NCBI RefSeq assembly: GCF_038051995.1
Contig: NZ_CP150290.1
Span: 1,785,501-1,849,500 of the forward strand
Source of the DNA: Paenibacillus sp. FSL H8-0537
Lineage (GTDB): Bacteria; Bacillota; Bacilli; Paenibacillales; Paenibacillaceae
DNA length: 64,000 nucleotides
Direction of reading: 5' to 3'
Position 1 is the first letter of the stretch. Every line of letters begins with the position of its first letter. This document shows positions 1-64,000 of this stretch, in pieces. The notes beneath the pieces were generated by a model, which saw only the letters and a program-made list of their open reading frames with translations, had not been told where the DNA came from and ran no database searches. The position numbers were made by a program, and so were the translations under genes.

Positions 1-12
1 GGAGAGGCTTAA

Positions 13-942
13 ATGGCGAAGAAGCTGCTTGAAATCAAAAACCTAAAGCAATATTTCAATGAAGGCCGTCCGAATATGGTGAAAGCTGTCGACGATGTCA
101 GCTTCGATATTTACGAAGGCGAGACGCTTGGACTTGTTGGCGAGTCGGGCTGTGGCAAATCAACGACCGGCAGAACGATTCTACGGCTGTATGACGCGAC
201 GGACGGGCAAGTGCTGTTCAGTGGTGAGAATGTTCACGGACGCAAGTCCAGGAGCGAACTGAAGCGTCTGAACCGCAAAATGCAAATGATTTTCCAAGAT
301 CCATATGCCTCGCTCAATCCGAGGATGACCGTTGGCGATATTATTGCCGAGGGCATTGACCTCCATGGTCTTGCAAAAAATAGCAAGGAGCGTATGGCGA
401 GAGTGCATGAACTGCTGGAGACGGTAGGCCTGCACAAAGACTATGCGAATCGTTACCCGCATGAAGCGTCTGGCGGACAGCGTCAGCGGATCGGTATTGC
501 TCGCGCGCTTGCGGTCGATCCTGACTTCATCATTGCCGATGAGGCGATTTCCGCGCTTGACGTATCCATTCAGGCCCAAATCATCAACCTGATGAAGAAG
601 CTGCAGCGTGAGAAAAACCTGACTTATTTGTTTATTGCCCATGATTTGTCTATGGTTAAATATATTAGCGACCGCATCGGCGTGATGTACTTCGGCAAGC
701 TTGTAGAGCTGGCTTCTGCGGATGAGCTTTACAACAATCCGATGCATCCTTATACGAAGTCGCTGCTGTCGGCCATTCCGATTCCCGATCCGGAGACGGA
801 ACGCGTGCGCAAACGGACGCCTTATGATCCCAATGTGCATCAATATACGCCAGAGGACCTTCCGGAAATTCGTGAAGTGAAGCCTGGGCATTTTGTATAT
901 TGCTCGAAACGTGAGATGGAGCAGCTGCAAGCTTCTCATTAA
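13..942 (+). CDS. Oligopeptide/dipeptide ABC transporter ATP-binding protein (OppF/AppF type)
   Basis: This is the cytoplasmic ATPase that powers uptake of peptides or similar solutes through a two-permease membrane complex. The 309-residue protein has a Walker A motif GESGCGKST at residues 43-51, a Q-loop IFQDP near 95, an ABC signature [14 protein letters not shown] near 153, a Walker [13 protein letters not shown] near 172 and an H-loop histidine in FIAHD near 209. The C-terminal tail with [12 protein letters not shown] is the hallmark of the OppD/OppF subfamily and follows the nucleotide-binding domain. A GGAGAGG ribosome site sits at positions 1-7. Its partner permease, binding protein and OppD genes are presumably left of the window. 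The following hairpin at 1001 ends the operon. The family is certain; the substrate cannot be read from the sequence. Confidence 0.93.
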
Positions 943-1000
943 AATGGATTTAAGCCATTAGGCTTAAAACTTGCAGCAATTCCGCTGCTAGCACGAATAG

Positions 1001-1064
1001 AAAGGATCGCTTTCAAATCAGTAAAGCCTTACGGCTGTGCTGCTTTGAGAGCGGTCCTTTTTTG
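1001..1064 (+). terminator. Rho-independent terminator after the peptide ABC ATPase gene
   Basis: A 17-bp stem pairs 1001-1017 with 1044-1060. The mismatched positions are G-U wobbles. The stem runs into a T tract, and a smaller hairpin lies inside the loop. Confidence 0.85.
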
Positions 1065-1190
1065 CGTGGAAGCTTCCGGTTTCCTACCGTTTTCTCTAGG
1101 TAGGAGTGATGCTGTAACCGCAGGGAAACAGCAATCTTTTTACCGAAATGGTTTTAACATAAATGAATCCACCTAATTTCGAAAACCCTA
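1065..1190. other. Non-coding stretch upstream of the sulfate operon promoter
   Basis: No gene is visible. The only structure is a short inverted repeat, CCTACC at 1084-1089 with GGTAGG at about 1100-1105. A related GGTAGGA recurs at 1241-1247, downstream of the promoter, so both could be regulator sites of the sulfur regulon. That is inference only; I could not match a named operator. Confidence 0.4.
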
Positions 1191-1219
1191 TTGACTAAAC
1201 AAAACCACGCTGGTAGAAT
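1191..1219 (+). promoter_or_regulatory. Sigma-A-type promoter of the sulfate uptake operon
   Basis: The -35 TTGACT (1191-1196) and -10 TAGAAT (1214-1219) are separated by 17 nt. This leaves a leader of about 120 nt before the sbp start. Confidence 0.75.
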
Positions 1220-1343
1220 CCATCCATAACCAACTAAGCGGGTAGGAATAATATTTTATCTACCGGACCACCGGCGGCAAAACATTACTCATGTATCCAG
1301 GACTGCAGGAGAAAAAAAGAAAAAATCAGGGGTGTGAGGATTT

Positions 1344-2432
1344 ATGTTAAAGGGGAAATGGTCGGTTTCATTATTGCTTGTATTGGTGCTCATCTTGTCC
1401 GCATGCGGAGCAAATGGAGGCAACCAGGGAGCAGGAGCAGGAGAGTCGCCAGCTGCATCAACAGACGCAAGTACCGCAGGAGAGAAACCAGCAGAACCAG
1501 TCAAGCTGCTAAATGTATCGTATGACCCGACTCGTGAGCTGTATGAGGAATATAATAAAGCCTTTTTAACCTATTGGAAAAATAAAACCGGCCAGGACGT
1601 GACGATCAGCCAGTCCCATGGTGGATCAGGCAAGCAAGCACGCGCAGTTATTGACGGTCTGAAAGCAGATGTCGTCACACTGGCGCTTGGCTACGATATT
1701 GATTCATTGGTAGAGCCGGGCCTGCTAAGTGCAGACTGGCAGTCCAAATTCGAGCACAACAGCTCGCCGTATACGTCAACAATCGTGTTCCTAGTACGCA
1801 AAGGCAACCCGAAGGGCATTAAAGACTGGAATGATTTGATTAAAGATGGCGTGGAGGTCATTACGCCGAACCCGCAAACGTCGGGTGGAGCTCGTTGGAA
1901 CTATTTGGCGGCATGGGGCTATGCGCTGAAGCAGAATAACAATGACGAAGCGAAGGCGCAGGAGTTCATCACGCAGCTGTTCAAGCATGTACCCGTACTC
2001 GACACAGGCGCGCGCGGAGCAACAACGACCTTTGTAGAAAAAGGAATTGGCGATGTGCTGCTGGCTTGGGAAAATGAAGCATTCCTATCCATTAAGGAGC
2101 TTGGACCCGATCAATTCGAAATCGTCTATCCATCGGTCAGCATTTTGGCGGAGCCGCCTGTAGCGGTCGTTGATAAAAATGCCGAGGCTAATAAAAGCAC
2201 TGAAGTAGCTAAAGCTTATCTGGAGTATTTATATTCGGATGAGGGCCAAGAGATTGCAGCTAAAAATTACTACCGTCCGATTAATGAGACGATTGCTGCA
2301 AAATATGCTGATACATTCAAAAAGCTGGATCTGCTGACGATCGACGGAGATTTTGGCGGCTGGAAAGTGGCGCAGGAGAAGCATTTTAATTCCGGCGGCA
2401 TATTCGAAAAAATTTACACGCCAGGCTCGTAA
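1344..2432 (+). CDS. sbp: Sulfate ABC transporter substrate-binding lipoprotein
   Basis: This extracellular binding protein captures sulfate (or thiosulfate) for the permease encoded by the next two genes. The N-terminus is a lipoprotein signal peptide with lipobox LSAC and the acylated cysteine at residue 21, followed by a Gly/Ala/Ser-rich linker. The mature part starts with [17 protein letters not shown], a signature of the Sbp/CysP family, and contains [12 protein letters not shown] and [20 protein letters not shown], which form the oxyanion pocket in this family. At 362 residues it has the usual length. The ATG at 1344 has a GTGAGGA ribosome site. It leads the operon sbp-cysT-cysW-yezD, with 43 nt to cysT. 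Sulfate versus thiosulfate cannot be decided. Confidence 0.93.
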
Positions 2433-2475
2433 TGATCGAAAGGTACAGCATAATGTGGAATGGAGCTGACGAAGC

Positions 2476-3342
2476 ATGTTAGGTTCCAGGTGGAGCAAAG
2501 GAAGGAGCAGAGGCGGCAAAGCGCGAAACGTTTTGCCCGGCTTCGGCCTATCAATGGGGTTTGCAATTGTGTATTTGAGCTTGATCGTTCTAATCCCGCT
2601 AGCCAGCGTATTCATTAAGACGACAGGGCTCAGCTTTGCAGAATTTTGGAGCACGGTAACGAATCCAAGGGTTCTGGCTTCTTACCGAATCAGCTTCTTC
2701 ACCGCTTTCAGCGCCGCAGCCGTCAATATGGTGTTCGGCCTGCTCATTGCGTGGGTGCTGGTACGCTACCGTTTTCCGGGCAAAAAATTTATCGACAGTC
2801 TCGTCGATCTACCATTCGCGCTGCCGACAGCGGTGGCGGGAATTGCGCTGACGGCGATTTATGCGCCGAATGGCTGGATGGGCAAGCTGCTGCAGCCGAT
2901 TGGGCTCAAGGTGGCCTATACGCCGCTCGGCATTACGATCGCCCTTATCTTTATAGGCATTCCCTTCGTTGTCCGTACGGTGCAGCCAGTGCTGCAGGAC
3001 CTCAATAAAGAAATAGAAGAGGCCGCAGTTATGCTTGGCGCCTACCGGATGCGTACCTTTTGGAAAGTAATATTGCCTGAGCTGATGCCGGCTCTGCTTA
3101 CGGGGTTCGCCCTGGCGTTTGCTCGCGGCATTGGCGAATACGGCTCCGTCGTATTCATCTCCGGCAATATGCCGATGAAAACGGAAATCGCCCCGCTTCT
3201 TATTATGACGAAGCTGGAGCAGTTTGATTACGCAGGGGCTACCGCAATCGCACTCGTGATGCTCGTCGTCTCGTTCCTGCTGCTGCTGTTCATTAATTTC
3301 ATGCAGTGGCGGATTAACCGCCGCGTCGTAGAAGGAGGCTAA
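2476..3342 (+). CDS. cysT: Sulfate ABC transporter permease subunit CysT
   Basis: This is one of the two membrane permeases that form the sulfate channel with CysW. The 288-residue protein has about six hydrophobic segments, beginning near residue 17. The cytoplasmic EAA loop reads [19 protein letters not shown] (about residues 178-196), the site that docks with the ATPase, and is followed by the family motif [17 protein letters not shown]. The stretch [14 protein letters not shown] is also typical of CysT/CysU. It lies 43 nt after sbp and 5 nt before cysW, so the three are co-transcribed. No matching CysA ATPase gene follows. Confidence 0.94.
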
Positions 3343-3347
3343 GCAGG

Positions 3348-4229
3348 ATGGCTGGAGCAATTACAACGCATTTATCGAGCGAGGCCTCCAAGCGGCCTAA
3401 GCATATTAATGAACCGGTACTGGTGCGAATTGTGCTCATAACGGTAGCGCTCATTTTCCTCGCGCTGGTCGTGCTGCTGCCGCTCGTCTCTGTCTTTGTT
3501 GAAGCGTTTAAGAAGGGCTTTGATGTTTACCGCGCCGCGATCACCGATCCCGACGCATTATCGGCACTGAGACTGACGTTGCTCGTAGCCGTAATCGCCG
3601 TGCCGCTGAATACGCTGTTCGGCATATCCGCTGCATGGGCAATCAGCAAGTTCCGTTTTCGCGGCAAGCAGTTTTTAATTACGCTCATTGATTTGCCGTT
3701 TGCCGTATCTCCGGTCATATCCGGACTTATCTATATTCTAATGTTTGGCGCACAAGGCTTCTTCGGTCCTTGGCTCGATTCTCATGGCATTCAGCTCGTC
3801 TTCGCCCTGCCGGGCATCGTGCTGGCAACTGTATTCGTCACGGTGCCATTCATTGCCCGTGAGCTCATACCGCTCATGCAGGCGCAGGGAGTCACAGAAG
3901 AGGAAGCGGCGGCAAGCCTTGGCGCGAAGGGCTGGCAAATTTTCTGGCGGGTCACCTATCCGAACATTAAGTGGGGCCTGCTGTACGGCATTATATTGTG
4001 TAATGCGCGAGCGATGGGTGAGTTTGGAGCTGTCTCGGTCGTATCGGGCCACATTCGCGGACAGACCAATACGCTGCCGCTGCATATTGAGATTTTGTAT
4101 AACGAATACCAATTTTCAGCTTCATTCGCCGTTGCATCGCTGCTCGTTATGCTGGCGTTCGTAACGCTTATCGTCAAGTCGCTTATGGAATGGCAAATGA
4201 ACAAACGGGCTTCTGCCCAAATCGTCTGA
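3348..4229 (+). CDS. cysW: Sulfate ABC transporter permease subunit CysW
   Basis: This is the second sulfate permease and pairs with CysT in the cytoplasmic membrane. The 293-residue protein has an N-terminal cytoplasmic tail of about 24 residues, then about six membrane segments. Its EAA loop reads EEEAAASLGAKGWQIFWRV, and the CysW signature NARAMGEFGAVSVVSGHIRG follows it. The ATG at 3348 sits behind GGAGG at about 3333-3337, and the gap to cysT is 5 nt. The next gene is a YezD-like gene, not a CysA ATPase, so the energising subunit must be encoded elsewhere or shared with another importer. Confidence 0.94.
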   Translation: MAGAITTHLSSEASKRPKHINEPVLVRIVLITVALIFLALVVLLPLVSVFVEAFKKGFDVYRAAITDPDALSALRLTLLVAVIAVPLNTLFGISAAWAISKFRFRGKQFLITLIDLPFAVSPVISGLIYILMFGAQGFFGPWLDSHGIQLVFALPGIVLATVFVTVPFIARELIPLMQAQGVTEEEAAASLGAKGWQIFWRVTYPNIKWGLLYGIILCNARAMGEFGAVSVVSGHIRGQTNTLPLHIEILYNEYQFSASFAVASLLVMLAFVTLIVKSLMEWQMNKRASAQIV

Positions 4230-4238
4230 CGCTGCGAT

Positions 4239-4254
4239 AAGGTGAAACGGCTGT
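4239..4254 (-). repeat. 16-nt relic of the two-hairpin intergenic repeat
   Basis: On the minus strand the 16 nt ACAGCCGTTTCACCTT match exactly the 3' end of the repeat copy at 16332-16429. They sit between cysW and the YezD-like gene. The rest of the element is absent. Confidence 0.6.
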
Positions 4255-4285
4255 ATTTTAGTATTAAAAAAAGGAGGAGAAGACA

Positions 4286-4531
4286 ATGGCAAAACCTTTG
4301 GAAATCGATCAGCAGTGGCTGAAACGAATTGCGGATCAGGTGGGCGGGCTGCAATATGGAAGTGTAAATATTACGGTGCATGACGGCAGAATCGTTCAGA
4401 TTGATCGGACAGAGCGGACGCGCTACGATCAGCCCTCCAGCAAGCAGCAGGAAGCTCAGAGCGTTAAGCAGCAAGCAAGCAATAGCCATAATAATAGCAG
4501 CAGTAATAGCAACAAGCATCAAACGGCTTAA
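4286..4531 (+). CDS. YezD-family small protein in the sulfate operon
   Basis: This 81-residue soluble protein has the YezD/DUF2292 core: residues 10-50 contain WLKRIADQVGGLQYGSVNI and VHDGRIVQIDRTER, a short helix followed by a beta hairpin. The C-terminal 35 residues are low complexity, rich in Gln, Ser and Asn, and probably disordered. Small proteins of this family are known near sulfate and cysteine assimilation genes, but their biochemical role is not established. The start has a strong AAAAAGGAGGAG ribosome site. It lies 56 nt after cysW with no terminator between them and a strong one after it, so it is the last gene of the operon. A role in sulfur metabolism is inferred from position alone. 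Confidence 0.8.
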   Translation: MAKPLEIDQQWLKRIADQVGGLQYGSVNITVHDGRIVQIDRTERTRYDQPSSKQQEAQSVKQQASNSHNNSSSNSNKHQTA

Positions 4532-4586
4532 ATTTTGTAGAGGCAGTTGTCAGCATAAAATAGTGTTTTAGACTGACCCTGCAAAT

Positions 4587-4643
4587 TGAAACAGCGACAG
4601 CCAAGGACGAGAAAATAAAGTCCTGGACGGTCGCTGTTTTATT
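4587..4643 (+). terminator. Terminator of the sulfate operon
   Basis: Perfect 10-bp arms AAACAGCGAC (4589-4598) and GTCGCTGTTT (4630-4639) flank a second inner pairing and end in T residues. Confidence 0.85.
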
Positions 4644-4659
4644 GAACTAATGTTACCCA

Positions 4660-5310
4660 TTAGCTTAAAGTCTCGGTAATCGAAATTAGCCAATCACGGT
4701 TGCTACGCTCGGCCAATACCTCATACTGCAATGCCTTACCCATAGTCGGTCCCATTTCCGCCCAAATCAACTGCTGTATTTCATTATCTCCAACGTAAAC
4801 TGCTTCATTAGAACGAATTGTTAAGTACTCAATAGTGTGTTTATCTACATCAGGCACATGAATTCGACTCTTTGTGGTTCCAAAAATCCGGAATTGAAAT
4901 GAGGTTTCTTCTTTACGATATAACAGACTTACACCAACGAACGTATCATTTGGTTTAAGATCTCGCACAACATCTTTTCCGGTGTTTGCACTCTCAATAG
5001 CCATTTCATCGATTTCTTCCTGAGTCAAATTGTCAAATCCATAGTAAACCTGAATCCCCTTCACTTCCGCATTAGCAGGGAATACGGGCTCCCATGATGA
5101 CGCTTTTGCCTTTAATTCGTCGAGACCATCCAACCAATTCACTGGTGCGTAATTTGTTTGCTGACTGATTTTTTTATCATCCGCAAGGTATATTCCTTTT
5201 CCAAAACCAGGCTTTAACTCGCGAATAACGATATCAATAGTGCTCTCCGCTTGAAGTGAAGCGACATTCAAAATTCCTAATACTTCTCCCTTTTCATTCC
5301 TCATTTCCAA
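4660..5310 (-). CDS. Hypothetical protein, unrecognised
   Basis: I do not recognise this 216-residue protein. It has no signal peptide or membrane segment, is acidic, and alternates short hydrophobic strands with charged turns. That pattern suggests a beta-rich globular domain, perhaps two repeats of a similar fold (residues about 5-90 and 100-210). The start is most likely TTG at 5310, because an AAAGGAGAG ribosome site lies 8-10 nt upstream; the in-frame ATG at 5304 would be further away. The reading MRNEKGEVLGIL begins as if inside a domain, so it may be the C-terminal part of a longer protein seen in relatives. It is convergent with the sulfate operon and stands alone. Its coding use of Lys, Glu and AT-rich codons differs somewhat from its neighbours. 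Confidence 0.7.
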   Translation of the reverse strand: MEMRNEKGEVLGILNVASLQAESTIDIVIRELKPGFGKGIYLADDKKISQQTNYAPVNWLDGLDELKAKASSWEPVFPANAEVKGIQVYYGFDNLTQEEIDEMAIESANTGKDVVRDLKPNDTFVGVSLLYRKEETSFQFRIFGTTKSRIHVPDVDKHTIEYLTIRSNEAVYVGDNEIQQLIWAEMGPTMGKALQYEVLAERSNRDWLISITETLS

Positions 5311-5496
5311 AGTCTGATCTCTCCTTTAAGGTAGTAAACCTCATTCAACGTACCTATAGTCTACAGAAAACGGACGATAATAAAAACCTGACAATGTACA
5401 GTAATTTTCGTATATCCCTCTTAAGTTAATCTGCCCATTAGCTTAATGGAGCGTTAGCAATCGCATATTATAATGACAAACAGGCAGTATAAAGAA

Positions 5497-5551
5497 AGAA
5501 AAAGAACCTTCGAATCATCCGCTAAAAGCGGAATCGAAGGTTCTTTCTTTT
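5497..5551 (-). terminator. Terminator of the YqzM-like gene (T-rich on both strands)
   Basis: The 13-bp arms AAAGAACCTTCGA (5501-5513) and TCGAAGGTTCTTT (5534-5546) enclose a second hairpin CCGC/GCGG. Both flanks are pyrimidine-rich, so it could work in either direction. Confidence 0.85.
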
Positions 5552-5572
5552 AATGCAGGGCTTGCTATTTGT

Positions 5573-5719
5573 TTACGATATGATAAATTTCACGATTACA
5601 GCTGCAGCAAACATGACAGTCATTAGACCAAGCATGCCACCAAAGCCGAACACTACATCCATCAAGTCGTGGCGCGGTTCTTCGTTATAATGCTCGCGCG
5701 GGTCTCTAACGTTCTCCAT
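5573..5719 (-). CDS. Small membrane protein, YqzM-like
   Basis: This 48-residue protein starts MENVRDPREHYNEEPRHDLM and ends in one hydrophobic helix (residues about 22-46, containing FGFGGMLGLMTVMFAAAVIV). A charged cytoplasmic N-terminus followed by a single C-terminal membrane span is the plan of the YqzM family of small Bacillota proteins, whose function is unknown. The ATG at 5719 is preceded by GGGAGG with 9 nt spacing. A promoter (TTTACA, 18 nt, TATACT on the minus strand) and a strong terminator frame it exactly, so it is a complete one-gene unit. The family name is tentative; the gene itself is well supported. Confidence 0.85.
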   Translation of the reverse strand: MENVRDPREHYNEEPRHDLMDVVFGFGGMLGLMTVMFAAAVIVKFIIS

Positions 5720-5757
5720 AACAAGCGTCCTCCCTTGAAAACGATTTAGCTACCAAT

Positions 5758-5787
5758 AGTATACCCAACTATCTGAATAATTGTAAA
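5758..5787 (-). promoter_or_regulatory. Promoter of the YqzM-like small gene
   Basis: Read on the minus strand, TTTACA (5787-5782) is followed after 18 nt by TATACT (5763-5758), about 40 nt from the start codon. Confidence 0.65.
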
Positions 5788-5888
5788 GCAAAACACGGCA
5801 ACTATTGTAAACGGAAGGACTCTGCTGCTGGCCCTAATCTATGTTACAATAAGGCATGGGAACAGATGTCCGTGAGGGAGGTTTGGAA

Positions 5889-7922
5889 ATGAATCAGCAT
5901 GAGGAGAAACAGGCGGTCAGCCCGGCTGAAGCGGCGGAGCTTATTCGTCACAAGCTGGCGCTGCTTCCGGACCAGCCCGGCTGCTATTTGATGAAGAATG
6001 GTGAAGGCACAATCATTTATGTCGGCAAAGCCAAAATTTTAAAAAATCGCGTCCGCTCGTATTTCAATGGCTCTCATAATGGGAAGACGCAGCGCCTCGT
6101 TGCGGAAATCCGCGATTTTGATTTTATATTGACGAAGAGCAACATGGAGGCGCTCATTCTCGAGTGCAATCTCATTAAGCAATATCACCCGCGCTATAAC
6201 GTTTTGCTGAAGGATGACAAATCCTTTCCTTATATAAAAATTACGCATGAGCAGCATCCAAAACTCGAGGTAACCCGCAGGATGGCCAAGGATAAGGGGA
6301 AATACTTCGGCCCTTATCCGAATGCTTATGCAGCCCAGCAGACGAAGAAGCTGCTGGACCGGCTGTATCCGATGCGCAAATGCAAGACGCTGCCTGACAA
6401 GGTATGCCTGTATTATCACATGGGGCAATGTATTGCGCCTTGTGAATATGAGATCGAGCCCGGCACCTATGAGGCGATGGTTCAGGAAATTACCCGTTTC
6501 CTGAATGGCGGCCATGATGTGGTGCGGACGGATTTGCAGCGTAAGATGGAGGCTTCCGCCGAGCAGCTGGAGTTTGAGCGGGCGAAGGAATACCGCGATC
6601 AGATTATTGCCATTGATGCGGTGATGGAGAAGCAGAAAATTACGATGTCGGACGCCTTAGACCGCGATATTTTCGGCTATGCCGTCGAGAAGGGCTGGAT
6701 GTGCGTCCAGATCCTATATATGCGCCAAGGCAAGCTTATTGAGCGCCATGGTACGACCTTCCCTTATTATGGCGAAGAATACGATGATTTTATGACCTTC
6801 GTAACTCAATATTATAGTGAAAACCCTGCGCTGCCGAAGCAGATCTTGCTGCCACTTGCACCAGAGCAAACAGAGCTTGCTTTGGCTGCGGGCAAGCCAG
6901 CAGTAGGAACGCAGGAGACGACCGCAGCCTATCTTGAACAGGAGGCGGCGTCAAGCGCAAATGAGGCAGCAAGGGATATGGTTGATGCAGCGAGCTTAGT
7001 CGTTGTGGTTGATGAAGATACGCAAGAGGAAGCCCAGCAGCCCAAAGAGAAGGAGCTGTCCGTTGCTGAGGAGGCCGCTGCTGCGCTGCACCACTGGCTG
7101 AAGGTCAAGGTGCTGCTGCCGCAGCGCGGACGCAAGAGCGAGGTCGTCTCGATGGCGACGGAGAACGCCAAGGTTGCGCTTGCCGACAAGTTCCGGCTCA
7201 TTGAGCGGGATGAGGAGCGCAGCGTCAAGGCGGCGGCAGGGCTTGCCGAATGGCTCGGCTTGCCGCAGGCGACCCGAATTGAGGCGTTTGACAACTCCAA
7301 CATTCAAGGGACGAACCCGGTATCGGCAATGGTCGTATTCATTGACGGCAAGCCGGACCGTAAGGAATACCGCAAATACAAGGTCAAGACGGTCGTTGGG
7401 CCAGATGATTACGAGACGATGCGCGAGGTCATTCGCAGACGCTATGAGCGGGTGCTGAAGGATCAACTGGTAGCGCCGGATCTCATTGTCGTCGATGGCG
7501 GCAAGGGACAAATTTCCGCAGCGATTGATGTGCTGCAAAATGAGCTGAACCTGTTTATTCCGGTATGCGGCCTCGTCAAGGATGCCAAGCACCGGACGGC
7601 CCAGCTCATGACTGGCGATCCCGCCGAAATTATTCCGCTGCCGCGCGACAGCCAAGAGTTTTATTTGCTGCAGCGCATACAAGATGAGGTTCACCGCTTC
7701 GCGATTACGTTCCACCGCGAGCAGCGCGGCAAGTCGATGGTCGTCTCACAGCTCGATGCCATTCCGGGCATAGGCGAGAAGCGGCGCAAGCTGCTGCTGA
7801 AGCATTTTGGCTCCATCAAAAAAATAAAAGAGGCCACGGTGGAAGATTTCCGGCCTCTTTCAATAGGAGATAAGCTTGCCGCACAAATTATTGCGGCACT
7901 GGGGGAGGAGGCGTCGCCGTAA
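5889..7922 (+). CDS. uvrC: Excinuclease ABC subunit UvrC
   Basis: UvrC makes the two incisions around bulky DNA lesions once UvrA and UvrB have located them. The protein opens with a GIY-YIG nuclease domain ([19 protein letters not shown] at about residues 29-47). A four-cysteine region and a UVR helix ([20 protein letters not shown]) follow. The C-terminal RNase H-like nuclease has [19 protein letters not shown] and VVDGGKGQ, and two helix-hairpin-helix motifs end the protein ([18 protein letters not shown]). I place the start at ATG 5889 because GAGGGAGG lies just upstream; an in-frame ATG at 5856 lacks a good site. At 677 residues it exceeds the usual 590-620, because of an Ala/Glu/Gln-rich insertion at about residues 325-395. 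Its 3' end overlaps the convergent protease gene by 35 bp. Confidence 0.97.
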
Positions 7923-9537
7923 GCTGCGGCGGCCTTCCTCCTTTTTTTCTATGCCATATCCGTATGATATAGGCAATGGGAACGGGCAGAACAGCGTAGA
8001 AAATCGCTGCCCCGATATTTAAAGCGCCGCCAACAGATACGAGCGAGAAGCCCATTAAGAGCGAATCAAATATCGCATGAACAAATATGGCGGTAATGAG
8101 GCTGTAGCGCAGAAAAATGTAGCTGAAGATCATCCCGATAATTATGAGCTCAATCAGCCTGGTGTAAAATGGGAAGATCGGATAGGCGACATGCCCGAGC
8201 GCCCACAATATAGTCGGGATCAAGGCAGCGACATAAATATTTTTGAACCATCTGCGGAACAAGGCAATGCCGAAAAATCGGTAAATGGCTTCCTCGGAAA
8301 TCGCTGCGCACCAAGCCAGCATCGGCATGAGCCACAGCCATTTGATGTTGTAGGGAGACTGGGTCGCATCGCTGGTGCTCCAACTGCCGATTGCCGATTC
8401 GAGCACCAGAAAAATGACCGATTGCACGCCCAGCAAAATCAGGGCAATCAAATAACCGAGTCCCATGCTGCGCCATACATGCTCGCCGTAGTTTTTTTCC
8501 CGGAAGCCTGGCCATACCGGACGTTTCCACGAGCGCCACATGCCGTCTCCGGCGACGAAGGAGAAATAGACGGCCGCGCCAACTGGAATGAGCAGAAGCG
8601 CAGTAAACCATGCCATGAAGGACACCTGACCATCGCTCATCACTTGTTCGCCTTGCTGAGCTATGATGCCGTCCATAATGCCTAGATTGTTAATAATATA
8701 AAAAACGGTGAAAATAAGGCTAATGACAATGCCGCGTTTGAATGTCGTATGACGGCGGTATAATATCGCATAAATAATAGCAAGCACCAGCGTGATGAAA
8801 GTCATGTAGGTGAGGCTAATCAACGATAAGACGTCGGCCGTATTTTTTTGCTGCTCAACAATGGCGACATAGTCTGAGGGTGGAACAAAGGCGGGCTTAT
8901 AAGTCGAAATAATGGTTTTGTCGCCATTCTGACTGAAGCCAAATCGCAACTCAAGCTGAGAGCTGCCTGCTGCATAGCCTGTTGGATGAATGACGACCTG
9001 TCCAAGGGAGTTAACGGTAGCATCGTTCAAATCCTTGGCTTGAAAGCCTTGCGTAGTCGCAAAGCTGGCCGCTGCATCGATAAGCTGCTTCTGCCCATTA
9101 ATGGAAAGTGCGCTCGTAGCTGCTCCAATGAGATTCCATGCGACAACGCTGCCGCTTTGCATGTGGAGATAGACGAACGCGGTGCTGCCATTGTCAAGCG
9201 TAACTTGTGTTTGATAGGTGTCGAGCGGAAACTGCTGCATATATTTGGACGCATAATCCTCGTACAGCTTTTCCTTTATCAAATAGCCAGTTTCATTGCT
9301 ATCGGTTTGATAAACGGCGTGAGCGTCCGTAACGTTAACGCCGAACTGCTTCTCGGCAAATTCCGTTGCTTTTTGCAGGGCTGCCTCATTGCCAATAACG
9401 TTGCCCTGTGATTCCGATGCGCCCGAATCTGGGCCGCCAAGCATGGGCATGATTTGCAAAAATATAAAAACGACAGCGCCAATGACAGCGGCCCATACAA
9501 ATTTCTTCCACTCGCGTGGAGCAATAAATTCAATCAT
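7888..9537 (-). CDS. CPBP-family intramembrane metalloprotease with an extracytoplasmic N-terminal domain
   Basis: This 549-residue membrane protein carries the CPBP (CAAX protease / bacteriocin-processing) domain in its C-terminal half. The catalytic motifs are EEAIYRFF (EExxxR), the histidine in LWALGH, and HAIFD near the end. It has one N-terminal membrane anchor (residues about 13-30), then roughly 190 soluble residues that should lie outside the cell, then about eight or nine membrane segments. The family cleaves prenylated proteins or peptides or acts in immunity and signalling; no substrate can be inferred here. The ATG at 9537 has an AGGTG ribosome site. It is convergent with uvrC and overlaps it by 35 bp, so no terminator separates them. 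Confidence 0.88.
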
Positions 9538-9723
9538 AATTCACCTCAATTTCAGTTTAATCAAAAAATAAAGCATAGTGCTCTTAACATACCATATTAA
9601 ACCATATCATCGCCAATCTAACAGCTTGGTCAACCTTTAGACAGCTTTTCAGCACTGTCCGCATTCATAAAACAGAGAAATAACGATATTCGGCAAGCTA
9701 ATGGGTGACTGTCTACCTTGCAG
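9538..9723. other. Non-coding stretch between the CPBP gene and ktrB
   Basis: It is AT-rich and contains no gene, riboswitch motif or strong hairpin that I can see. It should hold the promoter of the CPBP gene on the minus strand. Confidence 0.4.
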
Positions 9724-9772
9724 GGCTGTTTTTGAATGAAATCAGCTGTTTTTATTGCAAAAGGCTGTTTTA
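9724..9772 (+). promoter_or_regulatory. Three phased direct repeats upstream of ktrB
   Basis: GGCTGTTTTT (9724), AGCTGTTTTT (9744) and GGCTGTTTTA (9763) are spaced 20 and 19 nt apart, about two helical turns. A TATAAT at 9793-9798 lies downstream. They look like operator half-sites on one face of the helix, but the regulator is unknown. Confidence 0.45.
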
Positions 9773-9872
9773 TACCCGGTGCGCTTTAAGCTTATAATCG
9801 TTAAGTCATCTGTAATTGAAAGCTGCAAGGTGAAACTTGAACAGAATAAAAGGCATTATTAAGGTGGATGCA

Positions 9873-11216
9873 ATGAACATTTCGTTTTTTTCCTTACTTA
9901 AATGGTCCCCGCCACGCATATTGGTCGTGGGCTTTGCGATTATTATTATGCTGGGGGCTCTGCTGCTATCCCTGCCATTTGCCTCGGCCGACGGCAGCGG
10001 GCTGCGATTTCTGGATGCTTTTTTTACAGCTACCTCGGCAACTAGCGTGACGGGGCTTGTGGTCGTGGATTCCGGTACCTATTTCTCGGTCGCTGGACAG
10101 GTTATTATTATGCTGCTGATTCAGATCGGCGGGCTCGGCTTTATGACGATGGGCACGCTGTTCGCGCTGGTACTGAAAAAGCGCATATCGCTGCGCGAGC
10201 GGCTCATTTTGCAAGAAGCCATGAATCAGGGGAGCATGGAGGGCATCATTCGGCTCATCCGCAAGGTCATTGTATATTCGTTATCCTTTGAGCTCGTCGG
10301 CACGCTGCTGTTCACACTGCGCTTCGCTTACGACATGCCGTTTGGCAAGGCACTGTATTTCGGTGTGTTTCATGCTGTATCGCTGTTTAACAATGCAGGC
10401 TTTGATATTTTTGGCGACTACCGCAGCTTGACGCTGTATGTGGATGATCCGATTGTGAACCTGACTGCCATGCTGCTTATTATATCCGGGGGTCTCGGTT
10501 TTATCGTCATCTCGGATTTGCTGGAATTCCGCCGCCGCAAGGGGCTGTCGCTGCACAGCAAAGTGGTGCTGGTTATGACAGGATCGCTCATCGCAGTCGG
10601 AGCGGTCGTTATTTTCATATTTGAGTTTTCGAATATGAGGACGCTTGGCTCGCTGGACTGGGGCGGAAAAATTCTGTCTTCCTTCTTTCAGTCCGTCTCG
10701 CCGAGGACGGCAGGGGCTAACACGCTGAACTATGCCGACTTACGGCAGGCGACTTTATTTTTCACCATTATATTAATGTTTATTGGCGCATCTCCCGGCT
10801 CGACTGGGGGCGGGATCAAGACGACGACGTTTATGACGCTCATAGGGGCGGTTGTCGCGATGTTTCGGGGGAAAGAGGACATTGTACTGTTCCGCTTTCG
10901 CCTCGGCAAGGAGCGGGTGCTCAAGGCGCTTACGATTACGATGCTGTCGCTGTCGCTTGTCGTAGTCGTTACGATGCTGTTATCCGCAACGGAGGATCAG
11001 CAGTTTATTAAAATTTTGTTTGAAGCAACCTCCGCCTTCGGAACGGTAGGACTGTCGATGGGCATAACGCCAGAGCTGAGCGATTTTGGGAAAATTATCA
11101 TTTCCATTACGATGTTCGCTGGGCGTCTAGGACCACTGACGCTAGCTTACGCGCTTAATCCGAAAGTTAGCAAGGAGCTTTATCGGTATCCAGAAGGCAA
11201 AATTACAATTGGATAG
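9873..11216 (+). CDS. ktrB: Ktr/Trk potassium uptake system, membrane subunit KtrB
   Basis: This is the ion-conducting subunit of a sodium-dependent potassium uptake channel. It has four M1-P-M2 repeats, each with a selectivity-filter loop: SATSVTGLVVVD, SLFNNAGFDIFGD, SVSPRTAGANTLNYAD and ATSAFGTVGLSMG. Each loop has the conserved glycine that KtrB/TrkH needs. The protein has 447 residues from ATG 9873, which has AAGGTGG at 9861-9867. A TTG at 9837, with its own AAGGTG, would add 12 residues; KtrB proteins usually begin close to the PPR motif, so I prefer the ATG. The gene is 17 nt upstream of ktrA, as expected for a two-gene operon. Confidence 0.93.
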   Translation: MNISFFSLLKWSPPRILVVGFAIIIMLGALLLSLPFASADGSGLRFLDAFFTATSATSVTGLVVVDSGTYFSVAGQVIIMLLIQIGGLGFMTMGTLFALVLKKRISLRERLILQEAMNQGSMEGIIRLIRKVIVYSLSFELVGTLLFTLRFAYDMPFGKALYFGVFHAVSLFNNAGFDIFGDYRSLTLYVDDPIVNLTAMLLIISGGLGFIVISDLLEFRRRKGLSLHSKVVLVMTGSLIAVGAVVIFIFEFSNMRTLGSLDWGGKILSSFFQSVSPRTAGANTLNYADLRQATLFFTIILMFIGASPGSTGGGIKTTTFMTLIGAVVAMFRGKEDIVLFRFRLGKERVLKALTITMLSLSLVVVVTMLLSATEDQQFIKILFEATSAFGTVGLSMGITPELSDFGKIIISITMFAGRLGPLTLAYALNPKVSKELYRYPEGKITIG

Positions 11217-11233
11217 GGGAAACACGGATTCAT

Positions 11234-11896
11234 ATGAAAAAGAACCAGTTCGTCATAGTGGGGCTTGGGCGTTTCGGCTCAAGCCTTGGCAGAGAGTTGA
11301 TTCAGCTAGGCTACGAGGTATTAGGCGTTGATAAGGATGAGGAGGTCGTGCAGGAGATGAGCGATGTGCTCACTTATACGGTTTCGGCCGACTGCACGGA
11401 CGAGGAGACGCTGCGCTCGATTGGCGTGCGAAATTTTGACGTTGGCGTTGTAGCGATTGGCGATGATATTCAAGCGAGCATTTTGACGACGATTTTGCTC
11501 AAGGACTTAGGCGTTAAGACAGTGGTGGCAAAAGCGATGGACGAGCTGCACGGAAGGGTGCTGGAAAAAATCGGCGTGGATCGCGTTATTTATCCAGAGC
11601 GGGATATGGGCATTCGTGTCGCACATCAGCTGGTGTCGCCGAATCTGCTTGATTACATCGAGCTGTCCAAGGATTATACAATTGCCGAGCTTGTCGTCAC
11701 GGGAAAAATGCATGGCAAGACACTCAGCGATCTCGACCTGCGTGCCCGCTTCGGGTGCAGCATAGTAGCGATTAATAAGCCTAATGGCATTATTATTGCC
11801 CCGACGGCAACAGATGTGCTTTACGAGCGTGATGTTATGGTCGTTATCGGGACGAATGAGCAGATTGAGCAGTTTGAAGAGGCAGCAACAAGGTGA
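11234..11896 (+). CDS. ktrA: Ktr potassium uptake system, cytoplasmic gating subunit KtrA
   Basis: This soluble ring-forming subunit binds nucleotides and opens or closes KtrB. Residues 5-17 read QFVIVGLGRFGSS, the Rossmann glycine motif of the RCK_N domain. Acidic residues after the second strand (GVDKDEE) bind the ribose of ATP/ADP or NAD(H). The C-terminal half (from about 140) is an RCK_C domain, which binds cyclic di-AMP in Bacillota KtrA/KtrC. At 220 residues it matches the family. A terminator follows. KtrA and KtrC cannot be separated by eye; the adjacent KtrB gene supports KtrA. Confidence 0.92.
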   Translation: MKKNQFVIVGLGRFGSSLGRELIQLGYEVLGVDKDEEVVQEMSDVLTYTVSADCTDEETLRSIGVRNFDVGVVAIGDDIQASILTTILLKDLGVKTVVAKAMDELHGRVLEKIGVDRVIYPERDMGIRVAHQLVSPNLLDYIELSKDYTIAELVVTGKMHGKTLSDLDLRARFGCSIVAINKPNGIIIAPTATDVLYERDVMVVIGTNEQIEQFEEAATR

Positions 11897-11901
11897 CAAT
11901 A

Positions 11902-11950
11902 AAGACAGCAGCACATGCGGCTATTCGCATCGGCGCTGCTGTCTTCTTGC
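11902..11950 (+). terminator. Terminator between ktrA and the convergent LysR gene
   Basis: AGACAGCAGC (11903-11912) pairs perfectly with GCTGCTGTCT (11935-11944), with an inner GCG/CGC pairing. The downstream T run is weak. Confidence 0.65.
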
Positions 11951-11961
11951 TACTCTGCTGC

Positions 11962-12852
11962 TCAAGACTTCGAGCGCGCGGCAAGCTCCTCAATCCATAG
12001 ACGGACCGCTGGATGCAGCGCTGCCGGGTCGGCGTGAATGAGCGAGGTCGTGCGCTTCGTCTCCGCCAGCTCTCTGATCGGAATGACGGTGAGGTCGTTG
12101 TCAGCCAGCAGCTGTTCGCGCACATACGATTGGGGCAGCAGTGTCGCTGCCCGGCACGTGTGCTGAAGCCGGACGATGGCCTCGAAGGAGTCGATCTCCA
12201 TGCGCACATCCGGCTGGAGATTGTATTTGGCAAACAGCTCGTCGGTCAGCATGCGGTACCAGGTTCCTTTGGAGAATAGCAGAATCGGCAAGCCGTTGAG
12301 GTCTTGAATGCCGAGCATGCCTTTATCGGTCACAACCATGCTTTTCGGCAGAACGAGCAGCAGATGATCCTCAAACAGCGGGACGCAGTGCAGCTGGGCG
12401 TCTTCAATACGCGAGGCGACAATGCCGATATCCGCTTTTCCTTCCCTTACATAAGTAACGATCTCATGGGTTTTGCCCGTGACCGCCTTAATATCGAATT
12501 CAGGATGGCTGCTATTGAGCGCTTTAATAAAATCGGGCAGTGTCGTTTGCAGCGTCGTCAGGCTCGCGCCAATCGTAATGGAGGTTCGCCCTGCCGACTC
12601 ATAATCGGCAACCTTCTGCAGGTAACGCCGGTGCAGCTGGCGAAGCTCCAGTGCGTATTCATAGGTCATCTGGCCGATAGGCGTCAGCTCCAGCCGCTTG
12701 CCGATCCGCCGGAACAGCTGCGTGCCGATATCCTGCTCTAGCTTGGCAATTTTACGGGAGAGGGCAGGCTGGGACAAATTGAGCAGCGCCGCAGCCTTGT
12801 TCATGCTGGACTGCTCGACGATGGCGGCAAACATATGCATTTCTTCAATCAA
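11962..12852 (-). CDS. LysR-family transcriptional regulator divergent from sdhCAB
   Basis: The 296-residue protein has a winged helix-turn-helix at residues 1-60 (SSMNKAAALLNLSQPALSRKI) and a LysR substrate-binding domain from about residue 90. The start is TTG at 12852, with GGAG 9 nt upstream; the in-frame ATG four codons later has no better site. It is transcribed away from sdhC, and the 217-nt gap holds two dyads, one near its own start and one over the sdh promoter. LysR proteins usually control the divergent gene, so regulation of succinate dehydrogenase is a reasonable inference. The effector is unknown; the protein is not clearly CcpC by sequence. Confidence 0.88.
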   Translation of the reverse strand: MIEEMHMFAAIVEQSSMNKAAALLNLSQPALSRKIAKLEQDIGTQLFRRIGKRLELTPIGQMTYEYALELRQLHRRYLQKVADYESAGRTSITIGASLTTLQTTLPDFIKALNSSHPEFDIKAVTGKTHEIVTYVREGKADIGIVASRIEDAQLHCVPLFEDHLLLVLPKSMVVTDKGMLGIQDLNGLPILLFSKGTWYRMLTDELFAKYNLQPDVRMEIDSFEAIVRLQHTCRAATLLPQSYVREQLLADNDLTVIPIRELAETKRTTSLIHADPAALHPAVRLWIEELAARSKS

Positions 12853-12870
12853 TATAGCCAGCTCCAGTCT

Positions 12871-12924
12871 GCTTATGTCAAAATGTTATAACAAATTATA
12901 AAAAATAAGCAATTCCATTATAAG
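12871..12924. promoter_or_regulatory. AT-rich dyad, candidate LysR operator
   Basis: The palindrome TTATAACAAATTATAA (12886-12901) is flanked by GCTTAT (12871) and by two copies of ATAAGC (12905 and 12919). Its place just upstream of the LysR gene fits autoregulation. Confidence 0.5.
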
Positions 12925-12961
12925 CTGAAAAGGAGTACGATGGGAAGTGTGACTAAACTGT

Positions 12962-13001
12962 GTCAACTTTTGTTGACGGAGAAAGAACCGAAGAGTAAAA
13001 T
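12962..13001 (+). promoter_or_regulatory. sdhCAB promoter with a perfect dyad over the -35 box
   Basis: TTGACG (12973-12978) and TAAAAT (12996-13001) are 17 nt apart. GTCAAC-TTTT-GTTGAC (12962-12977) is a perfect 6-4-6 dyad sharing the -35 hexamer, a typical repressor position. Confidence 0.75.
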
Positions 13002-13069
13002 GTAGATTGATTTGTAGACAAGCATTTTGAGGAAAGTGTAACCACAGTCTGGAAAGGAGACACAAAGGC

Positions 13070-13741
13070 ATGAAAGGAAATTCCTATTTTTCCCGTAAGC
13101 TTCACTCGCTGCTTGGTATCATTCCGCTCGGAATGTTTATCGTTGTGCATGCGCTTACGAACTATCAATCGTTCGAGAGGGGGGCAGAGGGGTTCAGCAG
13201 CGGAGTAAAGCTCATTAACAGCTTGCCATTGCTGCCGCTTGCTGAAATTTTCGGTATATATCTCCCGCTGCTTTTCCATGGCGTGTACGGCTTATATGTA
13301 GCCTATCAATCCGACAGCAACATGGGGCGCTTCAAGTATGGCCGCAACTGGGCGTTTACAGCGCAGCGTATAACGGGTGTTATCACGTTTATCTTTGTGT
13401 TCTGGCACGTATACCAGACTCGTTTTCAGGTGTACATGGGCCATATCACACATGAAGAGCTAGGCTCCACGATGCACAATATTGCGACTAACCCGCTTTA
13501 TTTTGTATTTTATGTGGTCGGGGTACTGGCAGCTACGTTCCACTTTGCCAATGGCCTTTGGGCATTTTTGATCAGTTGGGGCATTACAGTTGGACCTCGT
13601 GCACAACGGATTTCATCCCTTGTATGCATGGGTGTTTTTATTGTCGTAGCGGCATTGTTTATACTTTCGCTTGTTGCATTCCGCGGCGACGAATTCAAGG
13701 AAGCAGCCGATCTTGCATTGGTTTGGAATAATATCGGATAG
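13070..13741 (+). CDS. sdhC: Succinate dehydrogenase cytochrome b558 subunit
   Basis: This membrane anchor binds two hemes and passes electrons from succinate to menaquinone. The 223-residue protein has five hydrophobic segments. Conserved histidines sit in FIVVHALTNY (about residue 26), FHGVYGLYVAY, VFWHVYQTRFQVY and ATFHFANGLWAF, which supply the axial heme ligands in Bacillus SdhC. The ATG at 13070 has GGAAAGGAGAC upstream. It leads sdhC-sdhA-sdhB. The two-heme single-subunit anchor is the type found in menaquinone users, which agrees with mqnC in this window. Confidence 0.95.
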   Translation: MKGNSYFSRKLHSLLGIIPLGMFIVVHALTNYQSFERGAEGFSSGVKLINSLPLLPLAEIFGIYLPLLFHGVYGLYVAYQSDSNMGRFKYGRNWAFTAQRITGVITFIFVFWHVYQTRFQVYMGHITHEELGSTMHNIATNPLYFVFYVVGVLAATFHFANGLWAFLISWGITVGPRAQRISSLVCMGVFIVVAALFILSLVAFRGDEFKEAADLALVWNNIG

Positions 13742-13765
13742 TTTGAAGACAAGGAGTGAAGCGTG

Positions 13766-15523
13766 ATGGCTAACAATAAAATAATCGTCGTAGGCGGCGG
13801 CCTTGCCGGACTTATGGCTACGATAAAAGCAGCAGAAGCTGGCATGCACGTTGATCTGTTCTCGATCGTGCCGGTGAAGCGTTCCCATTCCGTCTGCGCA
13901 CAGGGCGGCATTAATGGAGCGGTAAATACAAAAGGTGAAGGCGACTCGCCTTGGGAGCATTTTGACGATACGGTATACGGGGGAGACTTCCTCGCTAACC
14001 AGCCTCCTGTTAAAGCAATGTGTGAAGCAGCACCAGGCATTATCCACTTAATGGACCGGATGGGCGTTATGTTCAGCCGTACGCCGGAGGGCTTGCTCGA
14101 TTTCCGTCGTTTCGGAGGCACACAGTATCACCGTACAGCATTTGCAGGCGCCACAACGGGACAGCAATTGCTATACGCCTTGGATGAGCAAGTTCGCCGC
14201 TGGGAAGCAGCCGGCCTCGTAACGAAATACGAGCACTGGGAATTCCTTGGCGCCGTTCTGGATGATGAAGGCATTTGCCGCGGGGTATCTGCGCAGGATT
14301 TGCGTTCGATGGAAGTGAAAACGTTCATAGGCGATGCGGTTATATTGGCATCGGGCGGCCCTGGCATTATTTTCGGCAAAACAACGAACTCGGTTATTAA
14401 TACAGGTACAGCAGCAAGTGCGGTGTATCAGCAAGGCGTTAATTATGCGAACGGCGAATTTATTCAAATTCACCCAACCGCGATTCCAGGCGATGACAAG
14501 CTGCGCTTGATGTCCGAATCGGCTCGTGGCGAAGGCGGACGCGTATGGACTTACAAAGACGGCAAGCCTTGGTACTTCCTTGAGGAAAAATATCCGGCAT
14601 ACGGCAATCTTGTGCCGCGTGATATTGCGACCCGTGAAATTTTCAGCGTCTGTGTCGATCAGAAGCTCGGCATCAATGGCGAAAACATGGTTTACCTTGA
14701 TCTTTCCCATAAAGATCCGAAGGAGCTAGATGTTAAGCTCGGCGGCATCATCGAAATTTATGAGAAATTCATGGGCGATGATCCACGGAAGCTGCCAATG
14801 AAAATTTTCCCTGCAGTTCACTATTCGATGGGCGGCATGTGGGTGGATTACAACCAAATGACGAACATCCCTGGTTTGTTTGCAGCAGGCGAATGCGAGT
14901 ATCAATACCATGGCGCTAACCGTCTCGGTGCGAACTCGCTGCTGTCGGCGATTTACGGCGGTATGGTCGCAGGACCGAAAGCGGTAGAGTACATTAAAGG
15001 CATGAAGAAAGCTTCCGCTGACGTGGCTTCCTCCGTATTCGACCGTGAGCAAAAACGCCAAACGGATAAATACGAAAGCATTCTTGCCATGAACGGTACA
15101 GAAAATGCTTACGTTCTGCACAAGGAACTTGGCGAATGGATGACCAACAATATGACGGTTGTTCGTTTCAATGACAAGCTCGAAGCAACGATCAGCAAAA
15201 TCAAAGAGCTTAAGCAGCGTTATAACAATATCAACATCAATGACTCGATGAAATGGAACAACTCAAGCGTTGCCTTCACTCGTCAGCTGTGGAACATGAT
15301 CGAGCTGTCCGAAGCTATGACCCTCGGTGCCCTGCTCCGTGACGAAAGCCGCGGCGCGCATTACAAGCCGGATTTCACAGAGCGCAATGATGAGAAGTTC
15401 ATGAAGTCAACGATAGCGACTTGGACGAAGGAAGGTCCGCAAATTTCGTACGAAGACATCGATGTTTCCCTTATTACACCGCGTAAACGCGACTACACAG
15501 CGAACAAGAAGAAAGGAGAATAA
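13766..15523 (+). CDS. sdhA: Succinate dehydrogenase flavoprotein subunit
   Basis: SdhA oxidises succinate to fumarate in the TCA cycle on covalently bound FAD. Residues 7-22 read IVVGGGLAGLMATIKA, the FAD-binding Rossmann motif. SHSVCAQGGINGAVN holds the histidine that attaches FAD, and the active-site region reads FIQIHPTAIPG and ESARGEGGRVW. HYSMGGMWVDY and GANSLLSAIYGG are further signatures. The start is GTG 13763 or ATG 13766, immediately in tandem; AAGGAG at 13751-13756 suits either. At 585 residues it matches the Bacillus enzyme. It lies 24 nt after sdhC and 2 nt before sdhB. Confidence 0.97.
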   Translation: MANNKIIVVGGGLAGLMATIKAAEAGMHVDLFSIVPVKRSHSVCAQGGINGAVNTKGEGDSPWEHFDDTVYGGDFLANQPPVKAMCEAAPGIIHLMDRMGVMFSRTPEGLLDFRRFGGTQYHRTAFAGATTGQQLLYALDEQVRRWEAAGLVTKYEHWEFLGAVLDDEGICRGVSAQDLRSMEVKTFIGDAVILASGGPGIIFGKTTNSVINTGTAASAVYQQGVNYANGEFIQIHPTAIPGDDKLRLMSESARGEGGRVWTYKDGKPWYFLEEKYPAYGNLVPRDIATREIFSVCVDQKLGINGENMVYLDLSHKDPKELDVKLGGIIEIYEKFMGDDPRKLPMKIFPAVHYSMGGMWVDYNQMTNIPGLFAAGECEYQYHGANRLGANSLLSAIYGGMVAGPKAVEYIKGMKKASADVASSVFDREQKRQTDKYESILAMNGTENAYVLHKELGEWMTNNMTVVRFNDKLEATISKIKELKQRYNNININDSMKWNNSSVAFTRQLWNMIELSEAMTLGALLRDESRGAHYKPDFTERNDEKFMKSTIATWTKEGPQISYEDIDVSLITPRKRDYTANKKKGE

Positions 15524-15525
15524 AG

Positions 15526-16290
15526 ATGGCTGATACGACTACTGCTACAAAAACCGTTAAGTTCATCATTACCCGTCAGGATGGACCGGAGTCTGCGTCT
15601 TACAAAGAGGAATTTGAAATTCCGTATCGCCCGAATATGAACGTTATCAGCGGACTTATGGAAATTCAGCGTAATCCGACGATGGCAGATGGCGGCAATA
15701 CAGCTCCAGTATGCTGGGAATCCAACTGTCTGGAAGAAGTTTGCGGCGCCTGCTCCATGGTCATTAACGGCAAGCCGCGCCAAGCGTGCAGCGCACTGAT
15801 CGATCAGTTGGAGCAGCCGGTACGTCTGGAGCCGATGCGCACTTTCCCGGTCGTCCGTGACCTTGTTATCAATCGCGAGCGTATGTTTAACGCCCTCAAA
15901 CGCGTTAAGGCATGGATTCCGATCGATGGCACTTATGATCTCGGTCCTGGCCCGCGCCTGGCAGAATCGAAGCGCCAATGGGCTTACGAGCTGTCCAAGT
16001 GCATGACGTGCGGCGTATGTCTTGAAGCTTGCCCGAACGTCAACGATCGCAATAGCTTTGTTGGCCCAGCGGCCATTTCTCAGGTTCGCTTGTTCAACGT
16101 TCATCCTACGGGAGAAATGAACAAGGAAGAGCGTCTGGAAGCATTGATGGAGGATGGCGGCATCGAGGGCTGCGGAAACTCGCAAAACTGTGTGCGCTCT
16201 TGTCCGAAAGGCATTCCGCTTACGACGTCGATTGCGGCAATCAACAAAGATACAACGAAGCATCTGTTCAAAAAATGGCTTGGATTTTAA
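15526..16290 (+). CDS. sdhB: Succinate dehydrogenase iron-sulfur subunit
   Basis: SdhB carries electrons from the flavin to the membrane hemes through three iron-sulfur clusters. The 2Fe-2S cysteines are in CWESNCLEEVCGAC with a fourth cysteine at PRQAC, the 4Fe-4S set is CMTCGVCLEACP, and the 3Fe-4S set is CGNSQNCVRSCPKGIPL. The 254-residue length is typical. GAAAGGAG overlaps the end of sdhA, so translation is probably coupled. A terminator follows within 10 nt of the stop. Confidence 0.97.
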   Translation: MADTTTATKTVKFIITRQDGPESASYKEEFEIPYRPNMNVISGLMEIQRNPTMADGGNTAPVCWESNCLEEVCGACSMVINGKPRQACSALIDQLEQPVRLEPMRTFPVVRDLVINRERMFNALKRVKAWIPIDGTYDLGPGPRLAESKRQWAYELSKCMTCGVCLEACPNVNDRNSFVGPAAISQVRLFNVHPTGEMNKEERLEALMEDGGIEGCGNSQNCVRSCPKGIPLTTSIAAINKDTTKHLFKKWLGF

Positions 16291-16296
16291 ATATAA

Positions 16297-16329
16297 GGTC
16301 TTCCACCTGAGCGGTGGAAGGCTTTTTTC
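16297..16329 (+). terminator. Terminator of sdhCAB
   Basis: CTTCCACC (16300-16307) pairs with GGTGGAAG (16313-16320), followed by a run of T. Confidence 0.9.
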
Positions 16330-16331
16330 TT

Positions 16332-16429
16332 AAAATATAGGAAAGGATATGATTTTGCGATCCTTTCCTATATTTCTCGGACTGAAACGCGCCGCACCGC
16401 CAAAGGACGGCGACAGCCGTTTCACCTTG
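16332..16429 (+). repeat. Two-hairpin intergenic repeat, copy 1
   Basis: The first module is a perfect 16-bp hairpin (16333-16348 with 16360-16375). The second is GC-rich, starting CTCGGACTGAAACGCGCCG and ending in GGCGACAGCCGTTTCACC. Related copies lie at 27304-27402 (same strand) and 59275-59376 (opposite strand), with a fragment at 4239-4254. The copies sit only between genes. Confidence 0.85.
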
Positions 16430-16500
16430 CATAATAATGATAATCAGTATCAATAATAAAAGAGATTATGCCGCTTGTCAATGTTCAGCCGTGAATACAA

Positions 16501-16554
16501 CATAAACAGAGCAAAAAAGAACCGCTCTCACGGTTCTTTTTTGCTCTGTTTATG
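16501..16554 (-). terminator. Perfect 24-bp inverted repeat, likely bidirectional terminator
   Basis: Arms 16501-16524 and 16531-16554 are exact complements around a CTCTCA loop. Runs of A and T of six give a U tract within the stem on both strands. It lies downstream of the HxlR-type gene on the minus strand. Confidence 0.8.
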
Positions 16555-16587
16555 CATTTCCTACTAATAGCTCTTAAAGCTGGCTTG

Positions 16588-16896
16588 TTACAGCCACTCT
16601 TCGCCCCACTTTTGAATCGATTCAATGACAGGCTCTAAATGATGGCCTTTGTCACTTAATTCGTATTCAATGCGAACAGGCATTTCTGGATACACTGTTC
16701 GTTTAATAATGGAAAGTTGTTCAAGTTCCTTCATCCGGTCGGTAAGCATCTTGTCGCTCATATCCGGAATTTGCTCCTTGATCTCCTTGAACCTTTTTGG
16801 TCCAGCTAGTAGCACCCGAATGATGAGACCGGTCCATTTCTTGCCTAAAATTTCGGCCGCTGCTTCATACTTTGGGCACATTGTTGAATAATCCAA
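16588..16896 (-). CDS. HxlR-family redox regulator, YodB/CatR-like
   Basis: This 102-residue winged-helix repressor has the HxlR core EILGKKWTGLIIRVLLAGPKR and ends near a conserved Trp-Gly-Glu segment. The N-terminus reads MDYSTMCPKYE, which places a cysteine at residue 7. YodB and CatR of Bacillus subtilis have an equivalent cysteine (MCPK) that senses quinones and diamide through disulfide or alkylation. The start is TTG 16896, with GGGGTG 6 nt upstream, or ATG 16881. Longer readings run through the operator and can be excluded. It is divergent from a DoxX gene, as the CatR/YodB target catD encodes a DoxX protein. Two similar dyads lie between them. Quinone sensing is inferred. Confidence 0.85.
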   Translation of the reverse strand: MDYSTMCPKYEAAAEILGKKWTGLIIRVLLAGPKRFKEIKEQIPDMSDKMLTDRMKELEQLSIIKRTVYPEMPVRIEYELSDKGHHLEPVIESIQKWGEEWL

Positions 16897-16936
16897 CCTG
16901 ATCACCCCGCTTCTTCTTAACCCATTATAACATATA

Positions 16937-16951
16937 TACTTTGGAAAAGTA
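16937..16951. promoter_or_regulatory. Operator-like dyad upstream of the HxlR gene
   Basis: TACTTT-GGA-AAAGTA is a perfect 6-3-6 palindrome. A second, closely similar site lies 46 nt further on. Confidence 0.6.
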
Positions 16952-16996
16952 AGTGCATATAAACACCATATCGCCATTTAACTTTATTTTAATTAT

Positions 16997-17013
16997 TTAC
17001 TTTACAAAAGTTA
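16997..17013. promoter_or_regulatory. Operator-like dyad over the doxX promoter
   Basis: TTACTTTACAAAAGTTA repeats the ACTTT-N3-AAAGT core of the site at 16937. It overlaps a possible -35 (TTTACT, 16996) that is 16 nt from TATATT (17018-17023). Confidence 0.6.
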
Positions 17014-17099
17014 GTTTATATATTAAGATAGGTTCATGAAACGCAGCGAGCAAGTGATGCAGCTGCGAAACCAAACAAAAGACGAAGGGTGAGGTTAAA

Positions 17100-17498
17100 A
17101 TGTTGGACACAGGATTATTGATTATTCGGGTAGTATTGGGTTTGTTGATGGTTGGTCATGGGGCGCAGAAGCTGTTTGGCTGGTTCGGTGGTTACGGATT
17201 GAAGGGAACGGGAGGCTGGCTGGATTCAATTGGTGTTAAACCGGGTGTACTGATGGCACTGGCAGCAGGACTAAGCGAAGTGGTAGGCGGCTTGCTGTTT
17301 GCTGCAGGCTTGTGGACATGGCTTGGCGCAGTGCTGTTAATCATCCCAATGATTATGGCGATCGTGAAGGTACATGGCGCTAACGGCCTGTGGTCAACGC
17401 AGAACGGCTACGAATATAATCTGGTGCTGATTGCTGTATTTGTCGGTATTGCTTTGACCGGTGCAGGAGAGCTGTCAATCGACGCTTTGCTTAAATAA
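17100..17498 (+). CDS. DoxX-family membrane protein, CatD-like
   Basis: This 132-residue protein has four membrane helices and the DoxX signature MVGHGAQKLFGWFGGYG near residue 20. Proteins of this family are membrane partners of oxidoreductases or catechol dioxygenases. The Bacillus homologue CatD is induced by catechol and thiol stress under a CatR/YodB repressor. Here the gene is divergent from such a repressor with shared operators, so a quinone or thiol detoxification role is the best guess. No dioxygenase gene (catE) follows; the next gene is convergent. The start at 17100 has GGGTGAGG upstream. Confidence 0.88.
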   Translation: MLDTGLLIIRVVLGLLMVGHGAQKLFGWFGGYGLKGTGGWLDSIGVKPGVLMALAAGLSEVVGGLLFAAGLWTWLGAVLLIIPMIMAIVKVHGANGLWSTQNGYEYNLVLIAVFVGIALTGAGELSIDALLK

Positions 17499-17520
17499 GG
17501 GAATAGCCTGCTGCCAGCCG

Positions 17521-18375
17521 CTATAAGCGGATGACAACAAGGCCAATCATCATGCATGCGAATGCCGCCCACTGGGCGGCATTTAGTTTTTCCTTGTAAA
17601 TCAGAATGGCGCCTGCCGCGACCACAAGGCTGTTCGTCGCAAAGATCGGCGCGGCTAGATTAGCAGGCCCTGTCGCCAGCGCGGTTGCATAAAGCTGGAG
17701 GCCAGCGTAGGAGAAAAGGCCAGCGAGCAGTCCGTAAAGCAAGCCGGTCCGATAGGCAGATTTGCGGGTGCTGCCTTTTTTATCTTTGCTTAGCAAGGCG
17801 AACCATAGAAAGGACAGCAAATAGCCCACGAATAAAATCGGCGCGCTGGAAAATCCCCATTCCTCCGTTACCTTTAGCCCGCCATTGCGAAAGGTAAAGA
17901 AGACGACCGCGGCGGAAGCGTAGTAAAACCATTGTGTCTGGGCAGGGATGGCTTGTACCTGTTTTTTATAAGAAATGAGCACAACGGACAGCAGCAGCAG
18001 TAAAATGCCGCTAGCTTGCGCGAGCTGGAGGGGTTCCTTATAGACAAGTGTGCCCAATGCAACGACAAGCACGATGTTCATATTCGTCAGTGGAGAGGTT
18101 AGGCTTGCCGGACCATAGTCCAGCGCCTTCATAAAGACCGCGTTGCCGATGGCCGAGCCTGCTCCAATGATCGCACCTGCAATCCAGATCCGGTAATCGG
18201 CTAACGAAGTGAGCGAGCCCTCAAACGCGGCATGAATGCCAAACCCAGCTGTGCCTGAGGCGTAAAGCCCAAGCAGCAGCGCTGAGGTTGCACCGCTGCT
18301 CATCTGGCTTCTTTTCATCCACCAGCCGGCTAATCCGAATAAAATGGCGCTAGAGATAGCAACGGTTAGCCACAT
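17521..18375 (-). CDS. EamA/DMT-superfamily transporter
   Basis: This protein of about 284 residues has ten predicted membrane helices arranged as two EamA repeats. Motifs such as GPASLTSPLTNMNIVLVVALG in the first half and GPANLAAPIFATNSLVVAAGA in the second show the internal duplication. DMT transporters export or import small metabolites; nothing here identifies the substrate. I choose ATG 18375, because AGGGAG lies 9 nt upstream, over the TTG at 18384, which would touch the ribosome site. It is convergent with the doxX gene, 22 nt away. Confidence 0.87.
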   Translation of the reverse strand: MWLTVAISSAILFGLAGWWMKRSQMSSGATSALLLGLYASGTAGFGIHAAFEGSLTSLADYRIWIAGAIIGAGSAIGNAVFMKALDYGPASLTSPLTNMNIVLVVALGTLVYKEPLQLAQASGILLLLLSVVLISYKKQVQAIPAQTQWFYYASAAVVFFTFRNGGLKVTEEWGFSSAPILFVGYLLSFLWFALLSKDKKGSTRKSAYRTGLLYGLLAGLFSYAGLQLYATALATGPANLAAPIFATNSLVVAAGAILIYKEKLNAAQWAAFACMMIGLVVIRL

Positions 18376-18413
18376 GTTGTTCAACTCCCTGATTGTTTAC
18401 GGTAAGGCTGAAT

Positions 18414-18536
18414 TTGTTACACAAATGAAATGATTCTGTTATACCCCTATTACAATACTCGGTTATTATAATAAACAAGACCCCCTTTTAATATATCAAA
18501 TTCGGACCTGCACTCGGTGCAGGTCCACTTTTTTTG
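18414..18536 (+). ncRNA. Possible small RNA ending in an orphan terminator
   Basis: GGACCTGCAC (18504-18513) and GTGCAGGTCC (18517-18526) form a perfect 10-bp hairpin followed by a T tract at 18529-18535, on the plus strand. No plus-strand gene precedes it, since both neighbours are on the minus strand. Possible promoter elements are TTGTTA (18414) with TGTTAT 17 nt later, and TATAAT at about 18467. A short untranslated RNA is one reading; it remains unproven. Confidence 0.4.
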
Positions 18537-18584
18537 TCCAGATGTTCGTAGGCAGCTTGCCGCTGGCGCATTCTACATAAAAAA

Positions 18585-18618
18585 GAGACTGCTCTGCTGA
18601 TAAACAGCAAAGCAGCAT
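18585..18618 (-). terminator. Terminator of the histidinol-phosphatase gene
   Basis: On the minus strand CTGCTTTGCTG pairs with CAGCAGAGCAG (one mismatch) and is followed by a run of T. Confidence 0.75.
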
Positions 18619-18647
18619 CATTTTACGGGATTCATTAAGCAGATGGC

Positions 18648-19457
18648 CTACAGCGGTACGATGATCTGCTTGCGCTGGCGGTAGAAGACCCATTTGTTAA
18701 AGCCAATTTCCTTAAGGCGTTTGCTGACGCGATCCCAATCGTCGCCGACCCTTGCTGGAATGTGGGCATCGGAGCCGAAGGTCACATTGACGCCGAAATG
18801 ATGGGCACGCTCCAAAATGTCATCGGATGGATACCAGCCGCCTACATATTTTGTGCTGCCGGAAGTATTAATTTCAATCGACACATCGTTTTCCGCAATA
18901 ATGCGAAGCGTATCATCGATTTCGGCATCGGCTTTAATGTCGGAGAAAGCAGGGTAATAGCCTTTCATTGCATCAATATGCCCCAGCACATTGAACATGC
19001 CGCTGCGCGCTGATTGGCTGATCAGGTCATAATAACGGCGCTTTTCCTCAATTTGCTGCTTCTCGGTCAGCCCTTTCCAGCGATTGCGATTAAAAATGCT
19101 CACTCCGCTTACCTGATGGACGGAGCCGATAATGTAGTCGAACGGTACGCCTTCATAGGCGTCGCGATAAGCGGGAAGACGTTCAGGGAAAAAGTCAGAT
19201 TCCATACCGAGCAGCACTTCAATACGTCCCTCATATTTTGCCTTAAGCTCAAGTACTTCCTTTATGTAGTTGTCAAATTCGGATTGTGCCATGGCGATGC
19301 CAGGAAAAGGGCGGTCGTCCTTATGGCCGAAATAAGGCGAATGATCAGAAATGCCAATGGCCTGCAAACCTGCGTCGAGTGCGGCAGTAATGTAGTCTTC
19401 AATCGTTCCGTCGGCGTGGCCGCAACGTTCGTGATGGGTGTGCAGATCAAATTTCAT
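18648..19457 (-). CDS. hisJ: PHP-family histidinol-phosphatase (HisJ/HisK type)
   Basis: This PHP-fold phosphatase removes phosphate from L-histidinol phosphate in histidine synthesis. The metal-binding start MKFDLHTHHERCGHA carries the HxH pair, followed by ISDHSPYFG (His in motif II), a Glu in LLGMESDFFP, the histidines in IIGSVHQV and NVLGHIDA, and the late GSDAHIPARVG. The order and the 269-residue length match HisK/HisJ of Bacillota. The ATG at 19457 has AAGGAGG upstream. It lies 37 nt after a LysR gene on the same strand, possibly one transcript. No other his genes are in the window, so the exact substrate is inferred from the family. Confidence 0.85.
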   Translation of the reverse strand: MKFDLHTHHERCGHADGTIEDYITAALDAGLQAIGISDHSPYFGHKDDRPFPGIAMAQSEFDNYIKEVLELKAKYEGRIEVLLGMESDFFPERLPAYRDAYEGVPFDYIIGSVHQVSGVSIFNRNRWKGLTEKQQIEEKRRYYDLISQSARSGMFNVLGHIDAMKGYYPAFSDIKADAEIDDTLRIIAENDVSIEINTSGSTKYVGGWYPSDDILERAHHFGVNVTFGSDAHIPARVGDDWDRVSKRLKEIGFNKWVFYRQRKQIIVPL

Positions 19458-19494
19458 AGCTGTTTCCTCCTTGAGTTGAAAATGCGCTGGCAGC

Positions 19495-20397
19495 TTATTC
19501 GCTGCTTATGAATTGATGCTCCGGCATGCCCTTGAGATCGCTTAAAAACTGCTGCATCGCCGTGTTTAAATACCTGCCGGACTTGTAGACGACGCCGACC
19601 GGATGGCTGATTTCAAGCTCATTCACTTTAATCATCTTGAGCGAGCCCCGCCGCAGCTCCTCGGCAATGGACAGCTTGGAGACGACAGCGGCGCCGAGAT
19701 TAATTTCGACCATGCGCTTCACCTCTTCGCTGCTCGAAAGCTCCATCATAATATTCGGCTGAATATTGTACTGGCGAAAAATCTTGTCTACGAAGCGCCG
19801 TCCGAGTGTGTCAGGTGCAAGCATGATCATAGGAATATCTTTGAGTGCCTCTACGGTAGTATGCTTCAAATCGCTCAGGGGATGCTCCGGAGATACAACA
19901 AGCTCAAACGTATCGTAATAAAGAGTGGACGAGTGCAGGTTTGGATTTTTCTCAAATAAGTAAGAAATACCAATGTCAATGGTGCCATTTTCAACGCTGG
20001 CGGTCACCTGCGAGGATGGCATCGTATGAATCGTTGTTTTGATCAGCGGAAACTGGTCTTGAAAGTAGGATAATACCCGCGGCAAAATTTGAATCGCAAT
20101 GGAAGAAGTCGTCCCTAACAAAATATGGCCTTGAGGCGTCGTGTTGAGGTCTGAAAGCTTAGCCTTAAGCTCTTCGACAATAAGCAAAATTTTCTCGGCA
20201 TGCTCTAGAAAAACTTGTCCATGGTCGGTGAGGGTCACAGGCTGATTGCGGTCAATCAGAACCGTCTTGAATTCCTCTTCAAGCGTTTTGACTTGTGCGG
20301 ATACAGCAGGCTGGGTCAAATTAAGCAGCTCACCCGCCTTGCGGAAGCTCATCGTTTTGGAAATGGTGAGGAGTGTTTCAAGTTGGCTAATATTCAC
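19495..20397 (-). CDS. LysR-family transcriptional regulator
   Basis: The 300-residue protein has the N-terminal helix-turn-helix (MSFRKAGELLNLTQPAVSAQVKT region at residues 16-38) and a LysR effector domain from about residue 90. It starts at GTG 20397, with GGAGGGGG about 8 nt upstream. A dyad TTGCTT-N9-AAGCAA upstream (20483-20503) may be its operator. It lies directly before the histidinol-phosphatase gene and is divergent from an MFS permease, so either could be a target. No effector is apparent; similarity to CysL or CynR-like regulators is only general. Confidence 0.88.
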   Translation of the reverse strand: MNISQLETLLTISKTMSFRKAGELLNLTQPAVSAQVKTLEEEFKTVLIDRNQPVTLTDHGQVFLEHAEKILLIVEELKAKLSDLNTTPQGHILLGTTSSIAIQILPRVLSYFQDQFPLIKTTIHTMPSSQVTASVENGTIDIGISYLFEKNPNLHSSTLYYDTFELVVSPEHPLSDLKHTTVEALKDIPMIMLAPDTLGRRFVDKIFRQYNIQPNIMMELSSSEEVKRMVEINLGAAVVSKLSIAEELRRGSLKMIKVNELEISHPVGVVYKSGRYLNTAMQQFLSDLKGMPEHQFISSE

Positions 20398-20482
20398 TAC
20401 AATCCCCCTCCAGGTTTAGTGAAGCAATTACACGCTTATAAAAATAGGCTTGCAGGCGCAAATGCCTTTCATCGTGATAGCG

Positions 20483-20503
20483 TTGCTTACTATTATAAAG
20501 CAA
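20483..20503. promoter_or_regulatory. LysR-type dyad between the LysR gene and the MFS gene
   Basis: TTGCTT (20483-20488) and AAGCAA (20498-20503) are perfect arms with a 9-nt AT-rich spacer. The spacing fits the T-N11-A class bound by LysR proteins. Confidence 0.5.
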
Positions 20504-20565
20504 ATCCGGCAAGACGGCAAAAAGCAGGAGCAGCTTAACGTATTATTTAAAGAGGATATAGGGTG

Positions 20566-21900
20566 ATGTTGTCGAAGTGTGTTGGACGAAGGTACTTATT
20601 TGAGGAGGCGTTACGACTGGACAGGAAAGCAATAAGAGGCTGGCTTATGTACGACTGGGCCAATTCGGCATTTGCGACGACGATGATGGCGACCGTCATG
20701 CCCATATTTTATTCAGGTGTGGCAGCGTCTAATCTGTCGGGTACGAAGGCGGAGGCCTATTGGGGATACACCCAAAGCATTGCGATGCTGTTCGTAGCGG
20801 TGCTGTCGCCGATATTGGGAGCGGTAGCTGATTACACGGGCTCTAAAATCAAATTTCTGACGATGTTTATGCTTATGGGAGCCGCATCCTGTGCCGCAAT
20901 GGCGTTTGTTGGCGAAGGGGACTGGCTGCTGGCTTCTATCCTGCTTATTATAGGAACGATGGGCTTTGCTGGAGGCAACACTTTCTATGATGCGCTGCTG
21001 GCGGATGGCGTGCCGATGGAGCGCAGGGATGTCGTGAGCGCGCAGGGCTACGCTTATGGCTATATAGGCGGCGGGCTGCTGCTGCTCGTTAATATTTTGA
21101 TGATTCAAAATTTCGAGCTGCTCGGATTCCCTACCAAAACCTTTGCGACCCAAATGGTGTTTATAACGGTAGGCATATGGTGGTTTGTGTTCTCGCTGCC
21201 GCTGCTGCGTTCGGTGAAGGAGCCTGTGAAAAATGTTAAAGTAGGCTTTGGCACCGCCCTTGGCAAAGGCTTCACGCGATTGCGCGGCACGCTGCGAACA
21301 CTTAAGCGATATCCGGAGCTGCTGAAATATATGGCTTCGTTTTTATTTTTCAACGATGGCATTAATACGGTTGTTGTGATGGCAACCATATATGGCCAGG
21401 GGATCGGCATTAATACGGATGATATGATTACGGCGCTGCTCATTACGCAGTTTGTTGGTTTCCCATGCACGATTGTATTCGGCAGACTTGCAGCGCGGTT
21501 TGGTTCGAAAAGGCTGTTATATGTGTCGTTATGGTTCTACGTCGTTATTGTTATTTTAGGTTATTTTATGACGTCATCGCTGCATTTTTATTTGCTCGCG
21601 ATTATGGTTGGCGTCGTGCAGGGAGGCAGCCAGGCGATTTCACGCTCGATTTATTCGGGTATGGTGCCGCCGTCCAAATCGGGTGAATTTTTTGGCTTTC
21701 TCTCGCTATCGAGCAAGTTTTCCTCCGTTGTAGGACCGCTGCTGTTTTCGGTAGTCGCGACGGTTTCAGGCTCTACCCGTATCGCTATCCTCTCGCTTAT
21801 AGGGTTATTCGTCATCGGCATTGTGCTGCTTATGTTCGTCAATTTGACGAAGGGCAGAGCAGAGGCGCTGGCCGGGGATGATGGAGCAATTAAAGCTTGA
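20566..21900 (+). CDS. MFS transporter of the UMF1/Atg22-like family
   Basis: This protein has about 12 membrane helices and begins its conserved part with GWLMYDWANSAFATTMM, the UMF1 signature. It also has FFGFLSLSSKFSSVVGPLLF near the C-terminus, typical of the family. UMF1 relatives are permeases, some exporting amino acids from fungal vacuoles; the bacterial substrate is unknown. The start is uncertain. ATG 20566 (or GTG 20563) has a moderate AGAGGA site and gives 444 residues. A CTG at 20617 lies 8 nt after a perfect GAGGAGG, and the family alignment should begin near there. It is divergent from a LysR gene. A terminator follows. Confidence 0.88.
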   Translation: MLSKCVGRRYLFEEALRLDRKAIRGWLMYDWANSAFATTMMATVMPIFYSGVAASNLSGTKAEAYWGYTQSIAMLFVAVLSPILGAVADYTGSKIKFLTMFMLMGAASCAAMAFVGEGDWLLASILLIIGTMGFAGGNTFYDALLADGVPMERRDVVSAQGYAYGYIGGGLLLLVNILMIQNFELLGFPTKTFATQMVFITVGIWWFVFSLPLLRSVKEPVKNVKVGFGTALGKGFTRLRGTLRTLKRYPELLKYMASFLFFNDGINTVVVMATIYGQGIGINTDDMITALLITQFVGFPCTIVFGRLAARFGSKRLLYVSLWFYVVIVILGYFMTSSLHFYLLAIMVGVVQGGSQAISRSIYSGMVPPSKSGEFFGFLSLSSKFSSVVGPLLFSVVATVSGSTRIAILSLIGLFVIGIVLLMFVNLTKGRAEALAGDDGAIKA

Positions 21901-21903
21901 ACA

Positions 21904-21957
21904 TATGAAGCCTGGCGCCATTCCAATGATGAGGACTGGCCGCCGGGCTTTGCGTTT
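21904..21957 (+). terminator. Terminator after the MFS gene
   Basis: AAGCCTGGCG (21908-21917) pairs with CGCCGGGCTT (21941-21950) with one wobble. The T tract is interrupted. Confidence 0.65.
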
Positions 21958-21959
21958 TA

Positions 21960-22208
21960 TTTCAAAAGAACTATAAAGCTGCTGCCTCCTTTTTAGACAT
22001 GTTCTTCTTGTGTAAAGGATGGGACTGGGTCAGTTAAGTACACATTGATGACTCGATGATTTTTTCGTAATAGGTGGGGAGGTTAGAGCATAAGATTGGT
22101 GTTTGTCCGATGATTTTGTAATTGAGGTTGACCTTGAGCTTAAAAAAGCGAATGTACTTCATAAATCACCGGCACAAAAGCAAATAAAAGCTTTTAAGCC
22201 GTAAAAAA
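21960..22208. other. Non-coding stretch before the foldback element
   Basis: No gene is visible on either strand. It is AT-rich and broken by stops. I considered a decayed transposase but found no coding remnant or terminal repeats I could recognise. Confidence 0.4.
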
Positions 22209-22385
22209 GTAGAAGCCAGATGGAAAAGGCGAGCGGAGTAAAAGGTTTGAGATGGGGGAGCGCAGCGTTCGCCTTTGCATCTGCTTTTTACCGCAGCGCG
22301 GTATAATTCAGAAAAATGCAGAGGCAACAGCGACCGGAATCCAAACCTTTTACACAGCGACGAATCTTTTCCATCTGGCTTCTAC
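22209..22385. mobile_element. 177-bp foldback (MITE-like) element
   Basis: The two ends are perfect inverted repeats of about 20 nt, starting GTAGAAGCCAGATGGAAAAG. A second block, GTAAAAGGTTTG near 22237 with CAAACCTTTTAC near 22341, is also paired. The centre is a tight hairpin ACCGC-AGC-GCGGT at 22290-22302. Overall the sequence is one imperfect palindrome without coding capacity. It could be a non-autonomous transposon or a long hairpin RNA; no target duplication is obvious. Confidence 0.7.
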
Positions 22386-22425
22386 GACAAGGTCTTAATA
22401 GCATTTATTTGGTTGTGTCCTACGG

Positions 22426-23361
22426 TCACAACCATTCCTTTTTGCGGAAAATAAAAAACATCCCAAAGCCCAGCACAAGCATAATGCCGAGCAAAATATA
22501 CGAACCGCCTCGCATATGCAGGCCGGGTATAAAGTCGAAGTTCATCCCATAAATACCGGTTATGAAGGTCAGCGGCATGAATATCGTCGTCATTGCTGTA
22601 AACACGCGCATAATTTCATTGGCGCGAGCCGAAATACTGGACTGGTAAGCTTCTCGCAAGTTGCCCATCAGCTCGCGGAACGTATCAAATGTCTCGGCGA
22701 TTTTGACGGCATTTTCATAAATATCGCTGAAATATTTTTGCAGCTGATCATCAATCAGCTTGAGATCGCGTTTGTTCAGCGTAGCGATAACGTCCTTCTG
22801 CGGGCCAAGCACCTTCTTGAGCCATAAAATTTCACCGCGCAAACCGATAATTTCGTTCAGATGCGATTTTTTCGTATGCATTAATATATCTTCTTCAAGC
22901 GTTTCGATCCGCGTATCAATTCGATCGGCTACGAGGAAGTAGTTATCGACGACAATATCGACGAGATTGTATAAAAAATAATCGGGGCGGCTGACTTCCT
23001 GCTCCCACAGGACAGGCTTCAGGGAACGCAGCTCATTAATTTTTTGCTTCGTAACGGTAATAATATAATGGCGGCCGAGAAAAATATTCAGTGCGCGCAG
23101 GAAAATTTCCTCATCATCAAAGCGAATGCTGTTAATAACAATAAAATAATGGCTTTCATAAATTTCAATCTTAGGGCGCTGCTCCTCCTCGGTAAGGCAA
23201 TCCTCTACCGCGAGGTCATGCATGTGGAAAAGCGGCTGCAATACAGCCAAATCCTCCACATCGGCATCAATCCAATAGAAGCCCTCCGGCGATGGAATGA
23301 GTGTATCAGCAATATCTTCAATAGGGGTAAACAAGCCGTTGTTGACCAGACGGATTTTCAT
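22426..23361 (-). CDS. corA: CorA-family magnesium/cobalt transporter
   Basis: CorA is a homopentameric channel for divalent metal ions. This protein of about 311 residues has the long soluble N-terminal domain and two C-terminal membrane helices. The obligatory GMN signature is in ITGIYGMNFDFIP (residues about 272-284), and the positively charged tail FRKKEWL ends the protein. EDCLTEEEQRPKIEIYESH is also typical. I use ATG 23361, which has AGAGGAG 7 nt upstream; a longer frame to 23412 has no site. I see no magnesium riboswitch in its leader. Confidence 0.93.
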   Translation of the reverse strand: MKIRLVNNGLFTPIEDIADTLIPSPEGFYWIDADVEDLAVLQPLFHMHDLAVEDCLTEEEQRPKIEIYESHYFIVINSIRFDDEEIFLRALNIFLGRHYIITVTKQKINELRSLKPVLWEQEVSRPDYFLYNLVDIVVDNYFLVADRIDTRIETLEEDILMHTKKSHLNEIIGLRGEILWLKKVLGPQKDVIATLNKRDLKLIDDQLQKYFSDIYENAVKIAETFDTFRELMGNLREAYQSSISARANEIMRVFTAMTTIFMPLTFITGIYGMNFDFIPGLHMRGGSYILLGIMLVLGFGMFFIFRKKEWL

Positions 23362-23679
23362 CTGTGCATCTCCTCTCTGAAATGGACAGGAGGCCGCCTT
23401 CGCCGCTTGCACAGAGCACTGTTATTTATAGAAAAACAGGGCGCAATACGCAGTGGCTGGGCAGCCGCCATATTCGGTTGTGTTCAGGCCTTGGTCGGTC
23501 GCCTTCCATGTCCGTATGCACTCCTTTATCATGTGAATTTTTGGATGAATAACACTCGATTATTCGCTTAGCGTTTCAATCCTTGTCTAGTATACTCCCG
23601 CAGCAGCTTTACATTCAAGCGAAAAAACCGTAAATGATGCTGAAAGATCAGCCTTCGATAGCATATGCAGTCCTCAGGG
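23362..23679. other. Non-coding stretch between corA and the met promoter
   Basis: About 320 nt without a supported gene. It should contain the corA promoter on the minus strand; a TATACT-like box lies near 23590. No riboswitch fold is evident. Confidence 0.4.
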
Positions 23680-23708
23680 TTGACGCGCCTGCCTGAATCC
23701 ATTAAAGT
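23680..23708 (+). promoter_or_regulatory. Probable promoter of the met operon
   Basis: TTGACG (23680-23685) and TAAAGT (23703-23708) are 17 nt apart, about 40 nt before the S-box leader. The -10 box is weak. Confidence 0.5.
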
Positions 23709-23750
23709 ATGCTTATAAGCAGCAATTCCATAATTGAATAGAACTACTTT

Positions 23751-23855
23751 CTTATCAAGAGCAGGCGGAGGGACTAGCCCGATGAAGCCCGGCAACCGGC
23801 GTAAGCACGGTGCTAATTCTTGCGGAGACATTTCGATGTTTCTGAGAGATGAGAG
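23751..23855 (+). promoter_or_regulatory. SAM-I (S-box) riboswitch
   Basis: The sequence contains the conserved S-box blocks CTTATCAAGAGCAGGCGGAG, GGACTAGCCCGATGAAGCCC, GGCAACC and GCTAATTC, closing with TGAGAGATGAG, which pairs with the 5' end. S-adenosylmethionine binding favours the terminator just downstream and switches off metA-metI-metC. Confidence 0.97.
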
Positions 23856-23880
23856 AGGCGAACGCTTATTTTTTGAGCAA

Positions 23881-23914
23881 ACGACCTTTTCTCTCGACAG
23901 AAAGGGTCTTTTTA
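23881..23914 (+). terminator. Riboswitch-controlled terminator upstream of metA
   Basis: GACCTTTTCT (23883-23892) and AGAAAGGGTC (23899-23908) form the stem, followed by TTTTTAT. It is the expression platform of the S-box. Confidence 0.9.
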
Positions 23915-23956
23915 TATTTGGGAATGTTGATAATCTCATCAAAGGAGTGATTCTGC

Positions 23957-24874
23957 ATGCCAATTAAAGTTCCCGACCATTTGCCAGCCAAAGAAATATT
24001 AAATAGTGAGAACATTTTCGTCATGGACGAAAGCGTTGCTTATCATCAGGATATTCGTCCGCTGCGTATCGCGATTTTGAACTTAATGCCTGAGAAAGAA
24101 ACGACAGAGACCCAGCTGCTTCGCTTGATCGGCAATACGCCGCTGCAGGTGGAGGTTGTGCTGCTTCGTCCGAAGACGCATACGTCGAAAAATACATCGT
24201 ATGAGCATCTGCATGCTTTTTACAAAACGTTTGACGAAATTGCCCATGAATTTTACGATGGCTTAATTATTACAGGTGCTCCTGTAGAGCATCTGGATTT
24301 TGAGAACGTAAACTATTGGGAGGAACTGAAGGACATTATGGATTGGAGCGCACGGCGCGTCACTTCGACCTTCCATATATGTTGGGCCTCGCAGGCAGGA
24401 CTTTACCATCATTATGGTGTTCCCAAATATGAATTGGATGATAAAATTTTCGGCGTGTTCCACCATACGATTGAGAAGCAGAACGTCAAGCTGCTTCGTG
24501 GCTTTGATGAAGCGTTCCTCGTGCCGCAATCCCGTCATACGGAAGTGCGTCGCGAAGATATTGAGAATGTTGATCATCTGGAAATTTTGTCGGAATCGGC
24601 CGAATCGGGCGTTTACATTGTCGCTTCCAAGGATGGCCGTCAAATTTTCGTCAGCGGGCATTCGGAATACGATCCTTTCTCATTGAAAAACGAGTATGAC
24701 CGCGACAAGGCGAAAGGGCTCGATATTGCAGTGCCGAAAAACTATTTCCCGGGTGATAACCCGGAAGCAGTGCCGTACTCCTCGTGGAGGGCGCATGCTA
24801 ATCTGCTATTCTCGAATTGGCTCAACTATTACGTGTACCAGCAGACGCCATTTGATTTGGGAGCAAACATCTAA
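23957..24874 (+). CDS. metAA: Homoserine O-acyltransferase MetA (acetyl-CoA type expected)
   Basis: MetA activates homoserine for methionine synthesis. The 305-residue protein has the MetA signature [19 protein letters not shown] (about residues 38-56), the catalytic cysteine in [16 protein letters not shown] near residue 142 and the catalytic histidine in SGHSEYD near 237. Bacillota MetA enzymes use acetyl-CoA although they were long called succinyltransferases; the specificity here follows from that knowledge, not from a residue I verified. AAGGAG precedes the ATG. It leads the S-box operon and lies 26 nt before metI. Confidence 0.94.
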
Positions 24875-24900
24875 CTATATAATAGAAGGAGCAATAGCCC

Positions 24901-26064
24901 ATGTTGAAAATCGAAAGTGAATTAGCGCAAATTGGTTCGCAAAAGGATACGGAAACCGGTGCCGTAAGCTTCCCCGTTTATCAGGCAACGGCTTTCCGCC
25001 ATCCGAAGCTCGGACAAAGTACAGGATTTGATTACGCTCGTACAAAAAGCCCTACCCGCGCCGTATTGGAAGAGGCGGCTGCCAAGCTTGAGTCTGGCGA
25101 TGCTGGCTTCGCCTGCAGCTCTGGCATGGCGGCTTTGCAAACGGTATTCGGCCTGTTTCATCAAGGCGACCATTTAATCGTATCGCTTGATCTGTACGGC
25201 GGCACTTATCGCCTGCTGGAGCGGATTATGTCGAGATATGGGGTTACAGCATCCTATGTGGATACGAACGATATTGATGCGATGAGCGAGCTGTGTACAC
25301 CGAATACGAAGGCGGTACTGATCGAGACGCCAACCAATCCGCTAATGATGATTACCGACATTGAGCGAGTCGCTTCATGGGCGAAGTCCAAAGGGCTGCT
25401 GACGATTGTAGACAATACGCTGCTGACGCCGTTTTTCCAGCGTCCAATTGAGCTGGGGGCAGATGTCGTTGTCCACAGTGCGACCAAATATTTGGGCGGT
25501 CACAATGATGTGCTCGCTGGCCTTATTGTGACGAAGGGACAGGAGCTGTCGCAGGAAATGGCGTTTTTGCATAACTCTATTGGAGCGGTACTTGGGCCGC
25601 AGGATTCATGGCTGTTAATGCGCGGCATGAAAACATTGGCGCTGCGGATGGAGCGTCATGAGTATAATGCAACAAAAATTGCGGGCTACTTGCTTGAGCA
25701 TCCTTCTATTGAAGAGGTTTATTATCCAGCCTTGCCGCATCATCCAGGACATGCAGTGCAGAACCGCCAATCGTCGGGCAATACTGGCATTTTCTCCTTC
25801 CGCGTGAAGGATGCCCGCTACATTGAACCGATTCTGCGCCATATTCAATTGATTGCTTTTGCTGAAAGCTTGGGCGGCGTTGAGTCGCTGATGACCTATC
25901 CGGCCGTGCAGACGCATGCTGATATTCCAGAAGAAATTCGCCGTGCAGTCGGCGTTGATGATAAATTGCTTCGCTTCTCCGTTGGCATTGAGCATGCGGA
26001 TGACCTGATTGCCGATTTGGAGCAGGCGCTTGCCGCAGCTAAGCAAGAGATTGGGGAGGTATAG
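24901..26064 (+). CDS. metI: Cystathionine gamma-synthase / O-acetylhomoserine thiolyase (MetI)
   Basis: This PLP enzyme joins acylated homoserine to cysteine (or sulfide). The 387-residue protein has the pyridoxal lysine in VVHSATKYLGGHND (about residues 193-206), the cofactor-binding SSGMAALQTVF near 76 and the substrate region ESLGGVESLMTYPA near 322. In Bacillus, MetI is the gamma-synthase that precedes MetC. The same arrangement here, directly after metA and 4 nt before metC, supports the call. The ATG has GAAGGAG upstream. Confidence 0.92.
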   Translation: MLKIESELAQIGSQKDTETGAVSFPVYQATAFRHPKLGQSTGFDYARTKSPTRAVLEEAAAKLESGDAGFACSSGMAALQTVFGLFHQGDHLIVSLDLYGGTYRLLERIMSRYGVTASYVDTNDIDAMSELCTPNTKAVLIETPTNPLMMITDIERVASWAKSKGLLTIVDNTLLTPFFQRPIELGADVVVHSATKYLGGHNDVLAGLIVTKGQELSQEMAFLHNSIGAVLGPQDSWLLMRGMKTLALRMERHEYNATKIAGYLLEHPSIEEVYYPALPHHPGHAVQNRQSSGNTGIFSFRVKDARYIEPILRHIQLIAFAESLGGVESLMTYPAVQTHADIPEEIRRAVGVDDKLLRFSVGIEHADDLIADLEQALAAAKQEIGEV

Positions 26065-26068
26065 CAGC

Positions 26069-27241
26069 ATGAGCGACAGACATAACAAAGAGGAATACGC
26101 CAAGCGTCATTTTGCAACGAAATTGCTTCATTTCGAAGGATCATTTGATGAGCAGACGGGTGCATCCAGCACGCCGATTTTCCAGGCATCTACGTTCCAT
26201 CAAAGCGATTTGTCCCAAAATCCGCCTTACGATTACAGCCGCTCCGGCAACCCGACAAGGCAGGCGCTGGAGGACCAAATTGCGCTGCTGGAGGGCGGTA
26301 CGCGGGGCTTTGCCTTTGCATCCGGCATGGCTGCCATTTCAACGACGTTCCTGCTGCTGTCGGCGGGCGACCATGTTATTGTGACTGAGGATGTGTACGG
26401 AGGTACATACCGCCTGCTGACGACGGTGCTTAATCGTCTTGGCATGGAGACGACGTTCGTCGATATGACGGATTTTGAAGCCGTTAAAGCTGCATATAAA
26501 GAGAATACGAAAGCGGTATTTATCGAGACGCCTTCCAACCCGACGCTGAAAATTACCAATATTTCGCAGGTGGCTTCGTGGGCGAAGGAGCATAATCTGC
26601 TGACGATTTTGGACAATACGTTTATGACGCCTTATTATCAGCGTCCGCTTGAGCTTGGTATAGACATTGTTCTGCACAGCGCGACCAAGTTTCTGAGCGG
26701 TCACAGCGACGTGCTCGCTGGTCTTGCTGTCACGGCGGATGAAGAGCTGGGACGCAGGCTGTATCAGCTGCAAAATGGCCTCGGCGCCGTGCTGAGTGCC
26801 CATGAATGCTGGCTGCTTATGCGCGGCATAAAGACGCTGCAAGCGCGTATGGAGCATAGCGAGCGCAGCGCGCGCAAGCTGGCGGAGTGGCTGAATGAAC
26901 ATCCAGAAGTGACGAAGGTTTATTATCCTGGCCTTGCGGATCATCCGGGCCGTGAGGTGCATGAGCAGCAATGCTCCGCCTATGGCGCGGTGGTATCCTT
27001 TGACGTGGGCAGCCGAGAACGGGCGAAAGCGATGCTTGGCCGCGTGAAGCTCCCGCTTGTAGCGGTCAGCCTTGGCGGCGTAGAGAGCATCCTATCGTAT
27101 CCAGCGATGATGTCGCATGCAGCAATGCCGAAGGAAGTCCGACATGAACGTGGTATTACAGATGGCCTCGTACGCTATTCGGTAGGCCTTGAGCATATTG
27201 AAGATTTGCTAGCAGATTTGGATCAGGCTTTGCGCGGCTAA
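26069..27241 (+). CDS. metC: Cystathionine beta-lyase MetC
   Basis: MetC splits cystathionine into homocysteine, pyruvate and ammonia. The 390-residue PLP protein has the Schiff-base lysine in VLHSATKFLSGHSD, the cofactor motif ASGMAAISTTF and ESILSYPAMMSHAAMP near the end. It is a clear paralogue of the preceding MetI. The start is ATG 26069, with GGGGAGG at 26053-26059, only 4 nt after the metI stop; the longer open frame overlaps metI and is not needed. It is the last gene of the met operon, followed by a terminator and a copy of the intergenic repeat. Confidence 0.92.
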   Translation: MSDRHNKEEYAKRHFATKLLHFEGSFDEQTGASSTPIFQASTFHQSDLSQNPPYDYSRSGNPTRQALEDQIALLEGGTRGFAFASGMAAISTTFLLLSAGDHVIVTEDVYGGTYRLLTTVLNRLGMETTFVDMTDFEAVKAAYKENTKAVFIETPSNPTLKITNISQVASWAKEHNLLTILDNTFMTPYYQRPLELGIDIVLHSATKFLSGHSDVLAGLAVTADEELGRRLYQLQNGLGAVLSAHECWLLMRGIKTLQARMEHSERSARKLAEWLNEHPEVTKVYYPGLADHPGREVHEQQCSAYGAVVSFDVGSRERAKAMLGRVKLPLVAVSLGGVESILSYPAMMSHAAMPKEVRHERGITDGLVRYSVGLEHIEDLLADLDQALRG

Positions 27242-27257
27242 CGGCTGTGTAAAGTGG

Positions 27258-27300
27258 AGGAAAAGACGGCTGTCATTGCTGACAAGCCGTGTTTTTCCTT
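27258..27300 (+). terminator. Terminator of the met operon
   Basis: GGAAAAGACGGCT pairs with AGCCGTGTTTTTCC, with a small bulge and an inner GTCA/TGAC pairing, and runs into T residues. Confidence 0.8.
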
Positions 27301-27303
27301 TTT

Positions 27304-27402
27304 AAAATATAGGAAAGGATATGATGTTCCCATCCTTTCTCTATATTTCTCGGAATGAAACGCGCCGCGCCGTCAGAGGACGGCGAAAGCCGTTTCACCT
27401 TG
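27304..27402 (+). repeat. Two-hairpin intergenic repeat, copy 2
   Basis: Stem 1 pairs 27305-27320 with 27332-27348, with a one-nucleotide bulge. Stem 2 contains a perfect CGCCGTC-AGAG-GACGGCG hairpin or, alternatively, CGGC-GAAA-GCCG with a GNRA loop. Apart from small changes it matches copy 1. Confidence 0.85.
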
Positions 27403-27533
27403 GCGGCTGTATTGCCTTTAAACGAAAGATGACGAATTAGTGCTTAGTATGATAAAATTAGCTTATACTTAATTAGTTTGTGAAAAAAAGCGCAACATCA
27501 AAACTACAGCGATAGATAAGGAGGTCTTGCGTA

Positions 27534-28670
27534 ATGGCAACGTTGGACCAGATATTGGATAAGGCCCTGCGGGGTGAGCGAATAAGCTTGGAAGAATGTA
27601 TTATTATGTTCGAATCCGACGAGATTGAGAAAATGGGTAAAGTTGCAAATGAAATTATGCTGCGCAAGCATCCCGAGCCTATAACGACATTCGTTGTGGG
27701 AAGAAACGTCAACTACACGAATGTGTGCGACGTTTATTGCAGGTTCTGCGCCTTTTACCGTGCCCCGGGCTCCAAAGAGGGTTATGTGCTCGATAACGAG
27801 ACGATTATGAACAAAATTCAAGAAACGATTGATGTGAATGGCACGGAAATTTTGATGCAGGGCGGAACGAATCCAGATTTGCCTTTTACTTATTACACGG
27901 ACTTGCTGAAGGAAATCAAGCAGCGCTTCCCAGACATTACGATGCACTCCTTCTCGCCAGCGGAAATTCAGAAGATGAAGGAAGTTTCGGAAGGCTTGTC
28001 GCTGGATGAGGTTGTTCGCCAGCTGCATGAAGCGGGACTGGATTCACTGCCGGGCGGCGGCGCGGAAATTCTTGATGATCGTACTCGCCGTAAAATCAGC
28101 CGCAAAAAGGGCTCCTACACGGACTGGATCGACGTTATGAAATCGGCTCATCGTCATGGCATGAATACGACAGCCACGATGGTATATGGGTTTGGAGAAA
28201 CGATGGAGGAGCGCGCCTTGCACCTGCTGCGCATTCGTGACGTTCAAGACGAGTGTAAAGCGAATGGCTACGACTCCGAAGGGTTTACGGCCTTTATTTC
28301 CTGGCCGTTCCAGCCGGACAATACAAGAATGCCGATGGAGAAAGCGAAGCCAGAGGAGTATTTGAAAATTGTGGCAGTCAGCCGTATTTTCCTCGACAAT
28401 ATTGACAACCTGCAATCATCATGGGTAACGATGGGACCTGATATGGGTAAACTTTCGCTGGCCTATGGCTGCAACGACTTCGGCAGTACGATGATTGAAG
28501 AAAATGTGGTGTCCGCTGCGGGCACGACGCACAAGGTCAACATTGAGCTGATTTTGCAGCTCATTCGTGAAGCGGGCAAGGTTCCGGCGCAGCGCAATAC
28601 GCGCTATGAAATTTTGCGGATGTACAATGAAAGCGATAAGGCTGAGCAGGACTTTGTGATGCAAAATTAG
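27534..28670 (+). CDS. mqnC: Cyclic dehypoxanthinyl futalosine synthase (radical SAM)
   Basis: MqnC is a radical SAM enzyme that cyclises dehypoxanthine futalosine in the alternative menaquinone pathway. The 378-residue protein has the cluster motif CDVYCRFC in NYTNVCDVYCRFCAFYR (about residues 60-76), GGTNPDLPFTYYTDL, LPGGGAEILDDRTRRKIS and FTAFISWPFQPDNTRM, which distinguish MqnC from CofH and MqnE. AAGGAGG lies at 27519-27525. It stands alone here; mqnA, mqnD and mqnE must be elsewhere. It implies that this organism makes menaquinone through futalosine rather than the MenFDHCEB route. Confidence 0.92.
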   Translation: MATLDQILDKALRGERISLEECIIMFESDEIEKMGKVANEIMLRKHPEPITTFVVGRNVNYTNVCDVYCRFCAFYRAPGSKEGYVLDNETIMNKIQETIDVNGTEILMQGGTNPDLPFTYYTDLLKEIKQRFPDITMHSFSPAEIQKMKEVSEGLSLDEVVRQLHEAGLDSLPGGGAEILDDRTRRKISRKKGSYTDWIDVMKSAHRHGMNTTATMVYGFGETMEERALHLLRIRDVQDECKANGYDSEGFTAFISWPFQPDNTRMPMEKAKPEEYLKIVAVSRIFLDNIDNLQSSWVTMGPDMGKLSLAYGCNDFGSTMIEENVVSAAGTTHKVNIELILQLIREAGKVPAQRNTRYEILRMYNESDKAEQDFVMQN

Positions 28671-28713
28671 GCTGTAGCGACTGGCTAATTCGGAACTGTT
28701 TTTGATCATTAAA

Positions 28714-28778
28714 GATAATAACGCTTGTCTCCTATCTTTTCCGTTAAAGGATAGGTAGGGATGAGCGTTTTTGTTATT
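28714..28778 (+). terminator. Terminator after mqnC
   Basis: AATAACGCT near 28717 pairs with AGCGTTTTTGTTATT near 28763, with an inner CTATC/GATAG stem and T residues. Confidence 0.75.
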
Positions 28779-28907
28779 GCCTCTAAAGCAGCGAAATATA
28801 GCTGAAAATGGGTTAGCAGTTTTGTCGAGGAGTAGACGAAATCCAAGAAAATAGATCGGAAAAATAAAATATTATTTCAAATGCCAATTTTCCACACAAA
28901 TAGACTA

Positions 28908-28936
28908 TTCAAACTGTAATCTTCTGTGTTACAATA
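28908..28936 (+). promoter_or_regulatory. Promoter of the FMN-controlled transporter gene
   Basis: TTCAAA (28908-28913) and TACAAT (28931-28936) are 17 nt apart, just ahead of the riboswitch. Confidence 0.55.
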
Positions 28937-28954
28937 CGATTTAATCGAATATGA

Positions 28955-29096
28955 ATCTTCAGGGCAGGGTGCAATTCCCTACCGGCGGTAAGGATGCGTT
29001 CGGAGCATCCAGAGCCCGCGACTCCTGGCTGCTTGCAGCCGGGACTGATCTGGTGAGAATCCAGAGCCGACGGTATAGTCCGGACGGGAGAAGATC
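28955..29096 (+). promoter_or_regulatory. FMN riboswitch (RFN element)
   Basis: All conserved blocks are present: ATCTTCAGGGCAGGGTG, AATTCCCTACCGGCGGTAAG, AGCCCGCGA, GACTGATCTGGTGAGAATCC and GAGCCGACGGTATAGTC, closing with GGGAGAAGAT. FMN binding should reduce expression of the next gene. Confidence 0.97.
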
Positions 29097-29107
29097 AGAA
29101 CCAGCTT

Positions 29108-29183
29108 GTTAAATGACAATCATTTAACAGGTTTGTTGATGATGCCCTTGTCAGATAGCTGACAAGGGCATTGTTTCTTTTTC
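29108..29183 (+). terminator. Expression platform of the FMN riboswitch
   Basis: TGCCCTTGTCA (29143-29153) and TGACAAGGGCA (29160-29170) form a perfect 11-bp terminator with a T-rich tail to 29183. Just before it lies a second perfect hairpin, GTTAAATGA with TCATTTAAC (29108-29128), which may take part in antitermination. Confidence 0.88.
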
Positions 29184-29230
29184 ATAGTAAAAGAAGGTTC
29201 AATTCAAAACTTTCTCAGGAGGTTTTTGAA

Positions 29231-30220
29231 TTGCAGAACACATTAGAGCTGGCTGGCGAGAAGGCGGGCTGGCGAACATCACGAATTGCGGGCATAAACG
29301 GTATATGGTATGTGGCGCTTGGGGCGACACTTTGGGGGCTTGACCCGCTGTTCCGTATTTTATTGCTCAAAAGCTTCACATCGGCGCAAATTGTATTTAT
29401 TGAGCATATTTTGCTCGCATTTTACGCAGTGCCTGTATTGTTTAAATTCCGCCGTACATTAGTCGGCAAGCTGTCGATTGGTGTCATTGGCGCGCTGCTA
29501 TTTGTTTCTTGGGGCGGCTCGGCAGTAGCTACCGTATTATTCACCGCTGCCTTTTCTCATGGCAGCGCCAATGCTGTGCTGCTGCTTCAGAAGCTCCAGC
29601 CGTTATTTGCCATATTGCTCGCCAGAGTTTTGCTGAAGGAAAAGCTGCCACAGAAGTTTTTCGTCTTTTTGCTGGCGGCGCTGGCAGGCACGTATTTGTT
29701 GACCTTCGGATTCGGCTCGCCGCTAGTCGGCCTGCATGATCTTGCTTTGCTCAGTTGCCTGTTTTCGATCATCGCAGCGGCATTGTGGGGCGGTTCGACC
29801 GTCATGGGCAAATATTTGCTGCAAAAGAAATTATCCTTTTCCATTGTGACGTCCCTTAGGTTTCTGCTTGCTTTGCCGCTGCTAAGCGTTATTTTGCTCG
29901 CAAGCGGCGACGCATGGAGCCTGAACGCACAAGGCAGTCAGCTGTCGCTCATTGCCGTAAATTTATTGTTTCAAGCGTTTTTCCCAGGATTAATCAGCAT
30001 GCTGCTGTATTACAAAGGGCTTTCCTCAACTAAAGCTGTATACGCGACGCTTGCCGAGCTTTCCTTCCCTGCTGTTGGCGTATTGATTAACTGGCTCGTA
30101 TTTGGCCAGTCGCTGACGTTAGGGCAGCTTATCGGCTTCCTGCTTATCTGGCTGACGCTATGGCTCATGAGCCGAAGCAGCAATGAACAGGCAGCTCAGC
30201 AACCACAAGCTGCTGCTTAA
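29231..30220 (+). CDS. EamA/DMT transporter under FMN riboswitch control; probable riboflavin importer
   Basis: This 329-residue protein has ten membrane helices in two EamA repeats, with motifs such as SWGGSAVATVLFTAAFSHGS and PGLISMLLYYKGLSSTKAVY. DMT proteins include RibN, a riboflavin transporter known mainly from proteobacteria. An FMN riboswitch directly ahead makes flavin uptake the likely role; Bacillota usually use the unrelated RibU. Whether this is an orthologue of RibN or an independent recruit is open. The start is TTG 29231, which has AGGAGG 8 nt upstream. The longer frame begins inside the terminator T tract and is ruled out. Confidence 0.82.
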   Translation: MQNTLELAGEKAGWRTSRIAGINGIWYVALGATLWGLDPLFRILLLKSFTSAQIVFIEHILLAFYAVPVLFKFRRTLVGKLSIGVIGALLFVSWGGSAVATVLFTAAFSHGSANAVLLLQKLQPLFAILLARVLLKEKLPQKFFVFLLAALAGTYLLTFGFGSPLVGLHDLALLSCLFSIIAAALWGGSTVMGKYLLQKKLSFSIVTSLRFLLALPLLSVILLASGDAWSLNAQGSQLSLIAVNLLFQAFFPGLISMLLYYKGLSSTKAVYATLAELSFPAVGVLINWLVFGQSLTLGQLIGFLLIWLTLWLMSRSSNEQAAQQPQAAA

Positions 30221-30324
30221 ATAGAGGCTTATTCACAGCCCCTTCATTCCCAATGTCTTCATCGTATATCGCTGCTGCGTGCGCCATATACTGTATGAGG
30301 GGAATGAAAGGGGTTGGCTTGTTT

Positions 30325-31254
30325 ATGGAACTGTTTACCGTTACGCTGCCTTCCAAGCTTCAATCAACGGCAGCTGGCTTAGCGGCCTTAATGGCACAAT
30401 ATACGAATGAGGATTTACATATTGAAGCAGCACCCCAGAGTCAGTTGGTGCAGTTCGATTTGGAGTCCGAGGGCACCATTATGTGCCAGTCGGCAACGCC
30501 TTATTTTCAACTGAATGAGCATGGAGAAATACTGTACCACCGCGCTGCCAAAGCGCTCGCTGAATATGTTGTAACCAATTTGGAATCGGAAATGCTCATC
30601 AGCATCATTAAGAAAAAATATCAGGGCGGCCATTCCGCTGACGTCTCTGTTATCGAAAAATATTGCTGCCAGCTGATGCAGGATACTGATCTGGATGGCT
30701 TGAACGCTAAGTTTCTGGATGCGGATAGAAGGCGGCGCAAGCTCAAGGTAGCCGAGGAAATCGAACTGTATTTGAATGAAAATACACGACTTGACCTTGG
30801 CGGCATCGCTACCTTCAGGCTTCATGGGTATCGTCACGAGCTAGGCGACATTGTGGAATACGCTCTGGATGAATATGTGCTCGATAAGCAATATCAGGAG
30901 TTTATTTCGCTGCTTAAATATTTTGTTGGGCTGCAGCAGTCAAAGGTAGCAATGGTTCATTTGGTTCATAGAGGCAACCATGATTTTATGCTGTATAATG
31001 ACAAATTTCAATTGTTCGAGCCGAAGCCGCATTCCGACCGCCTGGTGGCCGAAATGCTGGAAACGGAAATGAACATCGAGGATATGGTTATCAGCTCGCT
31101 GATTGCCGCGTCACCTAAGCAAATTGTCGTTCATACGCAGCATGTCGATATGCAGGTCATTCGAACGATTGAAACGATTTTTGACAACCGGGTGTCGGTG
31201 TGCAGTGATTGTATGTTGTGCTCCCATGCAATGGGGGAATGGAATGATGGTTAA
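30325..31254 (+). CDS. ytxC: YtxC-like sporulation-associated protein
   Basis: This 309-residue soluble protein resembles the YtxC family, whose members are listed as putative sporulation proteins without a known activity. The recognisable part is the C-terminal third, including VHTQHVDMQVIRTIETIFD followed by NRVSVCSDCMLCS, a cysteine cluster. In Bacillus subtilis ytxC lies directly before thrS; here about 6 kb holding a two-component system and an RND pump intervene. The start is ATG 30325, or TTG 30319 with the AAAGGGG site closer. A strong terminator follows. Confidence 0.75.
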   Translation: MELFTVTLPSKLQSTAAGLAALMAQYTNEDLHIEAAPQSQLVQFDLESEGTIMCQSATPYFQLNEHGEILYHRAAKALAEYVVTNLESEMLISIIKKKYQGGHSADVSVIEKYCCQLMQDTDLDGLNAKFLDADRRRRKLKVAEEIELYLNENTRLDLGGIATFRLHGYRHELGDIVEYALDEYVLDKQYQEFISLLKYFVGLQQSKVAMVHLVHRGNHDFMLYNDKFQLFEPKPHSDRLVAEMLETEMNIEDMVISSLIAASPKQIVVHTQHVDMQVIRTIETIFDNRVSVCSDCMLCSHAMGEWNDG

Positions 31255-31264
31255 ACTAGCTGCA

Positions 31265-31292
31265 GGCTCGCCGATATTCGGCGAGTTTTTTA
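31265..31292 (+). terminator. Terminator after ytxC
   Basis: CTCGCCGA-TAT-TCGGCGAG (31267-31285) is a perfect 8-bp hairpin followed by six T. Confidence 0.92.
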
Positions 31293-31307
31293 TTTCAATA
31301 CATAAAT

Positions 31308-31325
31308 AATACAAAATTGTGTATT
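31308..31325. promoter_or_regulatory. Dyad upstream of the RND-associated response regulator
   Basis: AATACA-N6-TGTATT surrounds the core TACAAAATT (31310-31318). The same 9-mer occurs at 33454-33462, upstream of the RND gene, so both may be sites for the adjacent regulator. Confidence 0.4.
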
Positions 31326-31372
31326 ACACTATGACATAGAACTGAACTTCAAATTGGGAAGAAGGAACACGC

Positions 31373-32056
31373 ATGACGACTGTACTCGTAGTGGATGACG
31401 ATCCGCATATCCGGCAGCTGCTCCGTTTGTTTTTGGAAGATGAAGGAATGGACATTATAGAGCAAAGCAATGGCGTAGACGCTTGGGACTACTATAGCAA
31501 TCATCCGGTTGATCTTATTATTCTCGACATTATGATGCCGCAGATGGACGGCTGGGAGCTGTGCAGAAGAGTGCGCGAAGCGGGGGACAAGCCGATAATG
31601 ATGATTACCGCCAAAGGGGAGGCGCCCGAGCGAATTAAGGGCTTTCGGCTGGGCACCGACGATTATATGGTAAAGCCTTTTGATCCGATGGAGCTGGTGA
31701 TGCGGGTGAAGGCGCTGCTGAAGCGGTATCGCATTTCAATCTCACAAATTGTTCGTTTAGGTCAAGTAACACTTGATAAAACGAGCTATCAAATTCGCTA
31801 TAAGGATACAGGCTCAAGTGAATCCATACCGCTTAAGGAATTTGAGCTGCTGTTTTTGCTAGCGAGCTATCCGGGCAAGCTGTTCAAGCGCGATTCATTA
31901 ATTGAGCAAATATGGGGCTACGATTACGAGGGCGACGAGCGGGCTGTGGATACGCATGTTAAGCGTCTGAGAGAGCGTTTTGCCGCGTATGAGCAGGATT
32001 TCAAAATCGTGACGATCTGGGGGCTGGGCTACCGGCTGGAGGTATATCGTGATTAA
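31373..32056 (+). CDS. OmpR-family response regulator paired with an RND pump
   Basis: The 227-residue protein has a receiver domain with the acidic pair DDD at residues 8-10, the phosphorylated aspartate in LIILDIMMPQMDG (Asp52) and lysine 103 in YMVKPFDP. A winged-helix output domain follows (from about 130; GYDYEGDERAVDTHVKRLRE). It overlaps the kinase gene by 8 nt, so the two are translationally coupled. The RND gene follows in the same direction, which suggests that it is the target. The signal is unknown. Confidence 0.93.
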   Translation: MTTVLVVDDDPHIRQLLRLFLEDEGMDIIEQSNGVDAWDYYSNHPVDLIILDIMMPQMDGWELCRRVREAGDKPIMMITAKGEAPERIKGFRLGTDDYMVKPFDPMELVMRVKALLKRYRISISQIVRLGQVTLDKTSYQIRYKDTGSSESIPLKEFELLFLLASYPGKLFKRDSLIEQIWGYDYEGDERAVDTHVKRLRERFAAYEQDFKIVTIWGLGYRLEVYRD

Positions 32057-33425
32057 ATCGCTGTATGTCCGCTTTATTCTTATGTTTGTCGCATCGGTTA
32101 TGGCGAGCGTCATTTTAAGCTTTTTCATGACCCATTTTCTGTTTAGTCATAAGCTTCGAACCTACGTTCAGGACAATTTAATTGTCAGCGGCAAAACGAT
32201 AATTGAATCCTACAAGCAATCGTACCCCAATAATTTGGATGCTTTAATGGAGGGCATAACCGCGCTGCCGATTTTCACCTTTATCGTCTATGACGAACAA
32301 GGCAGACCGCTTCACGCAACCGACAAGGTTGCCGGACATAAGCTGAATGTGGATGGGGAAAATTTGCGCAGCGTGCTCAGTGGCGGCGTTTATCGGGGCG
32401 GGGCGGACAAAGATTATGACCGGCTCGTCGTCGGGCTCCCTTTTCAAATTGAAGGACAAGCTTACGCCTTGTTTATAAAGCCTGAAACGAATGGCGTTGC
32501 CAACCTCGCTTTCGGCTATTTCCGCATGCAGCTTATTCTCGTTCTATTAATTGGCACACTTCTCGTCATCGTGACCTCCCGCTATATGGTGCGTCCTTTG
32601 AAGCATCTAACCTCGGCTACCCGAAAAATGGCGAAAGGCGATTTCAGCATCAGGCTCGCTACGAAACGCAAGGATGAAATCGGCGAGCTGACGGCAAGCT
32701 TTAATCAGATGGCCCAGGAGCTCGATTCACTGGAGCGGGTGAGAAGGCAGTTCGTTTCGGACGTTTCTCATGAAATCCAGTCTCCGCTTACTTCAATTAA
32801 AGGCTTCACTATGGCGCTTAAGCAGAAAAAGCTGGATGAGGAAAGCCGTCTTCGCCTGCTCACCATTATTGAGGAGGAGAGCGACCGCCTATCTCGGCTG
32901 ACACAGGATTTGCTTAAGCTATCCTCGCTTGAGCATGACCAAATTCAGCCGAATATGAGCCAATATCGTTTGGATGAGCAGCTTAAAGATGTCATGATTG
33001 CCAGCGAGCCGCTTTGGTCCACCAAAAGCATTAAGCTCGAATTGGATCTGGAGCCTGTCATTATTTCGGCAGATGAGGATAAGCTGAGCCAGCTTTGGAC
33101 GAATCTGCTGAGCAATGCGATTAAGTTCACAGGGGCTGGGAGCGTCATTGCAATTAGCTTGGCGGCAAGTCAGCATAGCGTGACCGTGTCGGTTGCTGAC
33201 AGCGGAGTGGGCATTCCGGAGGAGGAGCTTCAGCATATTTTCAAGCCCTTTTATAAAATAGATCAAGCCCGCGAGCGTACGGTTGGCGGAAATGGCATCG
33301 GCCTCTCCATTGTTAAGCGGATTGTCGAGCTCCATGCGGGAGAAATCAGGGTAGAGAGTACGATGGCCAAAGGGACCACGATGACAGTCGTACTGCCGCT
33401 CGTTCCTCCAGATAAAACCAATTAG
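32049..33425 (+). CDS. Membrane sensor histidine kinase paired with the RND pump
   Basis: The 458-residue kinase has a membrane helix at residues 10-30, an extracytoplasmic sensor of about 120 residues, a second helix near 155-175 and a HAMP domain. The dimerisation domain has the phosphorylated histidine in SDVSHEIQSPLTSIKGF (note EIQSP rather than the usual ELRTP). The ATPase domain has N, G1 and G2 boxes: NLLSNAIKFT, VADSGVGIPEE and GGNGIGLSIVKRIVE. Translation starts at GTG 32049 inside the regulator gene. About 84 nt separate it from the RND pump gene. Confidence 0.93.
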   Translation: MIKSLYVRFILMFVASVMASVILSFFMTHFLFSHKLRTYVQDNLIVSGKTIIESYKQSYPNNLDALMEGITALPIFTFIVYDEQGRPLHATDKVAGHKLNVDGENLRSVLSGGVYRGGADKDYDRLVVGLPFQIEGQAYALFIKPETNGVANLAFGYFRMQLILVLLIGTLLVIVTSRYMVRPLKHLTSATRKMAKGDFSIRLATKRKDEIGELTASFNQMAQELDSLERVRRQFVSDVSHEIQSPLTSIKGFTMALKQKKLDEESRLRLLTIIEEESDRLSRLTQDLLKLSSLEHDQIQPNMSQYRLDEQLKDVMIASEPLWSTKSIKLELDLEPVIISADEDKLSQLWTNLLSNAIKFTGAGSVIAISLAASQHSVTVSVADSGVGIPEEELQHIFKPFYKIDQARERTVGGNGIGLSIVKRIVELHAGEIRVESTMAKGTTMTVVLPLVPPDKTN

Positions 33426-33508
33426 GGCATACAGCGTACCTGTACATAATTAGTACAAAATTACTCGTTATGATGAAGGAGGTTATACAGCGAGAGGAGA
33501 GAGAGATA

Positions 33509-36500
33509 TTGAATCGATTGACCAAATTTAGTTTGAAAAATAGCGTTGCTGTCATTTTATTATGTGCTTTGGTGCTGGGGTATGGCTTGTACGCCTCCAC
33601 GCAAATTAAGCAGCAGACGTTTCCGGATCTGGATTTTCCAGCCGTGTTCGTACAGGTGATTCAGCCTGGCGCCTCCACGGAGGAGATCGAGTCGGAGGTT
33701 GCGATGCCGATTGAAGACCATTTGAAGCGTGTGCAGGGATATGAGTCACTGACGAGCACCTCTGCTGAAAATGCGGCCAGCATCTTTATCCAGTTTCCAT
33801 TCGGCACCGATATGGACAAAAAATACAGCGAGGTTGAGGCTGAGCTCAGCAAGCTGAAGCTGGCCGATAATGCCAATGTTACGGTGCAGCGCTTGTCGGC
33901 TAATAGCCAGCCTATTTATCAAGCGGCTGTATTCGCTGCCGAAGGAGATTCGGCGAAGCTTGCTGATGAGCTGCAAAACAGCGTCGTTCCTGAGCTGCAA
34001 AAGCTTGCTGGAGTAGGAAACGTAACGCTGAAGGGCGCAGCGACGAATGAGCTTACGATTGTTGTAGATAAAAATAAAGCGGCGCAGCGTGGCATTACGC
34101 TCAGCTCCATTCGCACGGCGCTTCAGGGGCTAGACTACGCCCTGCCACTGGGCTCAGTGTCGCAGGAGGAGACGGTCATACCGATTCGGCTGACCGGCAG
34201 CCTTGACAGCTTGAAGCAGCTTGAACAGCTGAAGCTGACGGCAACGGCTGGCGGCGGAGCCGCAGGTTCTGCAACAGGCAGCGCGAGTGGTGCGGTTGCA
34301 AGCGGTGTGCAGGGCAATGCGGCTAATCAAGCGGCAGTAGCTATCACACTGGGTGATATTGCCGACATTAAGACGGTATCGAAGCAAAATGAAATTACCC
34401 GCTTTAATGGCGAGCCGAGCTTTGTTATCTCGATTCAGAAGACGCAGGATGCCAATACGGCGGATGTGTCTGACAATGTGAGGGAGCTGCTCACCACTTA
34501 TCAAGACAAAGGCGAGCTGAATTATCATGTCATTGTTGACCAAGGACAGGAAATTAAAGAATCCGTATCCGGCCTTATTCGTGAAGGCTTGTATGGCACA
34601 TTGTTTTGCGTGCTCATTATTTTCCTGTTTTTACGCAATGTAAGAGCGACGATTATTTCGATTTTGTCGCTGCCAATTTCTATTTTTGCCACGATTGCGA
34701 TTATGGATCAAATGGGCTATACGCTTAACATTATGACGCTGGGCGGCATCGCCGTTTCCGTCGGACGGATCGTCGATGACAGCATCGTCGTTATTGAAAA
34801 TATATATAGATGGCGGCAGGAAAAAGGCGAGAAAATGAGCGGCAAGGAGCTGGCCTACCAAGCGACCCGCGAGGTGATCGGGGCTGTAGCCTCATCCACG
34901 GCGGCGACGATCGTCGTCTTCGCACCGCTCGCTTTTGTCAGCGGGATCATTGGACAGTTTTTCCGTCCGTTTTCGATTGCTGTCGTTCTCTCTATTACGA
35001 TCTCGCTATTAGTGTCGATGATGCTGATACCGGTGCTGGGCAGCCGCTTTTTCAGAAGCGTTAAGCCGCATACGAAGGAAAGCAGACTATCAAATGGTTT
35101 TGAGAAAATAATTCGCAGCGCGCTGAAGCGCAAAGCGCTCGTATTAGGAGCTGCTGTCGTGCTGCTAATAGGCTCGCTGGGCTTGATTCCTTTAATCGGT
35201 GTTGCTTTTCTGCCGACAAGTGCGACTCCAAGCTTAGCTATTGATGTTGCCCTGCCAGCGCAAAGCAGCCTGAAGCAGACGGACGATGTCAGCGGCGAGG
35301 TGGAGGCATATTTAAGCAAGCTGGAAAACGTAGAGAGCTATGAGGTCTCCGTTGGCGGTGCAGGCGCTACCCCGCTGCTGCCTAGCGGCGGCAATAATAA
35401 AGCGACGATCACGGCTCAATTTGACGAAGGAAGCGATATGGCGGAGTTGACCTCGAAGCTGCAGACCGAGCTGCTGGCAGTGGTTACATCGAAGCAGGCA
35501 GGCACGACGCTCAATATTAAAGCGGGCGAACAGAAGGGACCGCCTTCGGGCAACAATATTGATGTCAGCATTTATTCGGACAGTGCGGACAAGCTGGCGC
35601 AAACGGCCCTTCAAATTGAAAAGCTAATGAAGGAAAGCAGCGATTTGAAGGATATTACGAACAATATGGATGAGGTAACGCCTAAATGGGTCGTTTCCCT
35701 TAACCAAAGCGGAATGGATGCCAATATTAGCCCCTATCTAATTATGCAACTGACCGGCGAGCAGCTTCGACCAGTCGATGCGGGCACTTACAAAATCGAT
35801 AATAAGGAGCAAGCAATCACGTTATCGTATAAACAGCAAATTGCCACTAAGGAAGAGCTGGAAAATATACAGATTCCTACTGCAGCGGGCATGAAGAAGC
35901 TGAAGGATATCGCAGATATAACCGAGCAGAACGCCTGGATCAAGGTTAGCCATGACGATGGCAAAATGTACGCCCTTGTCAGTGGAACGGTGAAGGATGA
36001 CAGTGCCGTATCGGCAGTTACTAAGCTGGTGCAGGCGGATATCGACAGCCTGACGCTGCCTTCCGATGTGGAGCTCAAAGTAGGCGGCGGCCTGCAAATG
36101 ATCAATGACGGCTTCTCAAGCCTCGGCATCGCCATGGCGGCAGCGATTGGCCTCGTGTTTATTATTATGAGCATGACGTTCGGAGGCTTGCGGACACCGC
36201 TTATTATTTTAGCCTCGCTGGTGTTTATTCCTATCGGCTCACTGAGCGCCTTGCTTCTGACAGGCCAGTCGCTGTCTATGAGCGGCATGATTGGCATGCT
36301 GATGCTGGTCGGCATCGTCGTCACCAATGCGGTCGTACTGCTTGATCGGGTGGAGAAAAATCGCAAAACGGGCATACCGATTACTGAAGCGATCGTAGAG
36401 GCGGCAAGAACAAGGCTTAGGCCGATTTTAATGACGGCTTTTGCGACGATGCTTGCGCTTGTTCCGCTTGCGTTATCCGGCTCCTCGACGAGTCTCATTT

Positions 36501-36634
36501 CAGGTGGCCTTGCAATCACGGTTATTGGCGGCTTGTTCAGCTCGACGCTGCTTACGCTGATCGTCATGCCGGTCATTTATGAAATGATGTGGAAAAAACA
36601 CAAGGTTAATGAAGCGGATATGTTCAACGACTAG
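33509..36634 (+). CDS. RND efflux pump of the HAE1/AcrB type (SwrC-like)
   Basis: This 1041-residue proton-driven exporter has 12 membrane helices: one at the N-terminus, then two large extracytoplasmic domains after helices 1 and 7. Motifs include VSVGRIVDDSIVVIENIYRW with the Asp-Asp proton-relay pair, and near the C-terminus GMIGMLMLVGIVVTNAVVLL. In Bacillota such pumps (SwrC/YerP of Bacillus) act without an outer-membrane channel and export lipopeptides or other amphiphiles. A Gly/Ala/Ser-rich insertion lies near residues 255-280. The start is TTG 33509, with GAGAGGAG upstream. The upstream two-component system probably controls it. Confidence 0.92.
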   Translation: MNRLTKFSLKNSVAVILLCALVLGYGLYASTQIKQQTFPDLDFPAVFVQVIQPGASTEEIESEVAMPIEDHLKRVQGYESLTSTSAENAASIFIQFPFGTDMDKKYSEVEAELSKLKLADNANVTVQRLSANSQPIYQAAVFAAEGDSAKLADELQNSVVPELQKLAGVGNVTLKGAATNELTIVVDKNKAAQRGITLSSIRTALQGLDYALPLGSVSQEETVIPIRLTGSLDSLKQLEQLKLTATAGGGAAGSATGSASGAVASGVQGNAANQAAVAITLGDIADIKTVSKQNEITRFNGEPSFVISIQKTQDANTADVSDNVRELLTTYQDKGELNYHVIVDQGQEIKESVSGLIREGLYGTLFCVLIIFLFLRNVRATIISILSLPISIFATIAIMDQMGYTLNIMTLGGIAVSVGRIVDDSIVVIENIYRWRQEKGEKMSGKELAYQATREVIGAVASSTAATIVVFAPLAFVSGIIGQFFRPFSIAVVLSITISLLVSMMLIPVLGSRFFRSVKPHTKESRLSNGFEKIIRSALKRKALVLGAAVVLLIGSLGLIPLIGVAFLPTSATPSLAIDVALPAQSSLKQTDDVSGEVEAYLSKLENVESYEVSVGGAGATPLLPSGGNNKATITAQFDEGSDMAELTSKLQTELLAVVTSKQAGTTLNIKAGEQKGPPSGNNIDVSIYSDSADKLAQTALQIEKLMKESSDLKDITNNMDEVTPKWVVSLNQSGMDANISPYLIMQLTGEQLRPVDAGTYKIDNKEQAITLSYKQQIATKEELENIQIPTAAGMKKLKDIADITEQNAWIKVSHDDGKMYALVSGTVKDDSAVSAVTKLVQADIDSLTLPSDVELKVGGGLQMINDGFSSLGIAMAAAIGLVFIIMSMTFGGLRTPLIILASLVFIPIGSLSALLLTGQSLSMSGMIGMLMLVGIVVTNAVVLLDRVEKNRKTGIPITEAIVEAARTRLRPILMTAFATMLALVPLALSGSSTSLISGGLAITVIGGLFSSTLLTLIVMPVIYEMMWKKHKVNEADMFND

Positions 36635-36659
36635 GAATGAGGAAGAGGGAGTGAGACCG

Positions 36660-36863
36660 ATGAATGGACGTAAAGGAAGAAGATTTATGATGTTTGGCGT
36701 GTTTGCTGTACTGATGCTTGGGGCTGCTTTCGCTGAGGTGCCGACGCGGCAGGGCAGCGGGGTGGCGCTGATGCCGCTCTTCCTCATTCTGCTTTCAATC
36801 AGCGTATATCGGATCGTTCGCGTACGCCGCCGCAGCATCTATAAAGGAAAAGGATTGTCGTAG
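36660..36863 (+). CDS. Small two-helix membrane protein downstream of the RND pump
   Basis: This 67-residue basic protein has two hydrophobic segments (residues about 10-24 and 38-53) and Arg/Lys-rich ends. I do not recognise the family. ATG 36660 has AGAGGGA 9 nt upstream; a GTG three codons earlier is possible. It lies 25 nt after the pump gene on the same strand with no terminator between, so it is probably co-transcribed. An accessory role for the pump is conceivable, as small proteins modulate some RND pumps, but nothing in the sequence proves it. Confidence 0.65.
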   Translation: MNGRKGRRFMMFGVFAVLMLGAAFAEVPTRQGSGVALMPLFLILLSISVYRIVRVRRRSIYKGKGLS

Positions 36864-36954
36864 GCCTCGCATAATAAAGGCGCTTAAGGCAATGTGCGTC
36901 CTAACGCTTGACCTGCTTGCTATTCAGGACTATAATTATGCTGATATAAGATGA

Positions 36955-37213
36955 AAAGGCAATGATAAAGACATGTATTTACACGTTCAACTGGTTCAGA
37001 GAGAGGAAACAGGGCTGAAATTTCCTTCCAGATTAATGTAAATATACCCCTTTGTAGCTGTATAGCCGAACATGCTTCAAGTAGTGAAGCGCCATTAAGC
37101 TGTACCGGAAATCTCCGTTACCAGATGAATCAAGGATTAGCTGCAGCCCGGATGAAATACGCTGATAAGCGTTAGGCGAGCAATCGAATTAGGGTGGAAC
37201 CACGAGCTTACAA
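36955..37213 (+). promoter_or_regulatory. Threonyl T-box leader
   Basis: The T-box sequence AGGGTGGAACCACGAG is at 37191-37206, preceded by a roughly 230-nt structured region with stem I elements. Uncharged tRNA-Thr should bind and prevent termination ahead of thrS. I could not fix the specifier codon by eye. Confidence 0.92.
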
Positions 37214-37247
37214 GCACTCGTCCCTTCGCGGGATGCGTGCTTTTTTT
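37214..37247 (+). terminator. T-box-controlled terminator of thrS
   Basis: GCACTCGTCCC pairs with GGGATGCGTGC around a TTCGC loop (37214-37240) and is followed by seven T. Confidence 0.92.
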
Positions 37248-37299
37248 GCGTTCAGAACGCAGCAGCTTGGAAGCTTAGCGAATGGAAAGGATGATAACG

Positions 37300-39237
37300 A
37301 TGGCGATTAAAGTAACTTTGCCGGATGGCGCAATAAGGGAATATGTTGCAGGAACAACAATTGAAGAGGTGGCTGGCTCGATCAGCAGCGGACTGCGCAA
37401 AAATGCAATTGCCGGTAAAATTGACGGAAAAACCGTTGATGTTTACACACCTATTAGCGAAGATGCAAAGGTTGAAATCGTAACCTTGGATTCTGCCGAC
37501 GGGCTGGAAGTATACCGTCACAGCACAGCGCATTTGATGGCACAGGCGATCAAGCGTATATATGCCGATGTTGATCTTAAGCTCGGTATTGGGCCCGTTA
37601 TTGAGGATGGCTTCTACTATGATATCGATATGGAGCAGTCGATTACTCCGGAAGATTTGGTGAAAATCGAGAAGGAAATGGATAAAATTGTTCAGCAAAA
37701 TCTCGATATCCGCCGCCGCGTCGTCAGCCGTGATGAAGCGATTGCCGTATTTACCGATATTGGCGACACGCTTAAGCTGGAGCTCATCCGCGATCTCCCA
37801 GTGGAATCGGAAATTACGATTTATGATCAGGGCGAATTTTTTGACCTATGCCGTGGGCCTCACCTTCCGTCTACTGGACGGATTAAAGCCTTCAAGCTGC
37901 TCAGCGTAGCAGGCGCTTACTGGCGCGGAGATTCCAAAAACAAAATGCTGCAGCGTATTTACGGAACAGCGTTCCCTAAGAAAGCACAGCTCGATGAGCA
38001 TTTGCACTTCCTTGAGGAAGCGAAAAAACGCGATCACCGCAAGCTTGGGCGCGAGCTGAAAATGTTCACGTTCTCACGCGAGGTTGGCCAAGGCTTGCCG
38101 CTCTGGCTGCCGAATGGCGCGAAAGTTCGCCGTACATTGGAGCGCTACATCGTGGATATGGAAGAGCGTCTTGGCTATGAGCATGTATATACGCCTGTAC
38201 TGGCTAACGTAGAGCTTTACAAAACATCCGGCCACTGGGAGCACTACAGCGAGGATATGTTCCCGAAAATGGTGCTGGATAACGAAGAGCTTGTTCTTCG
38301 TCCAATGAACTGCCCGCATCATATGATGGTTTTCAAAAGCGATATGAGAAGCTACCGCGATTTGCCGGTGCGTATTGCAGAGATGGGTACGATGCACCGT
38401 TATGAAATGTCCGGTGCCCTGACTGGCTTGCACCGCGTTCGTGCGATGACGCTGAATGACGCGCATATTTTCTGCCGTCCGGACCAAATCAAGGAAGAGT
38501 TCGCCCGTGTTGTCAACCTAATTCGCAAGGTATACGAGGATTTCGGCATTAAGGAATATCGGTTCCGTCTATCGTACCGTGATCCACAGGATACCGAGAA
38601 ATATTTTCAAAATGATGAAATGTGGGAAATGTCGCAGCGTATGCTTCGCGAAGTTGTCGAGGAGCTGGATCTGCCATTTTTCGAGGCAGAAGGCGAAGCA
38701 GCTTTCTACGGTCCAAAGCTGGACGTTCAGATCAAAACCGCGCTGGGCAAAGAAGAGACGCTGTCCACAGCACAGCTGGACTTCCTTCTTCCAGAGCGTT
38801 TCGAGCTGGAATACATCGGAGAAGACGGGAAGAAGCACCGTCCAGTCGTTATTCACCGCGGCATCATCAGCACAATGGAGCGCATGACGGCATTCCTGCT
38901 TGAGAATTTTGCTGGCGCGCTGCCGCTGTGGCTGTCGCCAATTCAAGCGAAGGTTATTCCGGTTTCCACCGTTTATGAGGAATATGCGCGTGAAGTGGCT
39001 GAGAAGCTGCAGGAAGCGGGCATTCGCGTAGAAAGCGATCTTCGCAATGAGAAGCTTGGCTACAAAATTCGCGAGGCGCAAATTGAGAAAGTGCCGTATA
39101 TGCTCGTTGTCGGCGAGAACGAAATGCAAGCTGGCTCGGTCTCGATCCGCAAGCGCGGCGAAGGCGATATCGGTGCAAAATCGATTGCCGAAACAGCTGA
39201 ATTGCTGGAGCAAGAAATCAAAACAAAGGCCATATAA
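37300..39237 (+). CDS. thrS: Threonyl-tRNA synthetase
   Basis: ThrRS attaches threonine to its tRNA and edits misactivated serine. The 645-residue protein has an N-terminal TGS domain (residues 1-62). The editing domain has [15 protein letters not shown], and the class II core has the zinc ligand cysteine in [10 protein letters not shown] and motif 2 [19 protein letters not shown]. The C-terminal anticodon-binding domain includes [23 protein letters not shown] 37300 has GGAAAGG 9 nt upstream. A threonyl T-box controls it. Confidence 0.97.
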
Positions 39238-39312
39238 GAGCAGCTAGCAGCAGCTCGTCTGCATAAAGCTTGTGCCACTTGGGTAATCTTCTTCAGAGGA
39301 GGAAGTGCCCAA

Positions 39313-39918
39313 ATGGTTACAAGCTTTTTTCAATATAAAAAAATGCTGCTCGCAATTGCGGCGCTCGTACTGCTATCGATCTGTATAACGACATTTCCAG
39401 ACAAGAAGCCTGATCAGGCGGCATTGACGCAGCATATGCTGGCAATAGTCGCCCCAGAGGCGCTCCCGCTTCAAACCGTCAAGCAGAAGTTAGCGCTGCA
39501 AAAATCGGCGTACGATAAAGTGAAGGTCGTCGCAACGGGCTACACAGCCGGAGTTGAATCGACAGGGAAGCGGCCCGGCCATCCAAGCTATGGAGTTACT
39601 TATTCGGGCGTGAAGGTTCGCAGGGATATGGTTTCCACGATTGCGGCTGATCCAAGGCTGTTCCCGATTGGCTCCCTGCTCTATATTCCGGGTTACGGGT
39701 ATGGCGTAGTCGCCGATACGGGATCAGCTATTAAGGGCAGCCGAATCGATTTATATTTCGAGACGACGGCGGATGTGTTCAAGCAATGGGGCAAGCGTAC
39801 AGTGGAGGTAGAGGTCATTCGCAAAGGCAGCGGCAAGCTGTCTCAGGCTTGGCTCAATAAGGTTAACAAAGCCGCTGAAGCTGGAAAAGGCTTGCCCGAG
39901 GCTTACCTTGAATCGTAA
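39313..39918 (+). CDS. 3D-domain cell wall protein (YuiC/YocH-like)
   Basis: The 201-residue protein has one N-terminal hydrophobic segment (residues about 11-29), a signal anchor, then a C-terminal 3D domain. The three conserved aspartates fall in [21 protein letters not shown] (about residues 134-154), and [19 protein letters not shown] opens the domain. 3D domains share the fold of MltA-type lytic transglycosylases and act on peptidoglycan, often in spore germination or stationary phase. The ATG has GAGGAGGAAG upstream. It is a single gene after thrS; its exact cleavage activity is not known. Confidence 0.88.
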
Positions 39919-39983
39919 CAAAAGCATGCATATTAGAGCCATAACCCGCCATACTAACATGGACGGGGAGGTGAAAAACCAAC

Positions 39984-40115
39984 ATGGCCAAGAACAAAAA
40001 CAATAAAGCAGCTCAATCGAACCAAAAGCTGAATACCGAGTTTGCACAAGAATTTGTGCAAAACAATGAAACGAGCAATACAGCTGCTAAATCGACGCAA
40101 AAAAAGCAGAAATAA
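39984..40115 (+). CDS. Short gamma-type SASP-like protein
   Basis: This 43-residue, lysine- and glutamine-rich hydrophilic protein has an NTEFAQEF segment in the middle. Gamma-type small acid-soluble spore proteins of Bacillus (SspE) have repeated units around TEFA and serve as amino acid stores in spores. This one would have only a single unit. GGGGAGGTG lies about 10 nt upstream, and a strong terminator follows, so the gene is convincing; the family assignment is moderate. Confidence 0.7.
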   Translation: MAKNKNNKAAQSNQKLNTEFAQEFVQNNETSNTAAKSTQKKQK

Positions 40116-40135
40116 CTCGCTGCCCCAATAAATAA

Positions 40136-40170
40136 GTGAGAAAAGGAGCCGCTATGGCTCTTTTTCTCTA
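40136..40170 (+). terminator. Terminator after the SASP-like gene
   Basis: GAGAAAAGGAGCC (40138-40150) pairs with GGCTCTTTTTCTC (40156-40168) around GCTAT, with one bulged G. Confidence 0.88.
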
Positions 40171-40283
40171 GCCTGGCGAATGGGTATTGAAATTAGGAGA
40201 TAAAAAACAGTTTTCAAACGAACCTGTTTTATTGTATGATTACGGTGTAACGAATAATCACATGATAAGACAGGTGAACTCTC

Positions 40284-40661
40284 ATGACTGATCCTATAAC
40301 ATTCACAAACTATTCGGCTTCAGAGCATCGCAGAGCTGCAGAGGTGCTTCCATTCATTGACGCTTATATCGCCAAGAAGGAACAGGAAATTATCGAGATC
40401 GAGCAAATGGTCGAGCGTTACGAGAATCGCCGTCTCAAGGAAGAGAGGGCTTATCAATCGATGTCTGCTTTCAGACGCATGTTGTCGGGAAAGAAGCCGG
40501 ATCATCATTTGGCGGTAGAGCATATCCATTTCGTGCGCAAGCCGATGGAGAAGGTTCGTGCGCTAAGACTTGAAATTGAAAAAGTACGCATCATTCAAAG
40601 CAGCTCGGCTCCAACTGATATGGTCACGGTTCCCTTTGAGCTGGCGAATGATTTACTATAA
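40284..40661 (+). CDS. Hypothetical protein, coiled-coil type
   Basis: This 125-residue soluble protein is unrecognised. Residues about 30-60 (EQEIIEIEQMVERYENRRLK and onward) and 83-105 are charged heptad-like helices, so a helical hairpin or coiled coil is likely. It contains no catalytic motif. AGGTGAA precedes the ATG by about 8 nt. It stands alone between two terminators and is convergent with amt. Confidence 0.75.
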   Translation: MTDPITFTNYSASEHRRAAEVLPFIDAYIAKKEQEIIEIEQMVERYENRRLKEERAYQSMSAFRRMLSGKKPDHHLAVEHIHFVRKPMEKVRALRLEIEKVRIIQSSSAPTDMVTVPFELANDLL

Positions 40662-40720
40662 AACAAAACCTCCACATTCCCGGATGCTTGGCATCGCTGG
40701 GGTTGTGGAGGTTTTTTGTT
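40662..40720. terminator. Bidirectional terminator between the hypothetical gene and amt
   Basis: AAAACCTCCAC (40665-40675) pairs with GTGGAGGTTTT (40705-40715), with T runs on both strands. Confidence 0.85.
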
Positions 40721-40734
40721 AATTTATACCGATG

Positions 40735-42030
40735 TCAATTGCTGCTTTTATGGTGGTCTACATCAAGAAAATCCGTATCGTAGCTGTAAGCGGGAACGCC
40801 GTGAATACCAACGTCCAGACCAATTAGCTCCTCGTCTTTAGAGACGCGAACCGGCATGATTTTGCGGATGAGCCATAATACGCCCCAAGTAAATACGAAA
40901 CCCCATACAGATACGGTGACGAGGCCAAGTGCTTGTACACCAAGCAGCTTCAAGCCGCCCCCATAAAATAAGCCGTAATAGCCTTGTCCAACCTCGCTTG
41001 CGAGCTCTGGCTTAGCGAATAACCCGAGTGCCAGCGTACCAATGCTGCCGCTAATGCCGTGTACCGCAAAGGCGCCGACAGGGTCATCGATTTTTTTGCT
41101 TTCCATGTATTCCGTCGCGAGCACCATCATAATGCCGCAAATCGCGCCGATGAAGATGGCAGCGCCGTCAGAGACGAATGCGCAGCCGGCGGTAATGCCG
41201 ACAAGCCCGGCAAGTGAGCCGTTAATAACCATCGGGGGATCGGCTTTTTTATAACGAAACATCGTAAACAATATGCAGGTGGCTCCACCCGCTGCAGCGG
41301 ACAGCATCGTCGTTACGGCGATATGCCCGATGGAGGTGTTCGTCGCGCTTAATGTACTTCCGGCATTAAAGCCGAACCAGCCGAACCATAGGATGAATGC
41401 GCCAACGGATGCGAGCGGCAAATTGGAGGGCGAAACAATATTCACCTTGCCATCCGGGCTGAACTTTCCAATACGAGGCCCGACGAAAATGGCAGCAGCA
41501 AGAGCAGCAAATCCGCCAAGGGCATGAATAACAGCTGAACCGGCAAAGTCAATCATGCCGAGCTTGCCAAGCCAGCCGCCCGTTGACCATACCCAGTGGC
41601 CCGCAAGCGGGTAAATGAGTCCAGTCATGGCGATCGTCAGCAAAATATAGGCACGGAAGTGGATGCGTTCAGCGACGGCTCCGGAGACGATAGAGATGAC
41701 CGCTATAACGAAGGCACATTGGAACAGCCAATACGTTTCATTGGAAATATTAAGTACAATATGAGAAAGATCGCCGCTCAGCAGGAAGCCGCTGGTGCCA
41801 AGCAGGCCGCTTACGTCTTTTCCGTACATAATAGCGAAGCCGAAAAAATAAAAAACGAGCGCTCCAAAAGCAATATCAACGAATACCTTCATAATGATGC
41901 TGACAGCATTCTTTTGACGGACGAAACCTGCCTCCAGTAGAGCGAAGCCGCCCTCCATCAGCAAAATCATAGCCGCTGTCAAGACAACCCAGATTGTATC
42001 GAGACCTCTCGACAGTTCTGACAACTCCAT
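40735..42030 (-). CDS. amt: Ammonium transporter (Amt family)
   Basis: Amt forms a trimeric ammonium channel in the membrane. This protein of about 431 residues has 11 membrane helices. MEGGFALLEAGFVRQKNAVSI, near the start, is the family signature. FAGSAVIHALGGFAALAAAI holds the first pore histidine, and VHGISGSIGTLALGLF the second. The start is ATG 42030; TTG 42042 is possible but would abut its AAGGGG site. Unlike many nrgAB operons, no PII (glnK) gene follows; the neighbour is convergent. No clear GlnR or TnrA box was found upstream. Confidence 0.92.
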   Translation of the reverse strand: MELSELSRGLDTIWVVLTAAMILLMEGGFALLEAGFVRQKNAVSIIMKVFVDIAFGALVFYFFGFAIMYGKDVSGLLGTSGFLLSGDLSHIVLNISNETYWLFQCAFVIAVISIVSGAVAERIHFRAYILLTIAMTGLIYPLAGHWVWSTGGWLGKLGMIDFAGSAVIHALGGFAALAAAIFVGPRIGKFSPDGKVNIVSPSNLPLASVGAFILWFGWFGFNAGSTLSATNTSIGHIAVTTMLSAAAGGATCILFTMFRYKKADPPMVINGSLAGLVGITAGCAFVSDGAAIFIGAICGIMMVLATEYMESKKIDDPVGAFAVHGISGSIGTLALGLFAKPELASEVGQGYYGLFYGGGLKLLGVQALGLVTVSVWGFVFTWGVLWLIRKIMPVRVSKDEELIGLDVGIHGVPAYSYDTDFLDVDHHKSSN

Positions 42031-42180
42031 TGCGTAGGTCAACCCCTTATTATCGGATATAAAATGATGTTACTTTTCTAATTCGTTGATCATTATAATG
42101 ATTCAGAGTTAACAATGTCAACGCTTTTATGTAATGTTTCGTGACGCATGTCAGGTTTGACTGGAGTAATATTCCTTTGT

Positions 42181-42198
42181 CTCGGTCTAGAGACCGAG
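42181..42198. promoter_or_regulatory. Perfect 18-bp palindrome upstream of liaF
   Basis: CTCGGTCTAGAGACCGAG is fully self-complementary. It lies 46 nt before a TATACT box (42244-42249), a place that would suit an activator such as LiaR. Confidence 0.5.
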
Positions 42199-42297
42199 CT
42201 GGATTTCAATCGGCCGTCCCTTTCTTGTGTTTGGCGAGTCCGTTATACTTAGACGTATCAAGTATTGAACCAATTGAAGGCAGGAGTTGATTACCTT

Positions 42298-43392
42298 ATG
42301 AATGGCAGCTTTTTCAATCGATTTATAACAGCTGGTATCGTTATTGCGATAGGTGTTGTCTTTTTTCTTAATCAAACGGGTATCATTTCCACCCAGCTCA
42401 GTATTGGAGAAATAATCTCCAACTTCTGGCCGCTTATATTAATCGTCATTGGGCTAAAAGGGGTGTTTTCGAAAGATTCCTATAAGCATGGCGGCGGCTT
42501 CTGGGTGATGATTATTATTGGCGTCGTGTTTCTTGCCCGTAACATGGGCTGGTCGGATTGGTCCATAGGCGATATTATTCCGTATATTTGGCCGATTATT
42601 ATTATTTTGGTCGGCATTAATATGCTTCGCAGGCCGAGCAGGAAAAGACGGAAGCAGGATGTGCCTCCTTCTGATGACTGGAAATCTTATGATGGTTATG
42701 GGGACGGAGATGTACCTCCGGCACCGCCGCTGCATCCGGGCCCAACCGATCCTTTTTCTCCTGAGCAGGAGCATAAACAAGCTGGTTCCGTTAATGGAGC
42801 ACCATTTCAGCAAAATGGCTTTGAAGGTGGTAAATTTAAAATAAATTTAGAGAAGGAACAGCCGGTTGGCAGCGTGTGGAAAGAGCAGGCCAAGCAGCAT
42901 TACCGCGATCAGCGTAAAGAATGGAAGCAGCAGTATCGGGAACAGCGCAAAGAGTGGAAAAATGAAAAAAATCACTACAGCGGCAAAAGCGAGTGGTGGA
43001 ACAATGATCCGAATACACAGACCCGCTCCAATTTCATTGGCGATATTCATATCGGCCATGATCATTGGGAGCTGCAGCCAATCAACATTTCGCATTTTAT
43101 CGGCGACACCGTTATTGATTTAACGAAAGCACAAATTGCTTACGGGGAAACGAAGATCACGGTATCCTCTTTTATTGGCGATGTGAAAGTATACGTCCCT
43201 AACGATTATGAAGTGGGTATTCACGTGCAGAGCAGCGTCTTCATTGGCGATGTGAAGTTTCTGGGCAAAAAGGAGCAAGGTATGTTCAAGTCAATGGATA
43301 TGGCATCGCCTTCCTATGCGGAGGCGGATAAAAAAATAAGGCTGGTCGTTAGCTCGTTTATTGGCGATGTGCGTGTCACGAGGGTGGGATAA
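42298..43392 (+). CDS. liaF: LiaF-like regulator of cell envelope stress
   Basis: LiaF holds the LiaRS two-component system inactive until cell wall antibiotics are sensed. The 364-residue protein has about four membrane helices in the first 115 residues (LiaI/LiaF-like domain), then a polar linker rich in Pro, Gln and Lys. The soluble C-terminal domain repeats FIGD four or five times (SNFIGDIHIG, SHFIGDTVID, SSFIGDVKVY, SVFIGDVKF, SSFIGDVRV), the mark of the LiaF beta-helix-like domain. ATG 42298 has AGGAG 11 nt upstream. The following two genes are liaS and liaR. Confidence 0.92.
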   Translation: MNGSFFNRFITAGIVIAIGVVFFLNQTGIISTQLSIGEIISNFWPLILIVIGLKGVFSKDSYKHGGGFWVMIIIGVVFLARNMGWSDWSIGDIIPYIWPIIIILVGINMLRRPSRKRRKQDVPPSDDWKSYDGYGDGDVPPAPPLHPGPTDPFSPEQEHKQAGSVNGAPFQQNGFEGGKFKINLEKEQPVGSVWKEQAKQHYRDQRKEWKQQYREQRKEWKNEKNHYSGKSEWWNNDPNTQTRSNFIGDIHIGHDHWELQPINISHFIGDTVIDLTKAQIAYGETKITVSSFIGDVKVYVPNDYEVGIHVQSSVFIGDVKFLGKKEQGMFKSMDMASPSYAEADKKIRLVVSSFIGDVRVTRVG

Positions 43393-43398
43393 GCGTTT

Positions 43399-44433
43399 AT
43401 GATGGTTCGGTTGCTTCGCAGTGGAAAATGGGAATTGATATCCATGTTTGTGCTCGCTGCTGCTCTAGCTTATGGAGCGGCGGCGATGATCGCTTATGGA
43501 CTCATGCCAAATGCAGGAAGATGGGAGCTGGGGCTGACAGCCTCAGCCGTCTTCCTGCTTGTTGCTGCGTCTTGCGGTTATTGGGCTGGGAGGCGCATAC
43601 AGCGCAGAGTGGATACGCTTCAGCTTGCGATGAAGCAGGCCGTCAACGGCAATTTTGAAATTCGGATTGCCGAGCGGGGCGGCTTGTCCTTCACCGAGCT
43701 TTATGAGGAATTTAATGTGCTTGCGAGGCAAATGGAGGAGCGGATGACTTACATCCAGCGCACAGGCGAAGAGCAGGTTATGGCCGAGGCCGCCTCTAAT
43801 GAAGCGGCGGTGCTGGAGGAGCGTAAAAGGCTTGCCCGTGACTTGCATGATACGGTAAGCCAGCAGTTGTTTGCGATGCATATGTGCGCCTCTTCGCTGC
43901 CAAAGCTTCAGCAGGTGGATAGCGAACGCGCGGCTGAGGTGCTGGGCCAGTTAATCGAGATGTCAACGCTCGCCCAGAAGCAAATGCGCACCTTTATCGC
44001 CCAGCTTCGTCCGATGGAGCTTGAAGGCCGTACACTGCGCCAAGCGCTGGACAAGTGGTTTCCTGATTATTGCCGGCAAAACCATCTGCAAGGCGAGCTG
44101 GATTGGCGGCTGACTGAGCCGCTCTCGGAAGCGAAGGAGCATCAGCTTTTTCTCATCGTGCAGGAGGGGCTAGCCAATATCGTAAAGCACGCGAAAGCCG
44201 TAAGCTGCTCGCTAACGCTATCTGAAAATGAACGGCAAATTGTGCTGAGCTTGCAGGATGATGGAGCGGGCTTTCGAGTAGATGAGGTCAAACGAGGGTC
44301 TTATGGGCTGTCAACGATGCACGAGCGTGCCCAGAAGCTTGGCGGGACGGCAGAAATTATAAGCAAGCCAGGCAGCGGGACGAGGGTCAAGGTGTCTATT
44401 CCAAAAATATGGCGGGGGAGCGATAAAAAATGA
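43399..44433 (+). CDS. liaS: Sensor histidine kinase LiaS
   Basis: LiaS is the membrane kinase of the LiaFSR system. The 344-residue protein has two membrane helices within the first 60 residues, with almost no extracellular loop, typical of intramembrane-sensing kinases. A HAMP-like segment follows. The HisKA_3 domain has RKRLARDLHDTVSQQLFAMH (phosphorylated histidine near residue 154), and a HATPase domain has QDDGAGFRVDEV and GSYGLSTMHERA. It starts 6 nt after liaF and overlaps liaR by 4 nt. Confidence 0.94.
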   Translation: MMVRLLRSGKWELISMFVLAAALAYGAAAMIAYGLMPNAGRWELGLTASAVFLLVAASCGYWAGRRIQRRVDTLQLAMKQAVNGNFEIRIAERGGLSFTELYEEFNVLARQMEERMTYIQRTGEEQVMAEAASNEAAVLEERKRLARDLHDTVSQQLFAMHMCASSLPKLQQVDSERAAEVLGQLIEMSTLAQKQMRTFIAQLRPMELEGRTLRQALDKWFPDYCRQNHLQGELDWRLTEPLSEAKEHQLFLIVQEGLANIVKHAKAVSCSLTLSENERQIVLSLQDDGAGFRVDEVKRGSYGLSTMHERAQKLGGTAEIISKPGSGTRVKVSIPKIWRGSDKK

Positions 44434-45095
44434 ACAGCCAGGAAAAGTTGAAAATCATGATTATTGATGACCATGATATGGTTCGAACAGGGCTGCGCAC
44501 GTATTTAATGCTGGAACCAAAATTTGAAGTCGTTGCAGAGGCTGGAAGCGGGCAGGCTGCGCTTGATAAGCTTGAAGCCGGCATTCCGAAAGGGATGCCT
44601 GATGTCATGCTGATGGACTTAATGATGCCTGAAATGGATGGCATTGAAACGACGAGACGGGTCATGGCGAAATATCCGGATGTGAAAATCGTCATGCTGA
44701 CGAGCTTTTTGGAGGATGATAAAGTGTATGCTGCTATTGAGGCAGGGGCGGTCAGCTATGTGCTGAAGACGGTATCGGCCGAAGAGCTTATTTATGCGCT
44801 AAATGGCGCTTCGAAAGGCATGCCAGTGATGACCGCTGATGTATCTCAGGCTTTGACGCGCGGCCTCCGGCAGCGTACTGCGCAATCAGGTGATGAAGGA
44901 CTGACGGAGCGGGAGAAGGAAGTGCTGCTGCTAATTGCCGAGGGACGTTCTAACAAGGAAATTGGCGAAGAGCTGCACATTAGCATTAAGACGGTCAAAA
45001 CGCATGTCAGCAATTTATTAATGAAATGCGAGCTGGACGATCGGACACAGCTCGCGGTGCTCGCTCATCGCAAGGGCTGGGCCAAAAGCCAATAA
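44430..45095 (+). CDS. liaR: Response regulator LiaR (NarL/FixJ family)
   Basis: LiaR activates envelope-stress genes when phosphorylated by LiaS. Its 221 residues contain a receiver domain with DDHD near residue 12, the phospho-aspartate in DVMLMDLMMPEMDG and lysine in YVLKTVSAEEL. The C-terminal LuxR-type helix-turn-helix reads LTEREKEVLLLIAEGRSNKEI. The ATGA overlap with liaS indicates coupling. A palindrome upstream of liaF may be its autoregulatory site. Confidence 0.94.
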   Translation: MNSQEKLKIMIIDDHDMVRTGLRTYLMLEPKFEVVAEAGSGQAALDKLEAGIPKGMPDVMLMDLMMPEMDGIETTRRVMAKYPDVKIVMLTSFLEDDKVYAAIEAGAVSYVLKTVSAEELIYALNGASKGMPVMTADVSQALTRGLRQRTAQSGDEGLTEREKEVLLLIAEGRSNKEIGEELHISIKTVKTHVSNLLMKCELDDRTQLAVLAHRKGWAKSQ

Positions 45096-45214
45096 TCAAA
45101 AATAAACCATATCGTTGTTATCTATCACATAATGCAGCAAAAGGCGGGCTATACTAATGATGTACAGCGGCGAGCTGAGCCGCACTAAAGCGTACATAAA
45201 AGGAGCGTCTTGCT

Positions 45215-45625
45215 ATGATTTTGCTGTCATCGGAGCTGGAAGCCAGCCATCAATCCTTTATTGAAACCCGCGATATGCTGACGCAGCATACGTTCGCTTT
45301 AGGCGGCAATTGGGATTATGCAGCTGGTTCGTTCGATCGCCCATTGGATGAAGCCCATAAAGTATGGCTGCGGATTCCTTTTGAAGTGACGGATGGCACC
45401 ATCGATAATAGCTCTTCGGATACGGATGCCAGTATTAAGCTGGGAACGCCTTATGTGCTTAAGCATTTATATAATGAAGGCAATGATGAGGAAGCCTCGG
45501 TGCGGCTGGTAGGCGCCTTATTCGATCAATTTCAATCGCCGATTGATCCAGATGCTGACATTGAAAGCGAATGGGTCGAGCGGGCCAAGGACATTTTGCA
45601 GCAGGTCGAGCGGGCATTGTCCTGA
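45215..45625 (+). CDS. YugN-like family protein
   Basis: This 136-residue soluble protein resembles the YugN family of Bacillota, of unknown function. The family pattern is visible in GGNWDYAAGSFDRPLD near residue 31, followed by VWLRIPFEV, and LGTPYVLKHLYNEG near residue 84. It is acidic and has no membrane segment. AAAGGAGCG precedes the ATG by about 8 nt. It lies 119 nt after liaR with its own terminator; whether it belongs to the lia transcript is unclear. Confidence 0.78.
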   Translation: MILLSSELEASHQSFIETRDMLTQHTFALGGNWDYAAGSFDRPLDEAHKVWLRIPFEVTDGTIDNSSSDTDASIKLGTPYVLKHLYNEGNDEEASVRLVGALFDQFQSPIDPDADIESEWVERAKDILQQVERALS

Positions 45626-45659
45626 GCTTGAGCTGACATTTGAATCATAAAATTAGCAT

Positions 45660-45700
45660 GAAAAACTCCCTTTCATTGGTGATAGGGAGTTTTTTTATGT
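45660..45700 (+). terminator. Terminator after the YugN-like gene
   Basis: AAACTCCCT (45663-45671) pairs with AGGGAGTTT (45684-45692), followed by T residues. Confidence 0.9.
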
Positions 45701-45825
45701 ATGTTTAAATGTCTTTTAAGATTGTTTTAAGGTAGAATGTGCATGATAGGAGTACAACAATTAACCAGCAAGCAGCCTCTAGAGACTGAATTGCTTCATT
45801 GTATACCGATGAGGAGGAAACGGGA

Positions 45826-47454
45826 ATGGACGATCAGAATAAAAAGAACGGCTTTGATGATTTTTTCCAAAATCGTGAGGACGGGCAGCAGAAGCAGGAG
45901 GACAACGTTCAGCCAGTCCAAGCTGATGAAGCATCTGCTGATTCTTCTGAGCAGGCAAGCAAGCCTTCCTACTACTATTCTTACGGACCGTTTAAGTCGG
46001 GCGCACCCGATAATAATGTGCTAACTGATGGGTCAGGAGCAGGCAATCAGCCTATTTCAACCCCAGCACAGGCATCCAGTCAGGAACCAGCTGCGGCATC
46101 CCAGCCGTACAGCCAGCAGCAGGGGGATCAGGCAAGCTTTGCTGATTCTATGCCTCCTGCCCCAGTAAGGCCGTTCAGTTCATCGCAGTCATCCGCAAGA
46201 GGGGGCTGGCAGGTGAAGGAGCCGCAGCGCAGAACGTCATTCAAAGCGATGTTTTCTTCGTTTATAGCTGGGGTTTTAGTAGTAGGCTCTTTAATGTATG
46301 CGGCGGATGTGAACAATTGGTTTAGCAAGCCAGCGGAAGCGACCGTATCCCAGCAGGGAACCGCTACAGCGACGGGTCAAAACAGCGGGCTTACAGCAGC
46401 ATCCGACAGACCGGACGACATTGCTAAGCTGTTTGAGACATCAAGCCCGGCTGTTGTGAAAATTGAGACCTTTGCTTCCCCCGCAAGAAGCAATGGCGGT
46501 TCATCGGCCGATTCTTTCTTTGAGCAGTTTTTCGGCCAAGATTATCCGGGAGCAGGCAGCAAGGAGCAAAACAACAACAGCAATGGATTGCAGGCAACGG
46601 GCAGCGGTACCGGATTCTTTTTCGACGCCTCCGGTTACATTCTGACGAACCAGCACGTTGTTGGCGGTGCAGAGAAAATCGAAGTCACGGTGCAAGGTTA
46701 TGACAAGCCGCTAACGGCGCAACTGCTGGGCTCTGATTATAATTTGGATTTGGCTGTGCTTAAAGTAACGGATACGAAAGCTTTTCCTACTTTGAAGCTA
46801 GGCAGCTCCGACAGCATTAAAATCGGCGATTGGGTCGCGGCGATCGGCAATCCATATGGCTTCGACCATACGATTACCGTTGGCGTGCTGAGTGCGAAGG
46901 AACGTCCGATTTCCATTCCGGATGAGCAAGGAACACGCAACTACGAGCATTTGCTGCAAACGGATGCTTCGATTAACCCAGGCAACTCTGGCGGACCGCT
47001 GCTTAACGTAAATGGCGAAGTGATCGGCATTAACACGGCTGTAAGCTCCCAGGCGCAAGGAATCGGATTTGCGATTCCAACAAGCACGATTCAAGGCGTA
47101 TTGGAGAATTTGAAAAATAACGTTGAAGTTCCGAAAGATCCAGTACCGTTCATCGGAGCAGAGCTGGCTGATGTAACGGATGCTATGGCGAAGCAGCTAG
47201 GCATGGATAAAGCGGAAGGCTCCATTGTCAGCAATGTGTATTATAACTCTCCTGCCTACTTGGGCGATCTGAAACAATTTGACGTTATTATCGGCATTGA
47301 CGGCAAAGTGTACAACAATACGCAGGACTTAATCGCGGCGATTAAGAAGAGAGCGGTTGGCGATGGAGTACAGTTGAATATTATCCGCAAAGGTGCGAAA
47401 ATGGATTTGACGGTCACCATTGGCGACCGCAACAAGTTCAACGCAGAAAAATAA
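45826..47454 (+). CDS. HtrA-like membrane-anchored serine protease
   Basis: This 542-residue protease degrades or refolds damaged proteins outside the membrane. A long acidic, Gln/Ser/Pro-rich cytoplasmic region of about 135 residues comes first, then one membrane helix (FSSFIAGVLVVGSLMYAADV). The trypsin-like domain has His in YILTNQHVVGG, Asp in DYNLDLAVLKV and Ser in INPGNSGGPLLNVNG. A single PDZ domain ends the protein (YNSPAYLGDLKQFDVIIGID). The order matches Bacillus HtrA/HtrB, with a longer N-terminus. ATG 45826 has GAGGAGGAAA upstream. A two-component system follows. Confidence 0.94.
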   Translation: MDDQNKKNGFDDFFQNREDGQQKQEDNVQPVQADEASADSSEQASKPSYYYSYGPFKSGAPDNNVLTDGSGAGNQPISTPAQASSQEPAAASQPYSQQQGDQASFADSMPPAPVRPFSSSQSSARGGWQVKEPQRRTSFKAMFSSFIAGVLVVGSLMYAADVNNWFSKPAEATVSQQGTATATGQNSGLTAASDRPDDIAKLFETSSPAVVKIETFASPARSNGGSSADSFFEQFFGQDYPGAGSKEQNNNSNGLQATGSGTGFFFDASGYILTNQHVVGGAEKIEVTVQGYDKPLTAQLLGSDYNLDLAVLKVTDTKAFPTLKLGSSDSIKIGDWVAAIGNPYGFDHTITVGVLSAKERPISIPDEQGTRNYEHLLQTDASINPGNSGGPLLNVNGEVIGINTAVSSQAQGIGFAIPTSTIQGVLENLKNNVEVPKDPVPFIGAELADVTDAMAKQLGMDKAEGSIVSNVYYNSPAYLGDLKQFDVIIGIDGKVYNNTQDLIAAIKKRAVGDGVQLNIIRKGAKMDLTVTIGDRNKFNAEK

Positions 47455-47495
47455 AGCAAGCAGCATATCGGTGCAGCCGGTGCTGAATGGTTAAT

Positions 47496-47534
47496 CAGGC
47501 GCAGAGGCGAACAATCTCTCTGCGTCTGTTTTTA
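47496..47534 (+). terminator. Terminator after the HtrA-like gene
   Basis: GGCGCAGAG (47498-47506) pairs with CTCTGCGTC (47518-47526), with one wobble, followed by TGTTTTTA. It suggests partial separation of the protease from the next two genes. Confidence 0.7.
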
Positions 47535-47563
47535 TGAAGCTTAAACAATATGGGGGCGTACAG

Positions 47564-48253
47564 ATGAGAACACAAATTATAGTTGTGGACGATGATGAGA
47601 AAATCACCTCTTTATTAAGACGGAGCCTGATTTTTGAAGGATATGAAGTGACGACTGCAAGCAATGGCTTAGAGGGGCTGAAGCTGCTAATGACAGCGGA
47701 GCCGCAGCTGCTTATACTCGACGTTATGATGCCGCATGTAGACGGCTGGGAAGTGTGCCGCAGAGTACGGGAAGGTGGAAGCACGGTTCCGATTTTGATG
47801 CTGACAGCGAAGGATGATATTACCGATCGGGTGAAAGGACTGGATACAGGAGCTGATGATTATCTGGTGAAGCCGTTTGCACTCGAAGAGCTGCTTGCCA
47901 GAGTTCGGGCGCTGCTGCGACGCAAGTCGGACAAGATTGAGGATACGGGCAGCAAAATCGTCTACGAGGATCTGGCTCTTGATCAAGATGCCCGTGAAGC
48001 GATTCGAAATGGACGGCGTATTGAGCTGACAGCCAAGGAATATGATCTGCTGCTGCTCTTTATTCAGAATCCGCGCCGCGTATTGACCCGTGATGTCATT
48101 ATGGAGAAAATATGGGGCTACGACTTCAGTGGAGAGTCGAATGTGCTTGAAGTTTATATTGCGATGCTGCGCCAGAAAATGGAGGAGGGCGGCGGCAAGC
48201 GCATGATTCAAACCGTTCGTGGGACAGGCTATGTGCTGCGGGGAGAGGGCTGA
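47564..48253 (+). CDS. OmpR-family response regulator next to HtrA
   Basis: The 229-residue protein has a receiver domain (DDDEKITSLLRRSL at the start, phospho-aspartate in LLILDVMMPHVDGWEVC, lysine in YLVKPFALEEL). The winged helix carries YDFSGESNVLEVYIAMLRQKM and ends in the RGTGYVLRG tail. The start is ATG 47564 with a GGGGG site. A gap of 6 nt to the kinase indicates co-transcription. By position it may control the protease, as CssR (Bacillus) and MprA (mycobacteria, next to an HtrA gene) do; orthology is not shown. Confidence 0.92.
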   Translation: MRTQIIVVDDDEKITSLLRRSLIFEGYEVTTASNGLEGLKLLMTAEPQLLILDVMMPHVDGWEVCRRVREGGSTVPILMLTAKDDITDRVKGLDTGADDYLVKPFALEELLARVRALLRRKSDKIEDTGSKIVYEDLALDQDAREAIRNGRRIELTAKEYDLLLLFIQNPRRVLTRDVIMEKIWGYDFSGESNVLEVYIAMLRQKMEEGGGKRMIQTVRGTGYVLRGEG

Positions 48254-48259
48254 TTAGCG

Positions 48260-49783
48260 ATGACCATACGGCTGCGTTTAACTTTGTGGTATTCAGCTTT
48301 GCTTGCGATGACGCTGCTGATATTTGGTTTTGCTATCTATATATTTGTTAATTTTAATACTTATGGGCAAATGAAAGATCAGCTGAAGGGCGAAGCGGAC
48401 AGCTACAATGTATTTGTGCGGGAAACGGAATCCAACGAGCTCAATCTATTGATTGCTCCTTCACAAGGGCGGTTTTATGAGCGTTCCTTTTATTTGCAAA
48501 TTGTCAGATATAAAGAGGGCATTATTAATGCAAGCAAGGAGCTGCTCAGCTCAGGCATAAAATATCCGATTCCTGATGTTAAGGATAATGTGCAGGCAGG
48601 CTTTATAAAGGCTAACATTAAGGTAAATGAAGCGAATGTAACGTTTTTAATTTATCAGCGTCCCATTTACAGTGATGATTCCCAGACGGACCTGGTTGGT
48701 CTTATACAGGTTGGTGCCATCGTTACTAGCGAGGAAAGTTATTTGAAGGCTTTAAAGACGATTTTGTTTACCGCATCGGTTATCGCCGTCTTGATAGCCT
48801 TTACAGTTGGCTTGCTGCTGGCTCGACAGGTGCTGTGGCCAATTGAACGCGTCATTAAATCAACTGAGAAAATTCAAAGCGGTTCTGATCTTAGTGTGCG
48901 TATTCCAATGAGTGGCCCTAATGACGAAGTCGGACGGCTTGTCTATAACCTCAACGTCATGCTGGCCCGTTTGGAGACAGCCTACAATGAGCTTGATGAA
49001 TCCTACAAAGCGCAGCGCAGATTCGTCTCGGATGCGTCCCATGAGCTGCGGACGCCGCTGACGACGATTCGAGGCAATATTGAGCTGCTTCAGCGAATGT
49101 GGGAAAAAACGAAGGACCCGGATGCATTGGATGGCATCGTGCTGGCGCTTGATAACCAGCGCTTCGGCCTTACGGTTGAGGCGATGCAGGATATTGCAGC
49201 AGAATCCCGCCGTATGTCGACGCTTGTTAATGATTTGCTGGCGCTCGCCCGTGCGGATGCCGGCTATGAAATGGAGAAGACGGTTGTATCGATGCAGCCG
49301 CTTGTCGAGGAGGTTGCACGCCGTGCTCAGCTGCTCCCGCGTACTGCTGAGTGGCGCGTAGGCGACCTGTCTCCGCTTAGCGGCATTCAGGTTAGAGGCA
49401 ATCAGGATTATTTGCAGCAGCTGCTGTTTATTTTTATTGAGAATGCTTTCAAATATACGGTAGAAGGCCATATTGAGCTTAGCGTCCGCAGCAAGGACAA
49501 TCAAGTCGGGATTACGGTCAGCGATACGGGCATGGGGATGGACCCTGAGGAAGTGCCGCATATATTCGATCGTTTCTATCGCGTGGACGAATCGCGTGGC
49601 AAAACGGTTGGAACGGGGCTTGGTTTATCCATTGCAAAATGGATTATTGATGAGCATCGCGGCTCTATTGAAGTGCTGACGCGCACAGGTGAAGGGTCGG
49701 AGTTTACGATCTGGCTGCCCATAGTCTTTTCTGAGACGACAGATTCGTCTATAATAGAAGGAACGGATCGAACTTTGGGCTAA
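48260..49783 (+). CDS. Membrane sensor histidine kinase next to HtrA (ArlS/CssS-like layout)
   Basis: The 507-residue kinase has membrane helices at residues 8-30 and about 170-190, an extracytoplasmic sensor of about 140 residues, a HAMP domain and the phosphorylated histidine in [17 protein letters not shown]. The ATPase domain has [25 protein letters not shown] and [14 protein letters not shown]. Between the two helices of the dimerisation hairpin lies an extra stretch of about 15 residues (near 290-310). A TTGGGC stop region leads within 31 nt into ispH. Confidence 0.92.
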
Positions 49784-49814
49784 TGCCCACAGTTCAGAAA
49801 GCAGGTGCACCAAC

Positions 49815-50792
49815 ATGCAAATTGTTAAAATTTCACCGCGGGGCTATTGCTACGGCGTCGTTGACGCTATGGTACTCGCACTGCAAACGGCTAGAAACCT
49901 TGAGCTGCCGCGGCCAATATATATTTTGGGAATGATTGTGCACAATGCGCATGTGACGGAGGCGTTCGAGCAGGAAGGCGTTATTACGCTGGATGGGGAG
50001 AACCGTCTGGAAATTTTGGAGCAGGTTGAAAAGGGAACGGTCATATTCACCGCACACGGCGTTTCCCCAGAAGTTCGCAGGCGGGCCAAGGACAAGGGAT
50101 TGACGGTTGTGGATGCAACCTGCCCTGACGTAACGCGCACGCATGATCTGATTCGCGAGAAGATGGCCGAGGACTACCACATTATTTATATTGGCAAAAA
50201 AAATCACCCGGAGCCAGAGGGTGCCATTGGCGTAGCCCCAGACCGGGTACATCTTATCGAACGTGTTGAGGATATCGATTTGCTGGAAGTGCCGGAAGGC
50301 AATATCGTCATTACGAATCAGACAACGATGTCGCAATGGGATATTCGCCATATTATCAGCAAGCTGATTGAAAAGTTTCCAACGGCGGAAGTCCACAATG
50401 AAATTTGCCTGGCAACGCAGGTTCGCCAGGAGGCCGTAGCAGGACAGGCAGGGGAAGCCCAGCTTTGTCTCGTCGTGGGTGATCCGCGCAGCAACAACTC
50501 CAACCGCCTGGCACAGGTGTCGGAGGAAATTGCAGGCGTTACCGCTTACCGTGTGGCAGATGTATCGGAAATTAAACGGGAATGGCTCATTGGCATTGAG
50601 CGTGTAGCCGTTACTTCGGGCGCTTCGACCCCTACGCCGCTTACGAAGGAAGTTATTACGTATTTGGAGCAATACAATGACGACGACCCTTCAACATGGG
50701 AAATCGTTCGTACTGTCAATATGGAGAAGCTGCTTCCCAATGCCCGCAAAAAGTCAGTTGTTGCGCGCCCGGAAGTGCCAGAGACGCCGTAA
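49815..50792 (+). CDS. ispH: 4-hydroxy-3-methylbut-2-enyl diphosphate reductase
   Basis: IspH makes IPP and DMAPP in the last step of the MEP isoprenoid pathway using a 4Fe-4S cluster. The three cluster cysteines are in [11 protein letters not shown] (about residue 12), [13 protein letters not shown] (near 104) and [13 protein letters not shown] (near 197). The substrate motifs [14 protein letters not shown] and [13 protein letters not shown] are also present. At 325 residues it has the usual size of Bacillota enzymes. It lies 31 nt after the kinase gene and has its own terminator. Confidence 0.97.
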
Positions 50793-50806
50793 GGCGTCTT
50801 TTTTCT
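50781..50806 (+). terminator. Terminator of ispH
   Basis: GACGCC-GTAA-GGCGTC (50783-50798) is followed by TTTTTTC. The stem starts inside the stop region of ispH. Confidence 0.9.
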
Positions 50807-50817
50807 GTCTTTTACCC

Positions 50818-50846
50818 TTGACGGGAAGCGCCGCTTCTTATATAAT
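50818..50846 (+). promoter_or_regulatory. Promoter of the DAHP synthase gene
   Basis: TTGACG (50818-50823) and TATAAT (50841-50846) are spaced by 17 nt, a near-consensus sigma-A promoter. Confidence 0.85.
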
Positions 50847-50931
50847 CACTTTAACAAGTAAAAGCATAAAAGCCACAAAGCATAGAAGCGTCGAAGCGAA
50901 CAAGCGTTTAAGCGAAAAAGGAGAGATTAAA

Positions 50932-51993
50932 ATGATCGTTATTACTAACCCGCATATTGAAGAAGCAAGAATTGCTGAAATTGTTACCCATATTGAAGCA
51001 GCAGGTGTTCAAGCCCATGTATCAAGAGGAACAGATCGGACCGTAATTGGTATTATAGGGAGCGCGACCCCTACACTAGCCGAGCATCTTCGCCAGCTCA
51101 AGGGCGTTGAAAATGTGATTAAAATTTCCAAATCCTACAAGCTTGCAAGTCGTGATTTTCACCCAGATGATACCATTATTGACATTAAAGGCGTTAAAAT
51201 TGGTGGAAATAATTTAGTTATTATGGGCGGACCATGTGCAGTTGAAACACCAGAGCAAATTGATGAAATTGCTCGACTGGTTAAAGCGGCAGGCGGGCAG
51301 GTGCTTCGCGGTGGAGCCTTTAAGCCTCGCACAGGCCCATACAGCTTCCAAGGCGTGGGTGTTGAAGGCTTGGTCATGATGGCAGAAGCGGGACGCAAGC
51401 ATGGCTTGCTAACGATTACCGAAGTGATGACGCCGGAATACGTAGATGTATGCGCCGAATATGCGGATATTCTCCAAGTCGGCACGCGCAATATGCAAAA
51501 TTTCGACCTGCTCCGCAAGCTGGGAACGATTCAAACCCCTGTATTGCTGAAAAGGGGCTTCAGCTCAACGTACGACGAATTCCTCAATGCAGCGGAATAT
51601 ATTCTTGCCGGAGGCAATCCGAACGTTATGCTGTGTGAGCGCGGAATCCGAACATTCGAGACCTACACAAGAAATACACTTGACTTGTCAGCTATTCCAG
51701 TATTGCAAAGCCTCAGCCATTTGCCAGTGATCTCTGACCCGAGTCATGGCACAGGCCGCCGCGAGCTTGTAGAGCCAATGTCGAAGGCATCCGTAGCTGC
51801 TGGAGCGAATGGGCTGATCGTCGAAATGCATACAGATCCAGATAATTCGATGACTGGGGATGGGGTACAATCGCTGTTTCCTGACCAGTTCGCTAATTTA
51901 TTAAAGGATTTAGAAAAGCTCGCACCAATTGTTGGAAAAGAATTTAATACGGAGAAGGCGCCAGCAGAAGCTTTCAAAGAGTGGAAAATATAA
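50932..51993 (+). CDS. aroF: 3-deoxy-7-phosphoheptulonate synthase (DAHP synthase) with N-terminal regulatory domain
   Basis: This enzyme joins phosphoenolpyruvate and erythrose 4-phosphate in the first step of aromatic amino acid synthesis. Residues 1-70 form a small ferredoxin-like regulatory domain, as in the Thermotoga enzyme, which confers feedback inhibition by Tyr or Phe. The barrel follows, with VIMGGPCAVETPEQ, RGGAFKPRTGPYSFQG, VGTRNMQNFDLL and SDPSHGTGRRELVEP, which hold the metal and substrate ligands. The ATG at 50932 has AAAGGAGAG. Long frames further upstream do not have a supported start. A terminator follows. Confidence 0.96.
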   Translation: MIVITNPHIEEARIAEIVTHIEAAGVQAHVSRGTDRTVIGIIGSATPTLAEHLRQLKGVENVIKISKSYKLASRDFHPDDTIIDIKGVKIGGNNLVIMGGPCAVETPEQIDEIARLVKAAGGQVLRGGAFKPRTGPYSFQGVGVEGLVMMAEAGRKHGLLTITEVMTPEYVDVCAEYADILQVGTRNMQNFDLLRKLGTIQTPVLLKRGFSSTYDEFLNAAEYILAGGNPNVMLCERGIRTFETYTRNTLDLSAIPVLQSLSHLPVISDPSHGTGRRELVEPMSKASVAAGANGLIVEMHTDPDNSMTGDGVQSLFPDQFANLLKDLEKLAPIVGKEFNTEKAPAEAFKEWKI

Positions 51994-52001
51994 TCGACCT
52001 A

Positions 52002-52050
52002 TAAAGCCGTTAATTCCTATGTAAATAAAGGGATTACGGCTTTTCCTTTT
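52002..52050 (+). terminator. Terminator of the DAHP synthase gene
   Basis: AAAGCCGT (52003-52010) pairs with ACGGCTTT (52036-52043), with an inner AATTCC/GGGATT pairing and T residues. Confidence 0.85.
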
Positions 52051-52131
52051 GCCGTGTAGCAGGAATTGTGAACAAATGTGTAAACCTGTAAGTATAGCTA
52101 ACATGCGAATAAAAAATACCTCACATAACTA

Positions 52132-52161
52132 TTGACGATGATAATATCGTAGTTTTATAAT
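52132..52161 (+). promoter_or_regulatory. Promoter of glnA
   Basis: TTGACG (52132-52137) and TATAAT (52156-52161) are 18 nt apart. Further down a small dyad, GAACG-N5-CGTTC, lies near 52188-52202. Confidence 0.75.
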
Positions 52162-52239
52162 AACGTCATGGTTTGGAACGATAGGAGAACGTTACCCGTT
52201 CAATACTAAGCAAATGTTCGGAAATGGAGGAAATATCTG

Positions 52240-53664
52240 ATGTCAGTTCAAAATGTTTTGGACACAATTAAAGAAAACAACATTCAGTTTGTAGATTTCC
52301 GGTTCGTGGATCTTTTTGGTCATGCGCACCACATTACCCTTCCTTCGACAGAAGTTGACGCCGATACTTTCGTAAATGGTGTAGCTTTTGACGGTTCCTC
52401 GATCCCGGGTTTCCGTGGAATCGAAGAGTCGGATATGGTTATGATGCCAGATCCTGAATCGGTATTTATCGATCCTTTCACTGATCACCCAACTCTAAAT
52501 GTAATGTCTAACATTCATACGCCTGATGGCGAACGCTACGAGCGCGATCCGCGCAGCATCGCTCAAAAAGCGGAAGAGTTTCTGCAAAAATCCGGTGTAG
52601 GCACGACAGCATTTTTCGCTCCTGAATCCGAATTTTTCATTTTCGACGATGTTCGCTACGAAAGCTCAATGAACACTTCCTTCTATTCGGTTGATTCCGA
52701 AGAAGCTGGCTGGAACACAGCTCGCAAAGAAGAAGGCGGAAACCTTGGCTTTAAAGTTCCAGTTAAAGGCGGTTACGTTCCAGTAGCTCCGGTTGACTCC
52801 CAACAAGACATCCGCAGCGAAATGGTTCGCCTGATGCAAGAAGCTGGTCTTCGCGTTGAGCGTCATCACCACGAAGTAGCAACTGCTGGTCAAGCAGAAA
52901 TCAACTTCCGTTTTGATACGTTGACTAAAACAGCTGACAACCTATTGAAATACAAATATATTGTTCACAACACAGCTCGCCAATATGGAAAAGTTGCAAC
53001 TTTCATGCCTAAACCGCTGTTTGGCGATAATGGTAGCGGTATGCACGTTCACTCCTCCATCTTTGATGGCGACACGCCTTTGTTCTTTGAAAAAGGTGCT
53101 TATGGCAACCTGAGCCCGCTGGCTATGCACTACATCGGCGGAATTTTGCACCATGCTCCAGCTTTGATCGCGCTCACTAACCCGAGCACTAACTCGTTCA
53201 AACGTCTGGTTCCTGGATACGAAGCTCCAGTTAACCTGGTGTTCTCCAAAGGTAACCGTTCGGCTGCGATCCGTATTCCAATCGCTTCCGTTACACCTAA
53301 AGGCTGTCGTATCGAGTTCCGTACGCCTGACTCCACAGCTAACCCTTACCTTGCGTTTGCAGCAATGCTGCTTGCAGGTCTTGACGGTATTAAGCGCAAG
53401 CTTGATCCAATTGCTTTGGGCTATGGTCCTTTCGACAAAAACATTTACGAATTGCCAGAAGAAGAGAAGAAAGACATCCGCAGCGTACCTGGTACGCTTG
53501 ACGAAGCGCTGAGCGCTTTGGAAGCAGATTCCGAATTCTTGACTGAAGGCGGCGTATTCTCTGAAGACTTTATCGCTAACTACGTTGCATTCAAACGCAA
53601 CGAAGCGAAAACTGTTTCGATCCGTGTTCATCCGCACGAGTACAGCCTGTACTTCGATTGCTAG
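52240..53664 (+). CDS. glnA: Type I glutamine synthetase, GSI-beta-like
   Basis: This enzyme makes glutamine from glutamate, ammonia and ATP as a dodecamer. The 474-residue protein has NGVAFDGSSIPGFRGIEESD, the ATP-binding KPLFGDNGSGMHVHSSIFDG and the glutamate-binding NPSTNSFKRLVPGYEAPVN. It is longer than the 444-residue GlnA of Bacillus: it carries the insertion ahead of VKGGYVPVAPVDSQQDIRSE and the C-terminal NIYELPEEEKK segment with tyrosine 403, features of the GSI-beta subgroup whose members can be adenylylated. No glnR precedes it and no adenylyltransferase is nearby. The ATG has GGAGGAAA. Confidence 0.95.
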   Translation: MSVQNVLDTIKENNIQFVDFRFVDLFGHAHHITLPSTEVDADTFVNGVAFDGSSIPGFRGIEESDMVMMPDPESVFIDPFTDHPTLNVMSNIHTPDGERYERDPRSIAQKAEEFLQKSGVGTTAFFAPESEFFIFDDVRYESSMNTSFYSVDSEEAGWNTARKEEGGNLGFKVPVKGGYVPVAPVDSQQDIRSEMVRLMQEAGLRVERHHHEVATAGQAEINFRFDTLTKTADNLLKYKYIVHNTARQYGKVATFMPKPLFGDNGSGMHVHSSIFDGDTPLFFEKGAYGNLSPLAMHYIGGILHHAPALIALTNPSTNSFKRLVPGYEAPVNLVFSKGNRSAAIRIPIASVTPKGCRIEFRTPDSTANPYLAFAAMLLAGLDGIKRKLDPIALGYGPFDKNIYELPEEEKKDIRSVPGTLDEALSALEADSEFLTEGGVFSEDFIANYVAFKRNEAKTVSIRVHPHEYSLYFDC

Positions 53665-53675
53665 AATGAACGTTG

Positions 53676-53707
53676 AAGGAGCCTCCTATGGGGGCTCTTT
53701 TTTTTCT
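53676..53707 (+). terminator. Terminator of glnA
   Basis: GAGCC (53679-53683) pairs with GGCTC (53693-53697), extended by C-G pairs in the loop, followed by T8. Confidence 0.88.
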
Positions 53708-53877
53708 ACCTAGTCGCTGGAGTGAAAAGCATCCTTTAAAGGAAGCATTGGCAAACTGATAGCGGAAATCGATGATCTTTTGTATACGTATTTGTTGAAA
53801 AACCGAATATTAACAAGAAATCAATAATAAAGTGTTCGACTTTTGTCACGAAAAGACGGGATACTACTTGATGCGGG

Positions 53878-53906
53878 CCTCTAAAATTGCTATTATAGCG
53901 GTATCA
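53878..53906 (+). promoter_or_regulatory. Promoter of serC
   Basis: TTGATG (53878-53883) and TATTAT (53901-53906) are separated by 17 nt, about 30 nt before the start codon. Confidence 0.7.
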
Positions 53907-53935
53907 TGTTAATAACTAAAGGTGGTTATCCGAAG

Positions 53936-55021
53936 ATGAAGAGAGCATTCAATTTTAATGCAGGACCAGCCGCTTTACCGCTTGAAGTACTTGAGCAGGC
54001 TCAGCAGCAATTCGTAGAGTATCAAGGCGCGGGCATGTCCATTATGGAAATGTCGCACCGCAGCGAGCTGTATGAGCAAGTTAACAATGAGACGCAGGCT
54101 CTTTTTCGCGAAATTTACGGCATTCCTGACAATTATCATGTTCTGCTGCTGCAAGGCGGCGCAAGCACGCAATTTGCAACCATTCCAATGAATTTTCTCA
54201 CCCCAGGCAAAGTTGGCGCTTATGTGATGACTGGCGCATGGGCAGAGAAAGCAATCAAGGAAGCGAAGCTTGTTGGCGAGACAGCGATAGCTGCTACTTC
54301 AGAGGCTCACAAGTTCAACCGCATTCCGGCACTTTCCGACATTCAGCTGCCTGATCAAGCCGCTTATTTGCACATTACGACAAATGAGACGATTGGCGGT
54401 ACGCAATTTGCTGAATTCCCGCAAACCGGCAATGTACCGCTAATTGCGGACATGTCGAGTGATATTTTGAGCCGTCCGGTCGATGTCAGCCAGTTCGGAC
54501 TGATTTATGCAGGAGCTCAGAAAAACCTTGGTCCTTCGGGCGTGACGGTTGTCATCGTTCGTGATGATCTCGTCAAAGAAAGCCCTAAGACGATTCCAGC
54601 TATTTTCCGCTATGATACCCATGTGAAAGCAGGCTCGCTGTACAACACGCCGCCTTCCTTCTCGGTCTATATGGTCAATCTGGTGCTGAAATGGATTAAA
54701 GCAAGAGGCGGAGTTGCCCAAATCAATCAATATAATCGTGACAAAACAAACCTCATTTACAATACGATTGATCAAAGTGGCGGCTTCTATTATGGCTTTG
54801 CAGCTCCGGAAAGCCGTTCGCTCATGAACATTACATTCCGTCTGCAGGATGCTGAGCTTGAGAAGAAATTTATTAAGCAATCGGAAGCGGAAGGTTTTGT
54901 TGGCCTGAAAGGACACCGTGATGTTGGCGGGCTTCGCGCTTCGACTTACAATGCGGTTCCACTAGAAAGCTGCAAGGCGCTTGCTGAATTTATGGCAGAG
55001 TTCCAAAAAAACAACGGTTAA
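53936..55021 (+). CDS. serC: Phosphoserine aminotransferase
   Basis: SerC converts 3-phosphohydroxypyruvate to phosphoserine in serine synthesis. The 361-residue PLP enzyme has FNFNAGPAALPLEVLEQAQQ at the start and QGGASTQFATIPMNFL for cofactor binding. The lysine lies in GLIYAGAQKNLGPSGVTVVI (about residue 198), and GHRDVGGLRASTYNAVPLES near the end binds phosphate. ATG 53936 has AAAGGTGG 10 nt upstream. It is a single-gene unit between its promoter and a shared terminator. Confidence 0.97.
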   Translation: MKRAFNFNAGPAALPLEVLEQAQQQFVEYQGAGMSIMEMSHRSELYEQVNNETQALFREIYGIPDNYHVLLLQGGASTQFATIPMNFLTPGKVGAYVMTGAWAEKAIKEAKLVGETAIAATSEAHKFNRIPALSDIQLPDQAAYLHITTNETIGGTQFAEFPQTGNVPLIADMSSDILSRPVDVSQFGLIYAGAQKNLGPSGVTVVIVRDDLVKESPKTIPAIFRYDTHVKAGSLYNTPPSFSVYMVNLVLKWIKARGGVAQINQYNRDKTNLIYNTIDQSGGFYYGFAAPESRSLMNITFRLQDAELEKKFIKQSEAEGFVGLKGHRDVGGLRASTYNAVPLESCKALAEFMAEFQKNNG

Positions 55022-55049
55022 TCGCAGCTCCCAGTGCTAAAATGATAGA

Positions 55050-55096
55050 AAAACCGCCCGCCCCTTTCACAAATGAAAGGAACGGGCGGTTCTTTC
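55050..55096. terminator. Bidirectional terminator between serC and the response regulator
   Basis: AACCGCCCG (55052-55060) pairs with CGGGCGGTT (55083-55091), and CCTTTCA with TGAAAGG inside. Confidence 0.85.
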
Positions 55097-55102
55097 GTGT
55101 AA

Positions 55103-55822
55103 TTAGGCAAGGGTTTGCTCCAAAGCGCTTGGGCCATGCAGCTTGTAGCCTACGTTGCGAACGGTCATGATATATTCGGGGGTTCGGGCATTTTTTTCGA
55201 TTTTATCGCGGAGATGGCTAATATGGACGTCTACGATACGGGTATCGCCGAGGAAGTGATAGTCCCATACGCCATGAAGCAGCTGCTGGCGGCTCAGCAC
55301 CTTGCCTTTATGCTTGCAGAGGAAGACGAGCAGCTCGAATTCCTTCGGCGTCAGCTCGATCAGTTTGCCGTCAATCAGCACTTCCCGCTCATCTGGGCGA
55401 ACCGACATGCGGCCAATGTCAATGGCACTTGATGGTACGGCTCCCGGCAGCGATTGCAGTCTGCGGAAAATCGCTTGAATGCGCGAAATCAGCTCCTGTG
55501 GGCTGAAGGGCTTGGTCATATAATCGTCAGCGCCATTATCGAGGCCGGCAATTTTATCGGTAACATCCTGCAGGGCGGTCAGCATGACGATGGGAACGGC
55601 GTTGTTTTGCTTGCGCAGCTCGCGGCATACTTGAATGCCATCCATTTTCGGCAGCATTAAATCGAGAACGATGAGATCTGGTCGAAAGGGGCGCAGCATA
55701 TCAAACACGGCTTCTCCGTCATCTACGCATCTGACGTCGTATCCGGCTAGCTTCAGGTTGAATTCAATCAGCATGGAGATGGAGGGCTCGTCATCGACGA
55801 CGAGAATTTTCTTTTTCAACAT
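55103..55822 (-). CDS. Lone OmpR/PhoB-family response regulator
   Basis: The 239-residue protein has a receiver domain (VVDDEPSISMLIEFNLK, phospho-aspartate in LIVLDLMLPKMDGIQVC, lysine in YMTKPFSPQEL) and a winged helix with DYHFLGDTRIVDVHISHLRD. It resembles PhoP/WalR-type regulators. No histidine kinase gene is adjacent: upstream lies trmL in the opposite direction, and downstream is a terminator. Its kinase must be encoded elsewhere or lost. ATG 55822 is used; the ribosome site is weak. Confidence 0.92.
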   Translation of the reverse strand: MLKKKILVVDDEPSISMLIEFNLKLAGYDVRCVDDGEAVFDMLRPFRPDLIVLDLMLPKMDGIQVCRELRKQNNAVPIVMLTALQDVTDKIAGLDNGADDYMTKPFSPQELISRIQAIFRRLQSLPGAVPSSAIDIGRMSVRPDEREVLIDGKLIELTPKEFELLVFLCKHKGKVLSRQQLLHGVWDYHFLGDTRIVDVHISHLRDKIEKNARTPEYIMTVRNVGYKLHGPSALEQTLA

Positions 55823-55999
55823 GTTGTCTTATTAAGCCTCCCTTATCCTAAACATGTCTTTGCTCATAACTACATTATGAAGATAGACGTTCAAGCGGGG
55901 ATTAAGAGTACGTTAACGGGATGTAAAATTTCATTCCTATTTCAAATAAAATAGTAATTCATGTATAATAGGCAAGGGACAAGGGGTGACAACAAGAAG

Positions 56000-56464
56000 A
56001 TGGCATTTCATATTGTGTTAGTAGAACCGGAAATACCCGCTAACACGGGCAATATTGCGCGGACATGTGCGGCAACAGGTGCGCATCTGCATCTGGTGCG
56101 TCCGCTGGGCTTTCAAACGGATGACAAGACGCTGAAGCGGGCGGGCCTGGATTATTGGCATGCGGTTCATGTCGAGTACCATGATTCCTTTCAGGAGCTG
56201 CAGGAGCAGTATGCTGATGGGCGGTATTTCTATGCCAGTACGCGAGCGGTCAAAGCCTATAATGAGTTTCAGTACCAGGATGGGGATTTTTTCGTATTCG
56301 GCAAGGAAACGAAGGGTCTGCCCCAAGAGCTGATTGAGGCGAATTTAAGTACATGTATTCGGATGCCAATGACGGATAAGGTCAGATCGCTTAATTTATC
56401 CAATTCGGCGGCGATCGTCGTGTACGAAGCGCTTAGACAGAACGATTTTCCCGGACTGTCTTAA
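56000..56464 (+). CDS. trmL: tRNA (cytidine(34)-2'-O)-methyltransferase TrmL
   Basis: TrmL methylates the 2'-OH of the wobble base in leucine tRNAs. The 154-residue SPOUT protein has the N-terminal VLVEPEIPANTGNIARTC, and the knotted SAM site with FVFGKETKGLPQELI and IRMPMTDKVRSLNLSNSAAI. Length and motifs match the CspR/TrmL family. The start is ATG 56000, with AAGGGGTG upstream; a longer frame to 55961 lacks a site. It is a single gene, and no terminator with a clear T tract follows. Confidence 0.93.
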   Translation: MAFHIVLVEPEIPANTGNIARTCAATGAHLHLVRPLGFQTDDKTLKRAGLDYWHAVHVEYHDSFQELQEQYADGRYFYASTRAVKAYNEFQYQDGDFFVFGKETKGLPQELIEANLSTCIRMPMTDKVRSLNLSNSAAIVVYEALRQNDFPGLS

Positions 56465-56667
56465 AATAGAGGCGGCTTGCGAATAATTTTAGTTCTTGCA
56501 GATTCAAATTTTGTTGGCAAGGTGAAGAATTTACTTAAGGATTTTTTTGACGGATTACTTAAAGAGAGAATCAACAATGGGGAAACAGAGGCAGAGCGTT
56601 AAGGCAATGAACTGTCGGGGTTTCACGAAAATGGCTTGCAAACTAGACACAGGAGAGGTGAACAACG

Positions 56668-56916
56668 ATGAAACCAGCAGGTGTAGTAAGAAAAGTAGAT
56701 CAACTCGGACGTATCGTTCTTCCAAAATCGTTGCGTAAACGTTACCAGATGAATGAGGGAGATCCGGTTGAAATTTTAGTGCAGGGCGACCATATTATTT
56801 TGGAGCGTTACCGTCCGAAATGTGTGTTCTGTGGTTCAATGGAAGAAGTACGCGAGTTTAAAGAACGTTTTTTATGCGGCGTTTGTGTGGCTGAAATGAG
56901 CCAGCTCGCCCGCTAA
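56668..56916 (+). CDS. AbrB-family transition-state regulator with a cysteine-rich C-terminus
   Basis: The 82-residue protein starts with the AbrB swapped-hairpin DNA-binding domain: GVVRKVDQLGRIVLPKSLRK, followed by GDPVEILVQGDHIILERY. In Bacillus AbrB and Abh the second half is another oligomerisation domain. Here residues 51-73 instead form CVFC and CGVC pairs 15 residues apart, which could bind zinc. AbrB proteins repress stationary-phase and sporulation genes. The start is ATG 56668 with GGAGAGGTG. It is followed by a long terminator. The DNA target and the metal are inferred. Confidence 0.9.
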   Translation: MKPAGVVRKVDQLGRIVLPKSLRKRYQMNEGDPVEILVQGDHIILERYRPKCVFCGSMEEVREFKERFLCGVCVAEMSQLAR

Positions 56917-56954
56917 CCTCATACATGCTTAATAGGTAGTATAAATAGGTAAGA

Positions 56955-57017
56955 ACCAAAAGAAGCTTCCCCATGGAGCAGCTATAGCTGCGTTCCTTCG
57001 GAGAAGCTTCTTTTGGT
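56955..57017 (+). terminator. Terminator of the AbrB-like gene
   Basis: Fifteen-base perfect arms, ACCAAAAGAAGCTTC (56955-56969) and GAAGCTTCTTTTGGT (57003-57017), enclose an inner GCAGCTATAGCTGC palindrome. Confidence 0.82.
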
Positions 57018-57035
57018 GTAAGCTGATGGTTCGGC

Positions 57036-57134
57036 TTACAGGCCTTTGGTTTTGTCATCGTTGTAAGAAGACGTGAACATAGCCGTCAGAAACAAGACGA
57101 ATACAGTCATTACAATAATGAATGTGATGGACAT
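57036..57134 (-). CDS. 32-residue single-span membrane protein
   Basis: The start MSITFIIVMTVFVLFLTAMF forms one hydrophobic helix, followed by the polar tail TSSYNDDKTKGL. GGAGGTG lies 7 nt upstream of the ATG (57142-57148 on the plus strand), a strong ribosome site. The hairpin 56955-57017 lies just past the stop and may serve this gene as well. I know no named family. Small membrane peptides of this size often regulate a larger membrane complex; none is obvious nearby. Confidence 0.72.
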   Translation of the reverse strand: MSITFIIVMTVFVLFLTAMFTSSYNDDKTKGL

Positions 57135-57273
57135 TAATGGCACCTCCAAAATCCTCATGCAACTGTTTTCATTATACCCAACCTGCTCGAAAAAGAAAAC
57201 TTTAAATATGGGCTGTACCTTGATAACATAGAGCTATAAACGTTAAAGCTTGCATCTTAGGAGGAGTCGAACC

Positions 57274-58473
57274 ATGGATTACCGTTTTTCATCACGAGTG
57301 ACCGCTCTCAAATCATCGGTCGTAAGAGATATACTTAAGCTGACGCAGGGCAAGGATATGATTTCATTCGCTGGCGGGCTGCCGGCCGAGGAGCTGTTCC
57401 CCGTGCAGGCCATTCGCAAAGCGGCCGATCGGGTGTTTACGAAGGGCGCAAGTGCTATGCAATACGGTTTGACCGAGGGCTTCTTGCCGCTGCGTGAGCA
57501 GCTGTGCGAGCGTATGGGTCACAAGGGCATGAATGTTCGCCCTGACGAAATGCTGCTAACGACAGGCTCCCAGCAGGCGATCAGCCTCATTATTGAAGTG
57601 CTGACCGAGCCTGGTGATACGATATTGGTAGAAAGGCCGACTTATCTCGCTTGCTTGCAGGTATTTGAGATGAATGGCTTAAATGTCATTGCAGCGGAAA
57701 GCGATGAGCATGGCATTGTGGCTGAGGATGCAGAGCGGCTTATTCGCGAGCATCGTCCAAAGCTTGTGTACGCCGTGCCTACCTTCGGCAATCCAACGGG
57801 ACGCGTCTGGAGTACAGAGCGCAGACAACAGCTGCTCGCGCTTTGCAGCTCTTATGGTGTGCCGATATTGGAAGATGATCCATACGGAGAAATAAAATAT
57901 GATGTAAATGCGGTTTATCCAACATTGTTTGCGCTTGATCAGCAGGCAGGCGGTTCGGGCTCGGTTATTTATACGAGCACGTTCTCTAAGACGGTTGCGC
58001 CAGGGCTGCGCACAGGTTGGGCAATGGGGCCAGCGGATGTTATTGCGATGATGGCTAAAGCGAAGCAGGCGGCCGATTTGCATTCCAGTGCGATAGATCA
58101 GCAAATTGTCAGCGAGCTGCTGGATAGCTTCCCGCTGGATGAGCATATTAAAGTTATCTCTGCTTCCTACGGTGAGCGGATGCGCGAAATGCAAGGGCTG
58201 CTGGCACAGCAGCATATTGAAGGCTTGCGCTGGATTGAGCCGAAGGGCGGCATGTTCTTATGGCTGGAGCTGCCAGAAGGTCTTGATGCAGAGGCGCTGC
58301 TTAAGGCCTCCGTGCAGAAGGGCGTTGCTTTTGTACCTGGAAGCTCCTTCTACGCTTATGACCCGCAGCGCAATACGGCGCGGCTCAACTTTACTTATAA
58401 CATTGGAGCCAAAACGGCGCTCGGCGTAGAGCGCTTCGCGGAAGCGGTCCGCGAGTTTACGGCCCGCTCCTAA
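57274..58473 (+). CDS. PLP-dependent aminotransferase, class I (LysN/2-aminoadipate type)
   Basis: This 399-residue enzyme has the fold type I aminotransferase plan. ISFAGGLPAEELFPVQAI near residue 37 and LLTTGSQQAISLIIEV near 98 are typical of the MocR/LysN subgroup. The cofactor residues are in PTFGNPTGRVW, LEDDPYGEIKYD and the lysine in STFSKTVAPGLRTGWAM (near 239). It lacks an N-terminal GntR helix-turn-helix, so it is an enzyme rather than a MocR regulator. The substrate cannot be told; branched-chain, aromatic or aminoadipate are all possible. ATG 57274 has TAGGAGGAG. The stop overlaps the convergent gene by 17 nt. Confidence 0.9.
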   Translation: MDYRFSSRVTALKSSVVRDILKLTQGKDMISFAGGLPAEELFPVQAIRKAADRVFTKGASAMQYGLTEGFLPLREQLCERMGHKGMNVRPDEMLLTTGSQQAISLIIEVLTEPGDTILVERPTYLACLQVFEMNGLNVIAAESDEHGIVAEDAERLIREHRPKLVYAVPTFGNPTGRVWSTERRQQLLALCSSYGVPILEDDPYGEIKYDVNAVYPTLFALDQQAGGSGSVIYTSTFSKTVAPGLRTGWAMGPADVIAMMAKAKQAADLHSSAIDQQIVSELLDSFPLDEHIKVISASYGERMREMQGLLAQQHIEGLRWIEPKGGMFLWLELPEGLDAEALLKASVQKGVAFVPGSSFYAYDPQRNTARLNFTYNIGAKTALGVERFAEAVREFTARS

Positions 58474-59206
58474 ACTGATTGCTTGGCAAAGCGGCCACCC
58501 AATCGGCGATGACTTCAGCATATTCGATCAAGGCGGCTGCTCCAGCGGGTAGCAGCCGGTATTTTCCGCGCTGCTCGCGCTCGAACCAGCCGTAGTGATT
58601 GTCGCGCAGCACAGCGCCGCTGCGCGGGAAGCTCGTCAGTGCAGCAACCTGGCTAGGCGATTGCGCCTCCCCCAGCTGCTGGAGCGCGTAGGCGCAGCGC
58701 AGCGCCTTCTCGCGATAGGCGGTCACCAGCTTGCGGCCGGTACTGCCGCCTACATTATAATCGCCGCTGCGCTCGCGAAATTCAAGAAGCAGCCTAGCCT
58801 GCTTCTTGCGGCGAGTTCTGCGCTGCGGCGCCTCGCCAGGCTCGCACAGCACATCAATGACAGGTGCCTTCGTCTTGAAGAAGGTGACGGTCATCAGGCC
58901 AATGCCGAGCATGCGGCACAGCTCGGTAATTTCACCGAAGCGCTGGTTGTGCGCGCCGCTTTTTTTACGATTGCGCTCGACTGCGAGCACAACTTGATCA
59001 TTTATACGAAGGCGTTCAATCCCCTGCAGCAGCAGGGCGAGATTGAACGTCTTTTTCATTTCAACGATAATGGTTTCTTCGGTATCGGCGTGCCTGGCAA
59101 CGAGATCGCAGTGCAGCACCTCGCTTTTGACGACGAAGCCGCGCGCCTCATAATAAGCTTTTATCGGCTTGTAAAGCTCCTCTTCCTTACCCACTGCCAC
59201 GTGCAT
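58457..59206 (-). CDS. DUF2161 family protein, putative PD-(D/E)XK-type phosphodiesterase
   Basis: This 249-residue protein has the DUF2161 pattern. The N-terminal half has a restriction-endonuclease-like core with HCDLVARHAD and TIIVEMKKTFN, a plausible Asp...Glu-x-Lys catalytic set near residues 29 and 47-49. The rest is basic (RRTRRKKQARLLLEFRERSG) and ends in a winged-helix-like segment. A nuclease or phosphodiesterase role is predicted for the family but not shown. ATG 59206 touches its GGGGG site; a GTG six nt later is possible. It overlaps the aminotransferase gene by 17 nt at the tail. Confidence 0.82.
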   Translation of the reverse strand: MHVAVGKEEELYKPIKAYYEARGFVVKSEVLHCDLVARHADTEETIIVEMKKTFNLALLLQGIERLRINDQVVLAVERNRKKSGAHNQRFGEITELCRMLGIGLMTVTFFKTKAPVIDVLCEPGEAPQRRTRRKKQARLLLEFRERSGDYNVGGSTGRKLVTAYREKALRCAYALQQLGEAQSPSQVAALTSFPRSGAVLRDNHYGWFEREQRGKYRLLPAGAAALIEYAEVIADWVAALPSNQFRSGP

Positions 59207-59274
59207 TCCCCCACTTTCTTCTAAACTATTATAACAAAAGGATAGGGAGCGCGGGCAGATCGAATGGATTTGTC

Positions 59275-59376
59275 CAAGGTGAAACGGCCGAAAGCCGTCC
59301 TCTGGCGGCGCGGCGCGTTTCGGTCCGAGAAATATAAGCCCATTTATAAGGGTAAAACTTATAAATGCTTATATTT
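59275..59376 (-). repeat. Two-hairpin intergenic repeat, copy 3
   Basis: Read on the minus strand, stem 1 pairs AAATATAAG and ATTTATAAG-type arms (59330-59350 with 59358-59376). Stem 2 begins CTCGGACCGAAACGCGCCG and ends GGCCGTTTCACCTTG. Only the outer AAATATA/TATATTT of stem 1 agrees with copies 1 and 2; the rest has changed on both sides so that pairing is kept. Confidence 0.82.
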
Positions 59377-59573
59377 CAAGCAAACCCGCGCTGCAAGCGT
59401 ACTTGTCGCAATATGCATGATTACCGCCTAAAATAGTGGTCAATTTCCACGCGGAATACGCATAGACATGTAATACTTCAATAAAGTTTGTTCCACTTGC
59501 AAAGATTCTTACAAGCAAATGCCGAGCGAAGTGAAAAATTGCGTATTGCGGAAGCGATGGGAGGAGGCACGGC
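59377..59573. other. Leader region of prkA
   Basis: No gene is visible. prkA is sigma-E dependent in Bacillus, but I found no convincing sigma-E or sigma-A box here. GGGAGGAGG lies just before the start codon. Confidence 0.4.
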
Positions 59574-61469
59574 ATGGACATTTTCAAGCGAATATCGGAG
59601 TATCAAGCAGAGAGTGAGAAGCTGGCCTGGAATGGATCTTTCAAGGATTATATTGAACTGCTGAAACAGGATCCATCCCCGGCCATGACGGCGCACTCGC
59701 GTGTCTATGAAATGATTGAATCCTATGGAGTCGAGGAGAGGGATGGGAAAAAGCGGTATAAATTTTTCGAGCAGGAAATTTATGGGCTGGACCGCTCTGT
59801 TGAAAAGCTTGTGGAGGAATATTTCCACTCCTCGGCGCGAAGGCTTGATGTGCGCAAACGGATTTTGCTTCTCATGGGACCTGTCAGCGGAGGGAAATCG
59901 ACGCTGGTTACGATGCTCAAAAAGGGGCTTGAGAAATATTCCAGAACGAAACGCGGCGCCGTCTATGCGATTAAAGGCTGCCCGATGCATGAAGAGCCGC
60001 TGCATCTCATTCCGCATGAGCTGAGAGGCGAGATTGAGCAGGAGATTGGAGTTAGGATCGAAGGCAATCTATGCCCTTCCTGCCAGATGAGGCTGCAAAC
60101 CGAATATGGCGGCGATATTCAAAATGTTCAGGTGGAGCGCGTATTCATCTCTGAGGATAACCGTGTTGGTATCGGAACCTTTAGTCCGTCTGATCCAAAA
60201 TCGCAGGACATTGCGGATCTCACCGGCAGCATTGATTTTTCCACGATTACGGAATTTGGCTCGGAATCCGATCCGCGGGCTTATCGCTTTGATGGCGAGC
60301 TGAACAAGGCGAACCGGGGGCTTATGGAGTTTCAGGAGATGCTGAAATGCGATGAAAAGTTTTTGTGGAACCTGCTGTCCTTGACGCAGGAGGGCAATTT
60401 TAAAGCGGGCCGGTTTGCGCTCATTTCCGCTGATGAATTAATTATTGCCCACACGAACGAGACGGAGTACAAATCCTTCATTAGCAATAAGAAAAATGAA
60501 GCGCTCCAGTCGCGGATGATCGTCATGCCGATTCCGTATAACCTGAAAGTGTCCGAGGAAGAAAAAATTTATACGAAGCTCATCGGCCAGAGCGACATGA
60601 AGCATATTCACATTGCGCCGCATGCTTTGCGGGCCGCTGCTATTTTCTCCATCCTTACCCGGCTGAAGGAGACGAAAAAGCAGGGCATGGATTTGGTGAA
60701 GAAGATGCGAATGTACGACGGCGAAGAAATTGAAGGCTTCAAGGATGCCGATCTTAAGGAAATGCAGACCGAATATAACGAGGAAGGCATGTCTGGCATC
60801 GATCCCCGCTATGTCATCAACCGGATTTCGAGCGCGCTGATCAAGCAGGATATGCAGTGCATTAATGCGCTAGATGTGCTTCGCGGCTTGAAGGATGGCC
60901 TTGACCAGCATCCATCCATCACGAAGGAGGAGCGGGAGCGTTATTTGAACTTTATTTCGGTTGCCCGTAAGGAATACGATGGCCTAGCCAAAAAAGAAAT
61001 TCAGAAGGCCTTCGTCTATTCCTATGAGGAGTCGGCGCGCACGTTGTTTGAAAACTACCTCGACAACATCGAGGCTTATTGCAACTGGGCTAAAATCAAA
61101 GACCCGCTCACCGGCGAGGAGCTTGATCCGGATGAGCGCCTGATGCGTTCTATTGAGGAGCAGATCGGCGTTTCTGAAAATGCGAAAAAAGCGTTTCGCG
61201 AAGAAATTTTGATTCGCATCTCTTCGTATTCCCGCAAAGGGAAAAAATTCGATTTCACCAGCCACGAGCGGCTGCGTGAAGCGGTGGAGAAGAAGCTGTT
61301 CACCGATCTGAAGGACATCGTGAAAATTACGACCTCCACGAAGACGCCGGATGAAATCCAGCTCAAGCGGATTAATGAAGTGACGAAGCGGTTAATTGAT
61401 GAGCACGGCTATTGCCCGGTATGCGCCAATGAGCTGCTGCGTTATGTGGGCAGTCTGCTTAATCGTTAA
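59574..61469 (+). CDS. prkA: PrkA serine protein kinase
   Basis: PrkA is a AAA-type protein acting in sporulation as a kinase or protease-like factor. The 631-residue protein has the same length as Bacillus PrkA. The Walker A motif is LMGPVSGGKSTLVTML (about residues 101-116). Two cysteines in NLCPSCQMRLQ and two in HGYCPVCANELL are conserved. The C-terminal kinase-like region spans residues 420-630. GGGAGGAGG precedes the ATG. In many Bacillota yhbH and spoVR lie next to prkA; here the next gene is a globin sensor on its own. A hairpin without a T tract follows. Confidence 0.96.
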   Translation: MDIFKRISEYQAESEKLAWNGSFKDYIELLKQDPSPAMTAHSRVYEMIESYGVEERDGKKRYKFFEQEIYGLDRSVEKLVEEYFHSSARRLDVRKRILLLMGPVSGGKSTLVTMLKKGLEKYSRTKRGAVYAIKGCPMHEEPLHLIPHELRGEIEQEIGVRIEGNLCPSCQMRLQTEYGGDIQNVQVERVFISEDNRVGIGTFSPSDPKSQDIADLTGSIDFSTITEFGSESDPRAYRFDGELNKANRGLMEFQEMLKCDEKFLWNLLSLTQEGNFKAGRFALISADELIIAHTNETEYKSFISNKKNEALQSRMIVMPIPYNLKVSEEEKIYTKLIGQSDMKHIHIAPHALRAAAIFSILTRLKETKKQGMDLVKKMRMYDGEEIEGFKDADLKEMQTEYNEEGMSGIDPRYVINRISSALIKQDMQCINALDVLRGLKDGLDQHPSITKEERERYLNFISVARKEYDGLAKKEIQKAFVYSYEESARTLFENYLDNIEAYCNWAKIKDPLTGEELDPDERLMRSIEEQIGVSENAKKAFREEILIRISSYSRKGKKFDFTSHERLREAVEKKLFTDLKDIVKITTSTKTPDEIQLKRINEVTKRLIDEHGYCPVCANELLRYVGSLLNR

Positions 61470-61490
61470 CGAACCCAATAGGAGTGTATC

Positions 61491-61527
61491 AGGAAGTTCG
61501 GTGGAGCAGCTGCCCACCGAACTTCTT
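61491..61527 (+). terminator. Strong hairpin after prkA
   Basis: GAAGTTCGGTGG (61493-61504) pairs perfectly with CCACCGAACTTC (61514-61525). No T run follows, so it may stabilise the mRNA end rather than terminate. Confidence 0.6.
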
Positions 61528-61666
61528 GGCGTTGCCTAGATGAGGAATCGTTGTGAATGAGCTATAATAGGTTGCTAGGACTGGAAAAATGGGACTATAG
61601 ATTCAGCTTTTTATTCGATTTTTGTAGAGATCTAGACAAATTCTCTTGAATTATTAAAGAAATGTC

Positions 61667-61693
61667 TACCTATATGAAGCTGAATGCCGATAT
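61667..61693 (+). promoter_or_regulatory. Sigma-D-type promoter upstream of the globin sensor
   Basis: GCCGATAT (61686-61693) is a perfect sigma-D -10 box. The -35 at the right distance is only TACC (61667) against TAAA. Motility genes use this sigma factor, in agreement with a chemoreceptor gene. Confidence 0.6.
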
Positions 61694-61739
61694 ACTTAAT
61701 ATAGCAGTTGTTATTTATTTAGAGACAGGGGGTTTTTCA

Positions 61740-62750
61740 ATGATTAATGTCACAGTAGAACGTAAGCGACAGCTGGATTATACAGGAATCAAGGAGCAGG
61801 ATTTACAGCTGCTTTCCGAGTGCAAGCCTATTTTTAAGCAGGTAGTCAATGAGGTTGTTGATCGCTTTTACGATAATGTGGGACTCTATCCCGAATTGGT
61901 AGCTTTAATGAAGAAATTCAGCAATGTGGATCGTTTGAAAGAAACGCAGCGTGAATACTGGCTGTCCCTTGCAGACGGTGTAATTGATGAAGCGTTTATA
62001 GAAAACCGAATTAAAATCGGGCTCGTGCATTCTCGGATCGGCCTGACAACCGACTGGTATCTAGGTACATATATGACTTACTTGAACATTTCAACGGATG
62101 TATTTGAACGTGTGCTGCCAGATGGATGGAAGCCAGTTATTCACTCGCTGTCCAAGATGTTTAATCTGGACTCGCAATTCGTGCTTGAAGCCTATAACCG
62201 CGCAGAGCACACGAAGGTGCAGGAGCTTGCGGATGAGCGTGCAATTATGCTGACAACGGTAACGGAAGCGGTGCAGCAGCTCGCAGGCCTCATGGTCGAG
62301 CTGGAGGAGGGCGCTCAGTCGATTGCTGCAACAGCGCTGTCTACTTCGGATTCACAAGAGAAAGCGCATTCTTTGCTTGGCGAGCTGCAGGGCGAGCTGG
62401 ACGGCATTACGGAGATGGGGACGATGATTCGGGAAATAGCCGATCAGACGCATTTGCTGGGGCTAAATGCCGCCATTGAAGCGGCAAGAGCCGGGGATCA
62501 TGGCCGAGGCTTCGAGGTTGTTGCCAATGAGGTGCGCAAGCTGGCCGCGTCGTCACGTGGAGCCCAGGAAACGATTCAAAACAAGCTTAGTGAAATTGAG
62601 AAAAAGGTAAATTCGGTCCGCAAGGAGTCCGATCAGACGTCGGCAGAAGCGCGTAATCAAGCGGCAAAATCGCAGGAGCTTGCTGCTTTTGTGAAAATGG
62701 TCGATGACGTCGCCAAAGATTTGAGCAAGCTTAATGCAGCATCCGAATAG
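61740..62750 (+). CDS. Globin-coupled methyl-accepting chemotaxis sensor (HemAT-like)
   Basis: This soluble 336-residue protein senses oxygen and signals to CheA. Residues 1-175 form a protoglobin domain. The proximal heme histidine is in [19 protein letters not shown] (about residue 98). A signalling coiled coil follows, with the methyl-accepting tip [19 protein letters not shown] and [19 protein letters not shown] near residue 265. It has no membrane segment. It is shorter than Bacillus HemAT (432 residues), mainly in the coiled coil. The start is ATG 61740, with AGGGGG 8 nt upstream; a longer frame to 61662 would cross the promoter. A terminator follows. Confidence 0.9.
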
Positions 62751-62775
62751 ACCGCATTTTGTAGAAGATAGCCTT

Positions 62776-62822
62776 ATAAAAAAGCCGAAATCCTCAAGCA
62801 CGAGGTTTTCGGCTTTTTTTAT
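62776..62822 (+). terminator. Terminator of the globin sensor gene
   Basis: AAAGCCGAAA (62781-62790) pairs with TTTTCGGCTTT (62806-62816), with an inner CCTC/GAGG pairing and a T run. Confidence 0.9.
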
Positions 62823-62999
62823 ATGACATATAAGTTGACATGAATATTCGGTTTTAGTATGATTGAGCTACAGAAATGGACGGTTTTATGAAATTTAACG
62901 TCATAAAAACTAACATTAATATGCCGTTGGATCAAAAACGATCATTATTGTTACAGGATTTAGATGTGAGGTTGAGCCATCTTGGAGGAGGCGGTTGGC

Positions 63000-64000
63000 A
63001 TGTCGACGGCCAGACAGTCGCAGTCGCATTATTATGATTCACAATCATTTTATGACGAAATGTTTGAAAAGGATTTTTCGGTTCGTCCCCACTATGAAAG
63101 TGTTCATCGCTTGTTCGGGAAAATTAAGCCATCGGAGCTGAACATTCGTCAGCATGCCCTTAATCAGCGAATGATGGAGGAAGGCATTACCTTCACGCTG
63201 TACAGCAGCAATCAAAATGAGCCTCTGGAGCGGACGATTCCGTTCGACTATATTCCCCGTGTCATTCCCCGGCACGAGTGGGACAATATTGACCGCGGCG
63301 TGCGTCAGCGCATTCGCGCGCTTAACGCCTTCACCCATGACATCTACCATCAGCAGCACATTGTAAAAGATGGCGTTATCCCCCGCAAAATGATCGTGTC
63401 CAATACTTATTTCCGCCCGGAAATGGTTGGGCTGGATGTGCCGTCAGGCGTGTATATTACAGCCTCGGGCATCGATTTGATCCGAGATGAGAAGGGACGT
63501 TACTTCGTGCTGGAGGACAATTTGCGTTCTCCTTCCGGCTTCTCTTACTTGTTCAAGGGCAGAACGCTGATGAGCGAGCTGTTTCATGACCTGTATTTGT
63601 CCTCGTCTGTCCAGAGCATCGAGCGCAGCCTCAACTGCTTCCTCAGCTCGCTTCGCGCGCTTGCCCCGAGCGGCAAGCGCGATCCGCTTATTGTGCTGCT
63701 TACGCCGGGCTCCTACAACTCGGCCTATTATGAGCATACATTCCTCGCTCAGCAGCTTGGCATTCATCTTGTGGAGGGTCGTGATCTCGTTTATAAGGAT
63801 CACAACATTTATTTGCGGGATTTGCGCGGGCTTCGCAAGGTGGATGTTATTTATCGGCGGATCGATGATGAGTTTATAGATCCGCTTGCTTTTCAACCGG
63901 ATTCGCTGCTAGGCGTTCCGGGGCTGATGAATGCTTATCGCGCAGGCAATGTGGCGATTGCCAACGCTCCAGGCACCGGGGTTGCTGACGATAAGGCTGT
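63000..64000 (+). CDS. Circularly permuted ATP-grasp protein, partial (3' end outside)
   Basis: The reading frame opens at ATG 63000 behind GGAGGAGGCGG and stays open for 333 codons to the window edge. The sequence has YDEMFEKDFSVRPHYESVHRLF near residue 17, IPRVIPRHEWDNIDRGVRQR near residue 83, and RYFVLEDNLRSPSGFSYL with the ATP-grasp-like core. It also has NAPGTGVADDKA, typical of the circularly permuted ATP-grasp family (older names DUF404/DUF407). Such proteins ligate amino or carboxyl groups in peptide-like compounds and often neighbour an alpha-E domain protein and a transglutaminase. Those genes may lie beyond the window. Confidence 0.85.
   Translation, partial: MSTARQSQSHYYDSQSFYDEMFEKDFSVRPHYESVHRLFGKIKPSELNIRQHALNQRMMEEGITFTLYSSNQNEPLERTIPFDYIPRVIPRHEWDNIDRGVRQRIRALNAFTHDIYHQQHIVKDGVIPRKMIVSNTYFRPEMVGLDVPSGVYITASGIDLIRDEKGRYFVLEDNLRSPSGFSYLFKGRTLMSELFHDLYLSSSVQSIERSLNCFLSSLRALAPSGKRDPLIVLLTPGSYNSAYYEHTFLAQQLGIHLVEGRDLVYKDHNIYLRDLRGLRKVDVIYRRIDDEFIDPLAFQPDSLLGVPGLMNAYRAGNVAIANAPGTGVADDKA

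Follow-up and report, generated by a model that had tools for sequence, protein, structure and literature searches.

A short folded intergenic repeat of Paenibacillus, very probably a non-autonomous rolling-circle element of the IS91 family

The chromosome of Paenibacillus sp. FSL H8-0537 carries a folded repeat that is, in all likelihood, a non-autonomous rolling-circle element of the IS91 family and, as such, a bacterial counterpart of the short non-autonomous Helitrons. With a length of about 98 bp, the repeat cannot accommodate a transposase gene. Its two ends match those of Y2 transposons of the IS91 family in Paenibacillaceae, and these transposons, too, are located behind the T-runs of terminators. 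Both termini are common to the element and to one group of these transposons (group 2 below; the likeness of the type A left end is only moderate), related autonomous IS91 elements encode an HUH-Y2 transposase with a zinc-binding domain, and the repeat inserts without target duplication and is without terminal inverted repeats.

Structure of the element in the analysed window

The window, that is, the whole stretch of 64,000 nucleotides that was analysed, contains three copies at the positions given by an earlier sequence-only reading, beginning with AAATATA at 16333 (+), 27305 (+) and 59376 (-). All three have CACCTTG as their 3' terminus, and all lie between ORFs, as that reading had also claimed. 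The element consists of an AT-rich hairpin 1 (AAATATA...TATATTT), a CTC linker and a GC-rich hairpin 2 ending in CACCTTG. Hairpin 1 is formed by a left end, for which there are two main types (A and B), and the inverted copy that follows it. Covariance model scores are 109.4 bits for copy 1, 108.4 for copy 2 and 104.5 for copy 3, with the three copies (L001, L012, L031) being among the 49 sequences from which the model was built. At gathering scores, Rfam gave no match over the copies in the window; its sole matches there are a SAM riboswitch (23749-23855) and an FMN riboswitch (28951-29099).

Copy 1 (16333..16429, +) is a full element, matched by the covariance model, with a type A left end and a right end of the type called r1. 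Its hairpin 1 (16333..16375, +) is made of the left end and its own inverted copy (AAATATAGG...CCTATATTT), hairpin 2 (16379..16426, +) has the outer stem GG..TGAAACG / CGTTTCA CC, and the right end (16407..16429, +) is a hairpin, ACGGC-GACA-GCCGT, followed by the 9-nt tail TTCACCTTG. The last stem bases of this right-end hairpin overlap the outer stem of hairpin 2, and the two pairings compete there. The target of copy 1 is an intrinsic-terminator-like hairpin (CTTCCACC/GGTGGAAG) with its T-run (16300..16331, +), downstream of an ORF of 254 aa (15526-16290). Copy 2 (27305..27402, +), also full and of types A and r1, has the right-end hairpin ACGGC-GAAA-GCCGT (27380-27393, +), and its target, the hairpin ACGGCTGTC/GACAAGCCGT with a T-run (27266..27304, +), stands behind a 410-aa ORF ending at 27241. 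Copy 3 (59275..59376, -) is a full element combining a type B left end, with hairpin 1 at 59330..59376 (-; AAATATAAGCATTTATAAG / CTTATAAATGGGCTTATATTT), and an r1 right end at 59275..59298 (-) in which the loop is TTTCG (ACGGC-TTTCG-GCCGT + TTCACCTTG). It is flanked by ORFs of 249 aa and 631 aa, and its left flank ends in GTTTGCTTG, with no clear terminator seen in that flank.

Abundance, distribution and modular ends

In the host genome, near-full matches number at least 51 for copy 1 (83-100% identity; best 40 of 244 candidate places scored) and at least 37 for copy 3 (best 40 of more than 240 scored). The pattern CGTTTCANCTTG, with at most one mismatch, matches the genome 384 times, compared with 116 for the reversed pattern. 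In 804 kb of the chromosome, 40 full copies were found (26 in 1-400000 and 14 in 1585501-1989500), which by extrapolation gives about 350 for the 7.006-Mb single-contig genome (G000). A covariance-model search of the genus, a check proposed with the sequence-only reading, gave matches in 40 of 51 genomes, at least 1,476 in all with the best 80 or fewer scored per genome. Overlapping matches of the HMM on opposite strands were removed as strand shadows (460 reduced to 247), and partial copies were excluded from the sets of 191 and 250 copies used below. An exact r1-type pattern found 53 stretches in the GTDB collection, every one titled Paenibacillus (P. algorifonticola, luteus, paridis, agaridevorans, endophyticus, sinopodophylli and others). 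Among 50 loci around IS91 genes, one copy lies in another genus of the family (G223, L329). A single plasmid record was matched (P. cellulosilyticus NZ_CP054613.1, 61% of the query covered), phages gave no match, and viral contigs gave none for one exact pattern.

The 5' and 3' modules of the element are interchangeable, since left ends of type A (GGAAAGGAT), type B (AAGnATTTATAAG) and other types are joined in many combinations to the right ends r1 (GTTTCACCTTG), r2 (GTTTACGCTTG) and r3 (GTTTTTGCTTG). Copies also stand head-to-tail in arrays that repeat every 97-99 bp. Of 191 full copies, 46 lie directly behind the right end of another element, and junctions of CCGTTTCACCTTG with AAATATA occur 27 times in the genome and 0 times in the reversed control. 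Near-identical tandem copies point to probable local expansion of these arrays. Some copies are 5'-truncated and without hairpin 1 (host 96110; L254 9462; L237 4453; L261 9472), three of these four being joined to a terminator-like T-run. A reading of such copies as a sign of copying from the 3' end was set aside, since deletion of the palindrome between TTT repeats fits equally well.

Empty and filled sites in related genomes

The element is mobile, with empty sites present in relatives. The comparison covered six sites and two relatives, G002 and G035, using alignments of host positions 1585501-1989500 with their G035 counterpart (mean identity 89%) and of 60 kb with G002 (93%). Among the cleanest cases is host position 1729298, where the site is empty in G035 (CACATTTTG^AGTGGC). 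The site at 1852050 is also empty in G035 (GGGCTTTTTTG^TATTTTG), the filled site having one extra T, and the site of copy 1 is empty in G002 (TTTTTTTATTTT^ATAATAATG), with its junction blurred by a few further base differences. Insertions are likewise found in the relatives: G002 carries a double head-to-tail insertion opposite host 1777566, where the host reads GTCCGTTTTG^TGTTAAAC, and G035 carries one opposite host 1793449 (CTCCTTTTTTT^C) and another opposite 1803001, with a less clean junction that has small extra differences. Less clean, too, is the case of host 1735606, where G035 is also without some 13 bp of flank. No target duplication was found at the six sites compared. TTG on both sides could mask a duplication of 3 bp; the left flanks vary (TTG, TTA, TTC, TTT), and the right end is a constant CTTG. 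A dispersed pair at host 1907396 and 4018201 is 99% identical, which marks a recent movement. Positions 1-400000 of G035 are not syntenic with 1-400000 of the host; a repetitive region of the host (146428-147524) matches G035 at about 130-134 kb in many registers.

Target sites

The element inserts either behind a T-run, which in some cases belongs to an intrinsic terminator, or after the CTTG end of another copy. Among the 145 insertions without another copy directly in front, 68% have at least six T in the last nine bases, compared with 1.65% of 2000 random sites, and the three bases before the insertion are mostly TT(A/G). Of these insertions, 20% (27% for type A and 10% for type B) have a strictly defined hairpin, scoring at least 20, just before the T-run; among control sites, the proportion is 4.1% of 1500 T-rich ones and 1.0% of the random ones. 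With the threshold at its loosest (12), insertions reach 44% (A 54%, B 32%) and T-rich and random sites 21% each, and the target hairpins of type B exceed T-rich controls about 1.5- to 2.4-fold. The right end of the element is CTTG and its left flank a T-run with, mostly, TTR, so that target and right end are alike in form: hairpin, T-rich tail and TTR. Because its right end resembles its target, copies would insert behind one another and form the head-to-tail arrays.

Ends shared with IS91-family transposons

Two groups of IS91 transposons in Paenibacillaceae bear on the ends of the element. The genome G032 holds seven near-identical copies of the first, whose transposase, P0001, matches NF033538 (279.9 bits, cut-off 125), PF04986 and PF14319. 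At their left junctions, a terminator hairpin with T-run (five copies) or the right end of another element (two copies) is followed by TTGTTTAGGAAATTATGC, and their right end is a hairpin plus TTTTGTTC. A search with P0001 through 394 genomes of the family was positive in 51, with many of the matches being broken fragments. Group 2, with a transposase 33% identical to P0001 (NF033538 324.1 bits, cut-off 125; PF04986, PF14319), lies in other genera (G343, G052, G392, G106), in G106 also head-to-tail; its left end is ACATTATAGAATTTATAAGTTTTG (L325) and its right end AAAGGACGCCGTCAGGCGTTTTTCTTA.

The left ends of three group 2 copies match type B at 20, 19 and 17 of 24 positions, levels reached by 0, 4 and 128 of 200,000 shuffles, respectively. 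Their right end agrees with r1 at 18 of 21 positions (0 of 200,000 shuffles), and a G035 element matches the group 2 right end at 25 of 27. For the P0001 type, the left end matches type A twice at 14 of 22 (232 and 940 of 200,000 shuffles), and the right end agrees with r1 at 2 of 21, which is no match. Type B is closely similar to the left end of one IS91 group and type A moderately similar to that of another. The strings used in these comparisons were chosen by eye, after they had been seen, so profiles were built from IS91 termini alone, using group 2 only (6 left and 3 right sequences). The left-end sequences were drawn from 13 IS91 loci by a pattern, outside which the altered left end of L306 falls. 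When these profiles were scanned over 2.4 million positions of host and G035 DNA containing 54 elements, matches within 3 bases of element 5' ends made up 7, 9, 12, 14 and 16 of the 10, 20, 30, 50 and 100 top-ranked places of the left profile. Matches within 3 bases of element 3' ends, that of copy 1 among them, made up 4, 13, 21, 25 and 31 of the same numbers for the right profile, with a chance expectation of 0.016 per 100. Places other than element ends account for 3 of the top 10 for the left profile and 6 for the right.

The IS91 transposons also share the target of the small elements. On visual inspection, each of the 15 IS91 copies whose left end can be recognised follows a hairpin with T-run or an element end; L292 and L306 are IS91 copies with altered left ends and no T-run junction. 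In G046, which is of the same genus as the host, a decayed IS91 with a group-2-like left end stands behind a T-run; relics were compared with P0001 only, and the group-2-like label of this one reflects its left end and an identity of 33% to P0001. In the G032 element, on which the IS91 left end was judged, that end is no palindrome. Descent by itself therefore does not account for hairpin 1, and the left-end palindrome with its covariation seems to be a feature of the small elements alone. G032 also holds another short family (L271, L273, L274, L284), about 316 bp long and with IS91 ends of the P0001 type (TTGTATAGGAAACTATGC...GGTGATTTTGTTC). Such relatives adjoin some G032 IS91 copies head-to-tail, and one stands elsewhere directly behind a CACCTTG end of the 98-bp family. 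A stretch like the left end of the 98-bp family (AAATATAGGAAAGTATAAG) follows one of the G032 IS91 copies.

An IS91 transposase was not found in the carrier genomes of the host (G000), G002, G008 and G035, although the 99% identical pair in the host marks a recent jump. PF04986 (Y2, IS91 family) is present in 8 of 51 genus genomes, and relics of IS91 transposases in several, and from such relatives and decayed relics we infer the mobiliser. A non-autonomous element can outlive its enzyme, so the absence of the transposase lowers the probability of IS91 membership without excluding it. In about 1.3 Mb of the 7.0-Mb host genome, no larger r1-ended (CACCTTG) copy around a transposase gene was seen, and a search for an autonomous element via orphan left and right ends in the sequence examined also showed none.

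Covariation and the folded shape

Both hairpins are predicted by RNAalifold. A statistical covariation test, another check proposed with the sequence-only reading, gave a score of 0.143 against 0.069 for shuffled data (reached in 0 of 500), with slid pairings scoring at most 0.046. Across 110 distinct copies, both partners have changed in 12 of the 21 consensus pairs, and standard pairs fill 95.6% of pair cells compared with 91.3% after shuffling, in an alignment that was fitted to the structure, with kinship left in, and in which the difference between types A and B supplies part of the covariation signal. The two arms of hairpin 1 also pair better with each other than with arms swapped between copies (duplex energies of own and swapped arms: type A -6.61/-6.26, type B -5.50/-4.12, other -5.95/-4.46). 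This advantage holds within each of the three left-end groups (0 of 2000 permutations each, kinship left in) for 221 of 250 copies, the 29 without a recognisable hairpin-1 end being excluded. Clear paired changes of the arms are ACGTATAGG/CTATACGT and, in L255, CGCAT/ATGCG. At least 206 of 250 copies have a small hairpin within hairpin 2, placed 9 nt from the end, this being the best of the spacings tried. It has five pairs and a 4-nt loop in 154 of the 250, and its stem is mostly ACGGC/GCCGT (143/250).

The sequence-only reading saw compensatory change in the contrast of copy 3 with copies 1 and 2 and took it to suggest selection on shape rather than simple copying. Stem 1 of copy 3 does pair as described (59330-59350 with 59358-59376), and selection on the folded shape is supported by the covariation and by own-arm pairing. 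The contrast itself, however, is mainly a switch between left-end types A and B and not a base-by-base compensation. Moreover, the repeat being a transposable element, the opposition of shape to copying fails, and its folded shape most likely serves its mobility. The same covarying stems could belong to a structured RNA or to a regulatory element resembling a terminator, retained because it acts on transcripts and spread only secondarily, which would also suit the intergenic position (3 of 54 elements lie within an ORF of at least 90 aa) and the terminator-like r3 right ends. However, presence and absence between relatives, tandem arrays, diverse neighbours, the lack of an Rfam match at gathering scores, and ends that match a transposon make this unlikely, and some copies stand behind an existing terminator, where little transcription should arrive.

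Proposed mechanism and other candidate mobilisers

If the repeat is a non-autonomous IS91-family element, a transposase of that family supplied in trans would nick the TTR^A junction on single-stranded DNA. The strand would then be peeled off from the left end, with hairpin 1 being origin-like, until peeling stops after the right-end hairpin and its 9-nt tail (CTTG^), and the freed strand would be rejoined behind another hairpin with a T-rich tail. Left and right modules could be reshuffled if an internal right end is read through. By analogy, hairpin 2 may carry a termination-type end (hairpin, 9 nt, CTTG); the roles of the two ends as origin and terminator we infer from strand logic, and, with respect to the target-adjacent end, the transposase gene may be oriented differently from that of classical IS91. 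A bolder reading, which we hold tentatively and at somewhat less than even weight, would see in these repeats 'mini-Helitrons' spread through the genus. The Y2 enzyme would read a hairpin, a T-rich tail of about 9 nt and TTR both as its own end and as its landing site, terminators would act as docking structures, and the doubled, covarying left-end palindrome would be a new folded single-strand origin absent from the parents.

Movement by an enzyme of the IS200/IS605 or RAYT type, in which Y1 (TnpA) moves a single strand via subterminal hairpins and cuts by a short target word, as for REP/REPIN, would explain several of the same features: two hairpins, no target duplication, and a short sequence word ahead of the left end and another at the right, much as in the IS200/IS605 architecture set out in parts of PMC6006769. 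Orientation is in line with it, since type A copies are mostly co-directional with replication (34 of 40 places, compared with 17 of 37 for type B; Fisher P = 0.0006), as counted among the copies listed, with base 1 as origin, half the genome as terminus, and arrays collapsed (A from 51 to 40; B unchanged at 37). A weak element match (28.7 bits) also lies at the broken Y1 locus of the host, on one side only (L062). Nevertheless, this explanation is quite improbable. Of 51 genus genomes, just 8 contain PF01797, and it is missing from the element-rich G035, G008, G026, G032, G046 and G048; the two Y1 genes of the host, one intact and the other broken, are not framed by a pair of element ends. 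Hairpin 1 begins at base 1, leaving no room for a 5' guide word (GTAG/GTGG for REP), the element ends match IS91 transposons instead, and G035, which has neither a Y1 transposase nor a reverse transcriptase, holds insertions absent from relatives.

That last observation weighs equally against a retro-type mechanism, in which a reverse transcriptase like that of group IIC introns would insert the element and which we consider very improbable. Such enzymes also prefer terminators, intron-like elements of G032 stand behind terminator hairpins at 5 of 5 junctions examined, and 5'-truncated copies of the repeat could be taken as its products, but they are explained as well by palindrome deletion. 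PF00078 is found in 28 of 51 genomes and is absent from the copy-rich G001, G008, G026 and G035; the ends of the element are not GTGCG... and match IS91, and the GTGYG start, domain V and reverse transcriptase of a group IIC intron are not the make-up of the element. The intron-like elements of G032 (L276, L277, L279, L280, L281), which are presumably of class IIC, start with GTGCGCCC and stand behind terminator hairpins like the IS91 members; the host itself has a 470-aa reverse transcriptase at about 6.917-6.919 Mb (L282 1366-2778, -; RVT_1 47 bits). An ordinary MITE of a DDE transposon, as short, gene-less and many copies might suggest, is almost certainly the wrong description, given the lack of a terminal inverted repeat (AAATATA against CACCTTG) and of target duplication, and it is contradicted by the empty sites. 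A Rep_1 protein of the pC194 type, whose nick site we take the junction CTTG^A to resemble, was rejected as mobiliser, being found in 1 of 51 genus genomes. The copy-rich G035 and G008 are without all four of Y1, reverse transcriptase, Rep_1 and Y2.

Relation to known systems

Members of the IS91 family (Y2 HUH; IS91, IS801) found in Paenibacillaceae are like the element in the sequence and spacing of their ends, and the family shares with it the lack of terminal inverted repeats and of target duplication. The CTTG of the right end (GTTC in the P0001 type) is the complement of the IS801 target words CAAG/GAAC, as given in parts of PMC3189936, where the IS801 transposase is also described as working in trans. 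Unlike IS91, the element is without a transposase, only about 98 bp long, palindromic at its left end and targeted to T-runs. The short forms of IS801 are, in the same parts of that paper, one-ended right-end fragments and not a separate high-copy family (PMC3189936). The sections of PMC9208149 consulted make no mention of IS91 near terminators.

Helitrons share with the element a 3' hairpin that precedes a CTRR-like end by about 10 nt; for Helraiser, parts of PMC4778049 give a hairpin 11 nt before a CTAG end and also some CTTG ends. The similarity is confined to this 3' hairpin and CTTG: the element is bacterial and, of the Helitron features (5' TC, 3' CTRR after a hairpin, A^T target), it has neither the 5' TC nor the A^T target. 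REP/REPIN sequences with RAYT are, like the element, short folded intergenic repeats relying on an HUH enzyme (PMC6006769, in part), but the element has no GTAG/GTGG before its hairpin and a Y1 gene is present in the small minority of genomes counted above. Group IIC introns have a landing place of the same kind, behind terminator hairpins, and differ in their RT gene, GTGCG... start and other ends. Finally, BOX, RUP, SPRITE and other MITE-like repeats are short and non-autonomous, cluster and insert into one another, according to parts of PMC10969869, and are likened here by description and not by sequence.

Significance

IS91 elements, one-ended IS801 fragments and Helitron derivatives are already known. 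A high-copy family of 98 bp that seeks T-runs and has a doubled left end is new as far as the open-access literature shows; no description of such an element was found there, most subscription journals being missing from it. Bacterial rolling-circle transposons are mainly IS91/ISCR elements able to carry neighbouring genes. If the IS91-type reading is true, they would also include a very short, high-copy, gene-less class comparable to the non-autonomous Helitrons. Terminus recognition and target choice could then be studied on naturally empty and filled sites, on arrays and on well over a thousand copies. Terminators may be shared landing sites for unrelated mobile elements, namely IS91 members, these elements and intron-like RT elements. 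Altogether, the IS91-type reading would account for intergenic repeats that number some hundreds in these Paenibacillus genomes.
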